Source: an uncultured Lachnospiraceae bacterium
Lineage (GTDB): Bacteria; Bacillota; Clostridia; Lachnospirales; Lachnospiraceae
Reading direction: 5' to 3'
NCBI GenBank assembly: GCA_934401915.1
Contig: CAKRSV010000003.1
Location: forward strand, 124,001-188,000
Length of the DNA stretch: 64,000 bases
Both the position numbers and the translations under genes were made by a program. Under the pieces are notes generated by a model. The model saw only the letters and a list, made by a program, of their open reading frames with translations. It was not told where the DNA came from and made no database searches. Shown piece after piece: positions 1-64,000 of this stretch; positions within the stretch are counted from its first letter, which is position 1, and every line of letters starts with the position of its first letter.

Positions 1-1
1 T

Positions 2-217
2 TTGTGCGCTTATTATATTTCCAGAAACTGGCTGCTTTGTGCCAGGAAATATATGAGTGGAAGCAGATATGTTGTTTTCCTGCTGTATTATGGTATCAAC
101 AGAATGGCGTGCAGCCTGCTATGGCTTTTACAGGGAAAAAGGGATCTGGTAAAAGCGTCATGGACTGGCATAAAAGATTATAAGAAGATGGAAACCGGTA
201 AGTCGCGATATTATTAG
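2..217 (+). CDS. C-terminal end of a probable family 2 glycosyltransferase (partial)
   Basis: Only the last 71 or so codons are present. The frame is open to the left edge, so the real start lies outside the window. The tail has RNWLLCARKYMSG, a hydrophobic stretch and then KASWTGIKD. This basic/aromatic then hydrophobic pattern is typical of the C-terminus of GT2 rhamnosyltransferase-like enzymes in polysaccharide loci. No catalytic motif is visible, so the family call rests on the tail pattern and on context. The next glycosyltransferase follows after 61 bases on the same strand. Confidence 0.45.
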   Translation: MCAYYISRNWLLCARKYMSGSRYVVFLLYYGINRMACSLLWLLQGKRDLVKASWTGIKDYKKMETGKSRYY

Positions 218-278
218 AGAACGTGATGCCAGCGGCTTGGCGCGGCAAGGTTTGCATTGGATATAGGAGTGTGCTATT

Positions 279-1397
279 ATGAAAAAAGGCTATTATGTGC
301 ATTTTCAGGGAAGGCAGTCTATTGGAGTCAGTAAGAAAATAGATATGCAGATAGAGGAATTTTCGCGATTTTATGAGATGCAGGAAGTGGAAATAAAAAC
401 GCAGGAGCGCTCTCTTCTGAAAAGAGTATTAGGACTGTGGCCTACGGCTTCTATTTTGAGAGATTATAAAGAAGGGCTGGAAAAAATCGTTGATCCGGCA
501 TTTCTTTACATTAGAAGAACGGTCGCAGACAAAGCCTATATAAAGTTTCTGCACGATGTAAAACAAAAGTATCCAGATTGTAAGATAGTGATCGAAATTT
601 TCACCTATCCCTATGATAAAGACGACTTCAGAAAATGGAATGCATGGCCGTTTTATCTGAAAGAACGTATTTACAGACCGCAGTTAAAGAAGTATGTAGA
701 TCGATTTGTGACATATACCGATGACAAAGAAATTTTTGGAGTACCGACAATTCCTACGGCTAACGGAGTCAATGTAGAAAAGATCCCTTTGGTCAGAGGA
801 GGTTTTGAGAATGGAAGGCTTCGGCTTGTCGCGGTGGCATTTATGCAGAGGCAGCATGGATACGAAAGGATCATAGAGGGAATTGCGCAGTATTACAAAG
901 AAAACCCGGGATACAGAGTGGAATTATCCCTGGTGGGAGATGGCCCTGAGAAAGCAATGTATCAGAAGCTGGTGCAGAAATATGGAATCCAGGAGTACGT
1001 GAAGTTTTATCCAACCATGTCGGGTGAAAAGCTGGACGAACTGTATGATCAGTCAGACATCGCCTTAATTGCATTCGGAATGTATAAGGTAGGGGTGTAT
1101 GGAAAGATGAGTGCACTCAAGTCGAGAGAGTGCATGGCGAAAGGGATGCTGATGCTCTCCGGTTCTGGAATTGATGTTTTGGATGAAAACTATCCATTCA
1201 TGAAAGTTGTGCCAAACTGTAAAGAGCCTGTGAATATGGATGAAGTGGTGAAGTTCTTTGAGAACATTACTTCGCAATATCCTGACAAGGAAGTCCTGGC
1301 AGGGAATATACGGCAAATTGCGAAGGAAAAAGTTGACATGAGTGTAGTCATGAAGCCGGTGCTGGAGTTTCTTGCAAAGAGCTTTTCGGGCAGATAG
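279..1397 (+). CDS. GT4-type glycosyltransferase
   Basis: A 372-residue protein with the two-domain GT-B layout. The N-terminal acceptor domain is short and the C-terminal half carries LVGDGPEKAMYQKLVQKYGIQ, the usual GT4 'GDGP' strand-turn before the donor site. A weakly conserved SALKSRECMAKG follows where the E-x7-E donor motif normally lies; only the first glutamate is clear. It probably transfers a sugar from a nucleotide donor to a lipid-linked glycan on the cytoplasmic membrane face. An AGGAGTG ribosome site precedes the ATG. It is the first complete gene of the locus, and donor and acceptor cannot be read from sequence. Confidence 0.8.
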   Translation: MKKGYYVHFQGRQSIGVSKKIDMQIEEFSRFYEMQEVEIKTQERSLLKRVLGLWPTASILRDYKEGLEKIVDPAFLYIRRTVADKAYIKFLHDVKQKYPDCKIVIEIFTYPYDKDDFRKWNAWPFYLKERIYRPQLKKYVDRFVTYTDDKEIFGVPTIPTANGVNVEKIPLVRGGFENGRLRLVAVAFMQRQHGYERIIEGIAQYYKENPGYRVELSLVGDGPEKAMYQKLVQKYGIQEYVKFYPTMSGEKLDELYDQSDIALIAFGMYKVGVYGKMSALKSRECMAKGMLMLSGSGIDVLDENYPFMKVVPNCKEPVNMDEVVKFFENITSQYPDKEVLAGNIRQIAKEKVDMSVVMKPVLEFLAKSFSGR

Positions 1398-1441
1398 GAT
1401 ATTTTGTATAGATGAAGCTGTAAAGCGAAGAATTAGGAGCA

Positions 1442-3136
1442 ATGGTCTTGAAAAAAGAAGATTTATTTGGATGGGCAGCTGCGAAAGGATTTCGTTTGGA
1501 ATGTTTAGGCGAGACATGCAATGCTGCAGGGTGTATGCATTATAATCATCTGTTAGGCAAGTTTCCCCAGGATGGAGTCTTTGAAAAAACAGAGGGAGGA
1601 AGCTGCTTTTTAGATGGCTATATCGTGAATAAAGAGGATTTTGTTCACGATATAAATAAGACTTGGAAACAGGTATTCGTTTCAGCGGCGTTTGAGAATC
1701 TGCAACTGCAGTTATCAAAAATGAGGGGTGGATTTTGCGGATATATCTTTGACGCTCAAAATGAAAATCTTTCTTTTTTTACAGATCAGACAAGTAATAA
1801 GGCAATCTATTATTATGTCAGCAATGACGGTTGGATTGTGTCAAACAGTCTCTTTTATATCGCCGAGATATTAAAGCATAATGATGTGAAATATCATCTT
1901 GATGAAAATGCCATTAAATATATGTTGACGTATGGCTATATGATAGACGACAGTACTTTTGTAAGAGAGGTACATCGTTTGCTGCCGGGATGTTTTGCCC
2001 GGATAGAGAATGGAAAACTTAATATAACAAGATACCATGAAATCAAGCCAAATGTGGAGAAAATGTCAGAGAGAGAGGCAGTAGAACAAATTGATACTGC
2101 GTTTCGCCGGGCGGTTATCAGAGAATTTGAAAAAGACAGGGAATATGGATATCGGCATCTGGTTGATCTGAGCGGTGGGCTGGACAGCCGGATGGTTACG
2201 TGGGTTGCTCATGAAGAAGGATATACAGATCAGATCAACGTGACGTATTGCAGAGGGGGATATGCAGACCAGAAGATTGCACAACAAATTGCAAAATGCC
2301 TGGGGCATGAATATATATACAAGTCCTTAGACGATGCAAAATGGATGTTTGATGTGGAAGAAATGACCTGTAAAAATAACGGTGCGGCTGTCGGACTTGG
2401 GATGACTGGTGGAAATCGTCTGCTGCAGGAATTAAACACGGATATATATGGGATAGAACATACTGGAATGGTGGGAGATGCGATTCTTTCTACCTTTTAT
2501 CATGACAGAGATTTAAGTGAAGGAAATCCAGTATTTGGGCTGAACCAGTATTCAGATATGCTTCACTATGAGTTTGATAACAAGATACTTGAAAGATATC
2601 CGACACAGGAAATTTTTGCTATCTATACAAGAGGAATTTTGGGAGCGCAGAGCTCTTATATAACAAGGCAGCATTATGTGGAGACGGCATCGCCGTTTCT
2701 TGATGTGGATTTTCTTGAGACGGTTATGAAAATTCCGTTTGAGTATAGAAATCGTCATTCCATCTATTTGAGTTGGATAGCACAGAAATATCCGAAGGCA
2801 GCAGAATTTGGATGGGAAAAATGGGGAGGAATTAAACCCAAAAAGAATTTGATCTTTGCGAGAAAAATGAAGACGACACAGAGACTCATACACCAGTATG
2901 GGTGCAGGATACTGCACAGACCGGACACGGATTCGATGAATCCAATGGACTGCTGGTATACGAGTTGTGTGGGAGTGAGGAAATATCTGGATACCGTTTT
3001 TCAGGAACGAATAGCAGATGAGCGAATAGAAGAAAGCCTGCGAAGGGATATGATAAAGGCATATAAAGAAGGAACATTTACAGAAAAGAGCTTAGTGCTA
3101 ACGGTGTTATGTGCAGTAAATATTTTTTTTGAGTAA
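1442..3136 (+). CDS. Asparagine synthetase B-like amidotransferase lacking the N-terminal nucleophile
   Basis: A 564-residue protein. An Ntn-type glutaminase-like domain covers roughly residues 1-200 (FLDGYIVNKEDF, GGFCGYIFDAQNENLSFFTDQ). An ATP-pyrophosphatase domain follows with the PP-loop LSGGLDSRM near residues 242-250. AsnB-family enzymes adenylate a carboxylate and amidate it using ammonia from glutamine. In active glutaminases Cys is residue 2 after Met removal; here the protein begins MVLKKEDLFG, so the nucleophile is absent. Ammonia may come free or the domain may be structural. In a polysaccharide locus such proteins are thought to amidate carboxyl-bearing sugars (inference). The ATG at 1442 has an AGGAG site six bases before it. 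Real asparagine synthesis is unlikely. Confidence 0.75.
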   Translation: MVLKKEDLFGWAAAKGFRLECLGETCNAAGCMHYNHLLGKFPQDGVFEKTEGGSCFLDGYIVNKEDFVHDINKTWKQVFVSAAFENLQLQLSKMRGGFCGYIFDAQNENLSFFTDQTSNKAIYYYVSNDGWIVSNSLFYIAEILKHNDVKYHLDENAIKYMLTYGYMIDDSTFVREVHRLLPGCFARIENGKLNITRYHEIKPNVEKMSEREAVEQIDTAFRRAVIREFEKDREYGYRHLVDLSGGLDSRMVTWVAHEEGYTDQINVTYCRGGYADQKIAQQIAKCLGHEYIYKSLDDAKWMFDVEEMTCKNNGAAVGLGMTGGNRLLQELNTDIYGIEHTGMVGDAILSTFYHDRDLSEGNPVFGLNQYSDMLHYEFDNKILERYPTQEIFAIYTRGILGAQSSYITRQHYVETASPFLDVDFLETVMKIPFEYRNRHSIYLSWIAQKYPKAAEFGWEKWGGIKPKKNLIFARKMKTTQRLIHQYGCRILHRPDTDSMNPMDCWYTSCVGVRKYLDTVFQERIADERIEESLRRDMIKAYKEGTFTEKSLVLTVLCAVNIFFE

Positions 3137-3205
3137 GAAAAATAGTGCGAAAATTGCAAGGATATGCTGATTTTCGCGGCGTGTTGCCCAGAAATGAGGA
3201 TTGGT

Positions 3206-4576
3206 ATGAAAAAGGAAATAAAAGAGATAGACTTTATGATGATATATGAGCATAAAGTTCGGGAATTGGAGAATATGTGCCTTATCAAGTATGAGCTTGA
3301 GCGGAGAGGGCATACCGTAGTCATTAAACATATTGAAGATGAAGAAGCGTTGGAGGCTGTAAAACCGATTTATCATGCGAAAGTGGTCATGACAATGGCG
3401 TGTTACCAGAACGCTTCGCTGGAATGGCATACAAAGGATTTTGTGTCCTTTGATAAAGTGATCGATATGCAGTGGGAAAATATTGTATATCCTAAGGATG
3501 AACGGGCTGGAGTGTTTAAAAACTATACAGGGATCGGCAGAGAAGTGGTACGGGTATCCTGGGGAGAGGCAAATAAGAGAAGATTGATCGAAGCGGCATA
3601 TATGGATCCACGGAATGTGAAGGTAGTCGGCCATGTGGGGATGGATTTCCTGCGGGATGAATTGAAGGGATATTATCGCAGCAAAGAAGATCTGTTCCAT
3701 GAATATGGACTTCCAATGGATAAAAAGGTTTTATTGTTCGCATCGCCTTTTTATGCGGATAATCTCACAGAAGAGTATATTGCCGGTATGTGTCGTAAAC
3801 ATGGAGAGGACTGGCGGGAATATTATGACTTTATGATGAGGTCTGAAAAAACCATTCTTCAGTGGATGGAGAAGCTGTGCAATGAGCGACCGGATATTTT
3901 GATCATATATCGGCCGCATCCGGGCCACATCGGTGTGCATATGTCAGAAGTCGCTGAGAAATGCAGTAATTTCAAGGTGATCAGTGAATTGTCAGTGAAG
4001 CAGTGGATCATTGCGAGCGATATTGTGTATACAGGAAACAGCTCGACGATCGTGGAGGCGTTCTTTGCGGGAAGAATGTGTCACCTTTTATTCCCTTATG
4101 AGACAACGGATGGATTTGAACTGAAATTGGTCAGCCAGGGAGAAAAAGTGCGGACGTATGAAGAGTTCAAAGAGACGATAGACGAGAAGAATCCGGTATT
4201 CCCGATCAGCAAAGAAGCGATCAACGAGATCTATCTGGTGGACGATGTTCCAAGCTATCGGAAGCTGGCAGATATGGCGGAAGAGGTTCTGAAAAATCCG
4301 GAATATAATCTGACGAAGGAACAGTTGGCGTCATACCGGACAAAGTTACCATTGGCAGTCCAGATGCAGCGTAAATTGCAGCAATGGGACTGGTTTTATG
4401 ATAAATACCGAAAATTGCTTGCTGATGGGAATTATCATGGAAAGTGGATAGAAAAACAAAGGGAGCTCCGGCGTGAAAAACTGGAGGAACATAAGCGATT
4501 TGACCGGGAAAGCACGAGTGAAGAGGAAATAGCGCAAATTGAAGCCAGAATTGCAGAACAATTAAATAAGAAATAA
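3206..4576 (+). CDS. Surface-carbohydrate glycosyl/glycerophosphotransferase-like protein (GT-B fold)
   Basis: About 456 residues. The reading frame opens upstream, but the ATG at 3206 is preferred because GAAATGAGGA ends five bases before it. The protein looks like the capsule-synthesis/CDP-glycerol-glycerophosphotransferase-like superfamily: IIYRPHPGH in the middle (RPHP is the hallmark), then a TGNSSTIVEAFFAGR motif shortly after, matching the donor phosphate-binding segment of these GT-B enzymes. The C-terminal 60 residues are charged and probably helical (KWIEKQRELRREKLEEHKRF). It may transfer a polyol-phosphate or a sugar to the growing glycan; the donor is unknown. It lies directly upstream of the cytidylyltransferase of module A. 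Confidence 0.65.
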   Translation: MKKEIKEIDFMMIYEHKVRELENMCLIKYELERRGHTVVIKHIEDEEALEAVKPIYHAKVVMTMACYQNASLEWHTKDFVSFDKVIDMQWENIVYPKDERAGVFKNYTGIGREVVRVSWGEANKRRLIEAAYMDPRNVKVVGHVGMDFLRDELKGYYRSKEDLFHEYGLPMDKKVLLFASPFYADNLTEEYIAGMCRKHGEDWREYYDFMMRSEKTILQWMEKLCNERPDILIIYRPHPGHIGVHMSEVAEKCSNFKVISELSVKQWIIASDIVYTGNSSTIVEAFFAGRMCHLLFPYETTDGFELKLVSQGEKVRTYEEFKETIDEKNPVFPISKEAINEIYLVDDVPSYRKLADMAEEVLKNPEYNLTKEQLASYRTKLPLAVQMQRKLQQWDWFYDKYRKLLADGNYHGKWIEKQRELRREKLEEHKRFDRESTSEEEIAQIEARIAEQLNKK

Positions 4577-4607
4577 ATTACAGATAAATCCATAGGAGGA
4601 AAAAATA

Positions 4608-5288
4608 ATGAGTGATAAAATTACAGCAGTGGTACCGGTAAAAGGAAACAGCAGCAGACTTCCCAATAAGAATATTCTTCCGTTTGGGGATTCCAACCTT
4701 CTGCAGCATAAGATCGAACAGCTCAAACAGGTAAAGGGACTTCATGAGATTATCGTTTCATCAGATTCGGATGAAATGCTTGCCATCGGAGAAAAATGCG
4801 GTGTGAAGGCGATCAAAAGACCGATCCAGTACGCCAACGAATCCGTACCGTTCGGTATGTTCCTGGAATATCTGTGTGACACGATCGAAGGAGATCACCT
4901 TCTGTATGCGTGTGCAACATCACCCTGCGTTGAACCGTATCTGTATGAGAAGGCAATTAAGGTTTATTTTGAAAAACTGAAAGAGGGATACGATTCGCTG
5001 ATCACGGTTTCTCCGTATCAGACCTATCTTATGGATGATAATGGACCGCTTAATTTTAAAATGGGTCTGGAGCACAAAAATTCAGAGCAGCTTCCGATGA
5101 TGTATCATTTCACGAACGGAATCGACCTCGCACCGACGGCAAAGGTCAGGGAATGGCATTATAATTATGGTCCCAAGTATTACCAGCTTGTCATCAATAA
5201 GAGAGAGGCGGCAGACATTGACGATCTGTATGATTACGAGATGGCAAAGGCGCTGTATGCCATGAAGGATCCAAATCCGACGATTTAA
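4608..5288 (+). CDS. CMP-sugar synthetase-like cytidylyltransferase (NeuA/KdsB type)
   Basis: A 226-residue protein, the usual length for acylneuraminate/KDO cytidylyltransferases. Residues 7-26 contain VPVKGNSSRLPNKNILPFG, the nucleotide-binding P-loop-like signature of this family (R-x-x-x-K-N). SSDSDEMLAIGEKCG and the GDHLLYACATSPC segment match the next conserved strands. It should activate an acid sugar, or a related hydroxyl-bearing compound, with CTP. A strong AGGAGG site lies ten bases before the ATG. The next genes are an aldolase fusion and a KdsC-like phosphatase, so three steps of an ulosonic-acid-like route are adjacent, but no NeuB or KdsA condensing enzyme is in the window. Confidence 0.8.
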   Translation: MSDKITAVVPVKGNSSRLPNKNILPFGDSNLLQHKIEQLKQVKGLHEIIVSSDSDEMLAIGEKCGVKAIKRPIQYANESVPFGMFLEYLCDTIEGDHLLYACATSPCVEPYLYEKAIKVYFEKLKEGYDSLITVSPYQTYLMDDNGPLNFKMGLEHKNSEQLPMMYHFTNGIDLAPTAKVREWHYNYGPKYYQLVINKREAADIDDLYDYEMAKALYAMKDPNPTI

Positions 5289-5324
5289 TAAAGAGAGCAG
5301 TCTGCCCGGAAATGAGGATTGATT

Positions 5325-6905
5325 ATGTCAAATATCAAATTGCTTGACTGTACCCTGCGCGACGGAGGGTATATCAATGATTGGAATTTTGGAAAGCATA
5401 CGATACAAAGTATTCTGACAAAGCTGATCGAATCAAACGTAGATTATGTAGAAATAGGTTTTTTGCGGGATTGCGAGTATCACAAAGACAAGTCGCTTTT
5501 CAATAACTGTGCGGAGATTGCCAAAATTCTACCTGAAAATCGGGGCAAGACGATGTTTACGGCCATGGCGCTTCACAATAAATACAGTATTGATAAGCTC
5601 GAGCCGTATGATGGCAAAACGATCGACGCGATCCGCGTGACTTTCCATGACTATGATATTGATGAGGGACTGGCTTATATCCGGCAGGTGAAAGAAAAAG
5701 GATACAAGGTATTTGTCAATCCGATCAATATTATGGGATATTCGGACGAAATGATCCTGCAGCTTCTGAAGAAGGTGAATGATATTCACCCGTATGCGTT
5801 TTCCATCGTAGATACCTTCGGCTCAATGATGCGGGAGGACTTGCTTCGCATCTATTCTCTGATAGAGCATAACCTGAGCAAAGATATTGTGATCGGTCTG
5901 CATCTGCATGAGAATCTGGCATTGTCCTATTCACTGGCACAGGAGTTTATCAATATCAAGTCCAGCGAGAGAAAATGCGTGATAGACGCGTCTATGCTCG
6001 GCATGGGACGTTCGCCGGGAAATCTGTGCATGGAGCTGATCATGGACTATATGAATAAGAGACAGTCCGGCTGTTATGATGTGAATCCGGTTTTAGATGG
6101 AATTGATGACCATATCGCACAGCTGAAACAGATCGAGCCGTGGGGATACAATACAGCGTACGCAATTTCGGCAAAATATAATCTCCATAGAAACTATGCA
6201 GAGTTCTTGCTGGACAAGGGCAGATTGAGGGCAAAACAGATCAATCAGATTCTCGGGAGCATCGAGAACAGCAAAAAGACGGCTTTTGATGAGGCGTATA
6301 TTGAGAAGCTATATCAGGATTTTCAAAATATAGCGATCGATGATGAAAAGGTGATGGAGCAGCTCGGACAGGCCCTGTACCAGAAAAAATGCCTTGTACT
6401 GGCTCCGGGATCCAGCATTTTGAAGCAGCAGAAAGAAATTCGGGAGTATATCGATCAGAAAAATCCTGTCATTTTGTCGGCAAACTTCATTCCGGAACAG
6501 TTTCAGGCAGACTATGTATTTTGCTGCAATGCAATGCGTTATGAAGCGATTCGGGAAAGTAAGGGAAAAGAGAAGCATATTGTGACCTCGAATCTGGCAG
6601 ACGGCAGCAGGGACGGCGAGATGATCGTGAACTATGCGGATCTTCGTTTTGATGAGAAACAGCCGCTTGACAACAGTGTGATCATGCTTCTGAAGCTTCT
6701 CAGAAAGCTGGAAGTGAATGACGTTGCGCTGGCGGGTTTTGATGGATATCAGACAAATGGGCAGACCAATTATGTGGACGCTTATATGGCGAGCCAGCAT
6801 ACCAAGGGTGAAGAAGAAAACAAGAAGATATGCGGCGCGATGCACCAGCTTGAACAGCAGATGGATATCTGCTATCTGACGACGTCTCTGTATCACCAGG
6901 AGTAG
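5325..6905 (+). CDS. DRE-TIM aldolase (HMGL/DmpG-like) fused to a C-terminal Rossmann-like domain, copy 1
   Basis: About 526 residues from the ATG at 5325, six bases after GAAATGAGGA. Residues 1 to about 300 are a DRE-TIM metallolyase barrel: LLDCTLRDGGY at residues 6-16 supplies the Arg-Asp pair, and GLHLHEN supplies the metal-binding HxH. The position of the catalytic His in DmpG-type 4-hydroxy-2-oxovalerate aldolase is Tyr here, so the substrate or proton relay probably differs. Residues from about 355 form a second domain with CLVLAPGSSI, ILSANFIPEQFQADYVFCCNAM and NDVALAGFDGY. That order resembles the GxGPSL / Asn / GxDFY pattern of MptE/DUF115 and GT42 sialyltransferase-like folds (by eye only). 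The CDS at 23343 is a paralogue. Pyruvate-aldol chemistry is inferred. Confidence 0.72.
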   Translation: MSNIKLLDCTLRDGGYINDWNFGKHTIQSILTKLIESNVDYVEIGFLRDCEYHKDKSLFNNCAEIAKILPENRGKTMFTAMALHNKYSIDKLEPYDGKTIDAIRVTFHDYDIDEGLAYIRQVKEKGYKVFVNPINIMGYSDEMILQLLKKVNDIHPYAFSIVDTFGSMMREDLLRIYSLIEHNLSKDIVIGLHLHENLALSYSLAQEFINIKSSERKCVIDASMLGMGRSPGNLCMELIMDYMNKRQSGCYDVNPVLDGIDDHIAQLKQIEPWGYNTAYAISAKYNLHRNYAEFLLDKGRLRAKQINQILGSIENSKKTAFDEAYIEKLYQDFQNIAIDDEKVMEQLGQALYQKKCLVLAPGSSILKQQKEIREYIDQKNPVILSANFIPEQFQADYVFCCNAMRYEAIRESKGKEKHIVTSNLADGSRDGEMIVNYADLRFDEKQPLDNSVIMLLKLLRKLEVNDVALAGFDGYQTNGQTNYVDAYMASQHTKGEEENKKICGAMHQLEQQMDICYLTTSLYHQE

Positions 6906-6968
6906 TCAAAGCAGGACATTCTGAGGTAAAAACTGCGAAAACGGTATTACAGAAATGGGGAATCAAAA

Positions 6969-7505
6969 ATGAAGACAAGTTCCGTGCAAGAGATATCGAA
7001 AATAAAATGTCTGGTCATTGATGTGGATGGCACAATGACGGACGCTGGCATTTACTATGACGAACACGGAAATGAACTGAAGAAATTTTGTACCAAAGAC
7101 GCAGCTGGTTTTTTTGCTGCAAAAAAAGCCGGAATCAGAACGATGATCCTGACAGGACGCGAGTGCGAGGCAACTACCAGAAGAATGAAAGAGATGAAGG
7201 TTGATTTCCTGGTGCAGGATTGCAAGGACAAGATCACCTATTTGAGACATTTTATGCAGGAAGAGAATTTACTGCCCGAGGAGATTGGATATCTGGGAGA
7301 TGACCTGAACGATCTGCCGCCCATGAGCCTGTGCGGGTTTGTTGGCTGTCCGCAGGACGCGTGCCGGGAAGTTAAGGAAAGAGCGGATTACGTATCTGAA
7401 ATTAAGGGCGGTTATGGCGCCGTGAGAGATATCATAGAGCATATGCTCCGCATGACCGGAAAATGGGAAATGATTACCCGTGAGGTGTACGGTATCGGGG
7501 TGTAG
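6969..7505 (+). CDS. KdsC-like HAD phosphatase
   Basis: A 178-residue protein with the compact cap-less fold of the KDO-8-phosphate phosphatase group. LVIDVDGTMTDAG near residues 15-27 is HAD motif I (nucleophile Asp and acid/base Asp). ILTGRE is motif II, a Lys follows in KDKITYL (motif III), and GDDLNDLP is motif IV. It should remove phosphate from a sugar-acid phosphate before cytidylyl activation. It lies 63 bases after the aldolase fusion and three genes from the polymer transferase, with GGGGA before the ATG. In KDO and sialic-acid routes this step sits between the condensing enzyme and the CMP transferase, which supports module A being a pathway of that type. Confidence 0.85.
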   Translation: MKTSSVQEISKIKCLVIDVDGTMTDAGIYYDEHGNELKKFCTKDAAGFFAAKKAGIRTMILTGRECEATTRRMKEMKVDFLVQDCKDKITYLRHFMQEENLLPEEIGYLGDDLNDLPPMSLCGFVGCPQDACREVKERADYVSEIKGGYGAVRDIIEHMLRMTGKWEMITREVYGIGV

Positions 7506-7523
7506 GCAGAGAGGTTTGACGCG

Positions 7524-8609
7524 ATGACAACCAGAATGAATGTTTTCCTGACAACTTCAAAGAAGAGTGTGCGCTATGCCTATCCGGCGATCGTTTCTCT
7601 GTTTGAATACAATCAGGATTCAGAGATCTATTTATATATTGCATCAGAAGATCTGACAGACGGAGATATCTGTGCAGAGCGACAGGCAGCGCAGAAATTT
7701 GGGCATCATATTATCATTTGCAGATTTAATGAGGATGAGGCCAGAAAACAGATTGTTTGTTCTGATCCGGATCACTGGCCGGTTGGGGCAATGTCATGTT
7801 ACTGGATGTTTCATCAGCTTTTGCCAGAGGATGTAGACCGGATCATGGCGATCGAAGCAGATACGGTTACAGTTGGATCTCTGAAAGAGTTTTATGAAAC
7901 GGATTTAGAGGGATATTATGCGGCGTGTCCGGATCCGGAGCATAAACCGCTGACACATAAGAGACAGATGGATGTACTGGGGGGCGATGTGCTGACCTTT
8001 GTGGCATCCATTTATGATGTAAAGAAGATCAGACAGGATTTTACGCTGCAGGATATTTTGGAGATGGATGGAAAGATTTCGTCCAGATATGGACAGTCAC
8101 AGATGGAGCTGACATTTGGAATCCTGTTTCGTGGAAAGATTAAATATCTTCCGGCGCCTGAGTACAGTGTTGAGCAGAACCGACAGTCAATGGAACGGTT
8201 TGGGTATGACTATTTAAAGAAATGTGAGGAAACTTGTAAAATCCTGCATTTTTCCTCGACGGGAGCGAAAGAAAAACCGTGGAATCCCACGTGTATCATG
8301 CCGGGATATCTGTACTGGTGGGAATATGCCAAGGATAGCCCTTATTTTAAGGAGTATTTTGAGCAGCAATGGAAATCATATGCGATGCTGACGAAGGAGA
8401 GAAAGGCGGCACAGAAGGACAAAACGGTCAGAAATGTTCTCTTGTGCGCTATTTTGTTGATTGTCGGAGCAGAGATGGTATGGATGGGATTCCTGATCGG
8501 AAAATGGTATATCATACTGCTTCAGGCAGGGGTCTGCGCAGCAGCGATAGGAGCTGCAATAGGAATTCGATGGTTGTCTATCCGTATTTTTCATAGAGAA
8601 AGAAAGTAG
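7524..8609 (+). CDS. GT8-like glycosyltransferase with C-terminal membrane anchor
   Basis: A 361-residue protein. The N-terminal 280 residues have GT8 character: MNVFLTTSKKSVRYAYPAIVSLFEYN, then RIMAIEADTVTVGSLKEFY, where the metal-binding DxD of the family is EAD, and a late CKILHFSSTGAKEKPW that corresponds to the GT8 'HF.G..KPW' C-terminal motif. Two hydrophobic helices near residues 305-350 (LLCAILLIVGAEMVWMGFLI and the next) probably anchor it in the membrane. The start is the ATG after GAGAGG. The E-for-D change may be tolerated because the second Asp is retained. Donor unknown. Confidence 0.75.
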   Translation: MTTRMNVFLTTSKKSVRYAYPAIVSLFEYNQDSEIYLYIASEDLTDGDICAERQAAQKFGHHIIICRFNEDEARKQIVCSDPDHWPVGAMSCYWMFHQLLPEDVDRIMAIEADTVTVGSLKEFYETDLEGYYAACPDPEHKPLTHKRQMDVLGGDVLTFVASIYDVKKIRQDFTLQDILEMDGKISSRYGQSQMELTFGILFRGKIKYLPAPEYSVEQNRQSMERFGYDYLKKCEETCKILHFSSTGAKEKPWNPTCIMPGYLYWWEYAKDSPYFKEYFEQQWKSYAMLTKERKAAQKDKTVRNVLLCAILLIVGAEMVWMGFLIGKWYIILLQAGVCAAAIGAAIGIRWLSIRIFHRERK

Positions 8610-8643
8610 AGACAGGCAGGAAAACAGGGCGAGGTTCATAAGA

Positions 8644-9711
8644 TTGAAACTGATTGATTTTCTTAGAAAAAGTGAAAAACTGGTATATTATAATCGTTGT
8701 TTTCTGCATAGAAATAAACCTGAGTTTCGAAAAATGGTGTTAGAGGGGTATCAGAACCCGGACTTTTTGGAGGTTCAACACCTGGGAGACGATTATGAAG
8801 GCCATATGGTCTATGTGGCGGATGAGACAGGAAATGGGATTGGTTTTTTTGCAGAACTTGGCATGACACTGATCAAGCTGTATTTTGCGGACGAGAGAGG
8901 TTTTACCCCTTATGTGCGATGGGGAGAACGGTGTGTATATTATGAACCGGAAGGCGTAAGAGGAGAAAAAAACGCCTTTTTACATTATTTTCAACCTGTT
9001 TCGGAGATTGAGACAGAGAAGCATGCCAGCCATGTGGTCTATCAGAAACCCTGGCAGTGCAATCAGGTTAAGAAGAAATATGAGGCGGTCAGTTACGAAG
9101 TTTCAGAAGATTACATCAATGCTATGGCTCGGATGTTAAAAAAGTATGTCCGCTATAATGAGGATACACAAAAGTATCTGGAAAGTGAATTTGTAAGGCT
9201 GCTTGGTGACAAAAAGACGGTGGCAGTACATTATCGGGGAACGGATTTTAATAAAGGATATAATAATCATCCCGTGCCGGTTCAGATTGAACAGGAGATA
9301 GAGCAGGTAAAGAGATTGCTTGCTGAGAAGGACTATGAACAGATTTTCCTGGCGACAGATGAAAATTCCGTAGTGGAGCGCTTCCGGAAGGAATTTGGAG
9401 ATATGGTGAAGGTGTATGGAGATACCTACCGGGATAATGGAACCGGAGAATCTGTGGCTTTCAGCACATCGGATCGGAAGCTGCATCATTACAGACTTGG
9501 AATGGAAGTGCTGCGGGATCAGTATACGCTTACGCACTGTGCGGGGATCGTGTGCGGATATTCGAATATTACATTTCTTGCCAGAGTGATGCGTCGCGGC
9601 TGGCTGGAGAAGGAGTGGGAGGATTATTGTCTGATTAATAATGGACTGTTTCATAATGACAACCGGTTTGGCAACAGTAAAAATGCAAGGAGTCTGCAAT
9701 GGAGAAATTGA
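8644..9711 (+). CDS. RGTD-motif glycosyltransferase (fucosyltransferase-like), copy 1
   Basis: A 355-residue protein that appears to start at a TTG (8644) after a GCGAGG site; no upstream ATG fits. VAVHYRGTDF near residue 195 matches the H-x-R-x-x-D donor phosphate site of NodZ/GT11/GT23 and O-fucosyltransferase-like enzymes. IFLATDEN and the later GIVCGYSNITFLA are the other conserved blocks. It probably uses a GDP-sugar or similar donor. The last 13 bases overlap the next gene, so the two are translationally coupled. Two relatives lie at 10963 and 11937; the three share block order but little sequence between blocks, so each probably has its own acceptor. Confidence 0.65.
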   Translation: MKLIDFLRKSEKLVYYNRCFLHRNKPEFRKMVLEGYQNPDFLEVQHLGDDYEGHMVYVADETGNGIGFFAELGMTLIKLYFADERGFTPYVRWGERCVYYEPEGVRGEKNAFLHYFQPVSEIETEKHASHVVYQKPWQCNQVKKKYEAVSYEVSEDYINAMARMLKKYVRYNEDTQKYLESEFVRLLGDKKTVAVHYRGTDFNKGYNNHPVPVQIEQEIEQVKRLLAEKDYEQIFLATDENSVVERFRKEFGDMVKVYGDTYRDNGTGESVAFSTSDRKLHHYRLGMEVLRDQYTLTHCAGIVCGYSNITFLARVMRRGWLEKEWEDYCLINNGLFHNDNRFGNSKNARSLQWRN

Positions 9712-10937
9712 TAATTGCGACAGAGAGATATCCTTATGGTGGAGAAAAATCCTTCCTTTTGCCGGAATTGAGGAGATTATGTACTCGTTATGATATCACG
9801 ATTATCTCTCACGCGGAAGATGACAGCGCTCCGATAGATGAAGAATTGCCTAAGGGAATTCGGGTAATTCGTATACCAAGACCCTGTATTAGCTGGAAGG
9901 ATAAGGTGAAGGCGGTTTTATCCTATTTGTTAGGAAAGGACGGCAGACTTGAACTGAAGGAGATCCTGGCTGGAAAAGGGCAGAAAAAAGAGCAGATTTA
10001 CCAGTCCTTATCTTTTTATGCACAGACACTGGTCGATCAAAGGGCACTTCGCAAAACACAAATTTTAAAGGGTGGTCAGAATATCATATACTATTCTTTC
10101 TGGTATTCCTATTTTTGTTACAGCGCTATACGGGAGGCGGGTAAAAATAATAAGGTAAGGTTTATTACGAGGGCACATGGCGTGGATCTGTACCAGGAGA
10201 GGATTCCGGGGGACAGACAGCCGTTCAGACACCAGATGGAGAAAAAACTTCATAGAATAATATTTGCGTGTCAATATGGAGAAACGTATTATCGGATGCG
10301 GATTGCCGGATCAAAAGATATAGAAAAAGAACTAAGAGTATGTCGCCTGGGTGTGGAGCCGACAGATTACAGGATGCCGCTTGGAAACCGAAAGGTGTAC
10401 GAGGTATTAAGCTGCTCCAATGTCATTCCATTAAAGAGAATAGAACTTATTATAGATGGGTTGTCTGAGATAGATGATTTTGAGATTTGCTGGAGCCATA
10501 TAGGCGATGGAGAGCAACTGCGCGAAATGCAGACTTATGCGGCAAGACTACTGGAAAAGAAGAATAACCTGTCATTTCAGTTTCTGGGAAGAATGGATAA
10601 TAAAGAAGTACATCAATATTATAAAGAACATCAGGTTGACTTGTTTATTACGACATCTTCGACAGAAGGAGGATGCCCTGTTTCTATTCAGGAGGCAATG
10701 GCATATGGGATTCCTGTTATAGGAACGGATGTAGGCGGTATAACAGAAATGATCGATGGAAATGGAATTTTGCTGCCTGCAACCCCGACAGGAAGGGAAG
10801 TTGCCGGTGCGATGCGCTATATTATGGAACTGTCAGATGAACAGCTGGAAAAAGTAAAAGAAAAGAGTTATCGACTGTGGAACGAAAAATTTAATGCGGT
10901 AAAGAATAGTAGTATGCTAATCGAGGAATTAAAATAA
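9699..10937 (+). CDS. GT4-type glycosyltransferase
   Basis: A 412-residue GT-B enzyme. The donor-binding domain is well conserved: VLSCSNVIPLKRIELIIDGL (the GT4 'R..K' loop), ICWSHIGDGEQLREMQTYA, FQFLGRMDNKEV, then TSSTEGGCPVSIQEAMAYGIPVIGTDVGG, which contains the full E-x7-E retaining motif. It should transfer a sugar with retention of configuration on the cytosolic side of the membrane. The ATG lies inside the end of the preceding gene (13-base overlap). Donor and acceptor are not readable. The N-terminal ATERYPYGGEKSFLLPEL fits GT4 enzymes of colanic-acid-type loci. Confidence 0.87.
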   Translation: MEKLIIATERYPYGGEKSFLLPELRRLCTRYDITIISHAEDDSAPIDEELPKGIRVIRIPRPCISWKDKVKAVLSYLLGKDGRLELKEILAGKGQKKEQIYQSLSFYAQTLVDQRALRKTQILKGGQNIIYYSFWYSYFCYSAIREAGKNNKVRFITRAHGVDLYQERIPGDRQPFRHQMEKKLHRIIFACQYGETYYRMRIAGSKDIEKELRVCRLGVEPTDYRMPLGNRKVYEVLSCSNVIPLKRIELIIDGLSEIDDFEICWSHIGDGEQLREMQTYAARLLEKKNNLSFQFLGRMDNKEVHQYYKEHQVDLFITTSSTEGGCPVSIQEAMAYGIPVIGTDVGGITEMIDGNGILLPATPTGREVAGAMRYIMELSDEQLEKVKEKSYRLWNEKFNAVKNSSMLIEELK

Positions 10938-10962
10938 CCTTTTACCTGAGGGAGCATGAAAT

Positions 10963-11922
10963 ATGATACAACTTCTGGGACAAATGTGGAATTGGATAAA
11001 GAACTTCACGGATTTGGAGTTGCGCTATCTGTTAAAGAGAATGAAAGCGAAGTATTATGTTATCATCCGTTCAGAAGGTGGGGCTGGTTTCTTCTCCAAT
11101 TATTTCTGGGTTATGGGTCATGTTGCATTTGCTGAGAAAATGGGATATATACCAGTGGTGGATATGGAAAATTATCCTACGCTTTACAGTGAAGAAGAGC
11201 CGATTGACGGCACAAATAATGCCTGGAATTATTACTTCGAAAACATTGGAAATCTTGGACTGGATGAAGTGTATGCGAGCGGCAGATATGTGATTGGAAA
11301 AGACAAATACTTGACAAAATATGCAGAGAAATATAGCATGTTTCCATATCGTTATCCCTCGGAACGGATGATAGCGTACTATGCCCCTATCATTAAGAAA
11401 AATCTCAGGATAAAACAATCTCTGGTGAATGAGTATAAGAGAGAGTGGATAGAAAAAACATCCGGTTCAAACAATATTCTGGGTATTCATATCAGGGGAA
11501 CGGATATGAAGAACAATCTGGGACATCCGATGCCGGCATCTGTGGCGGAATATATCCGGAGAACCCATGAAATGTTAGAAAAGTACCCGGATATCAGCCG
11601 GATCTTTTTGGCTACAGATGAAAATGAAGTCAAGGAAGCGTATGAACGGGAATTTGAAGGAAGTGCGGCAACGCTGTTTATGAATGAGGCGTTTCGAGCA
11701 TGGGATGATGGGCAAATGAAGAAAACAGGGCTGCATGAAATGAAGATAGACAATCCCAGACCTCGTCATAAATATCTGTTGGGAAAAGAAGTGCTGAGAG
11801 ACGCATGGTTTCTGAGCAGGTGTCAATACTTACTGTGTGGTCATTCGAACATCACGAATGTTGCTATTTTGTGGAACGAAGGGAAATATAATGAAGTGGT
11901 ATGCGTTGAAGGTGATCAGTGA
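10963..11922 (+). CDS. RGTD-motif glycosyltransferase (fucosyltransferase-like), copy 2
   Basis: A 319-residue protein. LGIHIRGTDMKNNLGHPM near residue 170 is the H-x-RGTD block. IFLATDENEVKEAYEREF and CQYLLCGHSNITNVAILW follow in the same order as in copy 1. An early SEGGAGFFSNYFWVMGHVAFAEKMGY segment (glycine-rich, then N/S) corresponds to the N-terminal nucleotide pocket of GT11/GT23-like enzymes. It is shorter than copy 1 by about 35 residues, mainly at the N-terminus. GGGAG precedes the ATG. The product probably modifies a branch sugar; the fucose assignment is family-level inference only. Confidence 0.62.
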   Translation: MIQLLGQMWNWIKNFTDLELRYLLKRMKAKYYVIIRSEGGAGFFSNYFWVMGHVAFAEKMGYIPVVDMENYPTLYSEEEPIDGTNNAWNYYFENIGNLGLDEVYASGRYVIGKDKYLTKYAEKYSMFPYRYPSERMIAYYAPIIKKNLRIKQSLVNEYKREWIEKTSGSNNILGIHIRGTDMKNNLGHPMPASVAEYIRRTHEMLEKYPDISRIFLATDENEVKEAYEREFEGSAATLFMNEAFRAWDDGQMKKTGLHEMKIDNPRPRHKYLLGKEVLRDAWFLSRCQYLLCGHSNITNVAILWNEGKYNEVVCVEGDQ

Positions 11923-11936
11923 GTAAAATGGAATAA

Positions 11937-12935
11937 GTGGAGAGCACAATGGGAAAGAATGTAATTTACAGAGGATTATCGTTTGCCTGGCGAAATACGT
12001 GGCTAAAATGGTATCGGGGAAGCAAACAGAGGAAAGTAGAGAATTACTGGAAAGAGCATCGGGTAAAACGGGGAAAAGAGAATCCGGAACAGACCTTTTA
12101 TGTAATCCGGAGAAGAGATGCTTATTGCGGTCTGTTTTCTATTCTGCTCACGAGTCTGCAGCGAATCAGTAATGCGGTTCAGGCAGGTTATGTTCCTATT
12201 GTTGATTTACAAAATGATTTTAATATTTATCTGCCAGAGGATAAAATTGGAAAAGAAAATGCCTGGGAATTTTATTTTAAACAGCCAATGGGCTATTCTT
12301 TGGAGGATGTGCAGAAAAGTCAGAATATCATTTTAGGATCAGGTGCCGTTCCTGAAATGTTTCCGTATTTAAGTGTTGATTTTCTATACGGAAAGACGGG
12401 GGAGCTGGAATACTGGAGAAAACTGGCAAAGAAATATATTGTCCTGAGCGACGAGGCGGCTCAAAGAGTGGAACAGGAGTATCAGAGACTTTTTGCAAAG
12501 GAAGATAAAGTGCTCGGAGTGAAATGCCGGGGGACGGATTATGCGAAAGGAAAACCGAAAAATCATCCCATTCAGCCAACTGTAGAGCAGATGGTTACAA
12601 AGGCGGAAGAAATTTTTAAACAGAGAAATTGTACAAAAGTGTTTCTCGCGACGGAGGACAGCGAGTTTTATGAGGCGTTTGCAGAGAAATTCGGGGACAG
12701 ACTGGTGTCCAATAAAACGCAGTATGCGCAGTATATGGGTGGATCAGCCGGAAGAGAAGAATATGAAAGGGAATCCAACAACTATGAATCCGGCATGGAG
12801 TATCTTGTGACAACAATGTTGCTTGCAAAATGTGATTGCCTGTGCGCCGGATGCGTTTCAGGAACAGTGGGAGCATTATTATTGACAGAGGGTTTCGAAT
12901 ATACTTATCTGTTTGATCTTGGAATTTATGAATAG
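11937..12935 (+). CDS. RGTD-motif glycosyltransferase (fucosyltransferase-like), copy 3
   Basis: A 332-residue protein whose GTG start at 11937 or the ATG at 11949 are both possible; GTGGAG lies around the first, and an upstream AATGGAATAAG is weak. LGVKCRGTDYAKGKPKNHPI replaces the usual His of H-x-RGTD with Lys, while Arg and Asp are kept. KVFLATEDSEFYEAFAEKFGDRLV and the terminal CDCLCAGCVSGTVGALLL, with Ser/Gly in place of the SNIT of the other copies, show it is the most divergent of the three. It is separated from copy 2 by 14 bases. Either the acceptor or the catalytic behaviour may differ. Confidence 0.6.
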   Translation: MESTMGKNVIYRGLSFAWRNTWLKWYRGSKQRKVENYWKEHRVKRGKENPEQTFYVIRRRDAYCGLFSILLTSLQRISNAVQAGYVPIVDLQNDFNIYLPEDKIGKENAWEFYFKQPMGYSLEDVQKSQNIILGSGAVPEMFPYLSVDFLYGKTGELEYWRKLAKKYIVLSDEAAQRVEQEYQRLFAKEDKVLGVKCRGTDYAKGKPKNHPIQPTVEQMVTKAEEIFKQRNCTKVFLATEDSEFYEAFAEKFGDRLVSNKTQYAQYMGGSAGREEYERESNNYESGMEYLVTTMLLAKCDCLCAGCVSGTVGALLLTEGFEYTYLFDLGIYE

Positions 12936-12961
12936 ATAAAGAAGCAAAATGGAGATACAGG

Positions 12962-14761
12962 ATGAAATCTTGGGGAAGAGATATAGCAAGTCTGATAGAC
13001 GTCTTTAAAAAACTGGGTTATATATTGAGCCGGCGTCAGGTTATGGTCAGCATGTGTGTATTTGTAATGACGATTGTGGGAGCAGCAATGGAAACGTTGG
13101 GTGTTTCGATCATTGTGCCGCTGGTGCAGTCGTTTATATCGGCAGACCAGCTTTTGCATAAACCGGAAATAGCCTGGGTGGTGGATCTGTTAGACATTGA
13201 GACGGCAACACAGCTTATTGTGTGGATATCGGGCGGAGTAGTTGCCATATATCTTATAAAAAATGCGTTCATGGTACTGCTTTCCTATGTGCGGGTTAAA
13301 TTTGCCACAATGGTGAAGCGTGAATTGTCTGTAAAGATGATGCACTCTTATATGTCAAGGGAATATTCCTATTTTTTGAATGTCAATACAGAGGATGTGC
13401 TTCGGGGAATCGGATATGATGTAAGCGGCGTTTATGAAGTGCTGATGCAGCTTTTTCGGATTGCAGCGGAAGTACTGACGGCAGGGTGTATCTGCGTTTA
13501 TATATTTTGTACAGATGTAGTGATCGCCTTGGGCGTGGTTATGGTTATGGGGATCACGCTGCTGGCCCTTATGATGTTTTTTAGAAATAAAATGAAAGTA
13601 ATCGGAGATGTTTACCGGAAGTATACAGTGGAGGTTAATAAATATCTGCACGAGTCTTTTCAGGGAATCAAGGATGTATATATCTTTCATAAAGAGCAGT
13701 ATTTTATAGATCACTACGAAGGGGCGTTTACAAAGCAGCAAAAGATAGAGGTAAGCAAAACAATCGCAACGGAAAGTCCGGCTTACATAATTGAAGCAGT
13801 TTGTGTAAGCGGTCTGATTATGGTGGTTGGATTAAAAATCGTTTTGGGAGGGAATTCTGCAGATTTTGTTCCACAGATGGCTGCGTTTGCGATTGCTGCG
13901 TTTCGTATTCTTCCTTCTATTGGAAGAATATCAGCGGGATTTAACCAGCTGATTTATTCCTGCCCTGCGCTGAATGCAACTCATCGCCATCTTAAAGAGG
14001 TGGAGACATTTCAAGACCAGTATCGGGTACAGAAACAGATCAGTGGAGATCCGGAACAGAAAATCAATTTTACGACAGCCATAGAGGCAAAAGGCTTATT
14101 TTGGAAATATCCAGGAGCAGACCGGATGGTTATGGAAAATCTGGATATGACTATTCCCAAAGGAAAATCGGTGGCGATCATCGGTCAGTCAGGAGCAGGA
14201 AAGTCGACGATGGCAGATATTCTTTTGGGGCTGCTGGTTCCAGACCAGGGAGATATCAAGGTGGATGGAGTCAGTATTTATGACGAGATGGAGTCGTGGA
14301 AACGTACCGTTGGTTATGTGCCACAGACGGTATTTTTGTGTGACGACACGATCCGCAAAAACATAGCGTTTGGCATTGCGGATACAGAGATTGACGAACA
14401 GAGGCTGCAAAGGGCGGTACAGCAGGCACAATTAACGCAGGCAATAGCAGAACTGCCGAATGGACTGGATACACTGCTCGGAGAACGAGGGGTGCGTTTC
14501 TCGGGAGGACAAAGGCAGCGTGTAGCAATTGCGAGAGCATTATATAACGATCCAGACATCTTGATATTGGACGAGGCAACCGCGGCATTGGACAATGACA
14601 CAGAAAGTGCTGTAATGGAAGCGATTGATGCGCTTCATGGTTATAAGACGCTGATAATTATTGCGCATAGATTATCGACTATCCGCAACTGCGATCTGGT
14701 GTATGAGATAGCGGATGGCAAGGCGGTATTAAGAGACAAAAAGCAAGTGATCAGTCAGTAG
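12962..14761 (+). CDS. ABC exporter (full-length half-transporter), probable lipid-linked glycan flippase
   Basis: A 599-residue fused membrane and ATPase subunit. About six hydrophobic segments occupy residues 30-340 and the nucleotide-binding domain the rest. IIGQSGAGKST near residue 405 is Walker A, FSGGQRQRVAIARAL near 513 the ABC signature, ILILDEATAAL near 533 Walker B, and IIAHRLSTI the H-loop. This is the MsbA/PglK type, which forms homodimers. Embedded among glycosyltransferases it is best read as a flippase for undecaprenyl-linked oligosaccharide, as PglK does in Campylobacter. The locus also holds a Wzx-type flippase (19028), so two export routes appear to coexist. A drug or peptide exporter is the alternative. 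Confidence 0.85.
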   Translation: MKSWGRDIASLIDVFKKLGYILSRRQVMVSMCVFVMTIVGAAMETLGVSIIVPLVQSFISADQLLHKPEIAWVVDLLDIETATQLIVWISGGVVAIYLIKNAFMVLLSYVRVKFATMVKRELSVKMMHSYMSREYSYFLNVNTEDVLRGIGYDVSGVYEVLMQLFRIAAEVLTAGCICVYIFCTDVVIALGVVMVMGITLLALMMFFRNKMKVIGDVYRKYTVEVNKYLHESFQGIKDVYIFHKEQYFIDHYEGAFTKQQKIEVSKTIATESPAYIIEAVCVSGLIMVVGLKIVLGGNSADFVPQMAAFAIAAFRILPSIGRISAGFNQLIYSCPALNATHRHLKEVETFQDQYRVQKQISGDPEQKINFTTAIEAKGLFWKYPGADRMVMENLDMTIPKGKSVAIIGQSGAGKSTMADILLGLLVPDQGDIKVDGVSIYDEMESWKRTVGYVPQTVFLCDDTIRKNIAFGIADTEIDEQRLQRAVQQAQLTQAIAELPNGLDTLLGERGVRFSGGQRQRVAIARALYNDPDILILDEATAALDNDTESAVMEAIDALHGYKTLIIIAHRLSTIRNCDLVYEIADGKAVLRDKKQVISQ

Positions 14762-14791
14762 GAAAATGTCAGAAGAGTAGGAGATTGATGA

Positions 14792-16306
14792 GTGAAAATG
14801 ATAAAAAGCATGCAGGATAGGTGGGGAAAAATGGCATGGCAATGGAGAATGGCTGTTGTTATTATACCTATTTTTGTTCTTTCAGCATTTTATTTATACG
14901 GGGATATGATCGTTACAGCTGCCTCAAGCATGAATGTGTGGACAACTCTGTTTAAAGGAAAGCTTCACGAATTTTATACATACCGATATCCTGCGGTGGA
15001 GGGGTATGAGAAACTTGCCAATGGCAAGGGTGGTGGGGTATATGACTTTTGCATCTATTTCATCTACTCGCTGTATCTCCTTCCGGGGTGGATATGGGAA
15101 AAAGTGACAGGATTGAGTCTTTTTTCCCAGTGGGCGACCAGAGCGTATGTAAAAGAGATGGCAAGCGTTTTTGTGATTTTTTCAGCGTATTTTGTCTACA
15201 AAATTGCCAGAGAATGCGATTTGGAGAAGGAACAGGCAAAGTGGGCGCCGCTCATTTATCTGAGTTCTGCATTGCTGTATTATTCAGAGATTTTGACCGG
15301 AGCATATGATATTATTTCCGTGGCTTTCAGCCTGTTGGGAATCTATTGCTATCTGAAGAAGAGGAGAGCGGGATTTATAATGGCATTTGCAGTGGCAATG
15401 GCATGCAAGATGTTTGCGCTTTGGATATTCATCCCGCTTCTTTTGTTAGAGGAAAAGCGCATTTATAGAGTAATACTGGATATGCTTGCCGGTATTTCTG
15501 TTATCGTTGTTCCTCGCGTTGGATTCAGTCTGGCAACGAGGCTGTTAGGGAATCCAGCAGTGGAAGCCGGGAAGAAAGTAAATAATGTTTTATATGGAAC
15601 GGAAATAGCACATTCTAATCTGATCAACGCCGGTATTTTCCCACAGGAGGAAATGCGGACGGCAATTATTCGGATTGGCGGTCTTCCGCTGGTGATAGTT
15701 GGAGCATTGCTCATTTGGCTGGGATGTTATTTTTATAAGGAAAAACTGGCGCCGCGAATGATAGTTTATTTATGTGCAGTAGTAATGACTTTGTTTGTTG
15801 TTACCTGTAAAGTGCATCCATACTGGGTTACCTTGCTGGTACCCTATATTGCATTGCTGATTTCCTTTCACAGAGATAGAATGTGGCAGAACTGTCTGTT
15901 GGAGTTTTTATTCACTGTCGGATATATGGGACGGATGTATCTCTTCTGGCCTGGCTGTGGAAGTGCTGAACTAATGTACAATATGATTCATTCTGATGCA
16001 ATGAAGAATTTTGTATGGCCGGAAGGAGAAGCGCAGTGGGAGATTTTGGGTCCCTACCGCATATTGCGATTTCTGTCGAATCGGACAGGCATCACGATGG
16101 AAAATATGGCGGCCATGTTTGGAGCGGTTTTTCTGGCTGGAATTATCTTTTTCTTATATATCAATTTTCCGATGAGAGAATCAAGATTGATACATAAAAG
16201 TGATGAGAAAGCATTTAAGACGGTTTTCTGGTTCAGATATGCGGTAGCTATCTGTGTAGGATTATTTCCGATCATGGGTTATTTTATGTGGAAACTGATG
16301 TATTGA
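14792..16306 (+). CDS. Polytopic GT-C-like membrane glycosyltransferase, copy 1
   Basis: A 504-residue protein that appears to start at GTG 14792, eight bases after AGGAG. It has about ten hydrophobic segments and the general look of GT-C enzymes: a first outward loop with acidic and aromatic residues (KLHEFYTYRYPAVEGYEKLANGK) after the first helix, helix pairs, and a late KVHPYWVTLLVPYIALLISF. Such enzymes use polyprenyl-phosphate sugars on the outer face. The next gene is a paralogue with the same loop pattern, evidence of tandem duplication. A Wzy-type polymerase cannot be excluded because polymerases have the same gross topology and the window holds no other clear one. Confidence 0.6.
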   Translation: MKMIKSMQDRWGKMAWQWRMAVVIIPIFVLSAFYLYGDMIVTAASSMNVWTTLFKGKLHEFYTYRYPAVEGYEKLANGKGGGVYDFCIYFIYSLYLLPGWIWEKVTGLSLFSQWATRAYVKEMASVFVIFSAYFVYKIARECDLEKEQAKWAPLIYLSSALLYYSEILTGAYDIISVAFSLLGIYCYLKKRRAGFIMAFAVAMACKMFALWIFIPLLLLEEKRIYRVILDMLAGISVIVVPRVGFSLATRLLGNPAVEAGKKVNNVLYGTEIAHSNLINAGIFPQEEMRTAIIRIGGLPLVIVGALLIWLGCYFYKEKLAPRMIVYLCAVVMTLFVVTCKVHPYWVTLLVPYIALLISFHRDRMWQNCLLEFLFTVGYMGRMYLFWPGCGSAELMYNMIHSDAMKNFVWPEGEAQWEILGPYRILRFLSNRTGITMENMAAMFGAVFLAGIIFFLYINFPMRESRLIHKSDEKAFKTVFWFRYAVAICVGLFPIMGYFMWKLMY

Positions 16307-16418
16307 CCTGAGTTGACCGACATTTTGTGCATGTGCTACAATACCAGAGAAAGCATGTACTGCATATGTGAGAGTAGCTTTACAGGATATAAGGCATTTA
16401 GTGGAAGGTAAAGAGAAG

Positions 16419-17909
16419 ATGAAAGAAAAATGGGCAAGAACCATTAAAAAACCAGGGAAAAAAACGTGGATTTTTATGATAGTGGCAGGTTGGATTCTGT
16501 CTTGCTGTTATCTTTATACGGATATGCCCTTTACAACGGCGGGAGGACTGAATGTTTGGACGAGCTTGTTTGATGGAAAACTTGCTTTGTTTTATTCTAC
16601 GACCTATCCCGGAGTGCCTGGTACGGAATTGTCGCACTCTGTTACTGGTGGTGCATATGATTTCCTGATCTATGTGATTTTTGCAATATATAATTTCCCG
16701 ATCTGGATTTGGGAAAAGATAACTGGCTTGAGTTTTATTTCTTTTATCGTGACAAAGGTGTATGTGAAAGGAATTGCGTGGGCATTTTCCGGAATTTCGG
16801 CATACTTAGTATACAAAATAGCGTTGGAAAGCGGAGCGGAAAAGAAAAATGCAATATGGGCTCCATTCTTTTTTCTGACCTCTGGTTTGTTTTGGTGCGC
16901 CCAGGTTACGATTGTCGGGTATGATGTTATCTCAACGGCATTTGGTTTATTGGGAGTATATGGATATCTCAAAAAAAATAAAGTCTGTTTCTATATCGGA
17001 TTTGCAGTGGGTATTGCAACAAAGATGTTTGTGTTGTGGTTATTTATTCCCTTATTGCTGTTGCAGGAAAAAAAGATTTATAAAATTATAGGCAAGCTGT
17101 TTATGATAGTACTGCCTATCGTGATCCCAAAACTGTATTTTTCTATTGGAGCGAAATATGCGGCAGCGGGGGAGCCGATCAGCAAAAAGGTTAATGCTGT
17201 TATTGCACATTTCGATGTTATTGATGAAGCATTATTCCCAGCGGAAGATATTGCCATGTATACGTTTGTTTCCATGCCAAATTTACCGTTGGTATTTGTC
17301 GGTATGTTTGCAATATGGGTACTGTGTTATATATGTAAAAGAGAATTGACATCATATGAAATTATTTATTTATGTACGTTTGTTATGACCTATTTTACGT
17401 TGACAGTGAAGATGCACCCCTATTGGTGTATTCTATTAGCACCTTATATTGCCCTTTTGATGGCAATGAATGCAGAAAAAATAAAAGCTAATTTGTTTAT
17501 TGAATTCTTGATTTCGATTGGTTATGTGATAAATAAGGCTATTTTGTACTACTGGTGTTTTGGACTTTTGCAGATTCACAGAATGATCATGCCGACGCAT
17601 CAGTTTAGCTTTGAAGATGGCGTGGACTATGGAAAGTATGGGCTGGAACGTCTGGTTTATATATTGAGTGAAAAGATTGGGATTTCAGAGATTCACATCG
17701 CCTATATATTCAGTGCTCTTTTTGTTACTGCAATGGTAATGTTTCTAGTGGTGAACAGACCAAAGAAAGATGTTATGGCAGGCGAAATTGTGATAGAGAA
17801 CGAGGAAAAACAATGGTATTATTTGCGCCTGATATTTAGCGTGTTTGTAGGTATTCTTCCGATGATTGGATTGGTGGAGTATATGCTACCTGTAAATTGG
17901 GGTGCGTAG
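16419..17909 (+). CDS. Polytopic GT-C-like membrane glycosyltransferase, copy 2
   Basis: About 496 residues from ATG 16419, ten bases after GGAAGG; the frame is open further upstream, but the extension is not supported. It parallels the preceding gene along its length: NVWTSLFDGKLALFYSTTYPGVPG aligns with NVWTTLFKGKLHEFYTYRYPAVEG, WIWEKITGLSFISFIVTKVYVKG with WIWEKVTGLSLFSQWATRAYVKE, and TVKMHPYWCILLAPYIALLM with the matching late segment. The pair are therefore recent tandem paralogues that have diverged in the last 150 residues. Likely an outer-face transferase using a lipid-linked sugar; the specificity difference between copies is unknown. Confidence 0.6.
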   Translation: MKEKWARTIKKPGKKTWIFMIVAGWILSCCYLYTDMPFTTAGGLNVWTSLFDGKLALFYSTTYPGVPGTELSHSVTGGAYDFLIYVIFAIYNFPIWIWEKITGLSFISFIVTKVYVKGIAWAFSGISAYLVYKIALESGAEKKNAIWAPFFFLTSGLFWCAQVTIVGYDVISTAFGLLGVYGYLKKNKVCFYIGFAVGIATKMFVLWLFIPLLLLQEKKIYKIIGKLFMIVLPIVIPKLYFSIGAKYAAAGEPISKKVNAVIAHFDVIDEALFPAEDIAMYTFVSMPNLPLVFVGMFAIWVLCYICKRELTSYEIIYLCTFVMTYFTLTVKMHPYWCILLAPYIALLMAMNAEKIKANLFIEFLISIGYVINKAILYYWCFGLLQIHRMIMPTHQFSFEDGVDYGKYGLERLVYILSEKIGISEIHIAYIFSALFVTAMVMFLVVNRPKKDVMAGEIVIENEEKQWYYLRLIFSVFVGILPMIGLVEYMLPVNWGA

Positions 17910-17988
17910 TGTACGAATGTGATGGCTGTTAGTACGATGATACGAACAGAAGATAATAGAAGATGACAAAAATGATATGGAACGGTAA

Positions 17989-19026
17989 ATGGGTATGATT
18001 CAGATAAAAGGAAAAAATTATGTTTATGGGAAAATACTGTACAATGAAAAACGTGAACCGGGATGGAATTTGGGAGATTCCATTCAAACATTTGCAATAG
18101 AATATATTTATCAAACTATGAAGATTGATGAGAAGGATATAGAGGCGGTTCAAATTGACGATATATCTACTTATAAGGCAAAAGGAGATTATAAATTGAT
18201 ATTGCCTATGCAAGGCTGTTTCCGATATTTGAAAAAGAAAGATATTTTCCCAATTTCAAAAGATATCATACCTGTTTTTATTGGGTTTTCACGATGGATG
18301 TGTGGTCATGATAAGGTTGTACAGTATGAACCATGGGGAAGAATTGGTTGTAGAGATGAAGAAACATTAAGATTACTAAAGAAAAAAGGTGTGGATGCTT
18401 TTTTATCAGGATGTTTGACAATATGTTTTCCCAAAAGAAAAGAGCAGCCTAAAAATGGAAAGATTTTTATGGTTGACACACCAAGTGGCATCGAAAACTA
18501 TATGCCAGAAGAGTATAAAGCTCGTCTTGTTTATGTCAGCCAGGAGACAGATGATGGAAAAAATCTGGAGCAAAGAGCACAGGCTTTGTTAAATCAATAT
18601 TGTAGAGAGGCTGAATTGGTAGTGACATCAAGATTGCACTGTGCCAGTCCGTGCATGGCGATGGGCATTCCTGTAATAATGGTAAGGCAGTATTTTGACG
18701 GTAGATATGAGTGGATTGGCAAGTACACAAAACTATATACACCAGACTTATTTAGCACAATTAATTGGGATCCCAAGCCAGTTGAACTGGAGCATGCAAA
18801 AAAAATGATTATGCAGCTTGCAAAAGATATGCTTATGCTGGAGGATTATACGCAGAAAAGTGAAGAGGTAAATACTTTCTATATGGAAAGAGAAAAGGAA
18901 AATTCGAGAACACCATTTAAGGTAGCGTGTTATTTAAAAGTGCTTGCCGTGAACCCTAAGTTGGCATATTTTATTCGGAAAAAAGTGTTACGTAAATTTA
19001 CAGTCTTGAATCAAGATAAGAAGTGA
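17989..19026 (+). CDS. Polysaccharide pyruvyltransferase family protein, copy 1
   Basis: A 345-residue protein of the PS_pyruv_trans (WcaK/CsaB-like) group. IGCRDEETLRLLKKKGVDAFLSGCLTICFPKR is the core of the N-terminal half, and LVVTSRLHCASPCMAMGIPVIMV the C-terminal motif with the Arg-Leu-His expected to bind the donor. These enzymes add pyruvate from phosphoenolpyruvate as a ketal to a sugar, giving a negative charge. Two ATGs (17989 and 17995) are close, and the ribosome site is weak. Base composition is clearly A+T richer than in the genes before it (runs of AAA, ATA and GAA codons). The relative at 20346 flanks the flippase on the other side. Confidence 0.85.
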   Translation: MGMIQIKGKNYVYGKILYNEKREPGWNLGDSIQTFAIEYIYQTMKIDEKDIEAVQIDDISTYKAKGDYKLILPMQGCFRYLKKKDIFPISKDIIPVFIGFSRWMCGHDKVVQYEPWGRIGCRDEETLRLLKKKGVDAFLSGCLTICFPKRKEQPKNGKIFMVDTPSGIENYMPEEYKARLVYVSQETDDGKNLEQRAQALLNQYCREAELVVTSRLHCASPCMAMGIPVIMVRQYFDGRYEWIGKYTKLYTPDLFSTINWDPKPVELEHAKKMIMQLAKDMLMLEDYTQKSEEVNTFYMEREKENSRTPFKVACYLKVLAVNPKLAYFIRKKVLRKFTVLNQDKK

Positions 19027-19027
19027 T

Positions 19028-20299
19028 ATGAAAGTTTTTGGGGACATTAAGAATAATTTTCACAATAGAAAGAGTGATATGATATGGAATACAGCTTCTG
19101 GCATTATTGATGCTGCGCAATCTATTTTGATGTTAAGTTTAATTACTAGGATATGTGGATTGCAGGATGCGGGTATTTTTTCGATTGCTTATTCTATTTC
19201 AATCCTGATGCTTACTATTAGCAGATATGGAATGAGAGATTACCAAGTTACGGATTTAAAAGAAAAATATGATTTTAATGTATATTTCTCTTCCAGAGTA
19301 GTTACTACAATCGGCATGATGTTTGCAAGCATTGTGAGGGTTGCCTTTAATTATGTTTATAGAGATTTTTCAGTATATAAATCGCTTGTTGTATTACTTG
19401 TATGTACTTTAAAGTCGATTGATGGAATCGAGGATGTGTTTCATGCAAGGTTACAACAAAAAAAGAAACTGGCAGTTGCTGCGAAAGCGAAGACTTTGCG
19501 ATTATTGTTGACACTTATGGTGCAGATAATTAGTTTGCTTGTTACGAGAAACTTAGTGGGTGCAATTTTGTTGTCAATAGTAACATCTGTGCTTTTTCTA
19601 TTCTTTTCTTTACGAGAAATATGTGATAAAAAATTATTTGCAAAATTAGAATTTCACTTTGTGGGAGTAAGAGAATTATTATATATTTGCTTCCCGTTTT
19701 TTGGTGCAAGATTTTTATCGGTATATATCAGCAATATACCTAAATATTCTATTGATACACAAATGGATGATGTTGTGCAGGCATGCTTTGGTTTTATTTT
19801 TGCACCGGTATATATTGTCAATGTTGTTGGTCAATTTATATTTCAACCAGTTTTGGTAGAAATGGCTGAAAGCTGGACATATAGGAAATATAAGGAATAT
19901 TTGTGTATTATTTCAAAGCTAATATTTGTAGTCGCTGTACTGACTTTAGTAGGAATCGGAGGATGTTATGTTTTGGGGATTCCATTTTTGTCGTGGTTTT
20001 ATCATGTGGATTTGTTGGCATATAAGAAGGAACTTATGTTATTGATGTTAGCGGGTGGCTTTCTTGCAACAGTTACGATATGGAATATATGTCTTACAAT
20101 TATGAGAAATCAAAAAGTTCTGCTATATGGATATGGTATTGTGGTTTTGTTTGAAAAAATAGTGGCAGACTATATAATAAAAGAATATGGATTGCAGGGG
20201 GCAACTTGGCTATATTTGGTAAGTATTTTTTCCCTTTGCATGATACTTGGAATTGCAGTGGTGGTAATAATCAAACGGAAAAAAAGAAGTTTAGACTAA
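19028..20299 (+). CDS. Wzx-type oligosaccharide flippase
   Basis: A 423-residue protein with about twelve hydrophobic segments and no soluble domain, matching the MVF/Wzx polysaccharide flippase group. The N-terminal WNTASGIIDAAQSILMLSLITRICGLQDAGIFSIAYSISI segment is characteristic: an Asn/Ser-rich first helix, then a Gly pair, then a short loop. It should move the undecaprenyl-pyrophosphate-linked repeat unit across the membrane. It starts one base after the stop of the pyruvyltransferase. Very A+T rich. An ABC exporter (12962) could do the same job for a different glycan. Confidence 0.85.
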   Translation: MKVFGDIKNNFHNRKSDMIWNTASGIIDAAQSILMLSLITRICGLQDAGIFSIAYSISILMLTISRYGMRDYQVTDLKEKYDFNVYFSSRVVTTIGMMFASIVRVAFNYVYRDFSVYKSLVVLLVCTLKSIDGIEDVFHARLQQKKKLAVAAKAKTLRLLLTLMVQIISLLVTRNLVGAILLSIVTSVLFLFFSLREICDKKLFAKLEFHFVGVRELLYICFPFFGARFLSVYISNIPKYSIDTQMDDVVQACFGFIFAPVYIVNVVGQFIFQPVLVEMAESWTYRKYKEYLCIISKLIFVVAVLTLVGIGGCYVLGIPFLSWFYHVDLLAYKKELMLLMLAGGFLATVTIWNICLTIMRNQKVLLYGYGIVVLFEKIVADYIIKEYGLQGATWLYLVSIFSLCMILGIAVVVIIKRKKRSLD

Positions 20300-20345
20300 A
20301 ATAAATATATTTATTGTTTTCAATTTTATAAAAGGGGGATGGAAA

Positions 20346-21377
20346 ATGTTATACGGACGATTGACATATTGTAGACCGGGAAAACCGAAAGGGTTTGTAA
20401 ATATAGGTGATTATATCCAGACATTTGCAATAGATTATATTTATAAATATATGGAGATTCCAGAAGATAAGATTATTAATATTGATAGACATGCGCTTAG
20501 GTCCTATACTGGAGAGGAGGTTATACTTCCGTTAAACGCATGGTTTGGATATAAGGATGATACTGGTGAATTTTCAAAATATATAAGACCGGTGTTTATT
20601 GGTTATCATAATTTAAATAAAAACATAAATAAGAAAATGAATCAGTATGGTATAATTGGATGTAGGGACGAGGGGACTTATCAGGTGTTATCCCAAAAGG
20701 GAATTCATGCGTATATTTCAGGGTGTATGACTGTGTTATTTCCGAAAAGGGATATAAAGCCGAAAAAGGAAAAAGTATTTTTGGTCGATTTACCACAAAC
20801 GGTATTGAAAGTAATTCCTAAAGATATAAAAGAGAAAGCGGAATATGTATCACATGAAATACAGCTTAGTGAAAATATTAATGACAGTCAAGAACAGCGG
20901 CGACTGGAAAAAATAGCACAAGAAATTTTAGAAAAATATAGAAATGAGGCAACATTAGTAATTACTTCCAGACTTCATGCAGCATTACCGTGTATGGCAA
21001 TGGGAATACCAGTTATCCTTTTAAGAGAGGGGGTAGACGAACGTTTTACCTTTATTGATAAATTTATACCTATATATAATATAAAGGATAAAGATATATT
21101 AAAGAAAATAAACTGGAAGGGACAGGCTCCTGATATAGAGAAGTTTAAAAAACAAGTAATGGATTGTGCATGTGAAGCAATCCGAGGAACATTAAATGAC
21201 CAAACAGCAGGAAAGATACACGAATATTATATGGATTGTGAGCGTACACCCATTTCGATACCATTCAGAGTAAAAGCATATGAAAGCATATATAGGAGAT
21301 TTCCTGATTTGGCAGATTTCATAAGGGAAAAAATATTGTTCCGTTTTACGATAGCTAGTTCAAGGAAAGGAAAGTAG
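20346..21377 (+). CDS. Polysaccharide pyruvyltransferase family protein, copy 2
   Basis: A 343-residue paralogue of the CDS at 17989. NIGDYIQTFAIDYIYKYMEI aligns with NLGDSIQTFAIEYIYQTMKI, IGCRDEGTYQVLSQKGIHAYISGCMTVLFPKR with the core of copy 1, and LVITSRLHAALPCMAMGIPVILL with its C-terminal motif. Both also share a C-terminal 'PFRVKAYESIYRRFPDLADFIREKILFRFT' type ending, so they are paralogues rather than independent acquisitions. GGGGGAT precedes the ATG by several bases. The 46 bases before the gene include a perfect AATAAATATATTTATT palindrome, of unclear meaning. A second copy suggests two different pyruvylation sites, or one copy with another acid substituent. Confidence 0.83.
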   Translation: MLYGRLTYCRPGKPKGFVNIGDYIQTFAIDYIYKYMEIPEDKIINIDRHALRSYTGEEVILPLNAWFGYKDDTGEFSKYIRPVFIGYHNLNKNINKKMNQYGIIGCRDEGTYQVLSQKGIHAYISGCMTVLFPKRDIKPKKEKVFLVDLPQTVLKVIPKDIKEKAEYVSHEIQLSENINDSQEQRRLEKIAQEILEKYRNEATLVITSRLHAALPCMAMGIPVILLREGVDERFTFIDKFIPIYNIKDKDILKKINWKGQAPDIEKFKKQVMDCACEAIRGTLNDQTAGKIHEYYMDCERTPISIPFRVKAYESIYRRFPDLADFIREKILFRFTIASSRKGK

Positions 21378-21434
21378 AAGTATTTCAATGTGCGATAATT
21401 ATAAGCCATTTGAAAAAATAAGGAAATATAAAAA

Positions 21435-22385
21435 ATGCAAAGAGTAATTATTACTGGAGGAACTGGTTCTATAGGCATTGCACTAATTCAGAAGTTTATT
21501 AACGAAAAAATTAATGTAGCCGTGATATGCCGGGAAAAATCAAAAAGAATTGCCAGAATACCAAATTCTTCGTATGTTACAGTAATTAAGTGCAATATTG
21601 AAAACATTAAGGAGCTGCCAAAATTAATTCAAGGAAAATATGATGTTTTCTATCATCTGGCTTGGGCAGATACGTTTGGCGAAGGAAGAAATAATATTGA
21701 TTCCCAGATGCGCAATATAGAGTATACGCTTGCTGCGGTGGAGGTTGCTGCAAAGCTTGGATGTAAACGTTTTGTGGGAGCAGGGTCACAGGCAGAATAC
21801 GGAAGGTTTGAAGGAAGCCTGAATGCAATGACGCCGACATTTCCTGAAAATGGATATGGTATTGCCAAACTCTGTGCAGGACAGCTTAGTAGAATTCGCT
21901 GTAGGCAGCTTGGTATGGAACATATCTGGACAAGGGTTCTTAGCATCTATGGTCCGTGTGACGGTGAGAAAACCATGATCAGTACAGTCATTAGACAGCT
22001 TCTGGAAGGGGAAAGACCGGCATGTACGCAAGGAGAACAACTTTGGGATTACCTCTATGCGAAGGATGCCGGAACAGCTTTTTATCTGTTGGGAGAAAAG
22101 GGAAAAGATCAGAAGGTTTACTGTATCGGAAGTGGAAGGGCAAAGCCGCTGAAAGATTACATTTGTTGTATTAGAGACATGATAGATCCGCAGTTGCCCG
22201 TTGGATTTGGAGAAATTCCCTATGGAGAAAAGCAGGTTATGCACCTTTGTGCGGATATTGAAGAATTGACGGCTGATACAGGTTTTTTGCCACAGTATTC
22301 TTTTCGAGAGGGAATAAAAGAGACGATTGCTTGGATGAAGGGTGAAACAAATGAAGAAGATCAGTGTATTGATTCCGTGTTATAA
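21435..22385 (+). CDS. NAD(P)-dependent SDR epimerase/reductase for nucleotide sugar
   Basis: A 316-residue extended SDR. IITGGTGSIGIALIQKF at residues 5-21 is the dinucleotide site. VGAGSQAEYG and NGYGIAKL supply the Ser and the Tyr-x-x-x-Lys catalytic set. YAKDAG and the C-terminal block are as in sugar reductases. Given the CDP-3,6-dideoxyhexose enzymes a few genes downstream, a role as 4-ketosugar reductase or epimerase, comparable with YerF in yersiniose or the abequose/tyvelose synthases, is inferred. The stop overlaps the start of the next gene by about 35 bases, so translation is coupled. The A+T-rich segment ends here. Confidence 0.75.
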   Translation: MQRVIITGGTGSIGIALIQKFINEKINVAVICREKSKRIARIPNSSYVTVIKCNIENIKELPKLIQGKYDVFYHLAWADTFGEGRNNIDSQMRNIEYTLAAVEVAAKLGCKRFVGAGSQAEYGRFEGSLNAMTPTFPENGYGIAKLCAGQLSRIRCRQLGMEHIWTRVLSIYGPCDGEKTMISTVIRQLLEGERPACTQGEQLWDYLYAKDAGTAFYLLGEKGKDQKVYCIGSGRAKPLKDYICCIRDMIDPQLPVGFGEIPYGEKQVMHLCADIEELTADTGFLPQYSFREGIKETIAWMKGETNEEDQCIDSVL

Positions 22386-23307
22386 TGAAGAAGAAAATGT
22401 CGTTCCGATGAGTGAGGCAATTTCAGATTTATTCGAAAAGGAACTAAGGAATTATAATTACGAACTTATTTTTATAGATAACGATTCCCATGACAGGACA
22501 CGGGAACTGTTGCGCAATATCTGTGCTAAGAACAAAAATATTAAGGCCATTTTTAACGCGAAAAATTTTGGTCAGTTCAATTCACCCTACTATGGAATGT
22601 TGCAGGCTACGGGAGACTGCGTGATTACGATGGTCTGTGATTTTCAGGATCCGATTGAGCTGATCCCGCAATATATTGCAGAATGGGAGAACGGCTATAA
22701 AATTGTTATAGGAATTAAGACTTCCAGCAAGGAAAACAAGATTATGTACTGGCTGAGAGGCCTGTACTATAAATTTGTAAAGAAGTTTTCAAATGTAGAT
22801 CAGATTGAGCATTTTACAGGTTCCGGGTTGTATGATAGAGATTTTGTGAATGTTCTGCGTGATCTGGATGATCCGACGCCATTTATGAGAGGAATTGTGG
22901 CAGAGTTAGGCTATAGGCGTAAGGAGATTCCCTACGAACAGCCGCTCAGAAGGGCAGGAAAGACGCATAACAACTGGTATACACTGTATGATGCAGCGAT
23001 GCTCAGCATTACATCTTATACGAAAATAGGACTGCGTCTGTGTACTTTCCTTGGACTGGCAACGGGGGGGATCAGCTTCGTAATTGGCTTGGTATATTTG
23101 ATTATGAAGCTGATACACTGGTATTCTTTTCAGGCGGGGACAGCACCAATACTGATAGGAATGTTTATGCTTGGCGCCATGCAGCTGTTTTTCATTGGCA
23201 TGATAGGGGAATATGTTCTGAGCATCAACCAAAGAGTTATGCACAGACCGTTGGTGATCGAGGAAGAACGAATTAATTTTGATACTGAGGAAAATACAGA
23301 GAAATAG
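22351..23307 (+). CDS. GT2 polyprenyl-phosphate sugar transferase (GtrB/DPM1-like)
   Basis: A 318-residue protein from ATG 22351; AAGGGTG lies before it, and an in-frame GTG three codons earlier is less likely. ISVLIPCYNEEENVVPM is the GT2 start. VTMVCDFQDP is the D-x-D-like metal site, and SGLYDRDFVNVLRDL and PFMRGIVAELGYRRKEIPYE are the catalytic region. Two C-terminal hydrophobic helices (residues about 228-255 and 263-285) match GtrB-like enzymes that load glucose or another sugar on undecaprenyl phosphate for GT-C enzymes. Two GT-C genes and a YfhO protein are in this locus, so the product of this gene may feed them. Confidence 0.85.
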   Translation: MKKISVLIPCYNEEENVVPMSEAISDLFEKELRNYNYELIFIDNDSHDRTRELLRNICAKNKNIKAIFNAKNFGQFNSPYYGMLQATGDCVITMVCDFQDPIELIPQYIAEWENGYKIVIGIKTSSKENKIMYWLRGLYYKFVKKFSNVDQIEHFTGSGLYDRDFVNVLRDLDDPTPFMRGIVAELGYRRKEIPYEQPLRRAGKTHNNWYTLYDAAMLSITSYTKIGLRLCTFLGLATGGISFVIGLVYLIMKLIHWYSFQAGTAPILIGMFMLGAMQLFFIGMIGEYVLSINQRVMHRPLVIEEERINFDTEENTEK

Positions 23308-23342
23308 ACTGAAGGTATCGACGGGTAAAGAAGGAGAATACA

Positions 23343-24956
23343 ATGGATACTAAAATTCAACTGCTGGATTGTACATTGAGAGACGGCGCTTATGTCGTGG
23401 ACGCAAAGTTTGGGACGCCTGCTATCAAAGGCATTATTAAGCGGATGCAGGACGCCAATATTGATATTATTGAATGTGGATGGCTAAAAGACGCAGAACA
23501 CGTTGAAGGAACCTCTTTTTTTCATCTGCCGGAGGATATACAGCCATATCTTATCGATAAGAATTCGTCGGCAACTTATGTTGTGATGATTGACTGGGAT
23601 CGGTACAATCTGGATAATCTGACACCGTACGATGGAAAAACCATAGATGCGATCCGTGTTGTATTTCCGCAGAAGAAATTTAAAGAGGGAATTGCAGTCG
23701 GACAGAAAGTCAAAGAAAAGGGGTATAAGGTATATCTTCAGGCGGCGAATACGCTTGGATATAGCGATGTGGAGCTGATTGAATTGGCGGAAGAAGTAAA
23801 TAAGGTTCATCCGGTAGGTCTTTCTGTCGTAGATACGTTTGGTGCGATGTATGAGGAAGACCTGACACATATCGTGTCTATTCTGGACAGACACTTGGAC
23901 AAAGATATTCAGCTTGGCTTTCATTCCCACAATAACCAGCAGCTTTCTTTTGCACTCTGCATCCATTTTGTGAATTTATTGCAAAATACAGGGAGAAGCA
24001 TGATAATTGACTCCAGTTTGTGCGGCATGGGCAGAGGAGCCGGAAATACAACTACGGAGCTTATGGCAAGCTATTTGAACAGGAAGCATCAGGGAAATTA
24101 TGATATGAATGTTATCATGGATGCCATAGATACGTACATGGGATATTTTCAGGAAAATTACAGCTGGGGATATTCTACACCGTATTTTATTTCTGGAATG
24201 TATTGCGCGCATGTCAATAATATAGCTTATCTGATCAGAAGTCATAGAACGAATACAAAGGACATGAGAAATATTATTGAGTCTTTGTCTGATACAGAGC
24301 GTTTAAAATATGATTACGATTTACTGGAACAGAAATATGTAGATTATCAGAATAAAGTGGTAGACGACGAGCAGACACTAAAGACCTTACAGGGGGAATT
24401 AGTGGAAAGAAATGTGCTCCTTATTCTTCCTGGGAAAACAATAGTTGAGCAGAGAGATGTTATTGATAAATATATATCAGAATATAATCCGGTCATCATA
24501 GGCGTAAATGCAATCAATGAAACCTATCACTATGATTATTTGTTTTTCAGCAACAATATCCGCTATGATTATGCAGGGGAGATTTTTCCTGATACCTTTA
24601 GTAAAACGAAAAGGATTGTTACAAGTAATGTAAAAACAGTGGGAGAAGCGGGAGAATATATCGTTAATTTTAACCTGTTGGTTAAAAGAGGATGGGAACA
24701 TTTTGATAATTCCGGAATTATGTGTCTTAGACTGATGAATAAGCTGCGTGTCAGCAATGTCCTGGTAGCCGGTTTTGACGGCTTTGAGGACGCATATTCA
24801 GAAAGCTACGCGGATGTATCATTGCCACATATTAACCCGGGGAAAAAATGGGAAGATCTTAATCAGGAAATAAAGGATATGTTTTTGGATTTGAAAAAAT
24901 CAACAGAGGGATTCATGAAGATATCCTTGATTACCAAAAGCAAATTTAGTGAATAG
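23343..24956 (+). CDS. DRE-TIM aldolase fused to a C-terminal Rossmann-like domain, copy 2
   Basis: A 537-residue paralogue of the CDS at 5325 with the same two domains. LLDCTLRDGAY at the N-terminus keeps Arg-Asp but has Tyr where DmpG-type aldolases have the catalytic His. GFHSHNNQQL keeps the HxH metal site. From about residue 359, LLILPGKTI, VIIGVNAINETYHYDYLFFSNNIRY and SNVLVAGFDGFED match the second domain of copy 1. Identity is concentrated in the barrel; the C-terminal domain is more divergent. Its neighbours are a GT2 upstream and a thiamine-diphosphate enzyme 11 bases downstream, so it belongs to module B. A retro-aldol or condensation with pyruvate or another 2-oxo acid is inferred, not shown. 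Confidence 0.72.
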   Translation: MDTKIQLLDCTLRDGAYVVDAKFGTPAIKGIIKRMQDANIDIIECGWLKDAEHVEGTSFFHLPEDIQPYLIDKNSSATYVVMIDWDRYNLDNLTPYDGKTIDAIRVVFPQKKFKEGIAVGQKVKEKGYKVYLQAANTLGYSDVELIELAEEVNKVHPVGLSVVDTFGAMYEEDLTHIVSILDRHLDKDIQLGFHSHNNQQLSFALCIHFVNLLQNTGRSMIIDSSLCGMGRGAGNTTTELMASYLNRKHQGNYDMNVIMDAIDTYMGYFQENYSWGYSTPYFISGMYCAHVNNIAYLIRSHRTNTKDMRNIIESLSDTERLKYDYDLLEQKYVDYQNKVVDDEQTLKTLQGELVERNVLLILPGKTIVEQRDVIDKYISEYNPVIIGVNAINETYHYDYLFFSNNIRYDYAGEIFPDTFSKTKRIVTSNVKTVGEAGEYIVNFNLLVKRGWEHFDNSGIMCLRLMNKLRVSNVLVAGFDGFEDAYSESYADVSLPHINPGKKWEDLNQEIKDMFLDLKKSTEGFMKISLITKSKFSE

Positions 24957-24967
24957 CAGGTGAAGAT

Positions 24968-26767
24968 ATGATCAAGTTATCGGATTATGTAATTAAAAGA
25001 CTGGAAGAGACGGGGGCGGAGCATATGTTCATGCTGCCCGGTGGGGGCGCTATGCACCTTAACGATTCCTTGGGGAAAAGTCAGAAACTGGAATATGTTT
25101 GCTGCCTTCATGAGCAGGCATGCGCTATTGCAGCTGAGGCGTATGCCAGAGTCAATAATAAGATAGGGCTGGCAATGGTAACTACCGGACCGGGAGGAAC
25201 CAATGCGCTGACCGGGGTTGCCGGAGCCTATTTGGAATCAACGCCGATGTTTGTTGTATCCGGACAGGTAAAGCGGATGGATATGATAAACAATCAGGGA
25301 ATCCGTCAGCAGGGAATGCAGGAATTAGACATTGTATCTGTCGTTAAGTCTATCACCAAATATGCGGCGTTGGTGGATGACCCACAGATGATCAGGTATC
25401 ATCTGGAGCGTGCGTTATATGAGGCAACGCATGGAAGAAAAGGACCGGTGTGGCTTGATATTCCGCTGGATGTTCAGGCAACGATGATTGATGAACAGAA
25501 ACTGATCGGTTATACTCCGCTTCCGGAAGTAAAAAACACACATTTGGAAAAGCAGGTATTGAACGTTATAGAGCTGATCAATAAAGCAGAAAGACCCGTA
25601 TTGATGGTTGGAAATGGAATCCGGTCAGCAAATGCAGTAGAATTGTTGGATGAGGTATACGAAACGTTAAATATACCTGTTCTGACAACCTGGAATGGAA
25701 TTGACCTGATTGAAGAGGACAATGAGCGGTATTATGGAAGACCCGGAGGTCTTGGCCACAGATATGCTAATTTTATCCAGCAGAATTCAGATTTCTTTTT
25801 AAGCGTTGGGGCTCGCTTAAACCTGCTTCAGACGGGATATAATTTTGATGGATTTGCAAGAGAAGCGACCAAGGTGATGGTCGATATAGATAATGCGGAA
25901 TTACATAAGATCAATGTGAGACCGGATTTGGCAATTTGTGCAGATGCAGGAGAGTTTTTAAGAGTATTATTAAAGCATAAGTCGAAAATTGTAAGAAAAA
26001 ATCGAAAAGAATGGTTTGCTTATGGAAATCGCCTGAAAGAAAAGTATCCGATAGTAAAATCAGAATATTGGGAGCAAAAAGAGCTGGTCAATACGTATTG
26101 CCTGATAGAAACGATATCAAAGTATATGAAAGCTGATGAAGTATATGTGTCAGGAAGTTCAGGAAGCTGTATTGATATTTCGATGCAGACATTCCGGGTA
26201 AAAAGAGGGCAGAGAGTATTCTGTACAAAAGGACTGGCTTCTATGGGGTATGGACTTCCGTCTTCGATTGGGGCCTGCCTTGCAAGCGGAAGGAAAAAGA
26301 CAGTCGGGGTGAATGGCGATGGTGGTTTTATGATGAACATTCAGGAATTGGAAACGATTGCCAGGTTACAGCTTCCGATTAAGATATTTGTACTTAGCAA
26401 TGGTGGATATGGGGCAATCAAAGCCACTCAGACGAATATTTTTGAAGGGCATCTGGTAGCCTGCAATGAGGAGTCAAATTTAACACTGCCGCATGTTGCT
26501 AAAATTGCCGAGGCATTTGGAATAAAAACAGAGGTTATATATTCCAATGAAGAATTGGACAAAAAAGTTCCGGATGTATTAGCATATGACGGACCGGTGA
26601 TCTGTGAAGTAATGACGCCCATTGGTTTGACAGCATTTCCCAAGCAGGTGTCATATAAACGTTCTGACGGGCAGATGGAATCGAAGCCTTTGGAATATAT
26701 GAATCCGCCGATTAGTGAAGAAGAAATGAAAGAAAATATGCTTATTTCAATGTTTGTAGAACAGTGA
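24968..26767 (+). CDS. Thiamine-diphosphate enzyme (acetolactate synthase-like, YerE candidate)
   Basis: A 599-residue protein with three-domain IlvB/POX architecture. CLHEQACAIAAEAYAR carries the cofactor-activating Glu (E49). MVTTGPGGTNALTGVAGAYLES follows. The central FAD/DHS-like domain has LMVGNGIRS. NGDGGFMMNIQEL followed by FVLSNGGYGAIK is the diphosphate/magnesium site. Acetolactate synthase is one option, but isoleucine/valine genes are absent and the gene lies among CDP-sugar enzymes. YerE of yersiniose biosynthesis is a homologous flavoprotein that attaches a two-carbon unit from pyruvate to a CDP-4-ketosugar, so that role is preferred (inference). It starts 11 bases after the aldolase fusion, with CAGGTGA as ribosome site. 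Confidence 0.75.
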   Translation: MIKLSDYVIKRLEETGAEHMFMLPGGGAMHLNDSLGKSQKLEYVCCLHEQACAIAAEAYARVNNKIGLAMVTTGPGGTNALTGVAGAYLESTPMFVVSGQVKRMDMINNQGIRQQGMQELDIVSVVKSITKYAALVDDPQMIRYHLERALYEATHGRKGPVWLDIPLDVQATMIDEQKLIGYTPLPEVKNTHLEKQVLNVIELINKAERPVLMVGNGIRSANAVELLDEVYETLNIPVLTTWNGIDLIEEDNERYYGRPGGLGHRYANFIQQNSDFFLSVGARLNLLQTGYNFDGFAREATKVMVDIDNAELHKINVRPDLAICADAGEFLRVLLKHKSKIVRKNRKEWFAYGNRLKEKYPIVKSEYWEQKELVNTYCLIETISKYMKADEVYVSGSSGSCIDISMQTFRVKRGQRVFCTKGLASMGYGLPSSIGACLASGRKKTVGVNGDGGFMMNIQELETIARLQLPIKIFVLSNGGYGAIKATQTNIFEGHLVACNEESNLTLPHVAKIAEAFGIKTEVIYSNEELDKKVPDVLAYDGPVICEVMTPIGLTAFPKQVSYKRSDGQMESKPLEYMNPPISEEEMKENMLISMFVEQ

Positions 26768-26800
26768 GGTTAAGTCAACGAGAAGGCAAGAGGAAGCAGT

Positions 26801-27568
26801 ATGCAGGCAGTTATTTTAGCGGGTGGAAACAGAAGTACGATCAGTAATGAACAGGAAGGCATACCCAAACCGATGGTCGAGATCGGAGGAAAGCCGCTTC
26901 TCTGGCATATTATGAAGAGCTTTTCAATCTATGGGATCAATGAATTTATCATCTGCGGCGGCTACAAGGTAGATATGATCAAAGAGTACTTTATGGATTA
27001 TTATATCTATCAGTCGGATATTACGGTAGACCTTCAGACGAATACCATCCAGATTCATAAGAACCGTACGGAAGATTGGAAGGTAACAGTCGTAGATACC
27101 GGACTGTATGCTTCTACCGGGCAGAGAGTAGCGAGGATTGAGGAGTATATCCGGGAAGAGCAGTTTCTGGTCACCTATGGAGATTGCCTTTCCGACATTG
27201 ACCTGCAGATGATGATGGACTGTCACCGGAGGTATAACAGGATGGTGACGATGGCGGTGGCGCATCCAACCGGAAGAAACGAAGTGCTGCAGCTTGATGA
27301 AAACGGAGCTGTGTCCGGGCATGAAGACGGAGATAACGATCATGCATGGACAGATGCCTGTTTGTATATTATGAACCGTAAAGTATTTGGAGTGTTGAAT
27401 GGTAATTACGGACTGGAAAAGATTTTAAGAAGTACATTGGCACCCAAGGGCGAGCTGGTAACTTACAAACACAACGGTTTTTGGGCACCGGTGGAAACAT
27501 ATCGTGACAGAGTGAATATGGACAATCTGTGGAATGCAGGCATTGCACCCTGGTACATCGAAAAATAA
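26801..27568 (+). CDS. RfbF-like nucleotidyltransferase with degenerate active site
   Basis: A 255-residue paralogue of the next gene. They align along their length (WHIMKSFSIYGINEFIICGGYKVDMIKEYFMDYY against WHIMKIYSFYGYHDFIICCGYKGYKIKEYFVHYY). The N-terminal GGxGSR loop is broken: this copy reads LAGGNRSTISNEQEGIPKP, where the functional one has LAGGKGSRISEESVLKPKP. YGDCLSDID replaces YGDGVADVD, and PVET replaces the PMDT metal-site aspartate. The fold is kept but nucleotide binding or metal use has changed. It may be a different nucleotidyltransferase, a regulatory subunit or an evolving enzyme. Thirteen bases separate it from the next start. Confidence 0.7.
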   Translation: MQAVILAGGNRSTISNEQEGIPKPMVEIGGKPLLWHIMKSFSIYGINEFIICGGYKVDMIKEYFMDYYIYQSDITVDLQTNTIQIHKNRTEDWKVTVVDTGLYASTGQRVARIEEYIREEQFLVTYGDCLSDIDLQMMMDCHRRYNRMVTMAVAHPTGRNEVLQLDENGAVSGHEDGDNDHAWTDACLYIMNRKVFGVLNGNYGLEKILRSTLAPKGELVTYKHNGFWAPVETYRDRVNMDNLWNAGIAPWYIEK

Positions 27569-27581
27569 AAGGATATTATTT

Positions 27582-28355
27582 ATGAAAGTAGTCATTCTTG
27601 CAGGCGGCAAGGGTAGCCGCATCAGTGAAGAATCGGTTTTAAAGCCGAAGCCTATGGTGGAGATCGGGGACAAACCGATTCTTTGGCATATTATGAAGAT
27701 TTACTCCTTTTATGGATACCATGACTTTATTATCTGCTGTGGTTATAAAGGATATAAGATTAAGGAATACTTTGTGCATTATTATATGTATCAGTCAGAT
27801 GCAACCTTCAATCTGATGGATAAGTCCGGAGAATATCATCATTCGACGGCGGAGCCATGGCGTATCACGCTGGCAAACACAGGATTGGAAACCCTTACTG
27901 CCGGCAGAGTATTGAAGATCCGGGATTATATCGGCGATGATGAGACTTTCATGCTGACTTATGGAGACGGTGTGGCCGATGTCGATATTCCGGCACTTTT
28001 GAAGTTTCATAAATCGCATGGCCGTATAGCGACGATCACGACAACCCAGCCAGCCGGTCGCTTTGGCGCGATCAAGATTGACGAGGCGGGGATGATCGAG
28101 AGCTTTAAGGAGAAGGCGAGAAAGGATCAATCCTGGGTCAATACAGGATTTATGGTTCTCAACAGGGAAATTTTTGATTACCTGGGAGATGGAAGTGATA
28201 TGTTGGAAAAATCGCCGTTTGAGAGGTTAGCGGCGGATCACCAGATGGCAGCCTATCGGCATCCGGGATTTTGGTCACCGATGGATACGGTTCATGACCG
28301 GGATTATCTGGAAGGACTTTGGAAAGATGGACAGGCTCCATGGAAGCTGTGGTAG
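27582..28355 (+). CDS. rfbF: Glucose-1-phosphate cytidylyltransferase
   Basis: A 257-residue protein from ATG 27582, with AAAGGAT before it; the frame continues upstream into the preceding gene but that extension has no support. LAGGKGSRISEESVLKPKPMVEIG at residues 6-29 is the CTP-binding loop. YGDGVADVD is the metal-binding region and GFWSPMDTVHDRDYLEGLW the C-terminal end typical of RfbF. It makes CDP-glucose from CTP and glucose-1-phosphate, the first step for CDP-3,6-dideoxyhexoses. It forms the usual set with RfbH (28385) and RfbG (29811), although order differs from Salmonella. Confidence 0.93.
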   Translation: MKVVILAGGKGSRISEESVLKPKPMVEIGDKPILWHIMKIYSFYGYHDFIICCGYKGYKIKEYFVHYYMYQSDATFNLMDKSGEYHHSTAEPWRITLANTGLETLTAGRVLKIRDYIGDDETFMLTYGDGVADVDIPALLKFHKSHGRIATITTTQPAGRFGAIKIDEAGMIESFKEKARKDQSWVNTGFMVLNREIFDYLGDGSDMLEKSPFERLAADHQMAAYRHPGFWSPMDTVHDRDYLEGLWKDGQAPWKLW

Positions 28356-28384
28356 CCGTTTGAAAAGAGCAACAGGAAAAGAGG

Positions 28385-29752
28385 ATGGAGAAGATGACAG
28401 TACAGAAGTCAGAACAGCAGGCCAGAGAGGAAATTCTGGAAAAGGTAAAAGAGTATTGCAGTACGTATCACAATGTAAAGAAGCCTTTTGAGAAAGGACA
28501 GAGGATTCCTTACGCTTCTCGTGTATACGACAGTGCGGAGATGGTCAATCTGGTGGACAGTGCGCTCGAATTCTGGCTTACTTCCGGAAGGTATACGGAC
28601 GAATTTGAAAAGAAGATGGCAGAATATCTCGGAGTAAGATACTGTGCGCTTGTCAACTCCGGCTCATCAGCAAATCTGGTTGCTTTTATGGCGCTTACGT
28701 CACCTTTGCTCGGAGAGAGGGCAATCAGGCGTGGAGATGAGGTCATCACTGTGGCAGCAGGATTTCCGACAACAGTTGCCCCGATGATCCAGTATGGAGC
28801 AATTCCTGTGTTTGTCGACGTCACCATTCCGCAGTATAATATCGATGTGACGAAGCTGGAGGAGGCACTGTCTGAGAAGACGAAGGCTGTGATGATTGCA
28901 CACACGCTGGGAAATCCGTTTGATCTGAAGGCGGTCAGCAGCTTTTGTAAGAAGCATGATCTGTGGCTTGTTGAGGATAATTGTGACGCTCTGGGATCAG
29001 AATATACGATTGATGAGGAGACAAAGCTGACAGGTACGGTGGGGGATATCGGAACTTCCAGTTTTTACCCGCCGCATCATATGACAATGGGAGAGGGCGG
29101 AGCCGTTTATACGGACAATCCGATGTTGAACAAGTGTATCCGGTCTTTCCGTGACTGGGGAAGAGACTGCGTATGCCCATCCGGGCGTGATAATCTGTGC
29201 GGGCATCGTTTTGACAGGCAATATGGGGAGCTGCCGCTTGGATATGATCATAAATATGTGTATTCGCATTTTGGATATAATTTGAAAGCGACAGATATGC
29301 AGGCGGCGATCGGCTGTGCACAGCTTGAAAAATTCCCTTCTTTTGTGGAGAGAAGGCGACATAATTTTGACCGCCTGAAAACAAGGCTTTTACAGGCAAG
29401 CGCTGTTCGTGTGGAGGATAAGCTGATTCTGCCGGTGGCGTGTGAACATTCGAATCCGAGCTGGTTTGGTTTTCTGATCACGTGTAAGGAAGGAGTCAGC
29501 CGGAACAAAGTGGTCAGCTATATGGAGGAGCATGGAGTTCAGACGAGAATGCTTTTTGCAGGAAACCTGATCAAGCATCCCTGCTTCGATGAGATGAGGG
29601 CGACCGGAGAGGGATACCGGGTGGTCGGAAGTCTTAGCAATACGGACCGGATCATGGAAGATACTTTCTGGATCGGGGTGTATCCGGGAATGACAGATGA
29701 GATGATCGATTATATGGCAGATACACTGATCGCTGCCTTGCAGGATGTGTAG
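28385..29752 (+). CDS. rfbH: CDP-4-keto-6-deoxyglucose 3-dehydratase (E1)
   Basis: A 455-residue PLP-fold enzyme. SSFYPPHHMTMGEGG has His231/His232 in place of the lysine of related aminotransferases, the mark of the dehydratase. The [2Fe-2S] ligands are in place: Cys200 in EDNCDALG, then Cys262, Cys264 and Cys272 in GRDCVCPSGRDNLCG. The spacing is C-x61-C-x1-C-x7-C; characterised E1 has x57 for the first gap, so a four-residue insertion is present. It removes the C3 hydroxyl through a PMP-linked intermediate and needs an NADH/[2Fe-2S] reductase (E3), which is not found in the window. ATG 28385 with AGGA seven bases earlier is used. Confidence 0.92.
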   Translation: MEKMTVQKSEQQAREEILEKVKEYCSTYHNVKKPFEKGQRIPYASRVYDSAEMVNLVDSALEFWLTSGRYTDEFEKKMAEYLGVRYCALVNSGSSANLVAFMALTSPLLGERAIRRGDEVITVAAGFPTTVAPMIQYGAIPVFVDVTIPQYNIDVTKLEEALSEKTKAVMIAHTLGNPFDLKAVSSFCKKHDLWLVEDNCDALGSEYTIDEETKLTGTVGDIGTSSFYPPHHMTMGEGGAVYTDNPMLNKCIRSFRDWGRDCVCPSGRDNLCGHRFDRQYGELPLGYDHKYVYSHFGYNLKATDMQAAIGCAQLEKFPSFVERRRHNFDRLKTRLLQASAVRVEDKLILPVACEHSNPSWFGFLITCKEGVSRNKVVSYMEEHGVQTRMLFAGNLIKHPCFDEMRATGEGYRVVGSLSNTDRIMEDTFWIGVYPGMTDEMIDYMADTLIAALQDV

Positions 29753-29810
29753 TATTTTGGGCAGAAGGTAAGACAGGTGGAAACGATGTCGGCAGAGACG
29801 AGGAACGATT

Positions 29811-30893
29811 ATGTTTGATTTTGCGTTTTATCAGGGGAAAAAGGTGCTTATCACAGGACACACCGGATTTAAGGGGACGTGGATGTGTGCGATGCTTTTG
29901 CAGGCAGGGGCGCAGGTGATCGGCTATGCGCTTGAACCGCCGACGGATCCGAGCATTTTCAGACTGACAGAGATGGAACAGAAAATGACATCGGTGTCGG
30001 GAGATATCCGGGATCTGGGACGATTAAAGGAAACCTTTAACAGATATCAGCCCGAGATCGTGATTCACATGGCGGCACAGCCGATCGTGCGAGAATCATA
30101 CAAGGATCCGGTATATACTTATGAGACGAACGTGATGGGAACGGTTAATATTCTTGAATGTGTCCGTCTGTTTTCGTGTGTGAGATCTTTTGTCAATGTC
30201 ACGACAGATAAGGTTTATCTGAATCGTGAGTGGCCCTGGGGATACCGTGAAAACGAGGAGCTGAACGGGTATGATCCATATTCTAACTCCAAGTCCTGTT
30301 CAGAGCTTGTGACAAGCAGCTACCAGAAGTCTTTTTTTGCGGAAGGACAGGGGCGGCAAGTTGCCATTTCGACAGCGAGAGCCGGAAATGTGATAGGCGG
30401 CGGAGATTTTGCAACAGATCGTATCATTCCGGATTGTGCGCGGGCGGTGATAGAAAAGAGGAAAATCATTGTGCGGAATCCCTATTCGACCAGACCCTAC
30501 CAGCATGTACTGGAACCTGTTGCAACATACCTGATGATCGCACAGCGGCAGTATGAGGATATTTCCTATGCGGGAAATTATAATGTTGGGCCAAATGATA
30601 CGGATTGCTATACGACAGGAGAACTGGTGGATCTATTCTGCCGGAAGTGGAATCAGCAGACGGGAGAGAACATGACCTGGGAAAATGTATCGGATGGGGG
30701 GCCACATGAGGCCAATTTCCTGAAACTGGACTGCTCGAAGATCAAGTCAGCTTTCGGATGGAAACCGGTCTGGAACGTGGAACAGGCGATGGAAAAGATT
30801 GTGGAGTGGACACAGGCTTATGTTACAGGACAGGATGTGAGTGCTGTGACGGACCGGCAGATAAGGGAATATATGAATCTTCCTGTGAGTTAG
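29811..30893 (+). CDS. rfbG: CDP-glucose 4,6-dehydratase
   Basis: A 360-residue extended SDR. ITGHTGFKGTWMCAMLL near residues 14-30 is the NAD+-binding site with the GHTGFKG typical of this enzyme. VNVTTDKVY and YDPYSNSKSCSE provide the Thr-Asp-Lys and Tyr-x-x-x-Lys catalytic residues, and NVIGGGDFATDRIIPD with NPYSTRPYQHVLEP complete the family pattern. It converts CDP-glucose to CDP-4-keto-6-deoxyglucose, the substrate of RfbH. The start follows GAGGAACG. It is the last gene of module B. Confidence 0.95.
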   Translation: MFDFAFYQGKKVLITGHTGFKGTWMCAMLLQAGAQVIGYALEPPTDPSIFRLTEMEQKMTSVSGDIRDLGRLKETFNRYQPEIVIHMAAQPIVRESYKDPVYTYETNVMGTVNILECVRLFSCVRSFVNVTTDKVYLNREWPWGYRENEELNGYDPYSNSKSCSELVTSSYQKSFFAEGQGRQVAISTARAGNVIGGGDFATDRIIPDCARAVIEKRKIIVRNPYSTRPYQHVLEPVATYLMIAQRQYEDISYAGNYNVGPNDTDCYTTGELVDLFCRKWNQQTGENMTWENVSDGGPHEANFLKLDCSKIKSAFGWKPVWNVEQAMEKIVEWTQAYVTGQDVSAVTDRQIREYMNLPVS

Positions 30894-30898
30894 AGGTA

Positions 30899-30907
30899 TG
30901 TTATAAT
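30899..30907 (+). promoter_or_regulatory. Possible extended -10 promoter before module C
   Basis: The 86-base gap after rfbG contains TGTTATAAT at 30899-30907, a full TGn-TATAAT extended -10 box. No good -35 box sits 16-18 bases upstream, which extended -10 promoters do not always need. If active, transcription would start around 30914 and serve the amino-sugar genes from 30980 on, independently of the main operon. Confidence 0.4.
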
Positions 30908-30979
30908 ATAATAGTATTATTGTTTAATGCTCTATTGCGTTTGAGCAAAGGAGTGAAAATAGAAAGGCATGGTAAGCTC

Positions 30980-32053
30980 ATGAGATATGCTTTAATCGGT
31001 TGTGGAAGAATATCGCCGAATCATATAGCGGCGGCAAAAAATAATAATCTGGAGATTGCAGCGATCTGTGATATTGATCCGGCCTGCATGGAAGATAAGG
31101 CGTTGAAGTTCCATCTGGGTGATGAAGTGAAAAGATATACGGATTATATCGAGATGGTCGAAAAAGAAAAGCCAGAGCTTGTGGCTATCTGTACGGAGAG
31201 CGGAAAGCATGCCAGGATCGCATTAGACTGTATTGAGCGCGGCGTCAACTGTATTATTGAAAAGCCGATCGCACTCTCTATTCAGGATGCCGATGCGATC
31301 ATTGCAGCTTCAATCAAACATCATGTAAAGGTAAGCGCATGTCATCAGAACCGGTTTAATAAGTCGGTACAGATCATTCGTGAGGCGGTCGAGATGAACC
31401 GCTTTGGGAAATTATTCTATGGAACAGCACACATCAGATGGTGCAGGGATCATGAATACTATGACAGAGCATCCTGGCGCGGAACCTGGGAGCAGGATGG
31501 AGGAGCGCTGATGAACCAGTGCATCCACAATATAGACCTGCTCAGATGGATGATGGGCGGAGAGATTGAAGAGGTTGTCGGAATGACAGACAAACTCAAT
31601 CACAGCTATATCGAGGCAGAAGATCTTGGGATTGCACTGATCAAATTCAAGAATGGAAGCTATGGTATTATTGAAGGAACAACGGATATTTATCCGAAGA
31701 ATCTGGAAGAGACATTATATATTTTTGGTGAAAAGGGAACAGTAAAGGCCGGTGGACAGTCTGTGAACGTGATTGAGGAGTGGCGCTTCTCCGATCTTCT
31801 GGATGATCCCGAGGAGGTTAAAGCGAAATTCCATGAGAATCCGCCGAACGTATACGGTTATGGACATACACCGCTTTATGCGGATGTGATAAATGCGATC
31901 CAGCATGACAGACAGCCATATGTGACAGCGATGGATGGTAAACGGGCGCTGGAACTAGTGCTCGCGATATACAAGTCCGCGGCGGAAGGACAAATTGTAA
32001 AATTTCCGTTAGAGAATTGTGCAACAACTGATTTTATCGGACGCTTTCAGTAA
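30980..32053 (+). CDS. Gfo/Idh/MocA-family nucleotide-sugar dehydrogenase
   Basis: A 357-residue protein from ATG 30980 (frame open upstream into rfbG, but that part is out of character). ALIGCGRISPNHIAAAKNN is the NAD-binding Rossmann start. CTESGKHARIALDCIERGVNCIIEKPIALS has the EKP catalytic lysine, and GGALMNQCIHNIDLLRWMMG the substrate-binding His. This family contains WlbA/WbpB, which oxidise C3 of UDP-GlcNAcA. The next gene is a DegT aminotransferase and 34416 is a hexapeptide acyltransferase, so the WbpB-E-D order of steps is present. A GTG at 30953 is an alternative start; its AAAGGAG is too close to serve it. Confidence 0.87.
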   Translation: MRYALIGCGRISPNHIAAAKNNNLEIAAICDIDPACMEDKALKFHLGDEVKRYTDYIEMVEKEKPELVAICTESGKHARIALDCIERGVNCIIEKPIALSIQDADAIIAASIKHHVKVSACHQNRFNKSVQIIREAVEMNRFGKLFYGTAHIRWCRDHEYYDRASWRGTWEQDGGALMNQCIHNIDLLRWMMGGEIEEVVGMTDKLNHSYIEAEDLGIALIKFKNGSYGIIEGTTDIYPKNLEETLYIFGEKGTVKAGGQSVNVIEEWRFSDLLDDPEEVKAKFHENPPNVYGYGHTPLYADVINAIQHDRQPYVTAMDGKRALELVLAIYKSAAEGQIVKFPLENCATTDFIGRFQ

Positions 32054-32073
32054 GTACGGAAAGAGGAACAGAT

Positions 32074-33207
32074 ATGGAATTCAGGGATCTAAAGAAACAG
32101 TATCGGAATTTGAAAAAGGATATTGACCAGGGTATTGCCGAAGTGATCGAGCAGACAGCTTTTATCCAGGGGAAACAGGTCAGAGAGCTGGAGGAAAAGC
32201 TGGCAGACTACGTGGGAGTAAAGCACTGTGTCAGCTGTGGAAACGGAACGGACGCGTTGCAGCTTGCATTGATGGCGTGGAATATTGGTGTAGGAGATGC
32301 TGTTTTTGTACCGGATTTTACCTTCTTTTCAAGCGGAGAGGTGGTGTCCTGTGTAGATGCAGTACCGGTATTCGTAGATGTGGACGACAGAACTTTTAAT
32401 ATGAACAGTGAACATTTAGAGCATATGATCTGCAAGACGCTGGAAGAGGGCAGGCTGACGCCGAAAGCAATCGTAGCGGTGGATCTGTTTGGGCAGCCGG
32501 CTGAGTTTAAGAAGATACGCGCCATTGCGGACAGATATAAGCTGAAGATTCTGGAAGACGCTGCGCAGGGTTTTGGCGGCAGGATCGGGCAGCAGAAGGC
32601 ATGCTCCTTCGGGGATATCGGAACGACTAGTTTCTTCCCGGCCAAACCGCTCGGATGCTATGGCGACGGAGGCGCGGTTTTTACGGATAACGACGAATGT
32701 GCAGAACTGCTCAGGTCATACAGGGTTCATGGAAAAGGCAGTTCTAAGTACGATAATATCCGTATCGGAATGAATTCCAGGCTCGACACGATGCAGGCGG
32801 CGGTGCTTCTTGCAAAACTTCCTGTTTTTACTGGTAAGGAGCTGGAGGAAGAACAGAAGGTGGCTGCCTGGTATACGGAAGGTTTGAAGGATATTGTAAA
32901 GACGCCGGTGATTTTGGAGAATTTTTATTCGAGCTGGGCACAGTATACAATTCAGCTACCAGATGGAGAAACACGAGACCGGTTACAGGCACATCTCAAG
33001 GGACAGGGAATCCCAAGCATGGTGTATTATCAGAAACCGATGCACCGGCAGCAGGCATTTACGGCACAGAAATATGATGACCGGGAGTATTCGGTTACCA
33101 ATCGTTTGTCAGAGACAGTACTGTCGTTGCCCTTCCACCCCTATATGGAGAGGGAAGAGGTACAGAAGGTGATAGAGATAATCAGAGAATTTATGGAGTC
33201 CTTATGA
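32074..33207 (+). CDS. DegT/DnrJ/EryC1-family sugar aminotransferase
   Basis: A 377-residue PLP aminotransferase. VSCGNGTDALQLALMA binds the phosphate, LEDAAQGFGG carries the Asp/Gln pair around the cofactor, and TSFFPAKPLGCYGDGGA has the Schiff-base lysine (K191). This differs from RfbH, in which that lysine is His. Function is inferred as amination of a 3-keto sugar made by the preceding Gfo/Idh enzyme, in the WbpE/WlbC manner. AGAGGAA precedes the ATG. The stop overlaps the next start by four bases (ATGA), a clear sign of coupling. Confidence 0.9.
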   Translation: MEFRDLKKQYRNLKKDIDQGIAEVIEQTAFIQGKQVRELEEKLADYVGVKHCVSCGNGTDALQLALMAWNIGVGDAVFVPDFTFFSSGEVVSCVDAVPVFVDVDDRTFNMNSEHLEHMICKTLEEGRLTPKAIVAVDLFGQPAEFKKIRAIADRYKLKILEDAAQGFGGRIGQQKACSFGDIGTTSFFPAKPLGCYGDGGAVFTDNDECAELLRSYRVHGKGSSKYDNIRIGMNSRLDTMQAAVLLAKLPVFTGKELEEEQKVAAWYTEGLKDIVKTPVILENFYSSWAQYTIQLPDGETRDRLQAHLKGQGIPSMVYYQKPMHRQQAFTAQKYDDREYSVTNRLSETVLSLPFHPYMEREEVQKVIEIIREFMESL

Positions 33208-34409
33208 AGGTAATGTTTGCAGTGCCATCTTTCTGGCCATCACAGGACGGTGTGGCTAATATCACAGGCTATCTGGCCAGAGGGCTGGCGGAGAGAGGAC
33301 ATGAAATACTGATTTTTACAAGCGCCGGAAAGAGCGGATTGCAGGTTTTGCCGGAAAGCGAAACCTATCAAGGAATGCGAATAGAACGTATGCGTGTAGA
33401 AATGCGATGGCCGCTGAAACTGAAAGGAAGAGATGAGAAGAGCTGTCCGGCAAGATATCTGGAGCAGATCCGGAAATTTTCCCCGGATGTGCTGGTTGTG
33501 GTTTGCGCACAGACATGGACTCTTGATTGGATCAGACCCTATCTGGATCAGATTTCATGCAGCAAGGTTTTCTATTCTCATGGATACTCTGCATGGAAGA
33601 AGAGCTATCCTTATTGGGATAAATTAAAACATAGAAATATTGTGGGCGCATATGAACTCTATCGGTGCAGAAAGTATTATAAGAATCTGTATCGTGATCT
33701 TGCAAAGTTTGAGCTTGCACTCTATTTGTCAGATGAGAGCAACTCCTATTTATATGCTGAGAAATATGGATTGACAAATGGAGAAATACTTGAAAATGCA
33801 ATAGATGATGTTTTTTTTGAAGAAAGGATGCAGCATCGGTTTGACGAAGAAAGCGATGGGATCCGTTATTTGTATGTAGCCAATTATGGAGAAAATAAAA
33901 ATCAGGAGATGCTGATCCGGGCATATGCGCAGGCGGAGATTGGAAAAAGCCAGCTTATCCTGATTGGCTTCGAAGAAAATGATTATACAGAATATTTGCA
34001 CGAGATAATGGAAGAGGAAACATGGGAAAACGGAAAGGAAGTAAGACTTCTGACTCATCTACCACGACAGGAAATTATTGATTTTTACAGGATATGTGAT
34101 GTGTTTACCTGTTCAAGCAAATCCGAGACATGGTCAATCGTAGCGCATGAGGCAGCAGCGACTGCTATGCCGATCATCAGTACAAAAGTGGGAATATATG
34201 CAGAGATGGACGGTGTTTATCTTGTTGATAATGAAATGCAGATGCGGCGTGCAATGGAGGAACTGTATCAAAGTGGCGTGGAGCGCAGAAAACGTGGGAT
34301 GGCGGCGCGAGAATGGGTTTTGAACCGTAATTGCAGGGTAAAGGATAAGGTTGACTGGCTGGAGAAACGGCTGATTGCCCTGACTGATACAAAGAGAAGA
34401 GGAGAATAA
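33204..34409 (+). CDS. GT4-type glycosyltransferase
   Basis: A 401-residue GT-B enzyme. VPSFWPSQDGVANITGYLARGLAERGHEI is the N-terminal glycine-rich acceptor-side loop. YLYVANYGENKNQEMLIRAY and CSSKSETWSIVAHEAAATAMPIISTKVG hold the donor site with a complete E-x7-E. It lies between the aminotransferase and acyltransferase of module C, so it may transfer the 3-acylamido sugar that these enzymes make (inference from gene order). Coupled to the previous gene by an ATGA overlap. Confidence 0.87.
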   Translation: MKVMFAVPSFWPSQDGVANITGYLARGLAERGHEILIFTSAGKSGLQVLPESETYQGMRIERMRVEMRWPLKLKGRDEKSCPARYLEQIRKFSPDVLVVVCAQTWTLDWIRPYLDQISCSKVFYSHGYSAWKKSYPYWDKLKHRNIVGAYELYRCRKYYKNLYRDLAKFELALYLSDESNSYLYAEKYGLTNGEILENAIDDVFFEERMQHRFDEESDGIRYLYVANYGENKNQEMLIRAYAQAEIGKSQLILIGFEENDYTEYLHEIMEEETWENGKEVRLLTHLPRQEIIDFYRICDVFTCSSKSETWSIVAHEAAATAMPIISTKVGIYAEMDGVYLVDNEMQMRRAMEELYQSGVERRKRGMAAREWVLNRNCRVKDKVDWLEKRLIALTDTKRRGE

Positions 34410-34415
34410 TCCGTA

Positions 34416-35309
34416 ATGGCAATAAATGCAGGCGCGATCGATTCAAGATATGATTTTTTGATTGAGGGAGTATCCTATGCTGGAAATCCAAAGGATAATA
34501 CGGCTATGTATATTTCTAAAAAGGTGGAAAGGCTTTTGCATAATCTGGAAGGACGAAAGAATTGTCTTGTCTTTTGCGAGAGGACGATAGAGATTCCTGA
34601 AGAGTTAAGGGAAAGCAATTTGATCGTCAGCACGGATAATCCTCAGAGAGCATATGCGGAGTTCGTGCAACAGTTTGAGGATCAGAGAATGAGGGATATG
34701 AAAGACAGAAGATATTCCCTGAGCCCGGATGGATATTATGTGGGAGAGAATGTATCCATAGGAAAAGAATGCTACATTGAACCGGGATGTCTGATCGGAC
34801 ATGACGTAGTGATCGGAGACCGGGCAGTGATTCTGGCAGGAACAGTCATAAAAAATGCAGTAATCGGTGATGATTTTAAAGCAAATGAAGGAGCAGCTAT
34901 TGGAGCCGCTGGTTTTACAATCGCTGAGGATGCTGAGGGAAATAAAATCAGGATTCCTACGCTTGGAAAGGTAATCATTGGTAATCATGTGGAAATTGGT
35001 ACGCAGGATAATATTTCCTGTGGATCGGGGGGCAATACAGTTATAGGAGATTACACCAAACTGGACACGCTGGTCCATATAGGACATGATGTTAATATTG
35101 GAAAGAATGCGGAAATAACTGCAGGGGTAATAGTTGGTGGTTTTGCCACGATTGAAGACGGGGCATGGATCGGAATTAACGCCTGCATCAGGAACCGGAT
35201 TTCTATAGGTGAAAATGTGCTGATCGGTATGGGAGCAGTGGTGACTAAATCGGTTCCTTCGCAGGTGACGATAGTCGGGAATCCGGCAAGGGTGATGGAA
35301 AAGAAGTAA
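34416..35309 (+). CDS. LpxD-like hexapeptide-repeat acyltransferase
   Basis: A 297-residue protein. The first 110 residues form an N-terminal domain like the uridine-binding domain of LpxD. From residue 110 the left-handed beta helix repeats appear (VGENVSIGKECYIEPGCLIGHDVVIGDRAVILAG, and later IGENVLIGMGAVVTKSVPSQVTIVGNPARV). GHDVNIGKNAEITAG holds a His expected at the acceptor site. Real LpxD needs lipid A partners, which are absent; with the 3-aminosugar enzymes before it, N-acylation of the 3-amino group (WbpD-like) is more likely. AGGAG precedes the ATG. It is the last gene before the terminator. Confidence 0.8.
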   Translation: MAINAGAIDSRYDFLIEGVSYAGNPKDNTAMYISKKVERLLHNLEGRKNCLVFCERTIEIPEELRESNLIVSTDNPQRAYAEFVQQFEDQRMRDMKDRRYSLSPDGYYVGENVSIGKECYIEPGCLIGHDVVIGDRAVILAGTVIKNAVIGDDFKANEGAAIGAAGFTIAEDAEGNKIRIPTLGKVIIGNHVEIGTQDNISCGSGGNTVIGDYTKLDTLVHIGHDVNIGKNAEITAGVIVGGFATIEDGAWIGINACIRNRISIGENVLIGMGAVVTKSVPSQVTIVGNPARVMEKK

Positions 35310-35336
35310 AATGATCTGCATGAAAGGTGAGTATAT

Positions 35337-35376
35337 AGGCGAAATTCCAATTTGAGAATTTCGCCTGTGCTATTTT
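35337..35376 (+). terminator. Intrinsic terminator closing the polysaccharide operon
   Basis: AGGCGAAATTC (35337-35347) pairs perfectly with GAATTTCGCCT (35356-35366) across an eight-base loop, and TATTTTT follows. An eleven-base-pair stem and a five-T run make this the clearest operon boundary in the first 38 kb. The next gene starts 20 bases later, so it needs its own promoter or read-through. Confidence 0.85.
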
Positions 35377-35395
35377 TGAAGAGAGGAAAGAACCA

Positions 35396-37927
35396 ATGAA
35401 AAAAGTATCGGGCATGAAGTACTATATAAAAGAGTGGGGCGTACTGGCAATCATAACGGTTTTAATTTGGATGGGATTTTGCATAATGAAAGGTTTGCCA
35501 CCTTTTGGAATACATATGATTGATGCAGGAGATATGGGAGAGCAGTTTGAACCCATGTATTATTTTATTTGGGATGTTTTGCACGGAAATAAGAATTTAT
35601 TTTTTGATTGGAGAACGAGTCTTGGAAGTAATATGTCAGGTGCAATATGGCATTTTGGAATGATCAGTCCTTTCAATGTGTTTTTTCTCTTTATACCAAG
35701 GGAAATGGTAGTAGTAAGTATGCCATATTATATTCTGATCAAGCTGATTTTTATTGGATTCAGTATGGATTATGTGTTGCAAAAGTGGTTTCAGAACGTA
35801 TCCGGAATCATGCGGATAGCAGTCGCGCTTATGTATGTTTTTTGCGTGTACAATATGGAATATTACAGAGCGCCATTATGGCTTGATGTAGTATTTATGT
35901 TTCCACTTGTAATATATGAGCTTTTTCGTCTTCTTTTGGAGGGAAAGAAGACGGGGTACGTATTAACGTTAAGTATAATAATAGTTATGAACTTCCAGCA
36001 TGCGTATATGCTGGCTTTGATGTTGATATTGCTGATCGGTATACTGTCTATCTTGGATTTGAGGGTTAGGGACAGGCTTACTCTTTTGATAGGGATGACT
36101 ATGGAAACGGCACTTCTAACAGCCATTATCTGGGTGCCGGGCGTTTTGCAGATCTTATCATCCAAACGAGTTGGCAGAAATATGGGGGTAGTTGATATTT
36201 GGAAGAATGTGTGGATCGTTTATCCGGACAGATGGCTTAAACTGATCGGTTTAGGAATACCATTAGGGTTATTTATCGCATATGCGTTGAAGGACAAACA
36301 TTGGAAAAAAGAGAAGGCTGTTTGGTTTTTTACATATATTTTGTTTATTTTATTTACACCGTTTGTTTTTGAAAGTATTCATATATTCTGGCATGGAGGA
36401 TCTTATCAGGGATACCCCATTCGATTTGGATATATGGTTGCATTTTGGACCTTGATAGCAGGAACATATGCAATATCAAAGTATGAGAAAAATAGAAAAT
36501 GTGTAGGATGGGTTCTGACTGGTAGTATATTTATGGCAGCGGAATTATGGATATGTCATAGACAAGGATTGCAGATATCGTTTGTCATGATCTTGCTGTG
36601 CGTTTGCATGGAATTTTGTGCAGGCTTGTTGATTTATGGCATATCAGGGAGGATCTTATCCAAAGTAATGATATGTTATGCTGTTTTGCATGCAATAGCG
36701 CTGACAGGAAATTTATGGATTTATGCATATGATAAGGAAGATAATTTTATTGTCAAGAGCAATGAAATATATGAACAGAAAGATAGCTTGTTTGAAGAAA
36801 TTACGCCTTTAGATCGGATAAGAAGCAAGACGATTGTCAGTAATAATTATTCACTGCCTATGGGGGTGAGCGCGATGTCTTCGTATCTTGCAATAACGGA
36901 AAAGGAAAGACAGGATATGTTGATCGACCTTGGATATGCGTCGATAGGAGATCGATTAAGCGACTATGGCGGGACTGCTTTTTCAGATATGTTGCTGGGG
37001 ATAGATTATGTATTTAGTGAAGAAGAGGAAAATACAAGCCTATATTCCAAGATAGGTCAAGTGGAGGATTGGAACCTTTATCGTAGTAATTATTGCTGGG
37101 ATACAGGAATACTGCTGAAACAGATAAATGATATTGCATGGAAAAAAGAGGATCCTTTTTATAATCAGAACCTAATCGCAAAAGAATGGTTTGGCAGTTC
37201 CCTTTTCGATATTAAGGAGAGCAAAGGAAATACCATAACGATAGAAACCAGACCGAACAGTATCTTGTATTTATATTCTCCTCAAATGAGTACTATCAGG
37301 AATATAAAGATAGAGGCCATAGATAGCGGGAAGAAGCAGGAGAAGAAGTTGCACAGTTCTGGTTGGGACAACGGTATACAGGAGCTGGGGACATGGAACG
37401 GGGAGAAAGTTACGATTACAGTAACTGGAACGGAAGAGATAACACAGCTGCAGGCAACCGTTTTGGAGACGGGAGTGTTACAGAAACTGAATCCAAATTA
37501 TGGAGAAATTTCTGAATTGAAGTATTCCCATACAGGGATGGCTATGTCATTGAAGACAAAGGAGACGGGGTATGTATATCTGCCAATTTATTATAGCGAT
37601 GGATGGCGGTGTCAGGTAAATGGAAGCATAAGAGAACTTAGAACGGTCGCAAATATGATAGCGATACCAGTAGAGGCGGGAAACAATGAGATAAAGATAC
37701 AGTTTACAGCGCCTGGGTTGAAGCTGGGGATATGCTTGAGTGTGGTAGGGGCACTTATAATCCTTGGATGTATGATAAAGGGAAAATCTCTGCCTATTCC
37801 GGAGAGAGAATATAAAATAGTCAGTATAGGAATGGTGACGGTCTGGGCAGTAATAGTTGCGGTTATATACATAGGTTCTGTGGTGTATACAATCGGATTT
37901 GTATGTAAATGTTTAATTGGGGGATAG
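35396..37927 (+). CDS. YfhO-family polytopic membrane glycosyltransferase
   Basis: An 843-residue protein with about twelve or more hydrophobic segments over the first 450 residues and two further C-terminal helices. A large extracytoplasmic domain lies between. The N-terminal PPFGIHMIDAGDMGEQFEPMYYFIWD gives the acidic first outer loop of GT-C enzymes, here as D-x-G-D. The YfhO group adds sugars from undecaprenyl-phosphate donors to teichoic acids or surface polymers. AGAGGAAAG is the ribosome site. It sits just after the operon terminator; the 86-base gap does not show a clear promoter, so it may depend on read-through. Confidence 0.85.
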   Translation: MKKVSGMKYYIKEWGVLAIITVLIWMGFCIMKGLPPFGIHMIDAGDMGEQFEPMYYFIWDVLHGNKNLFFDWRTSLGSNMSGAIWHFGMISPFNVFFLFIPREMVVVSMPYYILIKLIFIGFSMDYVLQKWFQNVSGIMRIAVALMYVFCVYNMEYYRAPLWLDVVFMFPLVIYELFRLLLEGKKTGYVLTLSIIIVMNFQHAYMLALMLILLIGILSILDLRVRDRLTLLIGMTMETALLTAIIWVPGVLQILSSKRVGRNMGVVDIWKNVWIVYPDRWLKLIGLGIPLGLFIAYALKDKHWKKEKAVWFFTYILFILFTPFVFESIHIFWHGGSYQGYPIRFGYMVAFWTLIAGTYAISKYEKNRKCVGWVLTGSIFMAAELWICHRQGLQISFVMILLCVCMEFCAGLLIYGISGRILSKVMICYAVLHAIALTGNLWIYAYDKEDNFIVKSNEIYEQKDSLFEEITPLDRIRSKTIVSNNYSLPMGVSAMSSYLAITEKERQDMLIDLGYASIGDRLSDYGGTAFSDMLLGIDYVFSEEEENTSLYSKIGQVEDWNLYRSNYCWDTGILLKQINDIAWKKEDPFYNQNLIAKEWFGSSLFDIKESKGNTITIETRPNSILYLYSPQMSTIRNIKIEAIDSGKKQEKKLHSSGWDNGIQELGTWNGEKVTITVTGTEEITQLQATVLETGVLQKLNPNYGEISELKYSHTGMAMSLKTKETGYVYLPIYYSDGWRCQVNGSIRELRTVANMIAIPVEAGNNEIKIQFTAPGLKLGICLSVVGALIILGCMIKGKSLPIPEREYKIVSIGMVTVWAVIVAVIYIGSVVYTIGFVCKCLIGG

Positions 37928-38030
37928 CAGGCGGAGAGATGTTTAGCAATTAGATTTTATGAGAATATATTTTCATCTGGGGTCGAATTACTTTTACAAA
38001 ATGTTATTGAGTACTATAGGAAAATATGAT

Positions 38031-38074
38031 AAAATGACTTTGATTTAAATATGATTTTAAATTAAAGTCATTTT
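38031..38074. promoter_or_regulatory. Near-perfect 19-base-pair dyad ahead of the ATPase gene
   Basis: AAAATGACTTTGATTTAAA (38031-38049) pairs with TTTAAATTAAAGTCATTTT (38056-38074) over a six-base loop, with one G-U pair. A T-run follows, so it could be a bidirectional terminator for the YfhO gene. It also lies just before the ribosome site (GGAGA at 38080) of the next gene, and TATGAT (38025-38030) abuts it, so an operator is possible. Nothing else is seen between 37928 and 38030. Confidence 0.6.
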
Positions 38075-38088
38075 TGATTGGAGAACTT

Positions 38089-39315
38089 ATGGAATATATA
38101 CATCGCACTTTAGAACGAAAATTTCTAAAAATGAATAGAGTGTTTAAGGCAATTTTGGTTACCGGAGCCAGGCAGGTGGGAAAAACAACGATGCTGAAAC
38201 ATTTAGCGGAAGGCGAGGGAAGAACGTTTGTCAGCATGGATGATCCGAGAAACAGGGAATTGGCAAACACGGATCCACGTCTGTTCTTCCAGTTATACAA
38301 GCCGCCCATTCTGATCGATGAAGCCCAGAAAGCACCTGGACTGTTTGAATACATTAAGCAAATGTGTGATGAATCGGAAGAGAAAGGGCTGTTTTGGCTG
38401 ACAGGATCCGAGAGCAAAAAGCTGCTTAAAGAAGCCGGTGATTCTTTGGCAGGAAGAATTTGCATTCTAAGAATGTACAGCCTTTCCTGGAAAGAAAAGC
38501 AAGGCATTACCGAAATCGCAAACTTGAAGTATACTTTAGAAGATTTTATTGAGAGAGAAATTATCTTTCCACCATGTGACATAAATCAGATTTATGAGTA
38601 TATTTGGCATGGAGGAATGCCAGGGACATTGACGTTTGACATGGAACAGCTCTATAGTTATTACGCATCCTATATCGAAACGTATCTTATAAGAGATGCA
38701 GTTGATGATAATGGGATTGCGGATACGGCGGGTTTTCGGAAAGTTCTTGCGGCTAGCGCCGCTTTTATAGGAAATCTGGTTAATTATTCTGATATCGCAG
38801 CTGCAGGTGGAGTTTCTGTACCAACAGCAAAAAGCTGGATAAAAATTCTGCAAAATATGGGTATTGTATTCTTATTAGATACCTATTCAAATAATGAATT
38901 GAAACGACTTGTCAAAACGCCTAAATTGTATTTCTGCGATACTGGATTGGCCGCATATCTGTCTATGTGGACAAACAAAGACGTCCTTATGGCGGGCGCT
39001 GCCAGTGGTCATTATTTTGAAAATTTTGTAGTAGGTGAGTTGATGAGGAATAATGCTTATGGCGAAAGTGTAGGAAATATGTCATACTATAGAGATACCA
39101 ATCAGAAAGAAATTGATGTGGTAATAGAAGAGGACGGTATGTTGCATCCGATAGAAATAAAAAAGGCAACAAATCCGGAAAAGAAGATAGTGAAAGCGTT
39201 CAATGTTCTAAAAACATCCAATAATATTTTGGGTAAAGGATTGGTGATTTGTATGACAGATCGAGTTTTTCCTATCGACGAGAATAATATATTAGTACCG
39301 GCTTCAATTATTTAG
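38089..39315 (+). CDS. AAA ATPase with DUF4143-type C-terminal domain
   Basis: A 408-residue protein from ATG 38089 (GGAGA five bases before). VTGARQVGKTTMLKHL is Walker A and PPILIDEAQKAPGLFEYI Walker B. FWLTGSESKKLL is a sensor-1-like segment. The C-terminal half has LYFCDTGLAAYL, then HYFENFVVGEL and a REIDVVIEEDGMLHPIEIKKA ending, which resembles a PD-(D/E)xK-type fold (D, then E-x-K). Such proteins are common, isolated and of uncertain role; toxin or defence functions are proposed for some families. Low G+C content and no functional neighbour suggest horizontal mobility. Confidence 0.85.
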   Translation: MEYIHRTLERKFLKMNRVFKAILVTGARQVGKTTMLKHLAEGEGRTFVSMDDPRNRELANTDPRLFFQLYKPPILIDEAQKAPGLFEYIKQMCDESEEKGLFWLTGSESKKLLKEAGDSLAGRICILRMYSLSWKEKQGITEIANLKYTLEDFIEREIIFPPCDINQIYEYIWHGGMPGTLTFDMEQLYSYYASYIETYLIRDAVDDNGIADTAGFRKVLAASAAFIGNLVNYSDIAAAGGVSVPTAKSWIKILQNMGIVFLLDTYSNNELKRLVKTPKLYFCDTGLAAYLSMWTNKDVLMAGAASGHYFENFVVGELMRNNAYGESVGNMSYYRDTNQKEIDVVIEEDGMLHPIEIKKATNPEKKIVKAFNVLKTSNNILGKGLVICMTDRVFPIDENNILVPASII

Positions 39316-39363
39316 CTGACACAAGTGAAATAGAAATTACGATACAACAAGAGGACAATTCAC

Positions 39364-42300
39364 ATGCTGAACTTCAATCAAAAACAACGCAACTCCAAAA
39401 CGAAAAAAATAGAATTCCACCGGGCTACCGCATTTCTGCTGTCGCTCGTTCTGCTCCTGACGTCTCCGTCACTGCCGGTAGCAGCCATAGAACTGTCGGG
39501 CGAACCGGAATGGAAAAGTGAGGTGATGGACGGGCAGCCTCTCTCCGGCAATTCCGCAGAGGATGAGGTGACGGATACGGAGGAGACGGAAAACGGCGAG
39601 TCATCGGGCGAAAAGGATTCCGACAGCGACGATTCAGGTGAAGCGCAGCCTGCGGACCCCGAGGGGGAAACGGAGGCAGAGGAAAATGCGGAGAGCAGCC
39701 TTTCGGAGAATACCCTTTCAGAAAATTCAATCTCCGAGAACAGTCTTTCGGAGAATGATCTGGGGGACGAGCTGGCGCTGCTGATCCGAAAGGCTGAGGA
39801 GAGCTTCGGAAAGCTGGTGCAGGAAAAACAGCTTATGGCGCTGCTGTATCATTGTGACAGCTATGACGTGCGCAGCGAGGCACGCGTGGACAGCGCAGTA
39901 GTTGCGGCGGCAGAGGTAGGAACAACTCTTTATATCCATGGACTGACCATCACGGAGGATGATATCTGGTATCAGGTATCTTTCTGGCAGGAGGGCGGGG
40001 AAAAGACCGGCTATGTACAGAGCTATTATCTCGCCTATTCGGACGAGGACTGGCGAAGCTGGGAAGAGGAATATCTGCGCCCGATCCTGGAATATAGGGA
40101 CGGTCAGTACGGCATGACGGCGCAGGGAATGACAGCGATGGGCACCGACACTTCGGATATCGATGCGTTTCCGTCGATCTATCAGAAGGGACTGCGCACG
40201 CTCAAGGCGGATCATGCGAACTGGACGTTTGTTCCGATGAAGACGGGACTGGATTTCAATACCTCGGTACAGAAGGAGATGGGCGTCAAGAGCCTGATCC
40301 AGAATACGAATTCGAACGCGGCGAATGGCTGGGTAGGGGCAGCCTGCCCTAGCGAGAGCGGCTGGTATTATGCGACGCAGAGTGCAGTGGAATATCACCT
40401 GAATCCGGTGAATTTCCTGTCGCTGGATCACATTTTTATGTTTGAGCAGCTTACCTTTAACAGCTCTTATCATAACGTCGGCGCGGTGCAGAGTTTTCTG
40501 GATGGAACTTTTATGAAGGGAAAGATCCCGGATGATACGAAAACCTATGCACAGGCATTCTACGATATTGGAAAAAATCGAAAGCTCAGCCCGATCCATC
40601 TGGCATCCAGGGTGTATCAGGAGCAGGGAAAGGGAACTTCCGGACTGATCTCCGGAACCTATCCGGGATTTGAGGGATATTACAACTACTTTAATATCAA
40701 GGCGAGCGGCAGCTCCACAGAGGCCAAGATCAAGAACGGCCTTACCTATGCGAAGAAGATGGGGTGGAACACCCGCTATAAGTCGCTGGAGGGCGGAGCC
40801 GGGGCGATCGGCAACAACTATATCCTGAAGGGTCAGGATACCATTTATCTGGAAAAATTTAACGTAAATACAAGCAGCCTGTATGGCGTATACGAGCACC
40901 AGTACATGCAGAATATCCAGGCGCCGAGAAGCGAGGGCTACAGTACGAAGAAGATGTACGACGGGGCGGGAAGTCTGAATTCCCCGTTCGTCTTTAAGAT
41001 ACCGGTGTTCAACAAGATGCCGGGAGGCTCCGGTCTTGTCCTGAAGCAGAAAAATGTGAAGCTCAACCGGGGAGACAGTACAACGCTGTCTTTCACCTAT
41101 GACGACGTAGCGATAGACAACGCGAAGGCGACCTGGATCAGCGAGGATGCGACGATCGCGTCGGTAAAAGATGGCGTTGTGACGGGAGAAAAGGTAGGGA
41201 CTACCAGGGTAACCATGACTTACGTGGATACGGAGGGAAATGAAAGCTCCGCCTCCTGTGAGGTGACAGTAGTAAGTCCGCTTAAGGCAATACATCTGAG
41301 CAGGGATGGAAAAGAGCTGGAGCAGGATTCGGTCATCGTGCTGCGCAGACCGGACACGGTGGTAGAGGACGACACGGTTCTCAGCGAAGAGGACAAGAAG
41401 AACAATACGAAGGAGGCGCGGCTTGAGGTACTCTTTGACCCGGAGGATACCACAGACGACCGGACGATCGTCTGGACTTCTTCCAACCCGAAGGTGGTCA
41501 AGGTACAGGCGGATGCGGACAGCAGCCGGTGTACGGTCACAGCGGTAGGCACGGGAGAGGCGACGATCAAGGCCAAGGCGTCGAAGGCGGGAAGCAAGGC
41601 GACGGTTTCCTGCAAGATCCAGGTGACGGCACCGGTATACCGGATAGCACTCACCAACCTCAACGATCCGTCGGAGGAGGCAAAGGAGGGCACGTTATAC
41701 GCCGGACAGAAGGTAAGCCTTGCGGCAGAATACTGGCCGAAGGATACGACTTCTGACACAAAGGTGAGCTGGGGCAGCAGTGATCCGTCGGTTGCCGTTG
41801 TGACAGGCGGAACGGTCACGGCGAAAAAGGCGGGAGAGGCGGTCATCACCGCATCCTTAAACGGCTACCAGGACAGCTATCAGCTTACTGTCAGGGAGTG
41901 CAGTCTGATCTTTATGGATCAGGACAACAAGACTGTTCTGCAGCAGAGAAAGTTAGCGTACGGGGAGAGCGTAACTGCGGCGGAGTTCCCGGCGATGGAG
42001 GATGAAGAGAACGCAGTCTTTGTCGGGTGGTATACCAAGCCGGACGGGGGAGGAACCTTGTGTGATACCTCCGTGACGGTTTATGCGGAGGAAACAGTTC
42101 TGTATCCGTACTTTGAGGAGCAGGGAAAGGGCTTCTATGTCGTACCGGTAGGCGATCAGACCTATACAGGAAGTGCAATCAAGCCGACTGTGAAGGTATA
42201 TGACGCGGTGACTTACGCGGACGGAACGCGCGAACGGATCGAGCTGGTATATAACAAAGACTATACAGTCAGCTATAAAAATAATGTAAAAGTGACCGGC

Positions 42301-44121
42301 GAAGGTGGAAAGCTGCCGACGATCACTGTGACCGGAAAGGGAAATTACGGCGGGAAGGAAACCCTGACATTCCAGATCGTTCCCAAGGCGCTGACAGATA
42401 AGGATATCGAGGTGTCTGATATAAAGGCGGCGTATACCGGGCGTGTAGTCAAGCCTGCTCCGGTAGTAATCAGGAACGGGAAGAAACTGAAGGCCAACAC
42501 GGATTATACGGTCACCTATCCACAGACGGGCACGGGAGCGTACCAGAAAGCCGGTACGTATCCTGTCGTGATCACCGGAAAGGGAGGTTACACGGGAACA
42601 CTCACCATTCATCAGACCATCACTCAGGAGGTATTTCTGACGAAGGCTGCGATCGGAAAGATCCCGAACCAGACGTATGACAACCGGCTGGTCGACAAGG
42701 AAGCAGGAAAGGGAATTGAGCCGGAGACGCTTGTGGTCACCTATCAGAAGAAGCGTCTGGAGGAGAGCATGGACGGAGGCGTGACCGGCGATTACACGGT
42801 ATCCTACACGAACAACCTTGCAATCGGCACCGCCACGGCGACGATCACGGCGGTGGAAGGAAGCGGCTTTACGGGCAGCAAGAGCGTGACCTATAAGATC
42901 GTGGGAACCTCGCTGACAAAGGCGAAGGTGACCGGGATAGAGGATAAGGTATACACGGGAGAAGAGGCGGATGTACAGCAGAATCCCGGCAGTATCGTGG
43001 TGACGCTGAACGGACAGGAGCTGGTGCAGAGTCAGGACGACGGCAGAACGGGCGATTATGTGATCACTTATGCGAACGTGTCGAAGGTCGGACGTGCGAC
43101 GATCATCCTGAAAGGCATCAATGAGTATACAGGACAGGTAAAGAAGACATACAAGATCACGGCGCGGAATCTGGGAGACGGAAGCGCGATGGCGGGCGAT
43201 GACGTCACGATGGCGTATTATGAGCAGGATCAGGACAGCACGCAGGCAAAGGAGATCCTCAGTGTGAGCGATATGGCCGCCGCCTATGTGAAGGGTGGAA
43301 CGAAGCCGGTTCTGTGTCTGACCTACCGGGGAAAAGCGCTGACGCTGAACAAAGATTATAAGGTTTCCTATGCAAATAACAATGCGGTGACGAGCGGCGA
43401 GACGCCGGAGAAGAAAATGCCGAAGATCACCGTGACCGGTGTAGGAAATTACAAAGGAAAGATTGTCGGAACCTTTACTATCACGGACGGAGCGCTCTCT
43501 GCTGAGCGGGGAAAGGTCGTGATGACGGCAAAAGATGTGGTGTACAAGAATAAGAAAAACGCTTACAAGAGTGCGGTGGTGATCCGGGATGTCAGCGGCA
43601 AGAATCTGCAGGCGGGCAAAGACTTTGAAAAGCAGCTGAGCTATACCTATGAGAAAGCGACAGCTTTTACAGGACCGGACGGCGTGCTTATAGAGCGAAA
43701 TGCCGGAGACGCGGTGGAGGCGGCAGATATACCGGAGGCTGGAACTGTGATCCGCGTGACGGCAAAGGGAGCCGGGGCCTATGCGGCGGACGGCGCGGCG
43801 GCGATCTCAACGACCTACCGGATCGTAAAGGCGGACCTGGCCAAGGCGAAGATCAGCGTGAAAGCGCAGGAATATCGGAATGGAAGACCGGTTACCGTCA
43901 CGGAGGCGGATATTACCGTCACGATGCCGGGAAGCAAAGAACCGCTTGTGTGCGGGGTAGATTATGTAATCGACCAGAGCAGCTACGCCAACAATACAAA
44001 GAAAGGAACGGCGTCGGTAATGCTGCGGGGGCTGGACGGTTCAAATTATGGCGGCGAAAAGAAAGCGACCTTTAAGATCCTTTCCAAGACGCTGGCATGG
44101 TGGAGAAATCTGGGTGCGTGA
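39364..44121 (+). CDS. Large surface glucosaminidase with Ig-like and repeat domains
   Basis: A 1585-residue secreted protein. A signal peptide covers about residues 18-42 (RATAFLLSLVLLLTSPSLPVAA). An acidic linker with four SEN pentads follows (residues 110-133), then an SH3-like domain (about 165-225). The glucosaminidase (GH73-type) domain runs from about 270 to 555, with SRVYQEQGKGTSGL holding the probable catalytic Glu and a YYNYFNIKA block. After it come BIG2-like domains (about 565-845), one Listeria-Bacteroides repeat (about 850-915) and several repeats of the type DYTVSYKNN...VTGKGNYGG to the C-terminus. No LPxTG or membrane anchor is seen, so retention is probably non-covalent. It should cleave peptidoglycan glycan strands. 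The start follows AGAGGA. Confidence 0.88.
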   Translation: MLNFNQKQRNSKTKKIEFHRATAFLLSLVLLLTSPSLPVAAIELSGEPEWKSEVMDGQPLSGNSAEDEVTDTEETENGESSGEKDSDSDDSGEAQPADPEGETEAEENAESSLSENTLSENSISENSLSENDLGDELALLIRKAEESFGKLVQEKQLMALLYHCDSYDVRSEARVDSAVVAAAEVGTTLYIHGLTITEDDIWYQVSFWQEGGEKTGYVQSYYLAYSDEDWRSWEEEYLRPILEYRDGQYGMTAQGMTAMGTDTSDIDAFPSIYQKGLRTLKADHANWTFVPMKTGLDFNTSVQKEMGVKSLIQNTNSNAANGWVGAACPSESGWYYATQSAVEYHLNPVNFLSLDHIFMFEQLTFNSSYHNVGAVQSFLDGTFMKGKIPDDTKTYAQAFYDIGKNRKLSPIHLASRVYQEQGKGTSGLISGTYPGFEGYYNYFNIKASGSSTEAKIKNGLTYAKKMGWNTRYKSLEGGAGAIGNNYILKGQDTIYLEKFNVNTSSLYGVYEHQYMQNIQAPRSEGYSTKKMYDGAGSLNSPFVFKIPVFNKMPGGSGLVLKQKNVKLNRGDSTTLSFTYDDVAIDNAKATWISEDATIASVKDGVVTGEKVGTTRVTMTYVDTEGNESSASCEVTVVSPLKAIHLSRDGKELEQDSVIVLRRPDTVVEDDTVLSEEDKKNNTKEARLEVLFDPEDTTDDRTIVWTSSNPKVVKVQADADSSRCTVTAVGTGEATIKAKASKAGSKATVSCKIQVTAPVYRIALTNLNDPSEEAKEGTLYAGQKVSLAAEYWPKDTTSDTKVSWGSSDPSVAVVTGGTVTAKKAGEAVITASLNGYQDSYQLTVRECSLIFMDQDNKTVLQQRKLAYGESVTAAEFPAMEDEENAVFVGWYTKPDGGGTLCDTSVTVYAEETVLYPYFEEQGKGFYVVPVGDQTYTGSAIKPTVKVYDAVTYADGTRERIELVYNKDYTVSYKNNVKVTGEGGKLPTITVTGKGNYGGKETLTFQIVPKALTDKDIEVSDIKAAYTGRVVKPAPVVIRNGKKLKANTDYTVTYPQTGTGAYQKAGTYPVVITGKGGYTGTLTIHQTITQEVFLTKAAIGKIPNQTYDNRLVDKEAGKGIEPETLVVTYQKKRLEESMDGGVTGDYTVSYTNNLAIGTATATITAVEGSGFTGSKSVTYKIVGTSLTKAKVTGIEDKVYTGEEADVQQNPGSIVVTLNGQELVQSQDDGRTGDYVITYANVSKVGRATIILKGINEYTGQVKKTYKITARNLGDGSAMAGDDVTMAYYEQDQDSTQAKEILSVSDMAAAYVKGGTKPVLCLTYRGKALTLNKDYKVSYANNNAVTSGETPEKKMPKITVTGVGNYKGKIVGTFTITDGALSAERGKVVMTAKDVVYKNKKNAYKSAVVIRDVSGKNLQAGKDFEKQLSYTYEKATAFTGPDGVLIERNAGDAVEAADIPEAGTVIRVTAKGAGAYAADGAAAISTTYRIVKADLAKAKISVKAQEYRNGRPVTVTEADITVTMPGSKEPLVCGVDYVIDQSSYANNTKKGTASVMLRGLDGSNYGGEKKATFKILSKTLAWWRNLGA
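39697..39762 (+). repeat. SEN pentad repeat in the surface glucosaminidase
   Basis: Four successive pentads of the form S-E-N-[TSD]-[LI] are encoded (residues 112-133) with varying codons, so the repeat is kept at the protein level. It forms part of the low-complexity acidic linker before the SH3-like domain. Confidence 0.75.
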
Positions 44122-44132
44122 TGAGAGGGGAG

Positions 44133-45473
44133 TCAGTTAGATACTGGCTCCTCTTTCAGCGCCGGCATCCGGAAGATCTTAACGACTAACGGGATGACCA
44201 TGATAAACCACACGATCGGCTCCGCGAGGATAACGCCGGTGTAGTTCAGCAGAGGTACGAGGGTGGCAGCGATCACGACCTTGCCGCTCATCTCAAGGAA
44301 ACTGGAGATGATAGGCACGACCCGCTCCCCCAGCCCTTGCAGGGAGTTCCGCAGGATGCAGATGACAGCCGGCACGAAGTAAAACAGTGTGTCGAACTTG
44401 AGGTACGCGGCGGCATTTTCGATCACGACCGGGTTATGGCTGTCGGTGATCATGGAAACCAGCCACGGACTGATGGTGTAGCTGGTGATAATGTTCAGGA
44501 CGCACCAGATACAGGTGTACCCGATGGCGAGAAGGATTCCCTTTTTGATCCGTTTGATCTCGCCTGCGCCGATATTCTGCCCGCAGTAGGTCGCCATCGT
44601 CTGTCCGAAAACGCTGAACATGATCATAAAGATCTCCGAGATCTTGCGGGCGGCGGTGTGGGCGATGATGATGTCCTGTCCCAGCCTGTTGATGGAGGTC
44701 TGCAAGGTAAGCGAGCCGATATTTACCAGCGAGCTCATAAATCCCATGGAAAGGCCGGAGCTTATCATATTCCGCACCATGGAGGGATCGTCCGGGGCAA
44801 AATCCGTCAGCTTTACACGCAGAAGAGGGTACTTCCGGTAGATATAGACGCCGCATACGACGGCGGCGATCATCTGGGAGAGCACGGTGGCAAGGGCGGC
44901 GCCCCAAACGCCGGTGTCCCATACGGCGACAAAGAGAAGATCTCCGCCGATATTTAAGACGACAGAGAGAAAAAGAATGATAAGCGGTATCACGGTATTT
45001 CCCATTGCGCGCAGGGTTGCCGCAAAGACGTCGTACAGCAGCGTTGCGATCAGCCCGGCGATGATGACGGCAATATAGTCGTATGCAATCTGGGTCAGTC
45101 CGTCAGGAACATTAAGAAATACAAGGATCGGTTTCAGAAAAAACAGTCCGGCAGCGGTCAGGAGGATGGCGATCACAATGCCAAATTCCAGAGCGTGCGC
45201 AAAGGATCTGCGAAGCCGGTCCATATTTTTTGCCCCAAAATACTGCGCAGTCAGGATCCCGAAGCCGTTGCACATGCCGAACAGAAAGCCGATGATCAGA
45301 TTGCTGAGGGTGGTGGTCGCGCCTACGGCGGCAAGGGCGTCCTCGCCCAGAAAACTGCCGACGATGCGGGTATCGACCAGACTGTAGGTGAGCTGCAGCA
45401 GGTTTCCCAGAAAGATCGGCAGAGCGAATGTTAAGATCAGGATGGAAGGATTTCCTTTGGTTAAATCTTTCAT
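44133..45473 (-). CDS. MATE-family multidrug/metabolite exporter
   Basis: A 446-residue protein with about twelve hydrophobic helices. LPIFLGNLLQLTYSLVDTRIVGSFLGEDALAAVGATT is the family N-terminus, and GCNGFGI, written here as GMCNGFGILTAQYFGA, is the signature after helix two. It exports cationic compounds using Na+ or H+ gradients. A GGAGG site precedes the start, and a TTGACA-17-TATTCT promoter is seen upstream (45517-45545). It converges with the surface-protein gene (12 bases between stops) and diverges from the TetR gene at 45658. Confidence 0.93.
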   Translation of the reverse strand: MKDLTKGNPSILILTFALPIFLGNLLQLTYSLVDTRIVGSFLGEDALAAVGATTTLSNLIIGFLFGMCNGFGILTAQYFGAKNMDRLRRSFAHALEFGIVIAILLTAAGLFFLKPILVFLNVPDGLTQIAYDYIAVIIAGLIATLLYDVFAATLRAMGNTVIPLIILFLSVVLNIGGDLLFVAVWDTGVWGAALATVLSQMIAAVVCGVYIYRKYPLLRVKLTDFAPDDPSMVRNMISSGLSMGFMSSLVNIGSLTLQTSINRLGQDIIIAHTAARKISEIFMIMFSVFGQTMATYCGQNIGAGEIKRIKKGILLAIGYTCIWCVLNIITSYTISPWLVSMITDSHNPVVIENAAAYLKFDTLFYFVPAVICILRNSLQGLGERVVPIISSFLEMSGKVVIAATLVPLLNYTGVILAEPIVWFIMVIPLVVKIFRMPALKEEPVSN

Positions 45474-45516
45474 AGATGCCTCCGTATAAAAGGGATTTAC
45501 GATTATTTCAGATTAT

Positions 45517-45545
45517 AGAATAGGAGCAGAGCGAGGCAATGTCAA
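45517..45545 (-). promoter_or_regulatory. Promoter of the MATE gene
   Basis: On the minus strand TTGACA (45540-45545) and TATTCT (45517-45522) are 17 bases apart. The TetR operator lies 22 bases beyond the -35 box, so control of this promoter would be from an upstream position. Confidence 0.65.
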
Positions 45546-45557
45546 GAGCAAATGTGA

Positions 45558-45586
45558 TTGACAAAACTAACAATATTAGCTAATCT
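45558..45586 (+). promoter_or_regulatory. TetR promoter with operator between -35 and -10
   Basis: TTGACA (45558-45563), a 17-base spacer and TAATCT (45581-45586). The spacer contains CTAACAATATTAG (45567-45579) and TTAGCTAA overlaps its right arm. The same motif recurs twice before the GNAT gene at 47184. Autorepression by the downstream TetR protein is the obvious reading. Confidence 0.75.
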
Positions 45587-45657
45587 GAAGTAGATGACAA
45601 GATCGTTGTATCAACTGAATTTTATGAGCCGGGAGGGGCTCGGAGAAGGAGAGAAAG

Positions 45658-46230
45658 ATGCCAAGAGCAGGACTTACCAGAGAAAAAGTGATCGAAAAGG
45701 CAGCGGAGCTGGCAGACGAACGGGGAATAGACGGAGTGACGATCACCACGCTGGCGGAATATCTGGGAATCCGCAAACCGTCGCTGTATAACCACATTGA
45801 AGGACCGGAGGACGTCCGCACACAGATCATGCTGTATGGGTGGCGCTATCTTTCCGGGCAGGCGGTGGAGGAGATCCGGACAGAAGAACCCTATGAGGCG
45901 CTGAAGGAGTACGCAAGGCAGGTATACCGCTACGCGCAGGAGCATCCGGGAGTGTTCGAGGCGATGCTCTGGTATAACACATACGAGAACGAAGAATTCC
46001 GGGAAGTGACGGAAGGGTTGTATCGCTTTTTCTTCGCCCAGACAGACAAGCTGCGGATCGCCAGGGAGGCGGCGAATCATCTGCTCCGGACCTACCGGGC
46101 GTTTGTGGAGGGTTTTCTGCTGCTGGTGATCCACGACTCCTTCGGAAATCCGCTCTCTGTCAAGGAGAGCTTTGAGCTTTCCCTGGAGGTGCTGGTCAGC
46201 GGGATGAAGCCGTATGAAAACAAGGCGTAG
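45658..46230 (+). CDS. TetR-family transcriptional repressor
   Basis: A 190-residue protein. REKVIEKAAELADERGIDGVTITTLAEYLGIRKPSLYNHIEG at residues 8-49 is the TetR helix-turn-helix, with a WHG-type C-terminal ligand-binding domain (AFVEGFLLLVIHDSFGNP). It should bind as a dimer to CTAACA-N-TGTTAG-type sites, of which one overlaps its own promoter and two lie upstream of the acetyltransferase at 47184. It is divergent from the MATE exporter, the classic arrangement for a drug-inducible efflux pair. A strong GGAGAAGGAG site precedes the ATG. Confidence 0.92.
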   Translation: MPRAGLTREKVIEKAAELADERGIDGVTITTLAEYLGIRKPSLYNHIEGPEDVRTQIMLYGWRYLSGQAVEEIRTEEPYEALKEYARQVYRYAQEHPGVFEAMLWYNTYENEEFREVTEGLYRFFFAQTDKLRIAREAANHLLRTYRAFVEGFLLLVIHDSFGNPLSVKESFELSLEVLVSGMKPYENKA

Positions 46231-46261
46231 GAGAGAAGATTAGAAATTTTCCAATCGTGGG

Positions 46262-46290
46262 ATTTGTGTCTGCGCGTACCGGACACAAAT
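46262..46290 (+). promoter_or_regulatory. Leader hairpin before the GNAT gene
   Basis: ATTTGTGTC (46262-46270) and GACACAAAT (46282-46290) form a perfect nine-base-pair stem with an eleven-base loop. No T-run follows, so this is not a terminator. It lies 41 bases before the start at 46331 and could be an operator or an RNA structure. Confidence 0.35.
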
Positions 46291-46330
46291 TCGTCATGCA
46301 CGAAAGTGTGCGCAGAAATGAGGAGAAAAA

Positions 46331-47074
46331 ATGATAGAGAGACTGGAGAATACAGAACTTGTAAAGGAGCTTTTTGAAGGCTGGGAGGAGACGATGATCT
46401 ATTCCTGTATGCAGGGAGTCATGGGAGACATTTATGTGACGGACACAAAGCACCCGGAAGCGGCGCAGGCTTATCTTGGGGACTTTTGTTTTTTTGCGGG
46501 CGAACCGTGCAGGAAACTGGTCGGGCACAAGCAGGACTTCGTGATCATGGCTTCGCAGAGCGAGGCGTGGGAAAAAGAGATCGAGGCGTGCTGGGGCGAG
46601 CGGGCAAAGCGTGTCGTCAGATATGCGATCAAAAAGAACACGGTTTTTGATGAAGAAAAGCTGAGAACGTATGCGGCGGATCTGCCGGAGGGCTACCGTC
46701 TGCATGCGCTGGACGATGAAGTGTATGAGAAGTGTCTTGCGAACGACTGGTCGAAAGATCTGGTCTCTGTTTTTCAGGGAAAAGAGGAGTACCTGCAGAA
46801 GGGGCTGGGCGTCGTCGTTCTCAAAGGGGAGGAGCTTGTAGCGGGCGCTTCCTCCTACACCAGATACCGGGAAGGGATCGAGATCGAGGTGGATACCAGG
46901 GCGGACGAAAGGCGCAGGCATCTCGCGACGGCGTGCTGTGCCAGACTGATCCTGGAGTGCCTGAAAAGAGGGTTGTACCCAAGCTGGGATGCGCAGAACT
47001 GGAATTCGGTGTGCCTTGCGGAGAAACTCGGGTATGAGTTCTCGCATGAATACGCGGTATATGAGGTATATTGA
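46331..47074 (+). CDS. GNAT acetyltransferase of the ZmaR-like group
   Basis: A 247-residue protein. The N-terminal half has low similarity to other GNATs, and the C-terminal half carries the acetyl-CoA fold: VVVLKGEELVAGASSYTRYREGIEIEVDTRADERRRHLATACCARLILECLKRGLYPSWDAQNWNSVCLAEKLGYEF. The R/Q-x-x-G/A pyrophosphate loop is RRRHLATA and the last strand ends with NSVCLAEKLGY. ZmaR acetylates the antibiotic zwittermicin, so detoxification is possible (family-level inference). GAAATGAGGA precedes the ATG. It lies between the TetR gene and a second GNAT. Confidence 0.82.
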   Translation: MIERLENTELVKELFEGWEETMIYSCMQGVMGDIYVTDTKHPEAAQAYLGDFCFFAGEPCRKLVGHKQDFVIMASQSEAWEKEIEACWGERAKRVVRYAIKKNTVFDEEKLRTYAADLPEGYRLHALDDEVYEKCLANDWSKDLVSVFQGKEEYLQKGLGVVVLKGEELVAGASSYTRYREGIEIEVDTRADERRRHLATACCARLILECLKRGLYPSWDAQNWNSVCLAEKLGYEFSHEYAVYEVY

Positions 47075-47094
47075 TACGGGATATGCTTCTTTGC

Positions 47095-47144
47095 TTGACA
47101 GCAATAACTAACAATGTTAGATTATATATTACTAACAGAGTTAG
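47095..47144 (+). promoter_or_regulatory. Promoter with two TetR-type operators
   Basis: TTGACA (47095-47100) is followed after 17 bases by TAGATT (47118-47123). CTAACAATGTTAG (47108-47120) is a perfect six-base-arm dyad in the spacer. A second site, CTAACAGAGTTAG (47132-47144), lies around the expected start and continues with CTAAT as the site at 45567 does. The TetR gene nearby is the likely regulator. Confidence 0.72.
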
Positions 47145-47183
47145 CTAATGCGCTGCGGGAGCGGCAGAGAATGGAGAGAGCGT

Positions 47184-48071
47184 ATGAAGATACCTGAATT
47201 GGAAACGGAACGGCTGATCCTCAGAAGACATGAGGAAAAAGATTTTGCAGATATGCGGGAGTATCTGTCGGATGAGAAGGTGGTTGCCTTCGAACCTTAC
47301 CTTCCGATGTCTGACGATGAAGTGCGGGAGTGCCTCAGAGAGCGGATGGGATCCGATGAGTTTATCGCGGTCGAGGAGAAGGCCTCCGGAAAGATGATCG
47401 GCAATCTCTATGTCGGGGAGCGGTTCTGCGATTCGGTGGAGATCGGCTATGTGCTGAACCGGAGCTTCTGGCGGAAGGGATATGCCACAGAGGCGTGCCG
47501 CAAGGTGATGGAATTTGTCTTTTCCCAGGGAAAACACCGGCTGGAGGCGGAGTGCGATCCGAGGAATGAAGCGTCCTGGAGACTGCTGGAACGGCTCGGC
47601 TTCCGGCGGGAAGGCTTTTTGCAAAAGAATGTGTACTTCCGTACAGACAATGCGGGCAATCCAATCTGGAAGGACAGCTTCCTCTATGCAAAACGGCAGG
47701 ATACCGAAGCGCTCCCGGAGCGGATACAGAAATTGGAGACGCAGATGTGGGAGGCGGCCAGGGCCAGAGATAAAAAGGCGTTTCTGGAGCTGGTATCCGG
47801 ATCGGCGGTGATGGTGTGCGGCGGCTTTCGCTGTACCGGCGCGGAGTACGCGGAGATCATTGCCCAGTTTGACTGTAAAGAATATGAGATACAGAATTTT
47901 GAGGTGACGGCGAGCGCGCCGGGTCTGGTGCAGGTGCACTATACGATCACCCTCACAGTCAGCGATCCCGCCAATGCGGATCTTGCGGGAACCTTCCATA
48001 TTACAACGACGTGGCAGCAAAACGGAGAGGGGTATCAGGTTATCTTTAATATGGATCAGAGAGTGTCATAG
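47184..48071 (+). CDS. RimJ/RimL-type acetyltransferase fused to a SnoaL-like domain
   Basis: A 295-residue protein from ATG 47184 (GGAGAG before it). Residues 1-175 form a RimJ/L GNAT: LETERLILRRHEEKDFADM at the start, EIGYVLNRSFWRKGYATEACR as the acetyl-CoA loop, and ECDPRNEASWRLLERLGF as the last strand. From about residue 180 a second domain, with a helix (ERIQKLETQMWEAARARDKKAFLELV), then a beta-rich part, resembles SnoaL/DUF4440-type cone folds. The fused domain could recognise the acceptor. The promoter upstream carries two TetR-type sites, so this gene probably belongs to the TetR/MATE resistance regulon. Confidence 0.78.
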   Translation: MKIPELETERLILRRHEEKDFADMREYLSDEKVVAFEPYLPMSDDEVRECLRERMGSDEFIAVEEKASGKMIGNLYVGERFCDSVEIGYVLNRSFWRKGYATEACRKVMEFVFSQGKHRLEAECDPRNEASWRLLERLGFRREGFLQKNVYFRTDNAGNPIWKDSFLYAKRQDTEALPERIQKLETQMWEAARARDKKAFLELVSGSAVMVCGGFRCTGAEYAEIIAQFDCKEYEIQNFEVTASAPGLVQVHYTITLTVSDPANADLAGTFHITTTWQQNGEGYQVIFNMDQRVS

Positions 48072-48193
48072 GGTAGAAATGTTCCGAAAGTCCCTGCTGG
48101 CTTTTCCTTATTATAATGGGGCTACTGTAGGAGGATTTCCGGCAGGAAAAAGATGCGGCTGTTAAGACGGCGCAAAGAAAAAGAAACCGCATA

Positions 48194-48223
48194 TTGACAG
48201 AAAGAGGCTTTCCGTGTTAAGGT
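48194..48223 (+). promoter_or_regulatory. Promoter of the cation ATPase transcript
   Basis: TTGACA (48194-48199), 18 bases, then TAAGGT (48218-48223). The start predicted from it (about 48230) lies two bases before the first riboswitch helix, which supports the assignment despite the poor -10. The 120 bases between 48072 and 48193 show only a short imperfect inverted repeat and no convincing gene. Confidence 0.5.
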
Positions 48224-48231
48224 GTTACTCA

Positions 48232-48356
48232 AATATTAGGGAGTAGTTCACACCGGAGCATTTCCGGTGCTGTGCTGATCGTCATCACGTCATCCGGCGG
48301 AAGAGACCGTGCAGGTGACCGGGCAGTACACTTGGGAGAGGAACGAGACTATTATT
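48232..48356 (+). ncRNA. yybP-ykoY (manganese) riboswitch aptamer
   Basis: GGGAGTAG begins at 48239. CACCGGA/TCCGGTG forms a hairpin directly after it, CGTCATCACG is the second conserved core and TGACCGG the strand that returns. ACGAGAC closes the motif. These are the yybP-ykoY landmarks in order. The likely P1 pairs AATATTAG (48232-48239) with CTATTATT (48349-48356), with one mismatch. This class senses Mn2+ and is known upstream of P-type ATPase genes such as yoaB. The assignment rests on visual matching; a covariance-model search would settle it. Confidence 0.85.
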
Positions 48357-48390
48357 GTACGTTTTGCGTGCAATGGTGGTCTCTTTTTTT
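48345..48390 (+). terminator. Riboswitch expression-platform terminator
   Basis: GAGACTATTATTGTACG (48345-48361) pairs along its whole length with 48367-48383 over a five-base loop, using several G-U pairs, and seven Ts follow (48384-48390). Bases 48349-48356 are also the right strand of P1, so the two structures exclude each other: ligand-bound P1 would allow transcription into the ATPase gene. Confidence 0.82.
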
Positions 48391-48433
48391 ACCCCTTTGT
48401 ATGCAGGATCATCATAGACAGGAGGAGACGCGT

Positions 48434-51079
48434 ATGGAACAGAGATCGTATTGGAACGAAACGGCACAGGAGCTGCTGAAAGCGTATCAGGTGACGGAAA
48501 AGGGACTGAGCGGGGAGCAGGCCGCCCGGATCCGTGAGGAGAAGGGTGAGAATGTCCTGGAGGAGGAGAAGAAAAAAAGCATTTTACAGGTTTTCCTGGG
48601 GCAGTTTGAAGACCTGCTGGTCATCATTCTGATCGCGGCGGCGGTGATCTCCGCCTTTTCCGGCAATGCGGAGAGTAGCGTCGTCATTCTGGTCGTTCTG
48701 CTGATGAACGCCGTGCTCGGAACGGTGCAGTATGTGAAGGCGCAGCGCTCGCTGGCGAGTCTGAAACAGCTTTCATCTCCCAACGCGAAGGTGATACGGG
48801 ACGGTGTAACAAAGGAGATCCCATCGCGGGAAGTCGTGCCCGGAGACATTCTGATGCTGGAAGCCGGAGATATGGTGGTGGCAGACGGAAGGATCCTGCA
48901 CAACTATTCTTTACAGGTCAATGAAAGCTCGCTGACGGGCGAATCGCTGAACGTCGACAAGTCCGACGCGGTGCTGGAGGGAACGCCTGCGCTGGCGGAC
49001 CGCACCAACATGGTGTATTCGGGAAGTCTTGTCGCGTACGGGCGTGCGCAGGTGCTGGTGACGGATACGGGGATGAACACGGAGCTTGGAAAGATCGCGG
49101 GACTGATGAACAAGGCGAAGGAGCGAAAGACGCCCTTGCAGGAGAGTCTGGATCAGTTCAGCAGCAGGCTGGCGATGCTGATCATGGCAATCTGCGTGGT
49201 CGTGTTCGCGCTCTGCCGGTATCGGGAGATGCCGCTGCTGGATTCGATGATGTTTGCGGTGGCACTCGCCGTGGCAGCGATCCCGGAGGCGCTGGGCTCC
49301 ATCGTCACGATCGTGCAGGCATTTGGAACGCAGAAGATGGCGAAGGAAAATGCGATCATCAAGAATCTGAAGGCGGTGGAGAGCCTGGGCTGTGTCTCTG
49401 TGATCTGCTCGGACAAGACGGGTACGCTGACGCAGAATAAGATGACGGTGCAGCAGGTCTATGTGGATGGCAGGGTGCTTGACGGGACGGAGCTGGATTT
49501 TGCGCAGCAGACGCACCGCTATCTGCTCTACAATGCCGTGCTCAACAACGATTCGGAGCTGATCGAGGACAAAGGGATCGGAGATCCGACCGAGTACGCG
49601 CTTCTGGAAATGTTCCGGAAGCTGCACACCGCCCCCGGTTCTGTTTTTGGGGAGGACGGCGTGCATGAAGACGTGATCCGGCAGTACATGACCAGACTGG
49701 AGGAGATCCCCTTTGATTCCGACCGGAAGCTGATGAGCACAAAGTACCGTCTGCACGGCGTTCCCACGATTCTGACAAAGGGTGCGGTGGATGTTCTTCT
49801 GGATCGCTGCAGCGGAGTCCGCTATGCGGACGGCGTGCGGAACATGACGGAGGACGAGAAGGAGCGGATCCGTGTGCAGAACGAGCGCTTTTCGGAGGAA
49901 GGACTCCGCGTCCTCGCGTTTGCATACCGGGAGTCGGATGAGCCATTGACCACAGAGTCGGAGCGGGAGCTGATCTTCCTTGGGCTGATCTCCATGGTCG
50001 ACCCGCCGCGCCCGGAGTCGGTTGAGGCGGTCGCAGACGCCAAGAGAGCGGGCATCCGGCCGGTGATGATCACCGGGGATCACAAGATCACAGCGGTGGC
50101 GATCGCGAAGGAGATCGGAATCTATGAAGAGGGAGATCTGGCGCTTACCGGTGCGGAGCTGGACGCGCTTAGCGAGGAGGAGCTGGATGAACGGATTACC
50201 AGGATCTCGGTCTATGCCAGAGTGTCACCGGAAAATAAGATCCGGATCGTGGAGGCATGGCAGAAAAAGGGAAATATTGTGTCGATGACCGGCGACGGAG
50301 TCAACGACGCTCCGGCGCTCAAGAAGGCGGATATCGGCGTGGCGATGGGGATCACGGGAACGGAGGTTTCCAAGGATGCGGCGGCTATGATCCTGTCGGA
50401 CGACAATTTTGCAACGATCATCAAGGCGGTGGCAAACGGCAGGAATGTCTACCGCAACATCAAGAATGCGGTACTGTTCCTGCTTTCCGGCAACACGGCG
50501 GGAATCCTTGCCGTACTGTATACCTCGGTGATGGCGCTTCCGGTCCCGTTTGCACCGGTGCATCTGCTGTTTATCAATCTGCTGACGGACTCGCTTCCAG
50601 CGCTGGCGATCGGGATGGAGCCTGCGGATGACAGTCTTTTGAAGGAAAAGCCGAGAGATCCCAAGACGGGGATCCTCACCGGCGATTTTCTAAGGAAGAT
50701 GCTGGTAGAGGGATCGCTGATCGCGGCGGCGAGCATCTGGGCGTATGGGATCGGCTATGCAGTCAGCCCGGCGAAGGCGTCCACGATGGCGTTTGCAACC
50801 CTGACGCTGGCACGGCTTTTCCACGGCTTTAACTGCAGGGGAAACGAATCGATCTTCCGTCTGGGGCTGCGATCCAATAAGTACAGTATCTACGCATTTG
50901 CCGCGGGAATCTTTTTCCTCGGGCTGGTGCTGGCGCTTCCCGCGCTGCACGGCGTATTTGAGATCGCCCCGCTCGCGGCGGCAGATCTTGGACGGATCGC
51001 AGGTCTTGCCTTCGCGCCGACTGGCGTGATCCAGCTTTTCCGGGTGCTGCTCGGCTGCTTTTCCGGGAAAAGGGCGTGA
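48434..51079 (+). CDS. P-type cation-transporting ATPase (Ca2+/Mn2+ type)
   Basis: An 881-residue P2-type ATPase from ATG 48434, after GGAGGAG. LTGES is the dephosphorylation loop, AAIPEALGSIV the M4 ion-binding kink (PEAL where SERCA has PEGL), CSDKTGTLTQNK the phosphorylation site (Asp327), and MTGDGVNDAPALKKADIGVAMG the hinge. About ten helices are expected. It exports cations at the cytoplasmic membrane. The riboswitch in its leader points to manganese as inducer, so Mn2+ export is the likely role, with Ca2+ as an alternative. The frame is open upstream through the leader, but that extension would translate the riboswitch and is rejected. Confidence 0.92.
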   Translation: MEQRSYWNETAQELLKAYQVTEKGLSGEQAARIREEKGENVLEEEKKKSILQVFLGQFEDLLVIILIAAAVISAFSGNAESSVVILVVLLMNAVLGTVQYVKAQRSLASLKQLSSPNAKVIRDGVTKEIPSREVVPGDILMLEAGDMVVADGRILHNYSLQVNESSLTGESLNVDKSDAVLEGTPALADRTNMVYSGSLVAYGRAQVLVTDTGMNTELGKIAGLMNKAKERKTPLQESLDQFSSRLAMLIMAICVVVFALCRYREMPLLDSMMFAVALAVAAIPEALGSIVTIVQAFGTQKMAKENAIIKNLKAVESLGCVSVICSDKTGTLTQNKMTVQQVYVDGRVLDGTELDFAQQTHRYLLYNAVLNNDSELIEDKGIGDPTEYALLEMFRKLHTAPGSVFGEDGVHEDVIRQYMTRLEEIPFDSDRKLMSTKYRLHGVPTILTKGAVDVLLDRCSGVRYADGVRNMTEDEKERIRVQNERFSEEGLRVLAFAYRESDEPLTTESERELIFLGLISMVDPPRPESVEAVADAKRAGIRPVMITGDHKITAVAIAKEIGIYEEGDLALTGAELDALSEEELDERITRISVYARVSPENKIRIVEAWQKKGNIVSMTGDGVNDAPALKKADIGVAMGITGTEVSKDAAAMILSDDNFATIIKAVANGRNVYRNIKNAVLFLLSGNTAGILAVLYTSVMALPVPFAPVHLLFINLLTDSLPALAIGMEPADDSLLKEKPRDPKTGILTGDFLRKMLVEGSLIAAASIWAYGIGYAVSPAKASTMAFATLTLARLFHGFNCRGNESIFRLGLRSNKYSIYAFAAGIFFLGLVLALPALHGVFEIAPLAAADLGRIAGLAFAPTGVIQLFRVLLGCFSGKRA

Positions 51080-51136
51080 CAGAGGTTAATTATTAAAATT
51101 TTATAAACAATGCAATTTTTTTCATAAACCGTTTAA

Positions 51137-51180
51137 CAATCCTGTGAAAGTGTAAAGAAGAATTTCCTTTCACGGGATTG
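51137..51180 (+). terminator. Stem-loop at the end of the ATPase gene
   Basis: CAATCCTGTGAAAG (51137-51150) pairs with CTTTCACGGGATTG (51167-51180), with one G-U pair and a 16-base loop. TAATTTTAT follows, a weak T-tract. The right arm overlaps the -35 box of the following promoter, so an operator is the alternative. Confidence 0.55.
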
Positions 51181-51205
51181 TAATTTTATACGGGAATGTT
51201 ATAAT
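51178..51205 (+). promoter_or_regulatory. Promoter of the MMPL operon
   Basis: TTGTAA (51178-51183), 16 bases, then an extended -10, TGT-TATAAT, with TATAAT at 51200-51205. The -35 box overlaps the right arm of the 51137-51180 stem-loop, so the stem may be part of control. Confidence 0.6.
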
Positions 51206-51295
51206 TTATGCGATAAAACAGTACAAAATCCCTTGATATAGCGGCGTTTGTACAGAAAATCACAGCCACGGCAAAGAGGAGTTGTTGTTTGTATT

Positions 51296-53800
51296 ATGGA
51301 AAACGAACAGAAGAAAACCAATGGTGGAAATCAGGCAATGATCAAAATATGCGGGTTTATCGTGGACAAAAGAAACTTGTTCTTCCTGCTGTTTGGCATC
51401 CTGATCATTTTTTCGGCCATCGCAAGGAACTGGGTGCATGTAGAGAATTCCATGTCCTACTACCTGCCGGGAACGACGGAAACCAGGCAGGGTCTGGATC
51501 TGATGGAGGAGGAGTTCATCACTTACGGGACCTGTAACGTGATGGTAGCGAATGTGTCCTACGAGCAGGCGGAGAATATTCTGGATATGCTGGAAAATTC
51601 AGACGGCGTGTTCTCGGTAGACTTTGATGACACGGAAGATCATTATGCGAATGGTTCGGCGTATTACAACGTCACATTTGATTATGATGAAAACGATGAT
51701 GCGTGCCTTGCATCGCTGGACACGCTCAAACAGAATCTCGACGGATATGATTATTACCTGACGACCAGCCTGGGAGATACGCAGTCCGAGCTGATCGCGC
51801 AGGAGATGAACACGATCTCCGTTCTGGTAGCGGTTGTCGTTGTTTCGGTGCTGCTTCTGACATCACAGGCATATGCGGAGGTTCCGGTCCTGCTGATCAC
51901 CTTCCTTTCGGCGGCGATCGTCCAGATGGGTACGAACTTCGTGTTCGGCACGATCTCCTTCGTATCCAATTCCGTAACGATCGTCCTGCAGCTTGCATTG
52001 TCGGTAGACTACGCGATCATATTGCTGAACCGCTATAAAGAGGAGCATGCGAACCTCCCCGCGCGGGAGGCGATCATCGTGGCGCTGAGCAAGGCGATCC
52101 CGGAGATCTCTGGAAGCTCGCTGACTACGGTCGGCGGTCTGATCGCCATGACGTTCATGCAGTACAAGATGGGACCGGATCTGGGTATCGTGCTGATCAA
52201 GGCGATCGTCATGAGCCTTTGTTCCGTGTTCCTGCTGATGCCCGGTGTCATCATGCTGTTTGCAAAGCTGATGGACACCACGAAGCATAAAAACTTTGTG
52301 CCGGATATTCCGTTTGTTGGAAAATTTGCCTATGCGACGCGGTATATCATTCCGCCGATCTTTGTACTAGTGATCATAGCTGGCTTTAAGATCTCTTCTG
52401 ACTGCCCGTATGTATTTGGATACAGTACGATCACAACGCCGTTGGAGAACAGTGTGCAGAAGGCGGAAAAGCTGGAAGAGAGCAACTTTGGAAGCAAAAA
52501 TATGGTAGCGCTCATCGTGCCTGCCGGAAATTATGAAAATGAGAAAAAATTGCTGCAGGATCTGGAGGCGTGCCCGGAGGTAGATTACACGATGGGACTT
52601 GCCAACATTGAGGCGATGGACGGTTATAACCTGACGGATAAGCTGACACCGAGGCAGTTTTCGGAGCTGATCGATCTGGATTACGAGGTGGCGGAGCTTG
52701 TGTATGCGGCCTACGCGGTCAACGACGAGGACTATGCGAAGGTGGTAAACGGGCTGTCCGGCTACAGCGTGCCGCTGATCGATATGTTTATGTTCGTGCA
52801 CGATGAGGTGGACGAAGGCTATGTGACCCTCGACGACGAGCTGCAGGAGACGCTCGACGACGCTTACGAGCAGATGAATTTCGCGATGAATCAGCTGCAG
52901 GGCGAAAATTACAGCCGTATGCTGGTCTATCTGACGCTGCCGGAGGAGAGCGAGGAGACCTTTGCTTTTATCGACCGGATGCATGATATCGCCGGAAAGT
53001 ATTATGACGGGAAGATCCTTGTCTGCGGGGAATCCGTGAGCCAGTATGATCTGCAGAAAACCTTTGGAAGAGACAACACGGTCGTAAGCGTGGCTTCGAT
53101 CCTTGCCGTGCTTGTGGTACTTCTTTTTACCTTCAAATCAGCCGGTATGCCGGTGCTTCTGATCGCGGTGATCCAGGGGTGTATCTGGATCAACTTCTCC
53201 GTGCCGACGATCCAGCATGACAACCTGTTCTTTATGGGTTATCTGATCGTCAGCTCCATTCAGATGGGCGCGAATATCGACTATGCGATCGTCATAGCGA
53301 GCCGTTACACGGAGCTGCGCGAGACGATGGGAAGAAAAGAGTCGATCATCAATACGATGAACCTGTCGTTCCCGACGATCATCACTTCGGGAAGTATGAT
53401 GGCGGTGTCCGGTATCCTGATCGGTAAGATGACGTCGGATGTGGCGATCTTCGGTATCGGAAAGAGCCTTGGACGAGGCACGCTGATCTCGATCTTCGTG
53501 ACGATGTTCGTCCTGCCGCAGATCCTGCTGGCAGGCGATAAGATCATCGAAAAGACCGCGTTCGTGATGAATATGCCGGTTCGTACCAAGAATGTGACCG
53601 GTCTGATGCGCGTGGATGGTCTGGTGCGTGGCCGGATTGAAGGTACGGTTACGGGTACAATGAGCGCGATCGTGCGTGGTAATGTCAGCGCCTATGTGGA
53701 GGCCGGCGACGTGACGGAGCTGACCGAGGAAGAGTACAAGGCCATGACGGAGAACGTGACGAAGGAGCTGGAGAGCAAGGAGGTAAAGGAGCATGAATAG
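51296..53800 (+). CDS. MMPL/RND-family transporter
   Basis: About 834 residues from ATG 51296; AGAGGAG lies 14 bases before it, slightly far. The protein has two halves, each with a first helix, a large extracytoplasmic loop and a block of five helices. LALSVDYAIILLNRYKEEH in the first half and MGANIDYAIVIASRYTELRE in the second are the paired Gly-x-x-x-Asp-Tyr motifs typical of MMPL proton-relay helices. Such proteins move lipids or hydrophobic compounds across the membrane. It overlaps the next gene by eight bases. The last 60 residues are a soluble tail (GRIEGTVTGTMSAIVRGNVSAYVEAGDV) of unknown role. Confidence 0.9.
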   Translation: MENEQKKTNGGNQAMIKICGFIVDKRNLFFLLFGILIIFSAIARNWVHVENSMSYYLPGTTETRQGLDLMEEEFITYGTCNVMVANVSYEQAENILDMLENSDGVFSVDFDDTEDHYANGSAYYNVTFDYDENDDACLASLDTLKQNLDGYDYYLTTSLGDTQSELIAQEMNTISVLVAVVVVSVLLLTSQAYAEVPVLLITFLSAAIVQMGTNFVFGTISFVSNSVTIVLQLALSVDYAIILLNRYKEEHANLPAREAIIVALSKAIPEISGSSLTTVGGLIAMTFMQYKMGPDLGIVLIKAIVMSLCSVFLLMPGVIMLFAKLMDTTKHKNFVPDIPFVGKFAYATRYIIPPIFVLVIIAGFKISSDCPYVFGYSTITTPLENSVQKAEKLEESNFGSKNMVALIVPAGNYENEKKLLQDLEACPEVDYTMGLANIEAMDGYNLTDKLTPRQFSELIDLDYEVAELVYAAYAVNDEDYAKVVNGLSGYSVPLIDMFMFVHDEVDEGYVTLDDELQETLDDAYEQMNFAMNQLQGENYSRMLVYLTLPEESEETFAFIDRMHDIAGKYYDGKILVCGESVSQYDLQKTFGRDNTVVSVASILAVLVVLLFTFKSAGMPVLLIAVIQGCIWINFSVPTIQHDNLFFMGYLIVSSIQMGANIDYAIVIASRYTELRETMGRKESIINTMNLSFPTIITSGSMMAVSGILIGKMTSDVAIFGIGKSLGRGTLISIFVTMFVLPQILLAGDKIIEKTAFVMNMPVRTKNVTGLMRVDGLVRGRIEGTVTGTMSAIVRGNVSAYVEAGDVTELTEEEYKAMTENVTKELESKEVKEHE

Positions 53801-56800
53801 AAAAAGAGTGATCGCCTTACTTCTTGCACTGACACTTGCGGCAGCACCTGCGGTAAACGTGCTGGCAGAGGAGAGCAGCCGCGCAGAGGACAGCGTGAGA
53901 GATAAAGAGGAAATTAAAAAGGAACAGAAAAAGGACGAGGACGAAGACGATCAGGAGGAAGAGCAGATCACCAGTCTGGAGGACGCCAACGAGACAATCG
54001 AGACGTACCGGGCGGAGGATTCCGAGACGGAATGGGAAGAGATCTATATCCGTTCGGAGGCAGACTGGGCGAGCTTCGTAAGACGGTGTCGGCTGGACAC
54101 CTGGTCGCAGAATAAAAAGGTGTACCTGACGCAGGATCTGGATCTTGCAAGGATAGATGAGCAGTGCGTGCCGACCTTCGGCGGATACTTTGACGGACAG
54201 GGGAACACGATACGCGGACTCTCGATCCAGGATCCGGTTTCCTATGCCGGACTGTTCTGCTATACCCAGCGGTCGGCTGTGATCGTGAATCTGAACGTAA
54301 ACGGAAATATCGTGCCGGATGGCAAGCGGATGGCGGTCGGCGGCATCGTGGGAGACAACAGCGGAATCCTGATGAACTGTACCTTCGATGGAAAGGTGAC
54401 GGCAAACGATTATGTGGGAGGACTGGCAGGCTTCAACGAGGCTTCCGGTATTCTGATCGAATGTACGAACAAGGGCAGCATCACCGGGGTGCACTATACC
54501 GGAGGCATGGTCGGTGAGAACGACGGCAATATCGTGAGCTGTACCAATGAGGCAGACGTCAACATTACGAATGAAGACAAGGGGATGTCCCTGGAGGACA
54601 TCAATCTGGCAGACTATGCAAACGGCCTGCTGGATCTGGACAACAATAACAGTAAGGCAGACAATTCTTCTGCGCTGAACAATACGGTAGATACCGGAGG
54701 GATCGCAGGACTTTCCAGCGGGATCATCCAGTACAGCACCAACAGCGGGACGGTCGGCTATGAGCATGTAGGCTACAACGTCGGCGGAATCGTCGGCAGG
54801 CAGTCCGGCTATGTTCTTTCCTGCGAAAATACCGGAAAAGTATACGGACGTAAGGACGTCGGCGGAATCGCAGGACAGGCAGAGCCCTATGTGGCGGTGG
54901 ATCTTTCGGAGGACATTGCCTACCAGCTCACGGACAATATCAATGAGCTGCATGACCTGATCGATACGATGCTGGACGATGCCGGATCAGAGTCCGACAC
55001 GATTTCCAACCGGCTTTCTATCATACAGGGCTTTGCGGACAAGGCGCTGGACAATACCTCCTATCTTGCCGACCGCACCGTAGAGTGGGCAGACGGCATG
55101 GTAGGCGCTGCCAATGAGACGATGAGCCGGATTGATTATGTGATGGACGAGGCCGGAAAGGACGGAGGTGTGGTCGATCAGACCAACCAGGCGGTTGGTA
55201 ACGGCCATAAAGCGGTGGAGGATCTGGGGAACGCGCTGGATGCGCTGGATGTATACCAGTATCTTTCAGCGGATGAGAAGAAACGCTATGACGATGCCAA
55301 AGAGCAGATGCAGAAGGCGGCAGAAGAATATAATGATAATTATACCAGGTATGTGAAGGCATACGATCAGTACTATATCGCGGAGCGGGCGGCAAACGCT
55401 ACGGTAGAGGTGACTGATGCAGACGGAAATACGACAACCGTACCCAAATATCAGGGCAATAACCCGGACTATGCCGGAGCGACAGAGACAGACATCAAAC
55501 CGGTGAAGGAAAGCACGATCAATGAGTCCTGGACATTTGGAACCGTCGGTTCGGCAAGCGATTATATCGGTGTAGATTATTGGGATCACTGCAAGTATGA
55601 CGGATCAGGGCTGACCTCTGCGGTCGAACTTGGCAAGACGGACGACGAAACGCAGAACAAGCTGGATAATGAGCTCAAGGCGGACGCCGCCAAGGAAGTG
55701 TCCGATCATTCGACAGAGATCGACACAAGCTCCAGAAGCTATGCGGATGCAGAATATGCGAAGGCTCATCCGGGGCATACCTATACGAAGGATGTGACAG
55801 ACTGGACACAGACGATCTACGACATTGTGATGGCACATACGGATGAGATGTCGGAGGCTGCGCGCAAGGATGCGGAGAAGGCAGTGGACAATCTGCAGGC
55901 TGCCACGGGCAATCTGAAGACTGCGGGGAGCGAGACGAAGCGGATCTGGGACACAGTCAACGGAATGTATGACATCGTACTGCCCCAGCTGGGAAGCGAG
56001 TACCGCTCGACGACAAGCAGCCTGGCAACGAATCTCAAGGGCATTTCAGAGAATATGGGGTACCTCAACGGAGAGATGAACGGCTCAAGCGATGTGCTCC
56101 TGGACGATATGAAGGCGATCACGGATAAGTTCAGCTCCATTATGCTGCTCTATACCGATGCAATCGACGGCGTGCTGGATATGGACTATTCGACGGCTTT
56201 TGAGGACGTATCTGTGGAGGATGCGGACACCAGCACGGATGCGACGATCGCGGACAGCCACAACGGCGGCGTTGTGCAGGGCGATATCAATGTGGCGGGA
56301 ATTGCCGGAACGATGGCGATCGAGTATGATTTTGACCTGGAGAGTGACGTGACAGGTATCGACGACGCCAGGGCAAATTCCACCTTCCTGACGAAGTGCG
56401 TGATGCGGCAGAATAAAAACACCGGAAAGATCACGGCGCAGAAGAGTTATGCAGGCGGTATTTCAGGACGCCAGGAGATGGGAATCATCCTGCGCTGTGA
56501 AAATTATGGAACAGTCAAGAGCAACTCCGGCGACTATGTAGGAGGAATTGCCGGACAGTCATTGTCCTATATCCTCAACAGCTATGCAAAGTGTACTGTT
56601 TCCGGAGATGAATATGTGGCGGGAATCACCGGTTCCGGTTCTGACATCGAGGACTGCTATGCGATGGTGAGACTGCAGGATACAACTGCCTTTGCGGGAG
56701 CGATCGCCGGAGAAGTGGATGAGACGGGAACCGTTCTTGGCAACTATTTTGTGGCAGATGACATGGCGGGGATCGACCGCATCAGCTATTCTGGAAAGGC

Positions 56801-57539
56801 GGAGCCGATCACCTATGCGGAACTGATGAACGTTGAGGGAATCCCGAAGGAATTTGACACAATGCGGATCACCTTCTACGCGGATGACGTAGAGGTCGCC
56901 AAAGCGGAATGTGCTTACGGCGGCAGCCTGTCCGAGACACTTTACCCGGACATTCCGGTGAAAGATGGATTTTATGCCGACTGGGATGTGAAAGAGCTAA
57001 AGAATGTGACCTTTGATACCGATGTTATGGTAGAGTATGTCCGTTATCTGACGACGCTCGCCGGAGCGCAGAAGAGAGACAATAAGCAGTCGGTTCTTCT
57101 GGTAGACGGCAGCTTTAAGCAGGGAAGCGTTCTTTCCGTAGGATCTGAGACAGAGGAGAACTACGCTTCACTCAAGAACATTACAGAGTGCTGGAAAGTG
57201 AAGGTGCCGGACGATGGAAGCACCACGCACCAGTTCCGTTACCAGGCGCCGGAGGGACAGACCAAGGGCGTGACCATCTATGTCAAAACCGGGGACACCT
57301 GGCAGGAGACAGAGACAGAGCTCATGGGCGCTTACCATCTGTTTACGGTGGACGGGAACGCGGCAGAGATAGCAGTTTCTGTCAAGGAGAAGGGCATAAA
57401 GGACTATCTGCCGTACATCATCGGCGGCGTTGTGGTAGTCGGTGGAGCGCTCGTTCTCATCATCAAAAAGAAATCTGCAAAAATGAAGAAGGCTAAGACT
57501 GAGGAAAAGAATGGAACAGAAGATGTACCGGTGTCTTAA
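53793..57539 (+). CDS. Membrane-anchored GLUG-repeat and coiled-coil surface protein
   Basis: A 1248-residue protein with a signal peptide (residues 4-25), an acidic linker, and GLUG-like repeats of the form GGIVGDNSGILMNCTFDGKV (about residues 125-365). A long helical region follows, with hydrophobic heptad-like spacing (about 370-825). GLUG repeats then resume (about 830-960: AGGISGRQ, GGIAGQS, AGITGSG), and a Listeria-Bacteroides-like segment follows (RITFYADDVEV...). A C-terminal helix (YIIGGVVVVGGALVLII) and a basic tail anchor it. The helical region is inserted into the beta-helix. It starts inside the end of the MMPL gene and ends inside the next. A transporter partner or extracellular scaffold is inferred. 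Confidence 0.8.
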   Translation: MNRKRVIALLLALTLAAAPAVNVLAEESSRAEDSVRDKEEIKKEQKKDEDEDDQEEEQITSLEDANETIETYRAEDSETEWEEIYIRSEADWASFVRRCRLDTWSQNKKVYLTQDLDLARIDEQCVPTFGGYFDGQGNTIRGLSIQDPVSYAGLFCYTQRSAVIVNLNVNGNIVPDGKRMAVGGIVGDNSGILMNCTFDGKVTANDYVGGLAGFNEASGILIECTNKGSITGVHYTGGMVGENDGNIVSCTNEADVNITNEDKGMSLEDINLADYANGLLDLDNNNSKADNSSALNNTVDTGGIAGLSSGIIQYSTNSGTVGYEHVGYNVGGIVGRQSGYVLSCENTGKVYGRKDVGGIAGQAEPYVAVDLSEDIAYQLTDNINELHDLIDTMLDDAGSESDTISNRLSIIQGFADKALDNTSYLADRTVEWADGMVGAANETMSRIDYVMDEAGKDGGVVDQTNQAVGNGHKAVEDLGNALDALDVYQYLSADEKKRYDDAKEQMQKAAEEYNDNYTRYVKAYDQYYIAERAANATVEVTDADGNTTTVPKYQGNNPDYAGATETDIKPVKESTINESWTFGTVGSASDYIGVDYWDHCKYDGSGLTSAVELGKTDDETQNKLDNELKADAAKEVSDHSTEIDTSSRSYADAEYAKAHPGHTYTKDVTDWTQTIYDIVMAHTDEMSEAARKDAEKAVDNLQAATGNLKTAGSETKRIWDTVNGMYDIVLPQLGSEYRSTTSSLATNLKGISENMGYLNGEMNGSSDVLLDDMKAITDKFSSIMLLYTDAIDGVLDMDYSTAFEDVSVEDADTSTDATIADSHNGGVVQGDINVAGIAGTMAIEYDFDLESDVTGIDDARANSTFLTKCVMRQNKNTGKITAQKSYAGGISGRQEMGIILRCENYGTVKSNSGDYVGGIAGQSLSYILNSYAKCTVSGDEYVAGITGSGSDIEDCYAMVRLQDTTAFAGAIAGEVDETGTVLGNYFVADDMAGIDRISYSGKAEPITYAELMNVEGIPKEFDTMRITFYADDVEVAKAECAYGGSLSETLYPDIPVKDGFYADWDVKELKNVTFDTDVMVEYVRYLTTLAGAQKRDNKQSVLLVDGSFKQGSVLSVGSETEENYASLKNITECWKVKVPDDGSTTHQFRYQAPEGQTKGVTIYVKTGDTWQETETELMGAYHLFTVDGNAAEIAVSVKEKGIKDYLPYIIGGVVVVGGALVLIIKKKSAKMKKAKTEEKNGTEDVPVS

Positions 57540-58275
57540 CTGCGGGGCAGAGTACGATCCGGGCTTGTCCAGATGTCCGTACTGCGGACAGGAGAATGCC
57601 GAGAAAGCGCAGGAACATTATCAGAAGAAGATAACCAGACTTAGTGCGGAGAGAAGAAATCTGAAAAACCTTCCGGGGATCATTTCCCGGAAGGTTGGAA
57701 GTAAACTTCTTGCCTGCATCTTAGGTCTGGTTTTGCTCGCTATTGTGGGCGGAGCGATAGCTGGCGTCGCGACCAGCGTACATAGAAAACTGGAGAAGGC
57801 GAGACAGCAGCGGGTCCTGGCGCAGATGGAAGAGCTGCTGCGCGCGGAGGATTATCCGGGATTGAAGGAATTGTGTGACGCGCAGGAGCACGCGTACCTG
57901 GTCTATGACAAATACGATGAGGTGACGCTGGTCTACACGAGAAGCCTCTGGCTGCTCGACGCGCTGAAGACGTGTGAGGAAGATCAGCAGAGGGAGGAGG
58001 ACGAAACCTTCCGGATGTGGAATCTGGCGTATGCTTTTGAACGCTGGAATTCTCTGTACGAGATAAGCCAGGAGTACCTGAACGACGAGTCGAGAAGAGG
58101 GAATGAGACATATGTGCAGGCAATCCTGGATCAGAGCCGGAAAACGATGAAGAGTTACCTTCCGGTGGACGACACGTTTCTGGATGAGATCGCAACAATG
58201 CATGAGAGCGATTACGAGAAGCGGATGAACCGGTACGAGGAACTTGCCTTAGATATGCTGCTCGGCATGCGCTAA
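57511..58275 (+). CDS. Zinc-ribbon single-pass membrane protein, copy 1
   Basis: A 254-residue protein. CLNCGAEYDPGLSRCPYCG at residues 8-26 is a zinc ribbon with two C-x-x-C pairs. A basic region follows, then a helix (LLACILGLVLLAIVGGAIAGV, about 70-90) and an outer domain of about 150 residues rich in acidic and aromatic helices. No enzyme motif is recognised. TcaA-type proteins share this order. It starts 29 bases inside the preceding gene and shares spacing and order with the CDS at 58302, so both probably assist the MMPL/GLUG pair. Confidence 0.75.
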   Translation: MEQKMYRCLNCGAEYDPGLSRCPYCGQENAEKAQEHYQKKITRLSAERRNLKNLPGIISRKVGSKLLACILGLVLLAIVGGAIAGVATSVHRKLEKARQQRVLAQMEELLRAEDYPGLKELCDAQEHAYLVYDKYDEVTLVYTRSLWLLDALKTCEEDQQREEDETFRMWNLAYAFERWNSLYEISQEYLNDESRRGNETYVQAILDQSRKTMKSYLPVDDTFLDEIATMHESDYEKRMNRYEELALDMLLGMR

Positions 58276-58301
58276 GAGCGTGCGAAGAAATGAGGATGAA
58301 T

Positions 58302-59042
58302 ATGAAATGTGTTGGATGTGGCGCGCAGATTGACATGGATCAGCAGGTCTGTCCATACTGCGGCAGGGTCAATGATCTTGCATTGCAGCGCAGTATGCAT
58401 CTTGAGAATCTGGAAGAGAGAAACAGGCGGGAAGGAAAAGAGATCGTCGAGAAGAGCAGAATGGAGATCTTCTGCAGGGTCCACCGGTGGGTCAACGTAG
58501 GGCTGGCGGTAGCCGTGGTGATCGCGGCGGTGGCTTCCTTTGGCTTCTTTTATTATTATGAGTATGGATTTTCATTTGATAAGGCAAAGCCGGGGGAGAT
58601 CAGAGAGCTGTACGAAGCGAAGGATTTTGGCGAACTTTATTATGCGATGTCGAAAGGTGATTATTTCGGGGAGCAGGACTTTGTGGACTGTGCGCAGGCG
58701 GCGCTCTACTGGCATACCTATATCAGCTGCCAGGATCACTTTGCACGGGCATATCAGCAGTATGTGAAAGAGGGAACTTATGACAGCTATGATCTGAAGC
58801 AGTGCGTGCGCGAAGGGCTTACCTGCTATGCTTATTTCAACCCGGATTCTTCTTATGCAGCGGAGGATGTCTGCCGGAAAAATGCGGAGATGACGAAAGA
58901 CTATCAGGAGAAGGTAACGATCCTGCTGACCGGAATTTTGCAGATCCCGGAGGAGATGCTGCAGGACATCCGGAAAGATGACGATCAGAGGCGGCAGGAG
59001 ATCGTTGATCATGTACTGGAGGTGCTCCCGAATGAAGAGTAG
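58302..59042 (+). CDS. Zinc-ribbon single-pass membrane protein, copy 2
   Basis: A 246-residue protein from ATG 58302, five bases after GAAATGAGGA; two earlier in-frame ATGs lie inside or before that site. CVGCGAQIDMDQQVCPYCG at residues 3-21 is a zinc ribbon with two C-x-x-C pairs. A helix at about 70-95 (VGLAVAVVIAAVASFGFFYYY) is followed by a soluble outer domain. The outer domain has little likeness to that of copy 1 but the same size and helix-rich look. It overlaps the next gene by 11 bases. Confidence 0.75.
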   Translation: MKCVGCGAQIDMDQQVCPYCGRVNDLALQRSMHLENLEERNRREGKEIVEKSRMEIFCRVHRWVNVGLAVAVVIAAVASFGFFYYYEYGFSFDKAKPGEIRELYEAKDFGELYYAMSKGDYFGEQDFVDCAQAALYWHTYISCQDHFARAYQQYVKEGTYDSYDLKQCVREGLTCYAYFNPDSSYAAEDVCRKNAEMTKDYQEKVTILLTGILQIPEEMLQDIRKDDDQRRQEIVDHVLEVLPNEE

Positions 59043-59433
59043 AAGAATCATTTTGCGATGCGTGATAACCGTGATCCTTGCCTTTATGCTTTTTGGCTTT
59101 CTGAGTCTGATCTACGAGTATACGACGGATGACTATGTGCCGGAGACCTCGCTGAGATCGGCGCTTGACCGGGGCGATTACAGCGGGATGGTAGATTATT
59201 ACGATATTGTGAAGTATTTATATGATTTTGACAAGGATGAGGAGTATGGACGGTACACAGAATTTGTGGAGTTCTATCGCGCCTACATTCTGTATGTGGA
59301 GAGCGGCGACCTTTCATACCAGCGGCAGATGAAGGAGATCATGGACCAGACGGTGTATGAGGACAACCAGCCGCATTATCAATACCTGTATGAGCTGCCG
59401 CCGGGCTATAATTTCGAGAAAAAGGATACATAA
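59032..59433 (+). CDS. Small membrane protein without zinc ribbon, last gene of the MMPL operon
   Basis: A 133-residue protein from ATG 59032, with GGAGGTG seven bases before it. It begins with a membrane helix (IILRCVITVILAFMLFGFLSLIY) and continues with an outer part of about 95 residues (RSALDRGDYSGMVDYYDIVKYLYDFDKDEEYG). ALDRGDYSGMVDYY resembles EAKDFGELYYAMSKGDY in the preceding protein, so it may be a truncated relative that has lost the zinc ribbon. Function unknown; it overlaps the previous gene by 11 bases. Confidence 0.65.
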   Translation: MKSRRIILRCVITVILAFMLFGFLSLIYEYTTDDYVPETSLRSALDRGDYSGMVDYYDIVKYLYDFDKDEEYGRYTEFVEFYRAYILYVESGDLSYQRQMKEIMDQTVYEDNQPHYQYLYELPPGYNFEKKDT

Positions 59434-59510
59434 TAATCACATACGGCAGGAAGTTTTGACAGCCGAAAGCAGAGACAGCATACGCGGGAGTATGCGGAAA
59501 AGAGGACAGA

Positions 59511-59627
59511 ATGAAGAATTACATTAAAAATTTCCCGGTTGAAGAAGTGAAAAAGCCCCATTCCGTCTATGCGAAAGAGGCTTTTAAAATGCTTCTGATC
59601 GTTGTTTTCCCTGAGAAGACTGTCTGA
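59511..59627 (+). CDS. Possible 38-residue small protein
   Basis: ATG 59511 follows AGAGGACAG at a normal distance. The reading frame gives MKNYIKNFPVEEVKKPHSVY, then a short hydrophobic stretch (MLLIVVF), and stops at 59627, one base before the stop codon of the convergent carboxypeptidase gene. It could be a stand-alone small protein or a remnant. A GCATAC/GTATGC stem lies before it at about 59479. Nothing is recognised in the product. Confidence 0.4.
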   Translation: MKNYIKNFPVEEVKKPHSVYAKEAFKMLLIVVFPEKTV

Positions 59628-60878
59628 TCAGGACGCGGGAAGATATTTGTCATACAGGGCTACATGATCGTAGATGCAGCGCCAGGAACTGTGCGCGTCG
59701 CCGGTTACGATGATGTAGCCTTTTCCGTTTCGGTCGGTGCCGTAGCTGGCGGCGCAGCTCCGGGACTGGACGACGTAGCCGGTCTTGGCGTACAGCACTT
59801 CCCCGTGGGTATCCTTGTCCTCGATACGCCGCAGGAACCAGTTGGAAATCTCAATCCCATCCGGGTGCTGTGGTGTGGACGAGGTCGTGTATGTGTGCGC
59901 AGAAAGAACCTCCCGGCAGATCTCATTGTTGACGGCTGCTTCCAGGATCATCGCCATATCGTACATCGTGCAGTAGTGGTTCTCGTCGTACAGTCCGATG
60001 CAGTTCGTGAAGTGGGCAGTACCGGAAAGCCCCAGATCGCTGAGCTTTTCGTTCATCAGATCGACAAAGGCTTCCTGAGAGCCGGCAACGTAGGTGGCGA
60101 GTCCGAGCGCCGCGTCTGCGCCGGAGGGCAGGATCGTTCCGTAAAACAGATCGCGCACGGTCACGGTTTCGCCGTTGTCAAAATTGACTGCGCTGCAGTC
60201 GTTGGAAAAGACGAAGTCGTTGATGTCCTGCGTGATGGTAAAGGTGTCGTCGAGATCCGTCACATGCTCGGCAGCGACCAGAACCGTAAGGATCTTGGTC
60301 ATGGAGGCGGGACTGACCCGGGTGTAGGCGTTCTGCTCCGCGAGCACCGTTCCGGTGTCGGCGTCGATGACGATGCCAAAGGTGCTCATCACGGAATCGG
60401 CTTCAAAGTAATGATCGGTGGACGCCGTTTCTTCCGCACGGTAGACGGTGCTGTCGACAACCGGTGTGGATTCTTCCGGGGAAGGAGCCTCTCCATCGTT
60501 GTTATCCTTATCCGGGGCGTTCATGCTGCCTTCATCTATCGAGGCGGTGTCGGAAACCATGTCGCCTGTGGAAGGCTCCCCCTGCGAAAAGGAGGTCACC
60601 TCAGCAGAAGGATTGTCGCCTGTGCTGTCGGCTCCGTCCGCCGTACCTTTTTCAGAAGAGAAAAGGCGCACGGCCACAATGATCACGACAAGAACGGCGA
60701 CCGCTGCCGGACACAGACGGAGGGCAAGTTTTCGATACATTGCCTGTTTTCGCTTCTGTCTGCGCATCTCTTCGATTCGCCTTGAACGACGCAGCCGCCG
60801 CTCACGTTCATAGGGATCTTCGGCGTCGTAGGCGCTGTTTCTCCGCGCTTTGTTTTCTTCTTCATCTATCTGTCCCAT
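59628..60878 (-). CDS. D-alanyl-D-alanine carboxypeptidase (DacA/S11 family)
   Basis: A 416-residue protein. A charged cytoplasmic N-terminus (ERERRLRRSRRIEEMRRQKRKQ) leads to one helix (AVAVLVVIIVAV) and a low-complexity linker. The enzyme domain has SMTK (Ser-x-x-Lys), SGA at the place of the Ser-x-Asn motif, and KTG. The Asn-to-Ala substitution in PSGADAA is the only unusual residue, and related clostridial enzymes may share it. It trims peptidoglycan stem peptides outside the membrane. The promoter at 60936-60965 and GAGGA-type ribosome site are on the minus strand. Convergent with the small CDS at 59511. Confidence 0.9.
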   Translation of the reverse strand: MGQIDEEENKARRNSAYDAEDPYERERRLRRSRRIEEMRRQKRKQAMYRKLALRLCPAAVAVLVVIIVAVRLFSSEKGTADGADSTGDNPSAEVTSFSQGEPSTGDMVSDTASIDEGSMNAPDKDNNDGEAPSPEESTPVVDSTVYRAEETASTDHYFEADSVMSTFGIVIDADTGTVLAEQNAYTRVSPASMTKILTVLVAAEHVTDLDDTFTITQDINDFVFSNDCSAVNFDNGETVTVRDLFYGTILPSGADAALGLATYVAGSQEAFVDLMNEKLSDLGLSGTAHFTNCIGLYDENHYCTMYDMAMILEAAVNNEICREVLSAHTYTTSSTPQHPDGIEISNWFLRRIEDKDTHGEVLYAKTGYVVQSRSCAASYGTDRNGKGYIIVTGDAHSSWRCIYDHVALYDKYLPAS

Positions 60879-60935
60879 AGTTATCCTCTTTTTTAATCTG
60901 AATCATTTTGTTAGCACAAAAGCGCTATCTTTTCT

Positions 60936-60965
60936 ATTATGTACCAGGGGTCTTTGGGGTGTCAA
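60936..60965 (-). promoter_or_regulatory. Promoter of the carboxypeptidase gene
   Basis: On the minus strand TTGACA (60960-60965), an 18-base spacer and CATAAT (60936-60941), five of six consensus bases. Confidence 0.65.
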
Positions 60966-61126
60966 GACAGGAAGGATCGCACTTTTCGCACCGGGGCAGG
61001 AGCCCTTTTCCGTGTTGGCTATCGACGGCGGCTTGACAGACGGCGCATTTTCATGGAAGATGGAGTGGAGATCAAAAAGACGACAGAGAGCGCAGGCTCA
61101 GAAGGATAGAAGAGGGAGAAAAAGCT

Positions 61127-61333
61127 ATGGAAAAGAAATTTAAAGAAAAATACCTGGCTGGCGAGGTGGAATTTGAGGAGATCGACGATTACAGCCAGGA
61201 ATGGGGATTCAGCGACGTACCGGTAACCCTGCGGGAATACCTGGGACTGAACGCGGAGGAAGAGGACGCCTGGGTGAGCGTTGGCGACGACGCGCTGAAG
61301 GAACTGCTGGATCAGCAGAGAGCTGCACAGTGA
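61127..61333 (+). CDS. Small acidic protein of unknown function
   Basis: A 68-residue acidic protein (EEIDDYSQEWGFSDVPVTLREYLGLNAEEEDAWVSVGDDALKELLDQQ). A GGGAG site lies before the ATG, and TTGACA occurs at 61033 with a poor -10. It looks like an all-helical cytoplasmic protein with a conserved central segment (REYLGL) and no known domain. Its end overlaps the convergent AraC gene by 22 bases. Confidence 0.6.
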   Translation: MEKKFKEKYLAGEVEFEEIDDYSQEWGFSDVPVTLREYLGLNAEEEDAWVSVGDDALKELLDQQRAAQ

Positions 61334-62157
61334 CAGCCTGAACGGTCCTGACGGCGGAACTGGTTGGGCGTGCAGCCGTAGATCTGCTTGAAGCTGCGAA
61401 GGAACAGCTTATAGTTCGTGACACCGTGCTTTTCCAGGATCGTGCCGACATTCAAATCGGTTTCCTGGAGATCCTTGCAGACATGCGTCAGGCGCACGCT
61501 GTTGACATAGGCGGTAAAAGGGATGCCCATATTCCGCCGGAAAAAGCGGCAGAAGTATTCCGGATTTAAGGCGGCGAGCGCAGCGGCTTCCTCCAGGGAG
61601 ATCCGCTGGGTATAGTTCTCCTGCACGTAGCGGATTACGGGAGTGAGGCGGTCCAGGTTTTTCTGGCTCTGAATCTTGGCAGCGCTGTTGATGGTCACCT
61701 GAAAGTGAGACACCAGAAGGTAGAGAAATTCATACAGTAAACTGGAAAACCGCAGGGTATAGCCCTGTGGTTTTTCGCTGTAAAGCGTTCCCATGGAAAC
61801 GAGGGTGTCCCGGACCTGCCCGGAAAACGGATCGTCGGGAATGACAAACTGGATATCGTCAAAATTGGGAATCGCCTGTACCAGAAACGCATAGGGGATC
61901 TGCAAAAGCATCACGCGGGACGCCTCGTAGGTTCTGGTCGCGTGGACGACGGCAGAGTTGATTACCAGAAAATCGTCCGCAAACAGACGGTGTGAGCGCT
62001 GGCCGATCAGCACCTCCATCATCCCTTCGTAGATATAGAGGACCTCCAGACTGCGGTGCCAGTGCTCCGGGACGTAGCTGTCGGAACTGTTGTAGATTTC
62101 AAAACGGGCGTTGACGTCGCCGCTTAGGTGGATTTCTTCGTGAGGAAAGTGAGGCAT
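61312..62157 (-). CDS. AraC-family transcriptional regulator
   Basis: A 281-residue protein from ATG 62157 on the minus strand, with AAGGAG just upstream; the longer frame through 62262 enters the palindromic element and is rejected. The N-terminal cupin sensing domain holds VPEHWHRSLEVLYIYEGMMEVLIGQRSHRL. The C-terminal double HTH runs from about residue 180 (ISLEEAAALAALNPEYFCRFFRRNMGIPFTAYVNSVRLTHV, then ILEKHGVTNYKLFLRSFKQIYGCTPNQFR). It probably controls the divergent GH3 gene in response to a sugar. Two AraC arms usually bind direct repeats; the sites between the genes are mostly palindromic, so this link is uncertain. Confidence 0.88.
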   Translation of the reverse strand: MPHFPHEEIHLSGDVNARFEIYNSSDSYVPEHWHRSLEVLYIYEGMMEVLIGQRSHRLFADDFLVINSAVVHATRTYEASRVMLLQIPYAFLVQAIPNFDDIQFVIPDDPFSGQVRDTLVSMGTLYSEKPQGYTLRFSSLLYEFLYLLVSHFQVTINSAAKIQSQKNLDRLTPVIRYVQENYTQRISLEEAAALAALNPEYFCRFFRRNMGIPFTAYVNSVRLTHVCKDLQETDLNVGTILEKHGVTNYKLFLRSFKQIYGCTPNQFRRQDRSGCHCAALC

Positions 62158-62207
62158 GGGAGCTCCTTTTAATAAGATTTTTATTATAAAATATAGATAT
62201 ATGGTCA

Positions 62208-62369
62208 CATATTGTCCAATGAATAACCAGGCATAGAGCCCTTGCAGGACATAGGTTCGCAAAGCGGCGAACCTACGGTACTTAGTGGCTGTGTTTTAAC
62301 CACTTATGTACCACTGCATCCGGATTGGAGCGAAAGCGCGCCCATGCGGGTTATTCATCAAACAATATG
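62208..62369. repeat. 162-base palindromic element, MITE-like or structured RNA
   Basis: CATATTGT (62208) and ACAATATG (62362-62369) are inverted ends; ATGAATAACC (62219-62228) pairs with GGTTATTCAT (62349-62358) and GCAT with ATGC further in. Inside are a nine-base-pair perfect hairpin (TAGGTTCGC/GCGAACCTA, 62252-62275), a second stem (GGTAC..AGTGG against CCACT..GTACC, 62277-62312) and a small third one (GCGAAAGCGC). No open frame is found inside. No target duplication was recognised. Bases 62370-62414 show nothing. Confidence 0.6.
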
Positions 62370-62414
62370 AAAGGATCAGATGTTATCAATAGCTTATCCC
62401 TTACTCTTTAAAAA

Positions 62415-62449
62415 GTCAATATTGACCTAAAAATAGGTCATAATAAGAT
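62415..62449 (+). promoter_or_regulatory. Promoter with overlapping dyads before the GH3 gene
   Basis: TTGACC (62422-62427), 16 bases, TAAGAT (62444-62449). GTCAATATTGAC (62415-62426) is a perfect palindrome covering the -35 box. TGACCTA (62423-62429) and TAGGTCA (62434-62440) form a second dyad with four bases between. The three TGAC half-sites suggest cooperative regulator binding. Confidence 0.5.
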
Positions 62450-62553
62450 ATAGAATTTCACAGGCATGCGTGATACACTGACAGCATAAAGAAACAAGAA
62501 ATGAGACGGTTTGGAAGAAAATAAGAAAAATGTAAAAACAGGAGGAACAGGAT

Positions 62554-64000
62554 ATGACAGCAGAAAAGATCAAGGAGCTGGTGTCAAAAATGACATTGGA
62601 GGAGAAAGCGGCGATGTGCTCCGGCGCGGACTTTTGGCACACAGAAGCCGTGGAACGTCTGGGCATCCCGGCGAGCATGGTGTCCGATGGACCGCATGGT
62701 CTGAGAAAGCAGGACGACAAGGCGGATCATCTGGGAGTGAACGAAAGCATCAAAGCGGTATGTTTCCCCGCCGGATGCGGAACGGCGGCGTCCTTTAACC
62801 GCGAACTGCTGAAGGAGATGGGAGAGGCCATCGGAAACGAGTGTCAGGCAGAAGGCGTGAGCGTCATCCTTGGACCAGCAGTCAATATCAAGCGTTCGCC
62901 GCTGTGCGGACGAAATTTTGAGTATTATTCCGAGGATCCCTGTCTGGCAACCGAGATCGCAGGCGCGCTCATCCACGGCGTACAGAGCAAAAATGTCGGA
63001 ACCAGCATCAAACATTTTCTGGCGAACAATCAGGAGACCAGAAGATTGTCCTCCGATTCCAGAGTGGACGAGAGAACGCTGCATGAGATCTATCTGGCGG
63101 CCTTTGAAGGGGCGGTGACCAAGGAAAAGCCGTGGACGTTGATGTGCTCCTACAACCGCATCAACGGGACTTATGCCGCAGAGAATCATAAATATCTGAC
63201 CGAGGTGCTTCGCGACCAGTGGAAATTTGATGGATATGTGATGAGCGACTGGGGCGCGGTCAACAACCGTGTGGCAGACTTAAAGGCTGGACTGGATCTG
63301 GAGATGCCTGCGTCCGGCGGAACGAACGATGAGCTGATCGTCAGAGCGGTACAGAGCGGCGCGCTGGAGGAAAGCGTGGTAGATACGGCGGTTGAGCGGA
63401 TCCTGAACATTGTATTCCGCTATGAAGAGCACCGCGACAAGACCGCTGTCTTTGACCGGGATAAGGATCATGAGCTGGCGCGCAAGGTGGCGCAGGAGAC
63501 GATCGTTCTGTTGAAAAACGAGGGGGTTCTGCCGCTTGAGGAAAAGAAGCAGATCACTTTTATCGGTAAATATGTGAAGAAGCCGCGCTATCAGGGAGGC
63601 GGAAGCTCCCATATCAACAGCCATAAGGTGACGGCGGCGTGGGATGTGATCAAGGATATGCCGAACATCTCCTATGCGCAGGGCTTTGTGGATGATAAAG
63701 ACCAGACAGACGAAGCACTGCTGGAGGAGGCAGTACAGACCGCAGCAAAAGCTGACGTTGCTGTCATTTTTGCGGGACTTCCGGACTCTTTTGAATCGGA
63801 AGGCTATGACAGAACTCATATGCGGATGCCCGACTGTCAGAATGAGCTGATCGCGAAGGTGGCTGCGGTACAGCCGAACACCATCGTTGTGCTTCACAAT
63901 GGCTCGCCGGTGGAGATGCCCTGGGCGGATCAGGTGAAGGGAATCGTGGAAGCCTATCTGGGAGGTCAGGCGGTAGGCGGCGCTGTGTGCGACATCCTTT
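62554..64000 (+). CDS. Family 3 glycoside hydrolase, truncated by the right edge
   Basis: Only the first 482 residues are visible; no stop occurs before 64000. SDGPHGLRK near the N-terminus, NIKRSPLCGRNFEYYSEDP, GTSIKHFLANNQE and GYVMSDWGAV (nucleophile Asp232) are the GH3 TIM-barrel landmarks, and TIVLLKNEGVLPL begins the second domain. GH3 enzymes of this type remove terminal beta-linked glucose, xylose or related residues from oligosaccharides. GGAGGAACAGG precedes the ATG. No signal peptide is seen, so it is probably cytoplasmic. The AraC gene on the opposite strand is a likely regulator. Confidence 0.92.
   Translation, partial: MTAEKIKELVSKMTLEEKAAMCSGADFWHTEAVERLGIPASMVSDGPHGLRKQDDKADHLGVNESIKAVCFPAGCGTAASFNRELLKEMGEAIGNECQAEGVSVILGPAVNIKRSPLCGRNFEYYSEDPCLATEIAGALIHGVQSKNVGTSIKHFLANNQETRRLSSDSRVDERTLHEIYLAAFEGAVTKEKPWTLMCSYNRINGTYAAENHKYLTEVLRDQWKFDGYVMSDWGAVNNRVADLKAGLDLEMPASGGTNDELIVRAVQSGALEESVVDTAVERILNIVFRYEEHRDKTAVFDRDKDHELARKVAQETIVLLKNEGVLPLEEKKQITFIGKYVKKPRYQGGGSSHINSHKVTAAWDVIKDMPNISYAQGFVDDKDQTDEALLEEAVQTAAKADVAVIFAGLPDSFESEGYDRTHMRMPDCQNELIAKVAAVQPNTIVVLHNGSPVEMPWADQVKGIVEAYLGGQAVGGAVCDIL

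Follow-up and report, generated by a model that had tools for sequence, protein, structure and literature searches.

Three open reading frames on the plus strand of the window (the whole 64-kb stretch of DNA analysed here) encode, as the initial annotation had described, a NeuA/PseF/KdsB-type cytidylyltransferase (4608..5288), a DmpG-like HMGL-barrel aldolase of 528 aa with an additional C-terminal domain (5319..6905; translation may instead begin at the in-frame ATG at 5325) and a KdsC-family HAD phosphatase of 178 aa (6969..7505). The trio is preceded by a gene for a TIGR04396 surface carbohydrate biosynthesis protein (3164..4576, plus strand; 149.1 bits, cut-off 125), and the next gene in the row codes for a glycosyltransferase family 8 protein (7524..8609, plus strand; PF01501 30.3 bits, cut-off 24.3). 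Profile searches bore out the family assignments of the cytidylyltransferase (PF02348 CTP_transf_3, 50.4 bits, cut-off 22.6) and of the phosphatase (TIGR01670 KdsC-phosphatas, 129.9 bits, cut-off 106.95), and the aldolase matched PF00682 (57 bits, cut-off 29). Among the more specific models, the best for the cytidylyltransferase was PseF (72.2 bits, under the cut-off of 205.7), the KdsB equivalog scored 17.9 bits, under its cut-off of 155.2, and the closest chains of solved structure were CMP-Neu5Ac synthetases. The phosphatase stayed under the cut-offs of both equivalogs, KdsC proper (135.7 against 208 bits) and KDN-9-phosphate phosphatase (134.6 against 180 bits), and its closest solved chain is 3e81, deposited as 'Acylneuraminate cytidylyltransferase'. 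No NeuB or KdsA domain was found among the proteins of 3164-8609 by domain and NCBIfam-type profile searches, and a tblastn search with a single PseI and a single KdsA query from relatives returned nothing from the 64-kb window (best E 1.1), in agreement with the earlier statement that the module lacks a PEP-dependent synthase.

The solved structures nearest to the aldolase barrel, both by sequence and by fold, are 3dxi and the DmpG-type aldolases. The best solved match, 3dxi (N-terminal domain of BVU_2661 of Bacteroides vulgatus; 1.6e-27 by sequence search, E 2.9e-18 by fold search), belongs to the same barrel subfamily and was deposited as a putative aldolase, the records seen giving no function. 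The nearest named models are those of 4-hydroxy-2-oxovalerate aldolases, far under cut-off (TIGR03217, 53.4 versus 286 bits). Residues R14, D15, H195, H197 and N199 are invariant in all 77 aligned rows, and the Arg-Asp of the TLRDG motif and the His-x-His pair (R14, D15, H195, H197) align with AmnG; these we take to be the metal- and pyruvate-binding residues of DmpG. The window aldolase shares them with the DmpG/HOA family, its closest named relative by sequence and fold, but differs from it in the extra C-terminal domain, in its glycan surroundings and at the position following TLRDG, where DmpG carries a His that we presume to be the catalytic base and the window protein carries a Tyr (Y 69, H 6, F 2 among the 77 rows). 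The family is large, with 5533 matches at E <= 0.001 among 7999 candidates scored, most of them named just aldolase. Relatives consisting of the barrel only also occur elsewhere, one with a split transketolase and RfbH and one in a plasmid region with aromatic-breakdown genes.

Residues ~346-528 of the aldolase (346-528 correspond to 6354..6902, plus strand) form a separate domain behind the HMGL-like barrel, so that the earlier description of the gene as an aldolase fusion holds. The predicted structure of this domain has the fold of CMP-sialyltransferases (GT42/GT29), Maf and MptE, from which it differs by its shorter length and an identity of ~9-16%. Sialyltransferases use a histidine that we assume to be catalytic; no counterpart conserved across the family was found in the 77-row alignment, H494 being invariant in 16 near relatives but not family-wide. 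As suggested by the modelled fold, the domain probably binds CMP or a CMP-sugar, either for transfer or as a feedback control. The initial annotation mentioned neither this fold nor the TIGR04396 gene accompanying the trio. Each of the eight close-relative genomes searched contains a single TIGR04396 match at 1e-10 (six over cut-off, two below), in all eight within ~4 kb of the cytidylyltransferase of the trio, and the TIGR04396 protein may be regarded as a candidate transferase for the CMP-activated acid.

The same grouping recurs in other genomes. Across 80 aldolase loci, scored with profiles that were built from the neighbours at these loci and whose identity was checked against NCBIfam, a same-strand cytidylyltransferase lay within 300 bp of the aldolase in 61, within 3 kb in 66 and within 10 kb in 72, a phosphatase in 51, 58 and 60 loci at the same distances, and both partners within 10 kb in 54. 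In 36 of the 80 loci the flank on one or both sides was shorter than 9 kb, and the linkage misses are therefore partly due to missing sequence. Neighbours picked by size (54 of 75 upstream and 41 of 72 downstream, five loci having no gene call for the aldolase) were compared with reference models: among the 54 immediate upstream neighbours (188-271 aa), 52 matched PseF and 49 a KdsB model at 1e-5, and 21 of the 41 immediate downstream neighbours matched KdsC. Locus L078 carries a natural fusion of the aldolase with a HAD phosphatase. A distant trio (24% identical) resides on a plasmid of Leisingera caerulea and is annotated as aldolase, 3-deoxy-manno-octulosonate cytidylyltransferase and HAD hydrolase; its second gene exceeds two KdsB subfamily cut-offs and stays under the kdsB equivalog, and for its third gene no NCBIfam match was found at 1e-6.

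On the aldolase tree the partner switched between KdsB-like and NeuA-like types at least 10 times, the KdsB label of three loci (L010-L012) resting on genes 4.9-6.6 kb distant. Upstream of the cytidylyltransferase (48 of 56 genes scanned, eight partial, short, very long or near-duplicate ones being left out) we found MptE-like (8), GT52 (6) and polysialyltransferase (3) genes, which from their family roles we take to be sialyltransferase-type, along with five TIGR04396 genes. Eight of the 80 loci lacked a cytidylyltransferase within 10 kb; the flanks are a full 10 kb in four of these (L060, L062, L063 and L078). Five of the eight (L062, L063, L074, L077 and L078) are close relatives on the tree and have kept the phosphatase while showing no cytidylyltransferase, and this branch may hence activate its product otherwise or elsewhere.

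The genomes of 30 of the 80 loci, chosen beforehand for spread and including close relatives of the window, were searched for the synthases themselves; many are MAGs of unstated completeness. The pairing counts took 20 strong NeuB matches of 44 (24 of <=51 bits left out), the four of 29 KdsA-model matches that were over cut-off, all 56 cytidylyltransferase matches and 37 of 54 aldolase matches (the 17 omitted were barrel-only and scored 112-347 bits; of those retained, one is likewise barrel-only and has an internal stop). KdsA was over cut-off in only four genomes, and 13 of the 30 had neither such a KdsA nor a strong NeuB. Their weak KdsA/NeuB matches coincided with DAHP synthases, TIGR01361 being over cut-off in 10 of the 13; the remaining three had no weak match. 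In 11 of these 13 (G009, G010, G016-G022, G024 and G028) the only CTP_transf_3 gene is found no more than 3 kb from the aldolase; as to the other two, the cytidylyltransferase of G026 is on a different contig and G030 gave no match at 1e-8. Within 10 kb of the 56 cytidylyltransferase genes were an aldolase in 27 cases, NeuB in 17, KdsA in one and none of these in 11, and not one of the 56 was near both an aldolase and NeuB.

Taken together, these data point to a pathway, encoded at this locus, that yields a CMP-activated 3-deoxy-2-ulosonic acid without PEP, a reading drawn from sequence comparison to which we assign a probability of roughly 0.7. The metal-dependent HMGL/DmpG-type barrel would condense pyruvate with a phosphorylated aldose to a 3-deoxy-2-ulosonate phosphate, the KdsC-family phosphatase would remove the phosphate, the NeuA/KdsB-type cytidylyltransferase would form the CMP-sugar, and a transferase encoded nearby, in the window probably the TIGR04396 protein, would place the sugar into a surface glycan. 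The earlier proposal that an aldolase replaces the PEP-dependent synthase receives good support from comparative genomics, by the conserved trio, the L078 fusion and the 11 of 30 genomes that lack the synthases and have their only cytidylyltransferase near the aldolase, while the reaction, its substrate and the acid are inferred. Observations against the pathway include the Tyr at the catalytic-base position in most of the family (69/77), the 10 of 37 aldolase copies in the 30 genomes having no cytidylyltransferase within 10 kb, the eight loci without one, the exceptions G026 and G030, the barrel-only relatives in other settings, the strong NeuB genes of all eight close-relative genomes, the weak NeuB-like genes in the regions of L075 and G007, and the lack of a family-wide counterpart to the sialyltransferase histidine.

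The chemistry would run in the same order as in the Kdo pathway (KdsD-KdsA-KdsC-KdsB), which has in common with the locus a phosphatase of the KdsC family and a cytidylyltransferase that is KdsB-like in many relatives, but has KdsA where the pyruvate-aldolase-type barrel stands here. The product could be ordinary Kdo, with the aldolase making Kdo-8-phosphate from pyruvate and arabinose-5-phosphate. KdsB-like partners (best match 7e-92; that of locus L019 scoring 153 bits against a structurally solved Kdo cytidylyltransferase) and the frequent KdsC-like phosphatases fit such a product, but the partner in the window is not KdsB, and arabinose-5-phosphate isomerase (TIGR00393, KdsD) was over cut-off in only three of the 30 genomes, all with KdsA, partial matches in G001 and G007 staying under cut-off and short isomerases without the second domain being able to escape this test. 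We consider ordinary Kdo unlikely. A KdsA-based Kdo island has been published for the Gram-positive Bacillus coahuilensis (PMC4744853).

It is improbable that a PseI/NeuB or KdsA encoded elsewhere in the genome makes the acid from PEP, with the cytidylyltransferase and phosphatase of the trio acting on that acid and the aldolase doing another job. NeuB homologues outside the trio, whose joint action with it the initial annotation had considered, are indeed present: strong NeuB-family genes occur in all eight close-relative genomes, and G001 also has KdsA. These NeuB genes, however, have their own cytidylyltransferase at 0.1-4.5 kb, the exception being an additional, weak NeuB-like gene of G007, and the KdsA region of G001 has phosphatase and cytidylyltransferase matches of its own. 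PseI and PseG were over cut-off in G002 and in one NeuB region of G003, and PseF next to NeuB in G003 and G008. Moreover, the 11 genomes without such a synthase still hold the aldolase-cytidylyltransferase pair.

An HMGL enzyme of the Claisen type that depends on acyl-CoA, and alters a sugar acid without building the ulosonic backbone, would agree with the weak profile and fold matches to a superfamily including isopropylmalate, homocitrate and related synthases; we hold it to be quite improbable, given that the nearest named relatives by sequence and fold are DmpG-type pyruvate aldolases and that genomes lacking KdsA and NeuB would still need another acid-making enzyme. Highly improbable is a role in cleavage, for salvage or turnover of an ulosonic acid: DmpG-type aldolases are catabolic and one barrel-only relative sits amid aromatic-breakdown genes, but the genes of the window and of the Leisingera plasmid lie among glycosyltransferase and transporter genes beside an activating enzyme, and the neighbour families listed, which cover part of the neighbours, include no sugar-acid kinase.

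Beyond the PEP-independent route at this locus, we lean towards a widespread and undescribed class of ulosonic acid biosynthesis: the 3-deoxy-2-ketoacid backbone would be the work of a metal-dependent pyruvate aldolase and not of a PEP-dependent synthase, and a sialyltransferase-fold domain of the same polypeptide would bind or transfer the CMP-product. Surveys of genomes for sialic-acid-like sugars rely on the presence of NeuB or KdsA. If this class exists, bacteria without either gene, gut Bacillota among them, make sialic-acid-like surface sugars invisible to such surveys, and carriers now scored negative would be positive, with a bearing on surface glycan structures and their recognition by the host. 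A function would also be given to a large family known mostly as aldolases, including the solved structure 3dxi. With the nonulosonic acid pathways (NeuB, PseI) the locus shares the NeuA/PseF-type cytidylyltransferase and, in some relatives, the upstream sialyltransferase-type genes; unlike them, the window has no NeuB-like sequence, which one PseI query at 1e-4 detected in a single locus of the 80 (L075). The weak NeuB-like gene of L075 (within 10 kb) and that of G007 (~14 kb away) each lie beside an acetolactate-synthase-like gene.

The plus strand of the window carries three consecutive genes with open reading frames: a CTP_transf_3 cytidylyltransferase (4608-5288), nearest to PseF/NeuA and under all specific cut-offs; an aldolase (5319-6905, start perhaps at 5325) with an HMGL-like barrel, whose closest named kin are 4-hydroxy-2-oxovalerate aldolases; and a phosphatase (6969-7505) that passes the KdsC-phosphatase subfamily cut-off and lies under the equivalog cut-offs of both KdsC and KDN-9-phosphate phosphatase. 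The trio described in the initial annotation was thus confirmed, as was its lack of a neighbouring PEP-dependent synthase, since tblastn with one PseI and one KdsA query gave no match within the 64-kb window. The best available interpretation, resting on comparative evidence, is a CMP-ulosonic-acid pathway in which the aldolase would replace the synthase, so that the acid would be formed in an unexpected manner and then pass through the familiar closing steps of dephosphorylation and CMP activation. This earlier proposal is favoured by conserved linkage and by 11 synthase-free genomes with an aldolase-adjoining cytidylyltransferase, whereas the NeuB genes of close relatives count against it.

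A TIGR04396 protein (3164-4576, above the family cut-off) is encoded directly upstream of the trio. Downstream of the trio, the same glycan locus contains glycosyltransferase genes, an ABC transporter and, at 17989-19026 and 20346-21377, two genes for polysaccharide pyruvyl transferases (PF04230). Three further proteins (8644-9711, 10963-11922 and 11937-12935) gave no Pfam match at 1e-5 and are mutually related (25-30% identity, E 1e-21 to 1e-29), probably representing one unassigned transferase family in three copies.

A single scan of genome contigs yielded 585 confirmed aldolase loci, the best 80 of which belong, by record titles, for the most part to Bacillota, and also to Akkermansia, Spirochaetota, Bacteroidota, Gastranaerophilales and Fusobacterium. 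Linkage was counted with profiles made from the aldolase neighbours themselves, and neighbour identity was confirmed with NCBIfam. Among these best 80 of 585 loci, a same-strand cytidylyltransferase lies within 300 bp of the aldolase in 61 and within 10 kb in 72, a phosphatase within 300 bp in 51 and within 10 kb in 60, and both partners within 10 kb in 54; the trio therefore recurs in other genomes. Region L078 (10004-12262) encodes a natural fusion of aldolase and HAD phosphatase (752 aa). A Leisingera caerulea plasmid carries a trio annotated as aldolase (24% identical), 3-deoxy-manno-octulosonate cytidylyltransferase (above two KdsB subfamily cut-offs, under the kdsB equivalog) and HAD hydrolase. 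Partner cytidylyltransferases split into KdsB-like and NeuA-like sets, and phosphatases into KdsC-like and phosphoglycolate-phosphatase-like sets. The aldolase tree shows 13 changes of cytidylyltransferase type, and strongly supported branches make 10 or more of these unavoidable; the aldolase is retained and its activating partner swapped, as expected if KdsB-like and NeuA-like enzymes handle similar acids.

The 48 genes immediately upstream of the cytidylyltransferase include matches (multiple ones being possible) to MptE-like proteins, which are kin of Maf (8), GT2 (8), GT52 (6), TIGR04396 (5), CDP-glycerol-type (4) and polysialyltransferase (3) families. The MptE-like, GT52, polysialyltransferase and TIGR04396 matches support a CMP-ulosonate product, in a pattern that is not uniform. 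The upstream polysialyltransferase-like gene of locus L017 (above cut-off) belongs to a genome, G009, with neither KdsA above cut-off nor strong NeuB. The aldolases of L017 (Mediterraneibacter glycyrrhizinilyticus) and L018 (a Pseudogracilibacillus MAG) are nearly identical, reflecting either recent transfer or a mis-binned contig.

Other condensing enzymes were sought in the genomes of 30 of the 80 loci, many of them MAGs, which were chosen as aldolase carriers and are thus not a random sample. KdsA above cut-off was found in 4, strong NeuB (E < 1e-30) in 14 and neither in 13. The weaker KdsA/NeuB matches in 10 of these 13 genomes coincided with DAHP synthases above the TIGR01361 cut-off, and in the remaining 3 none of the three models matched. 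Eleven of the 13 have a sole CTP_transf_3 gene (at 1e-8), and it is no more than 3 kb away from the aldolase. Across the 30 genomes, 27 of 56 cytidylyltransferase genes are near an aldolase, 17 near NeuB, 1 near KdsA and 11 near none of these; none is near both aldolase and NeuB.

The closest kin of the window on the tree (L006, L013 and L001) come from genomes that do carry NeuB. A NeuB or KdsA elsewhere that acts with the trio would tell against replacement; NeuB is indeed present in all eight close-relative genomes searched, but the strong NeuB genes each have their own cytidylyltransferase, 0.1-4.5 kb away. The synthase of G002 and of one NeuB region in G003 is PseI with PseG (above cut-off), and the cytidylyltransferase adjoining the NeuB-family gene in G003 and G008 is PseF (above cut-off). 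The close-relative genomes thus appear to run a pseudaminic-type pathway alongside the aldolase module. Each of the eight holds a single TIGR04396 match, near the cytidylyltransferase of the trio, so its protein is the candidate transferase in this clade. The KdsA gene of Lachnospiraceae genome G001 (L089:5114-8634) has phosphatase and cytidylyltransferase matches of its own in the same region, resembling a Kdo island described from Bacillus coahuilensis (PMC4744853).

In G007, an extra weak NeuB-like gene with an acetolactate-synthase-like neighbour is separated from the aldolase by about 14 kb, and a similar pair in L075 lies within 10 kb; both may belong to the module's glycan. The aldolase-module glycan loci L075 (5307-9254) and L093 (5077-8461) combine a weak NeuB-like protein with an acetolactate-synthase-like thiamine enzyme, all under cut-offs, perhaps another unusual acid-sugar route.

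No cytidylyltransferase was found within 10 kb in 8 of the best 80 of 585 loci, 4 of which have full flanks. Five of the eight (L062, L063, L074, L077 and L078) are near kin on the tree and keep the phosphatase, so in this branch the product may be activated by other means or by a more distant gene; in G030, from which L078 comes, CTP_transf_3 has zero matches at 1e-8. In the 30 genomes, 10 of 37 aldolase copies, several of them second copies, likewise have no cytidylyltransferase within 10 kb.

Kdo itself is an unlikely product for most carriers, since no more than 3 of the 30 genomes have an arabinose-5-phosphate isomerase above cut-off, a count in which short isomerases could be missed. The predicted model of the window aldolase is confident (mean pLDDT 91.7); the best solved structure for its barrel is 3dxi, titled N-terminal domain of putative aldolase, BVU_2661, and fold matches include the barrels of pyruvate carboxylase and transcarboxylase, which are pyruvate-handling too. 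All 77 aligned aldolase rows share Arg14, Asp15, His195, His197 and Asn199, and the Arg-Asp and His-x-His pairs, which we take to bind metal and pyruvate as in DmpG, line up with the DmpG-type enzyme AmnG. Tyr18 replaces the AmnG His (69 Y, 6 H and 2 F among the 77 rows), so the acid-base step may differ from that of the DmpG type. A plasmid of Desulfobaculum bizertense encodes a barrel-only relative (L091:4846-9014) next to RfbH and transketolase genes, which places this aldolase family in another sugar setting.
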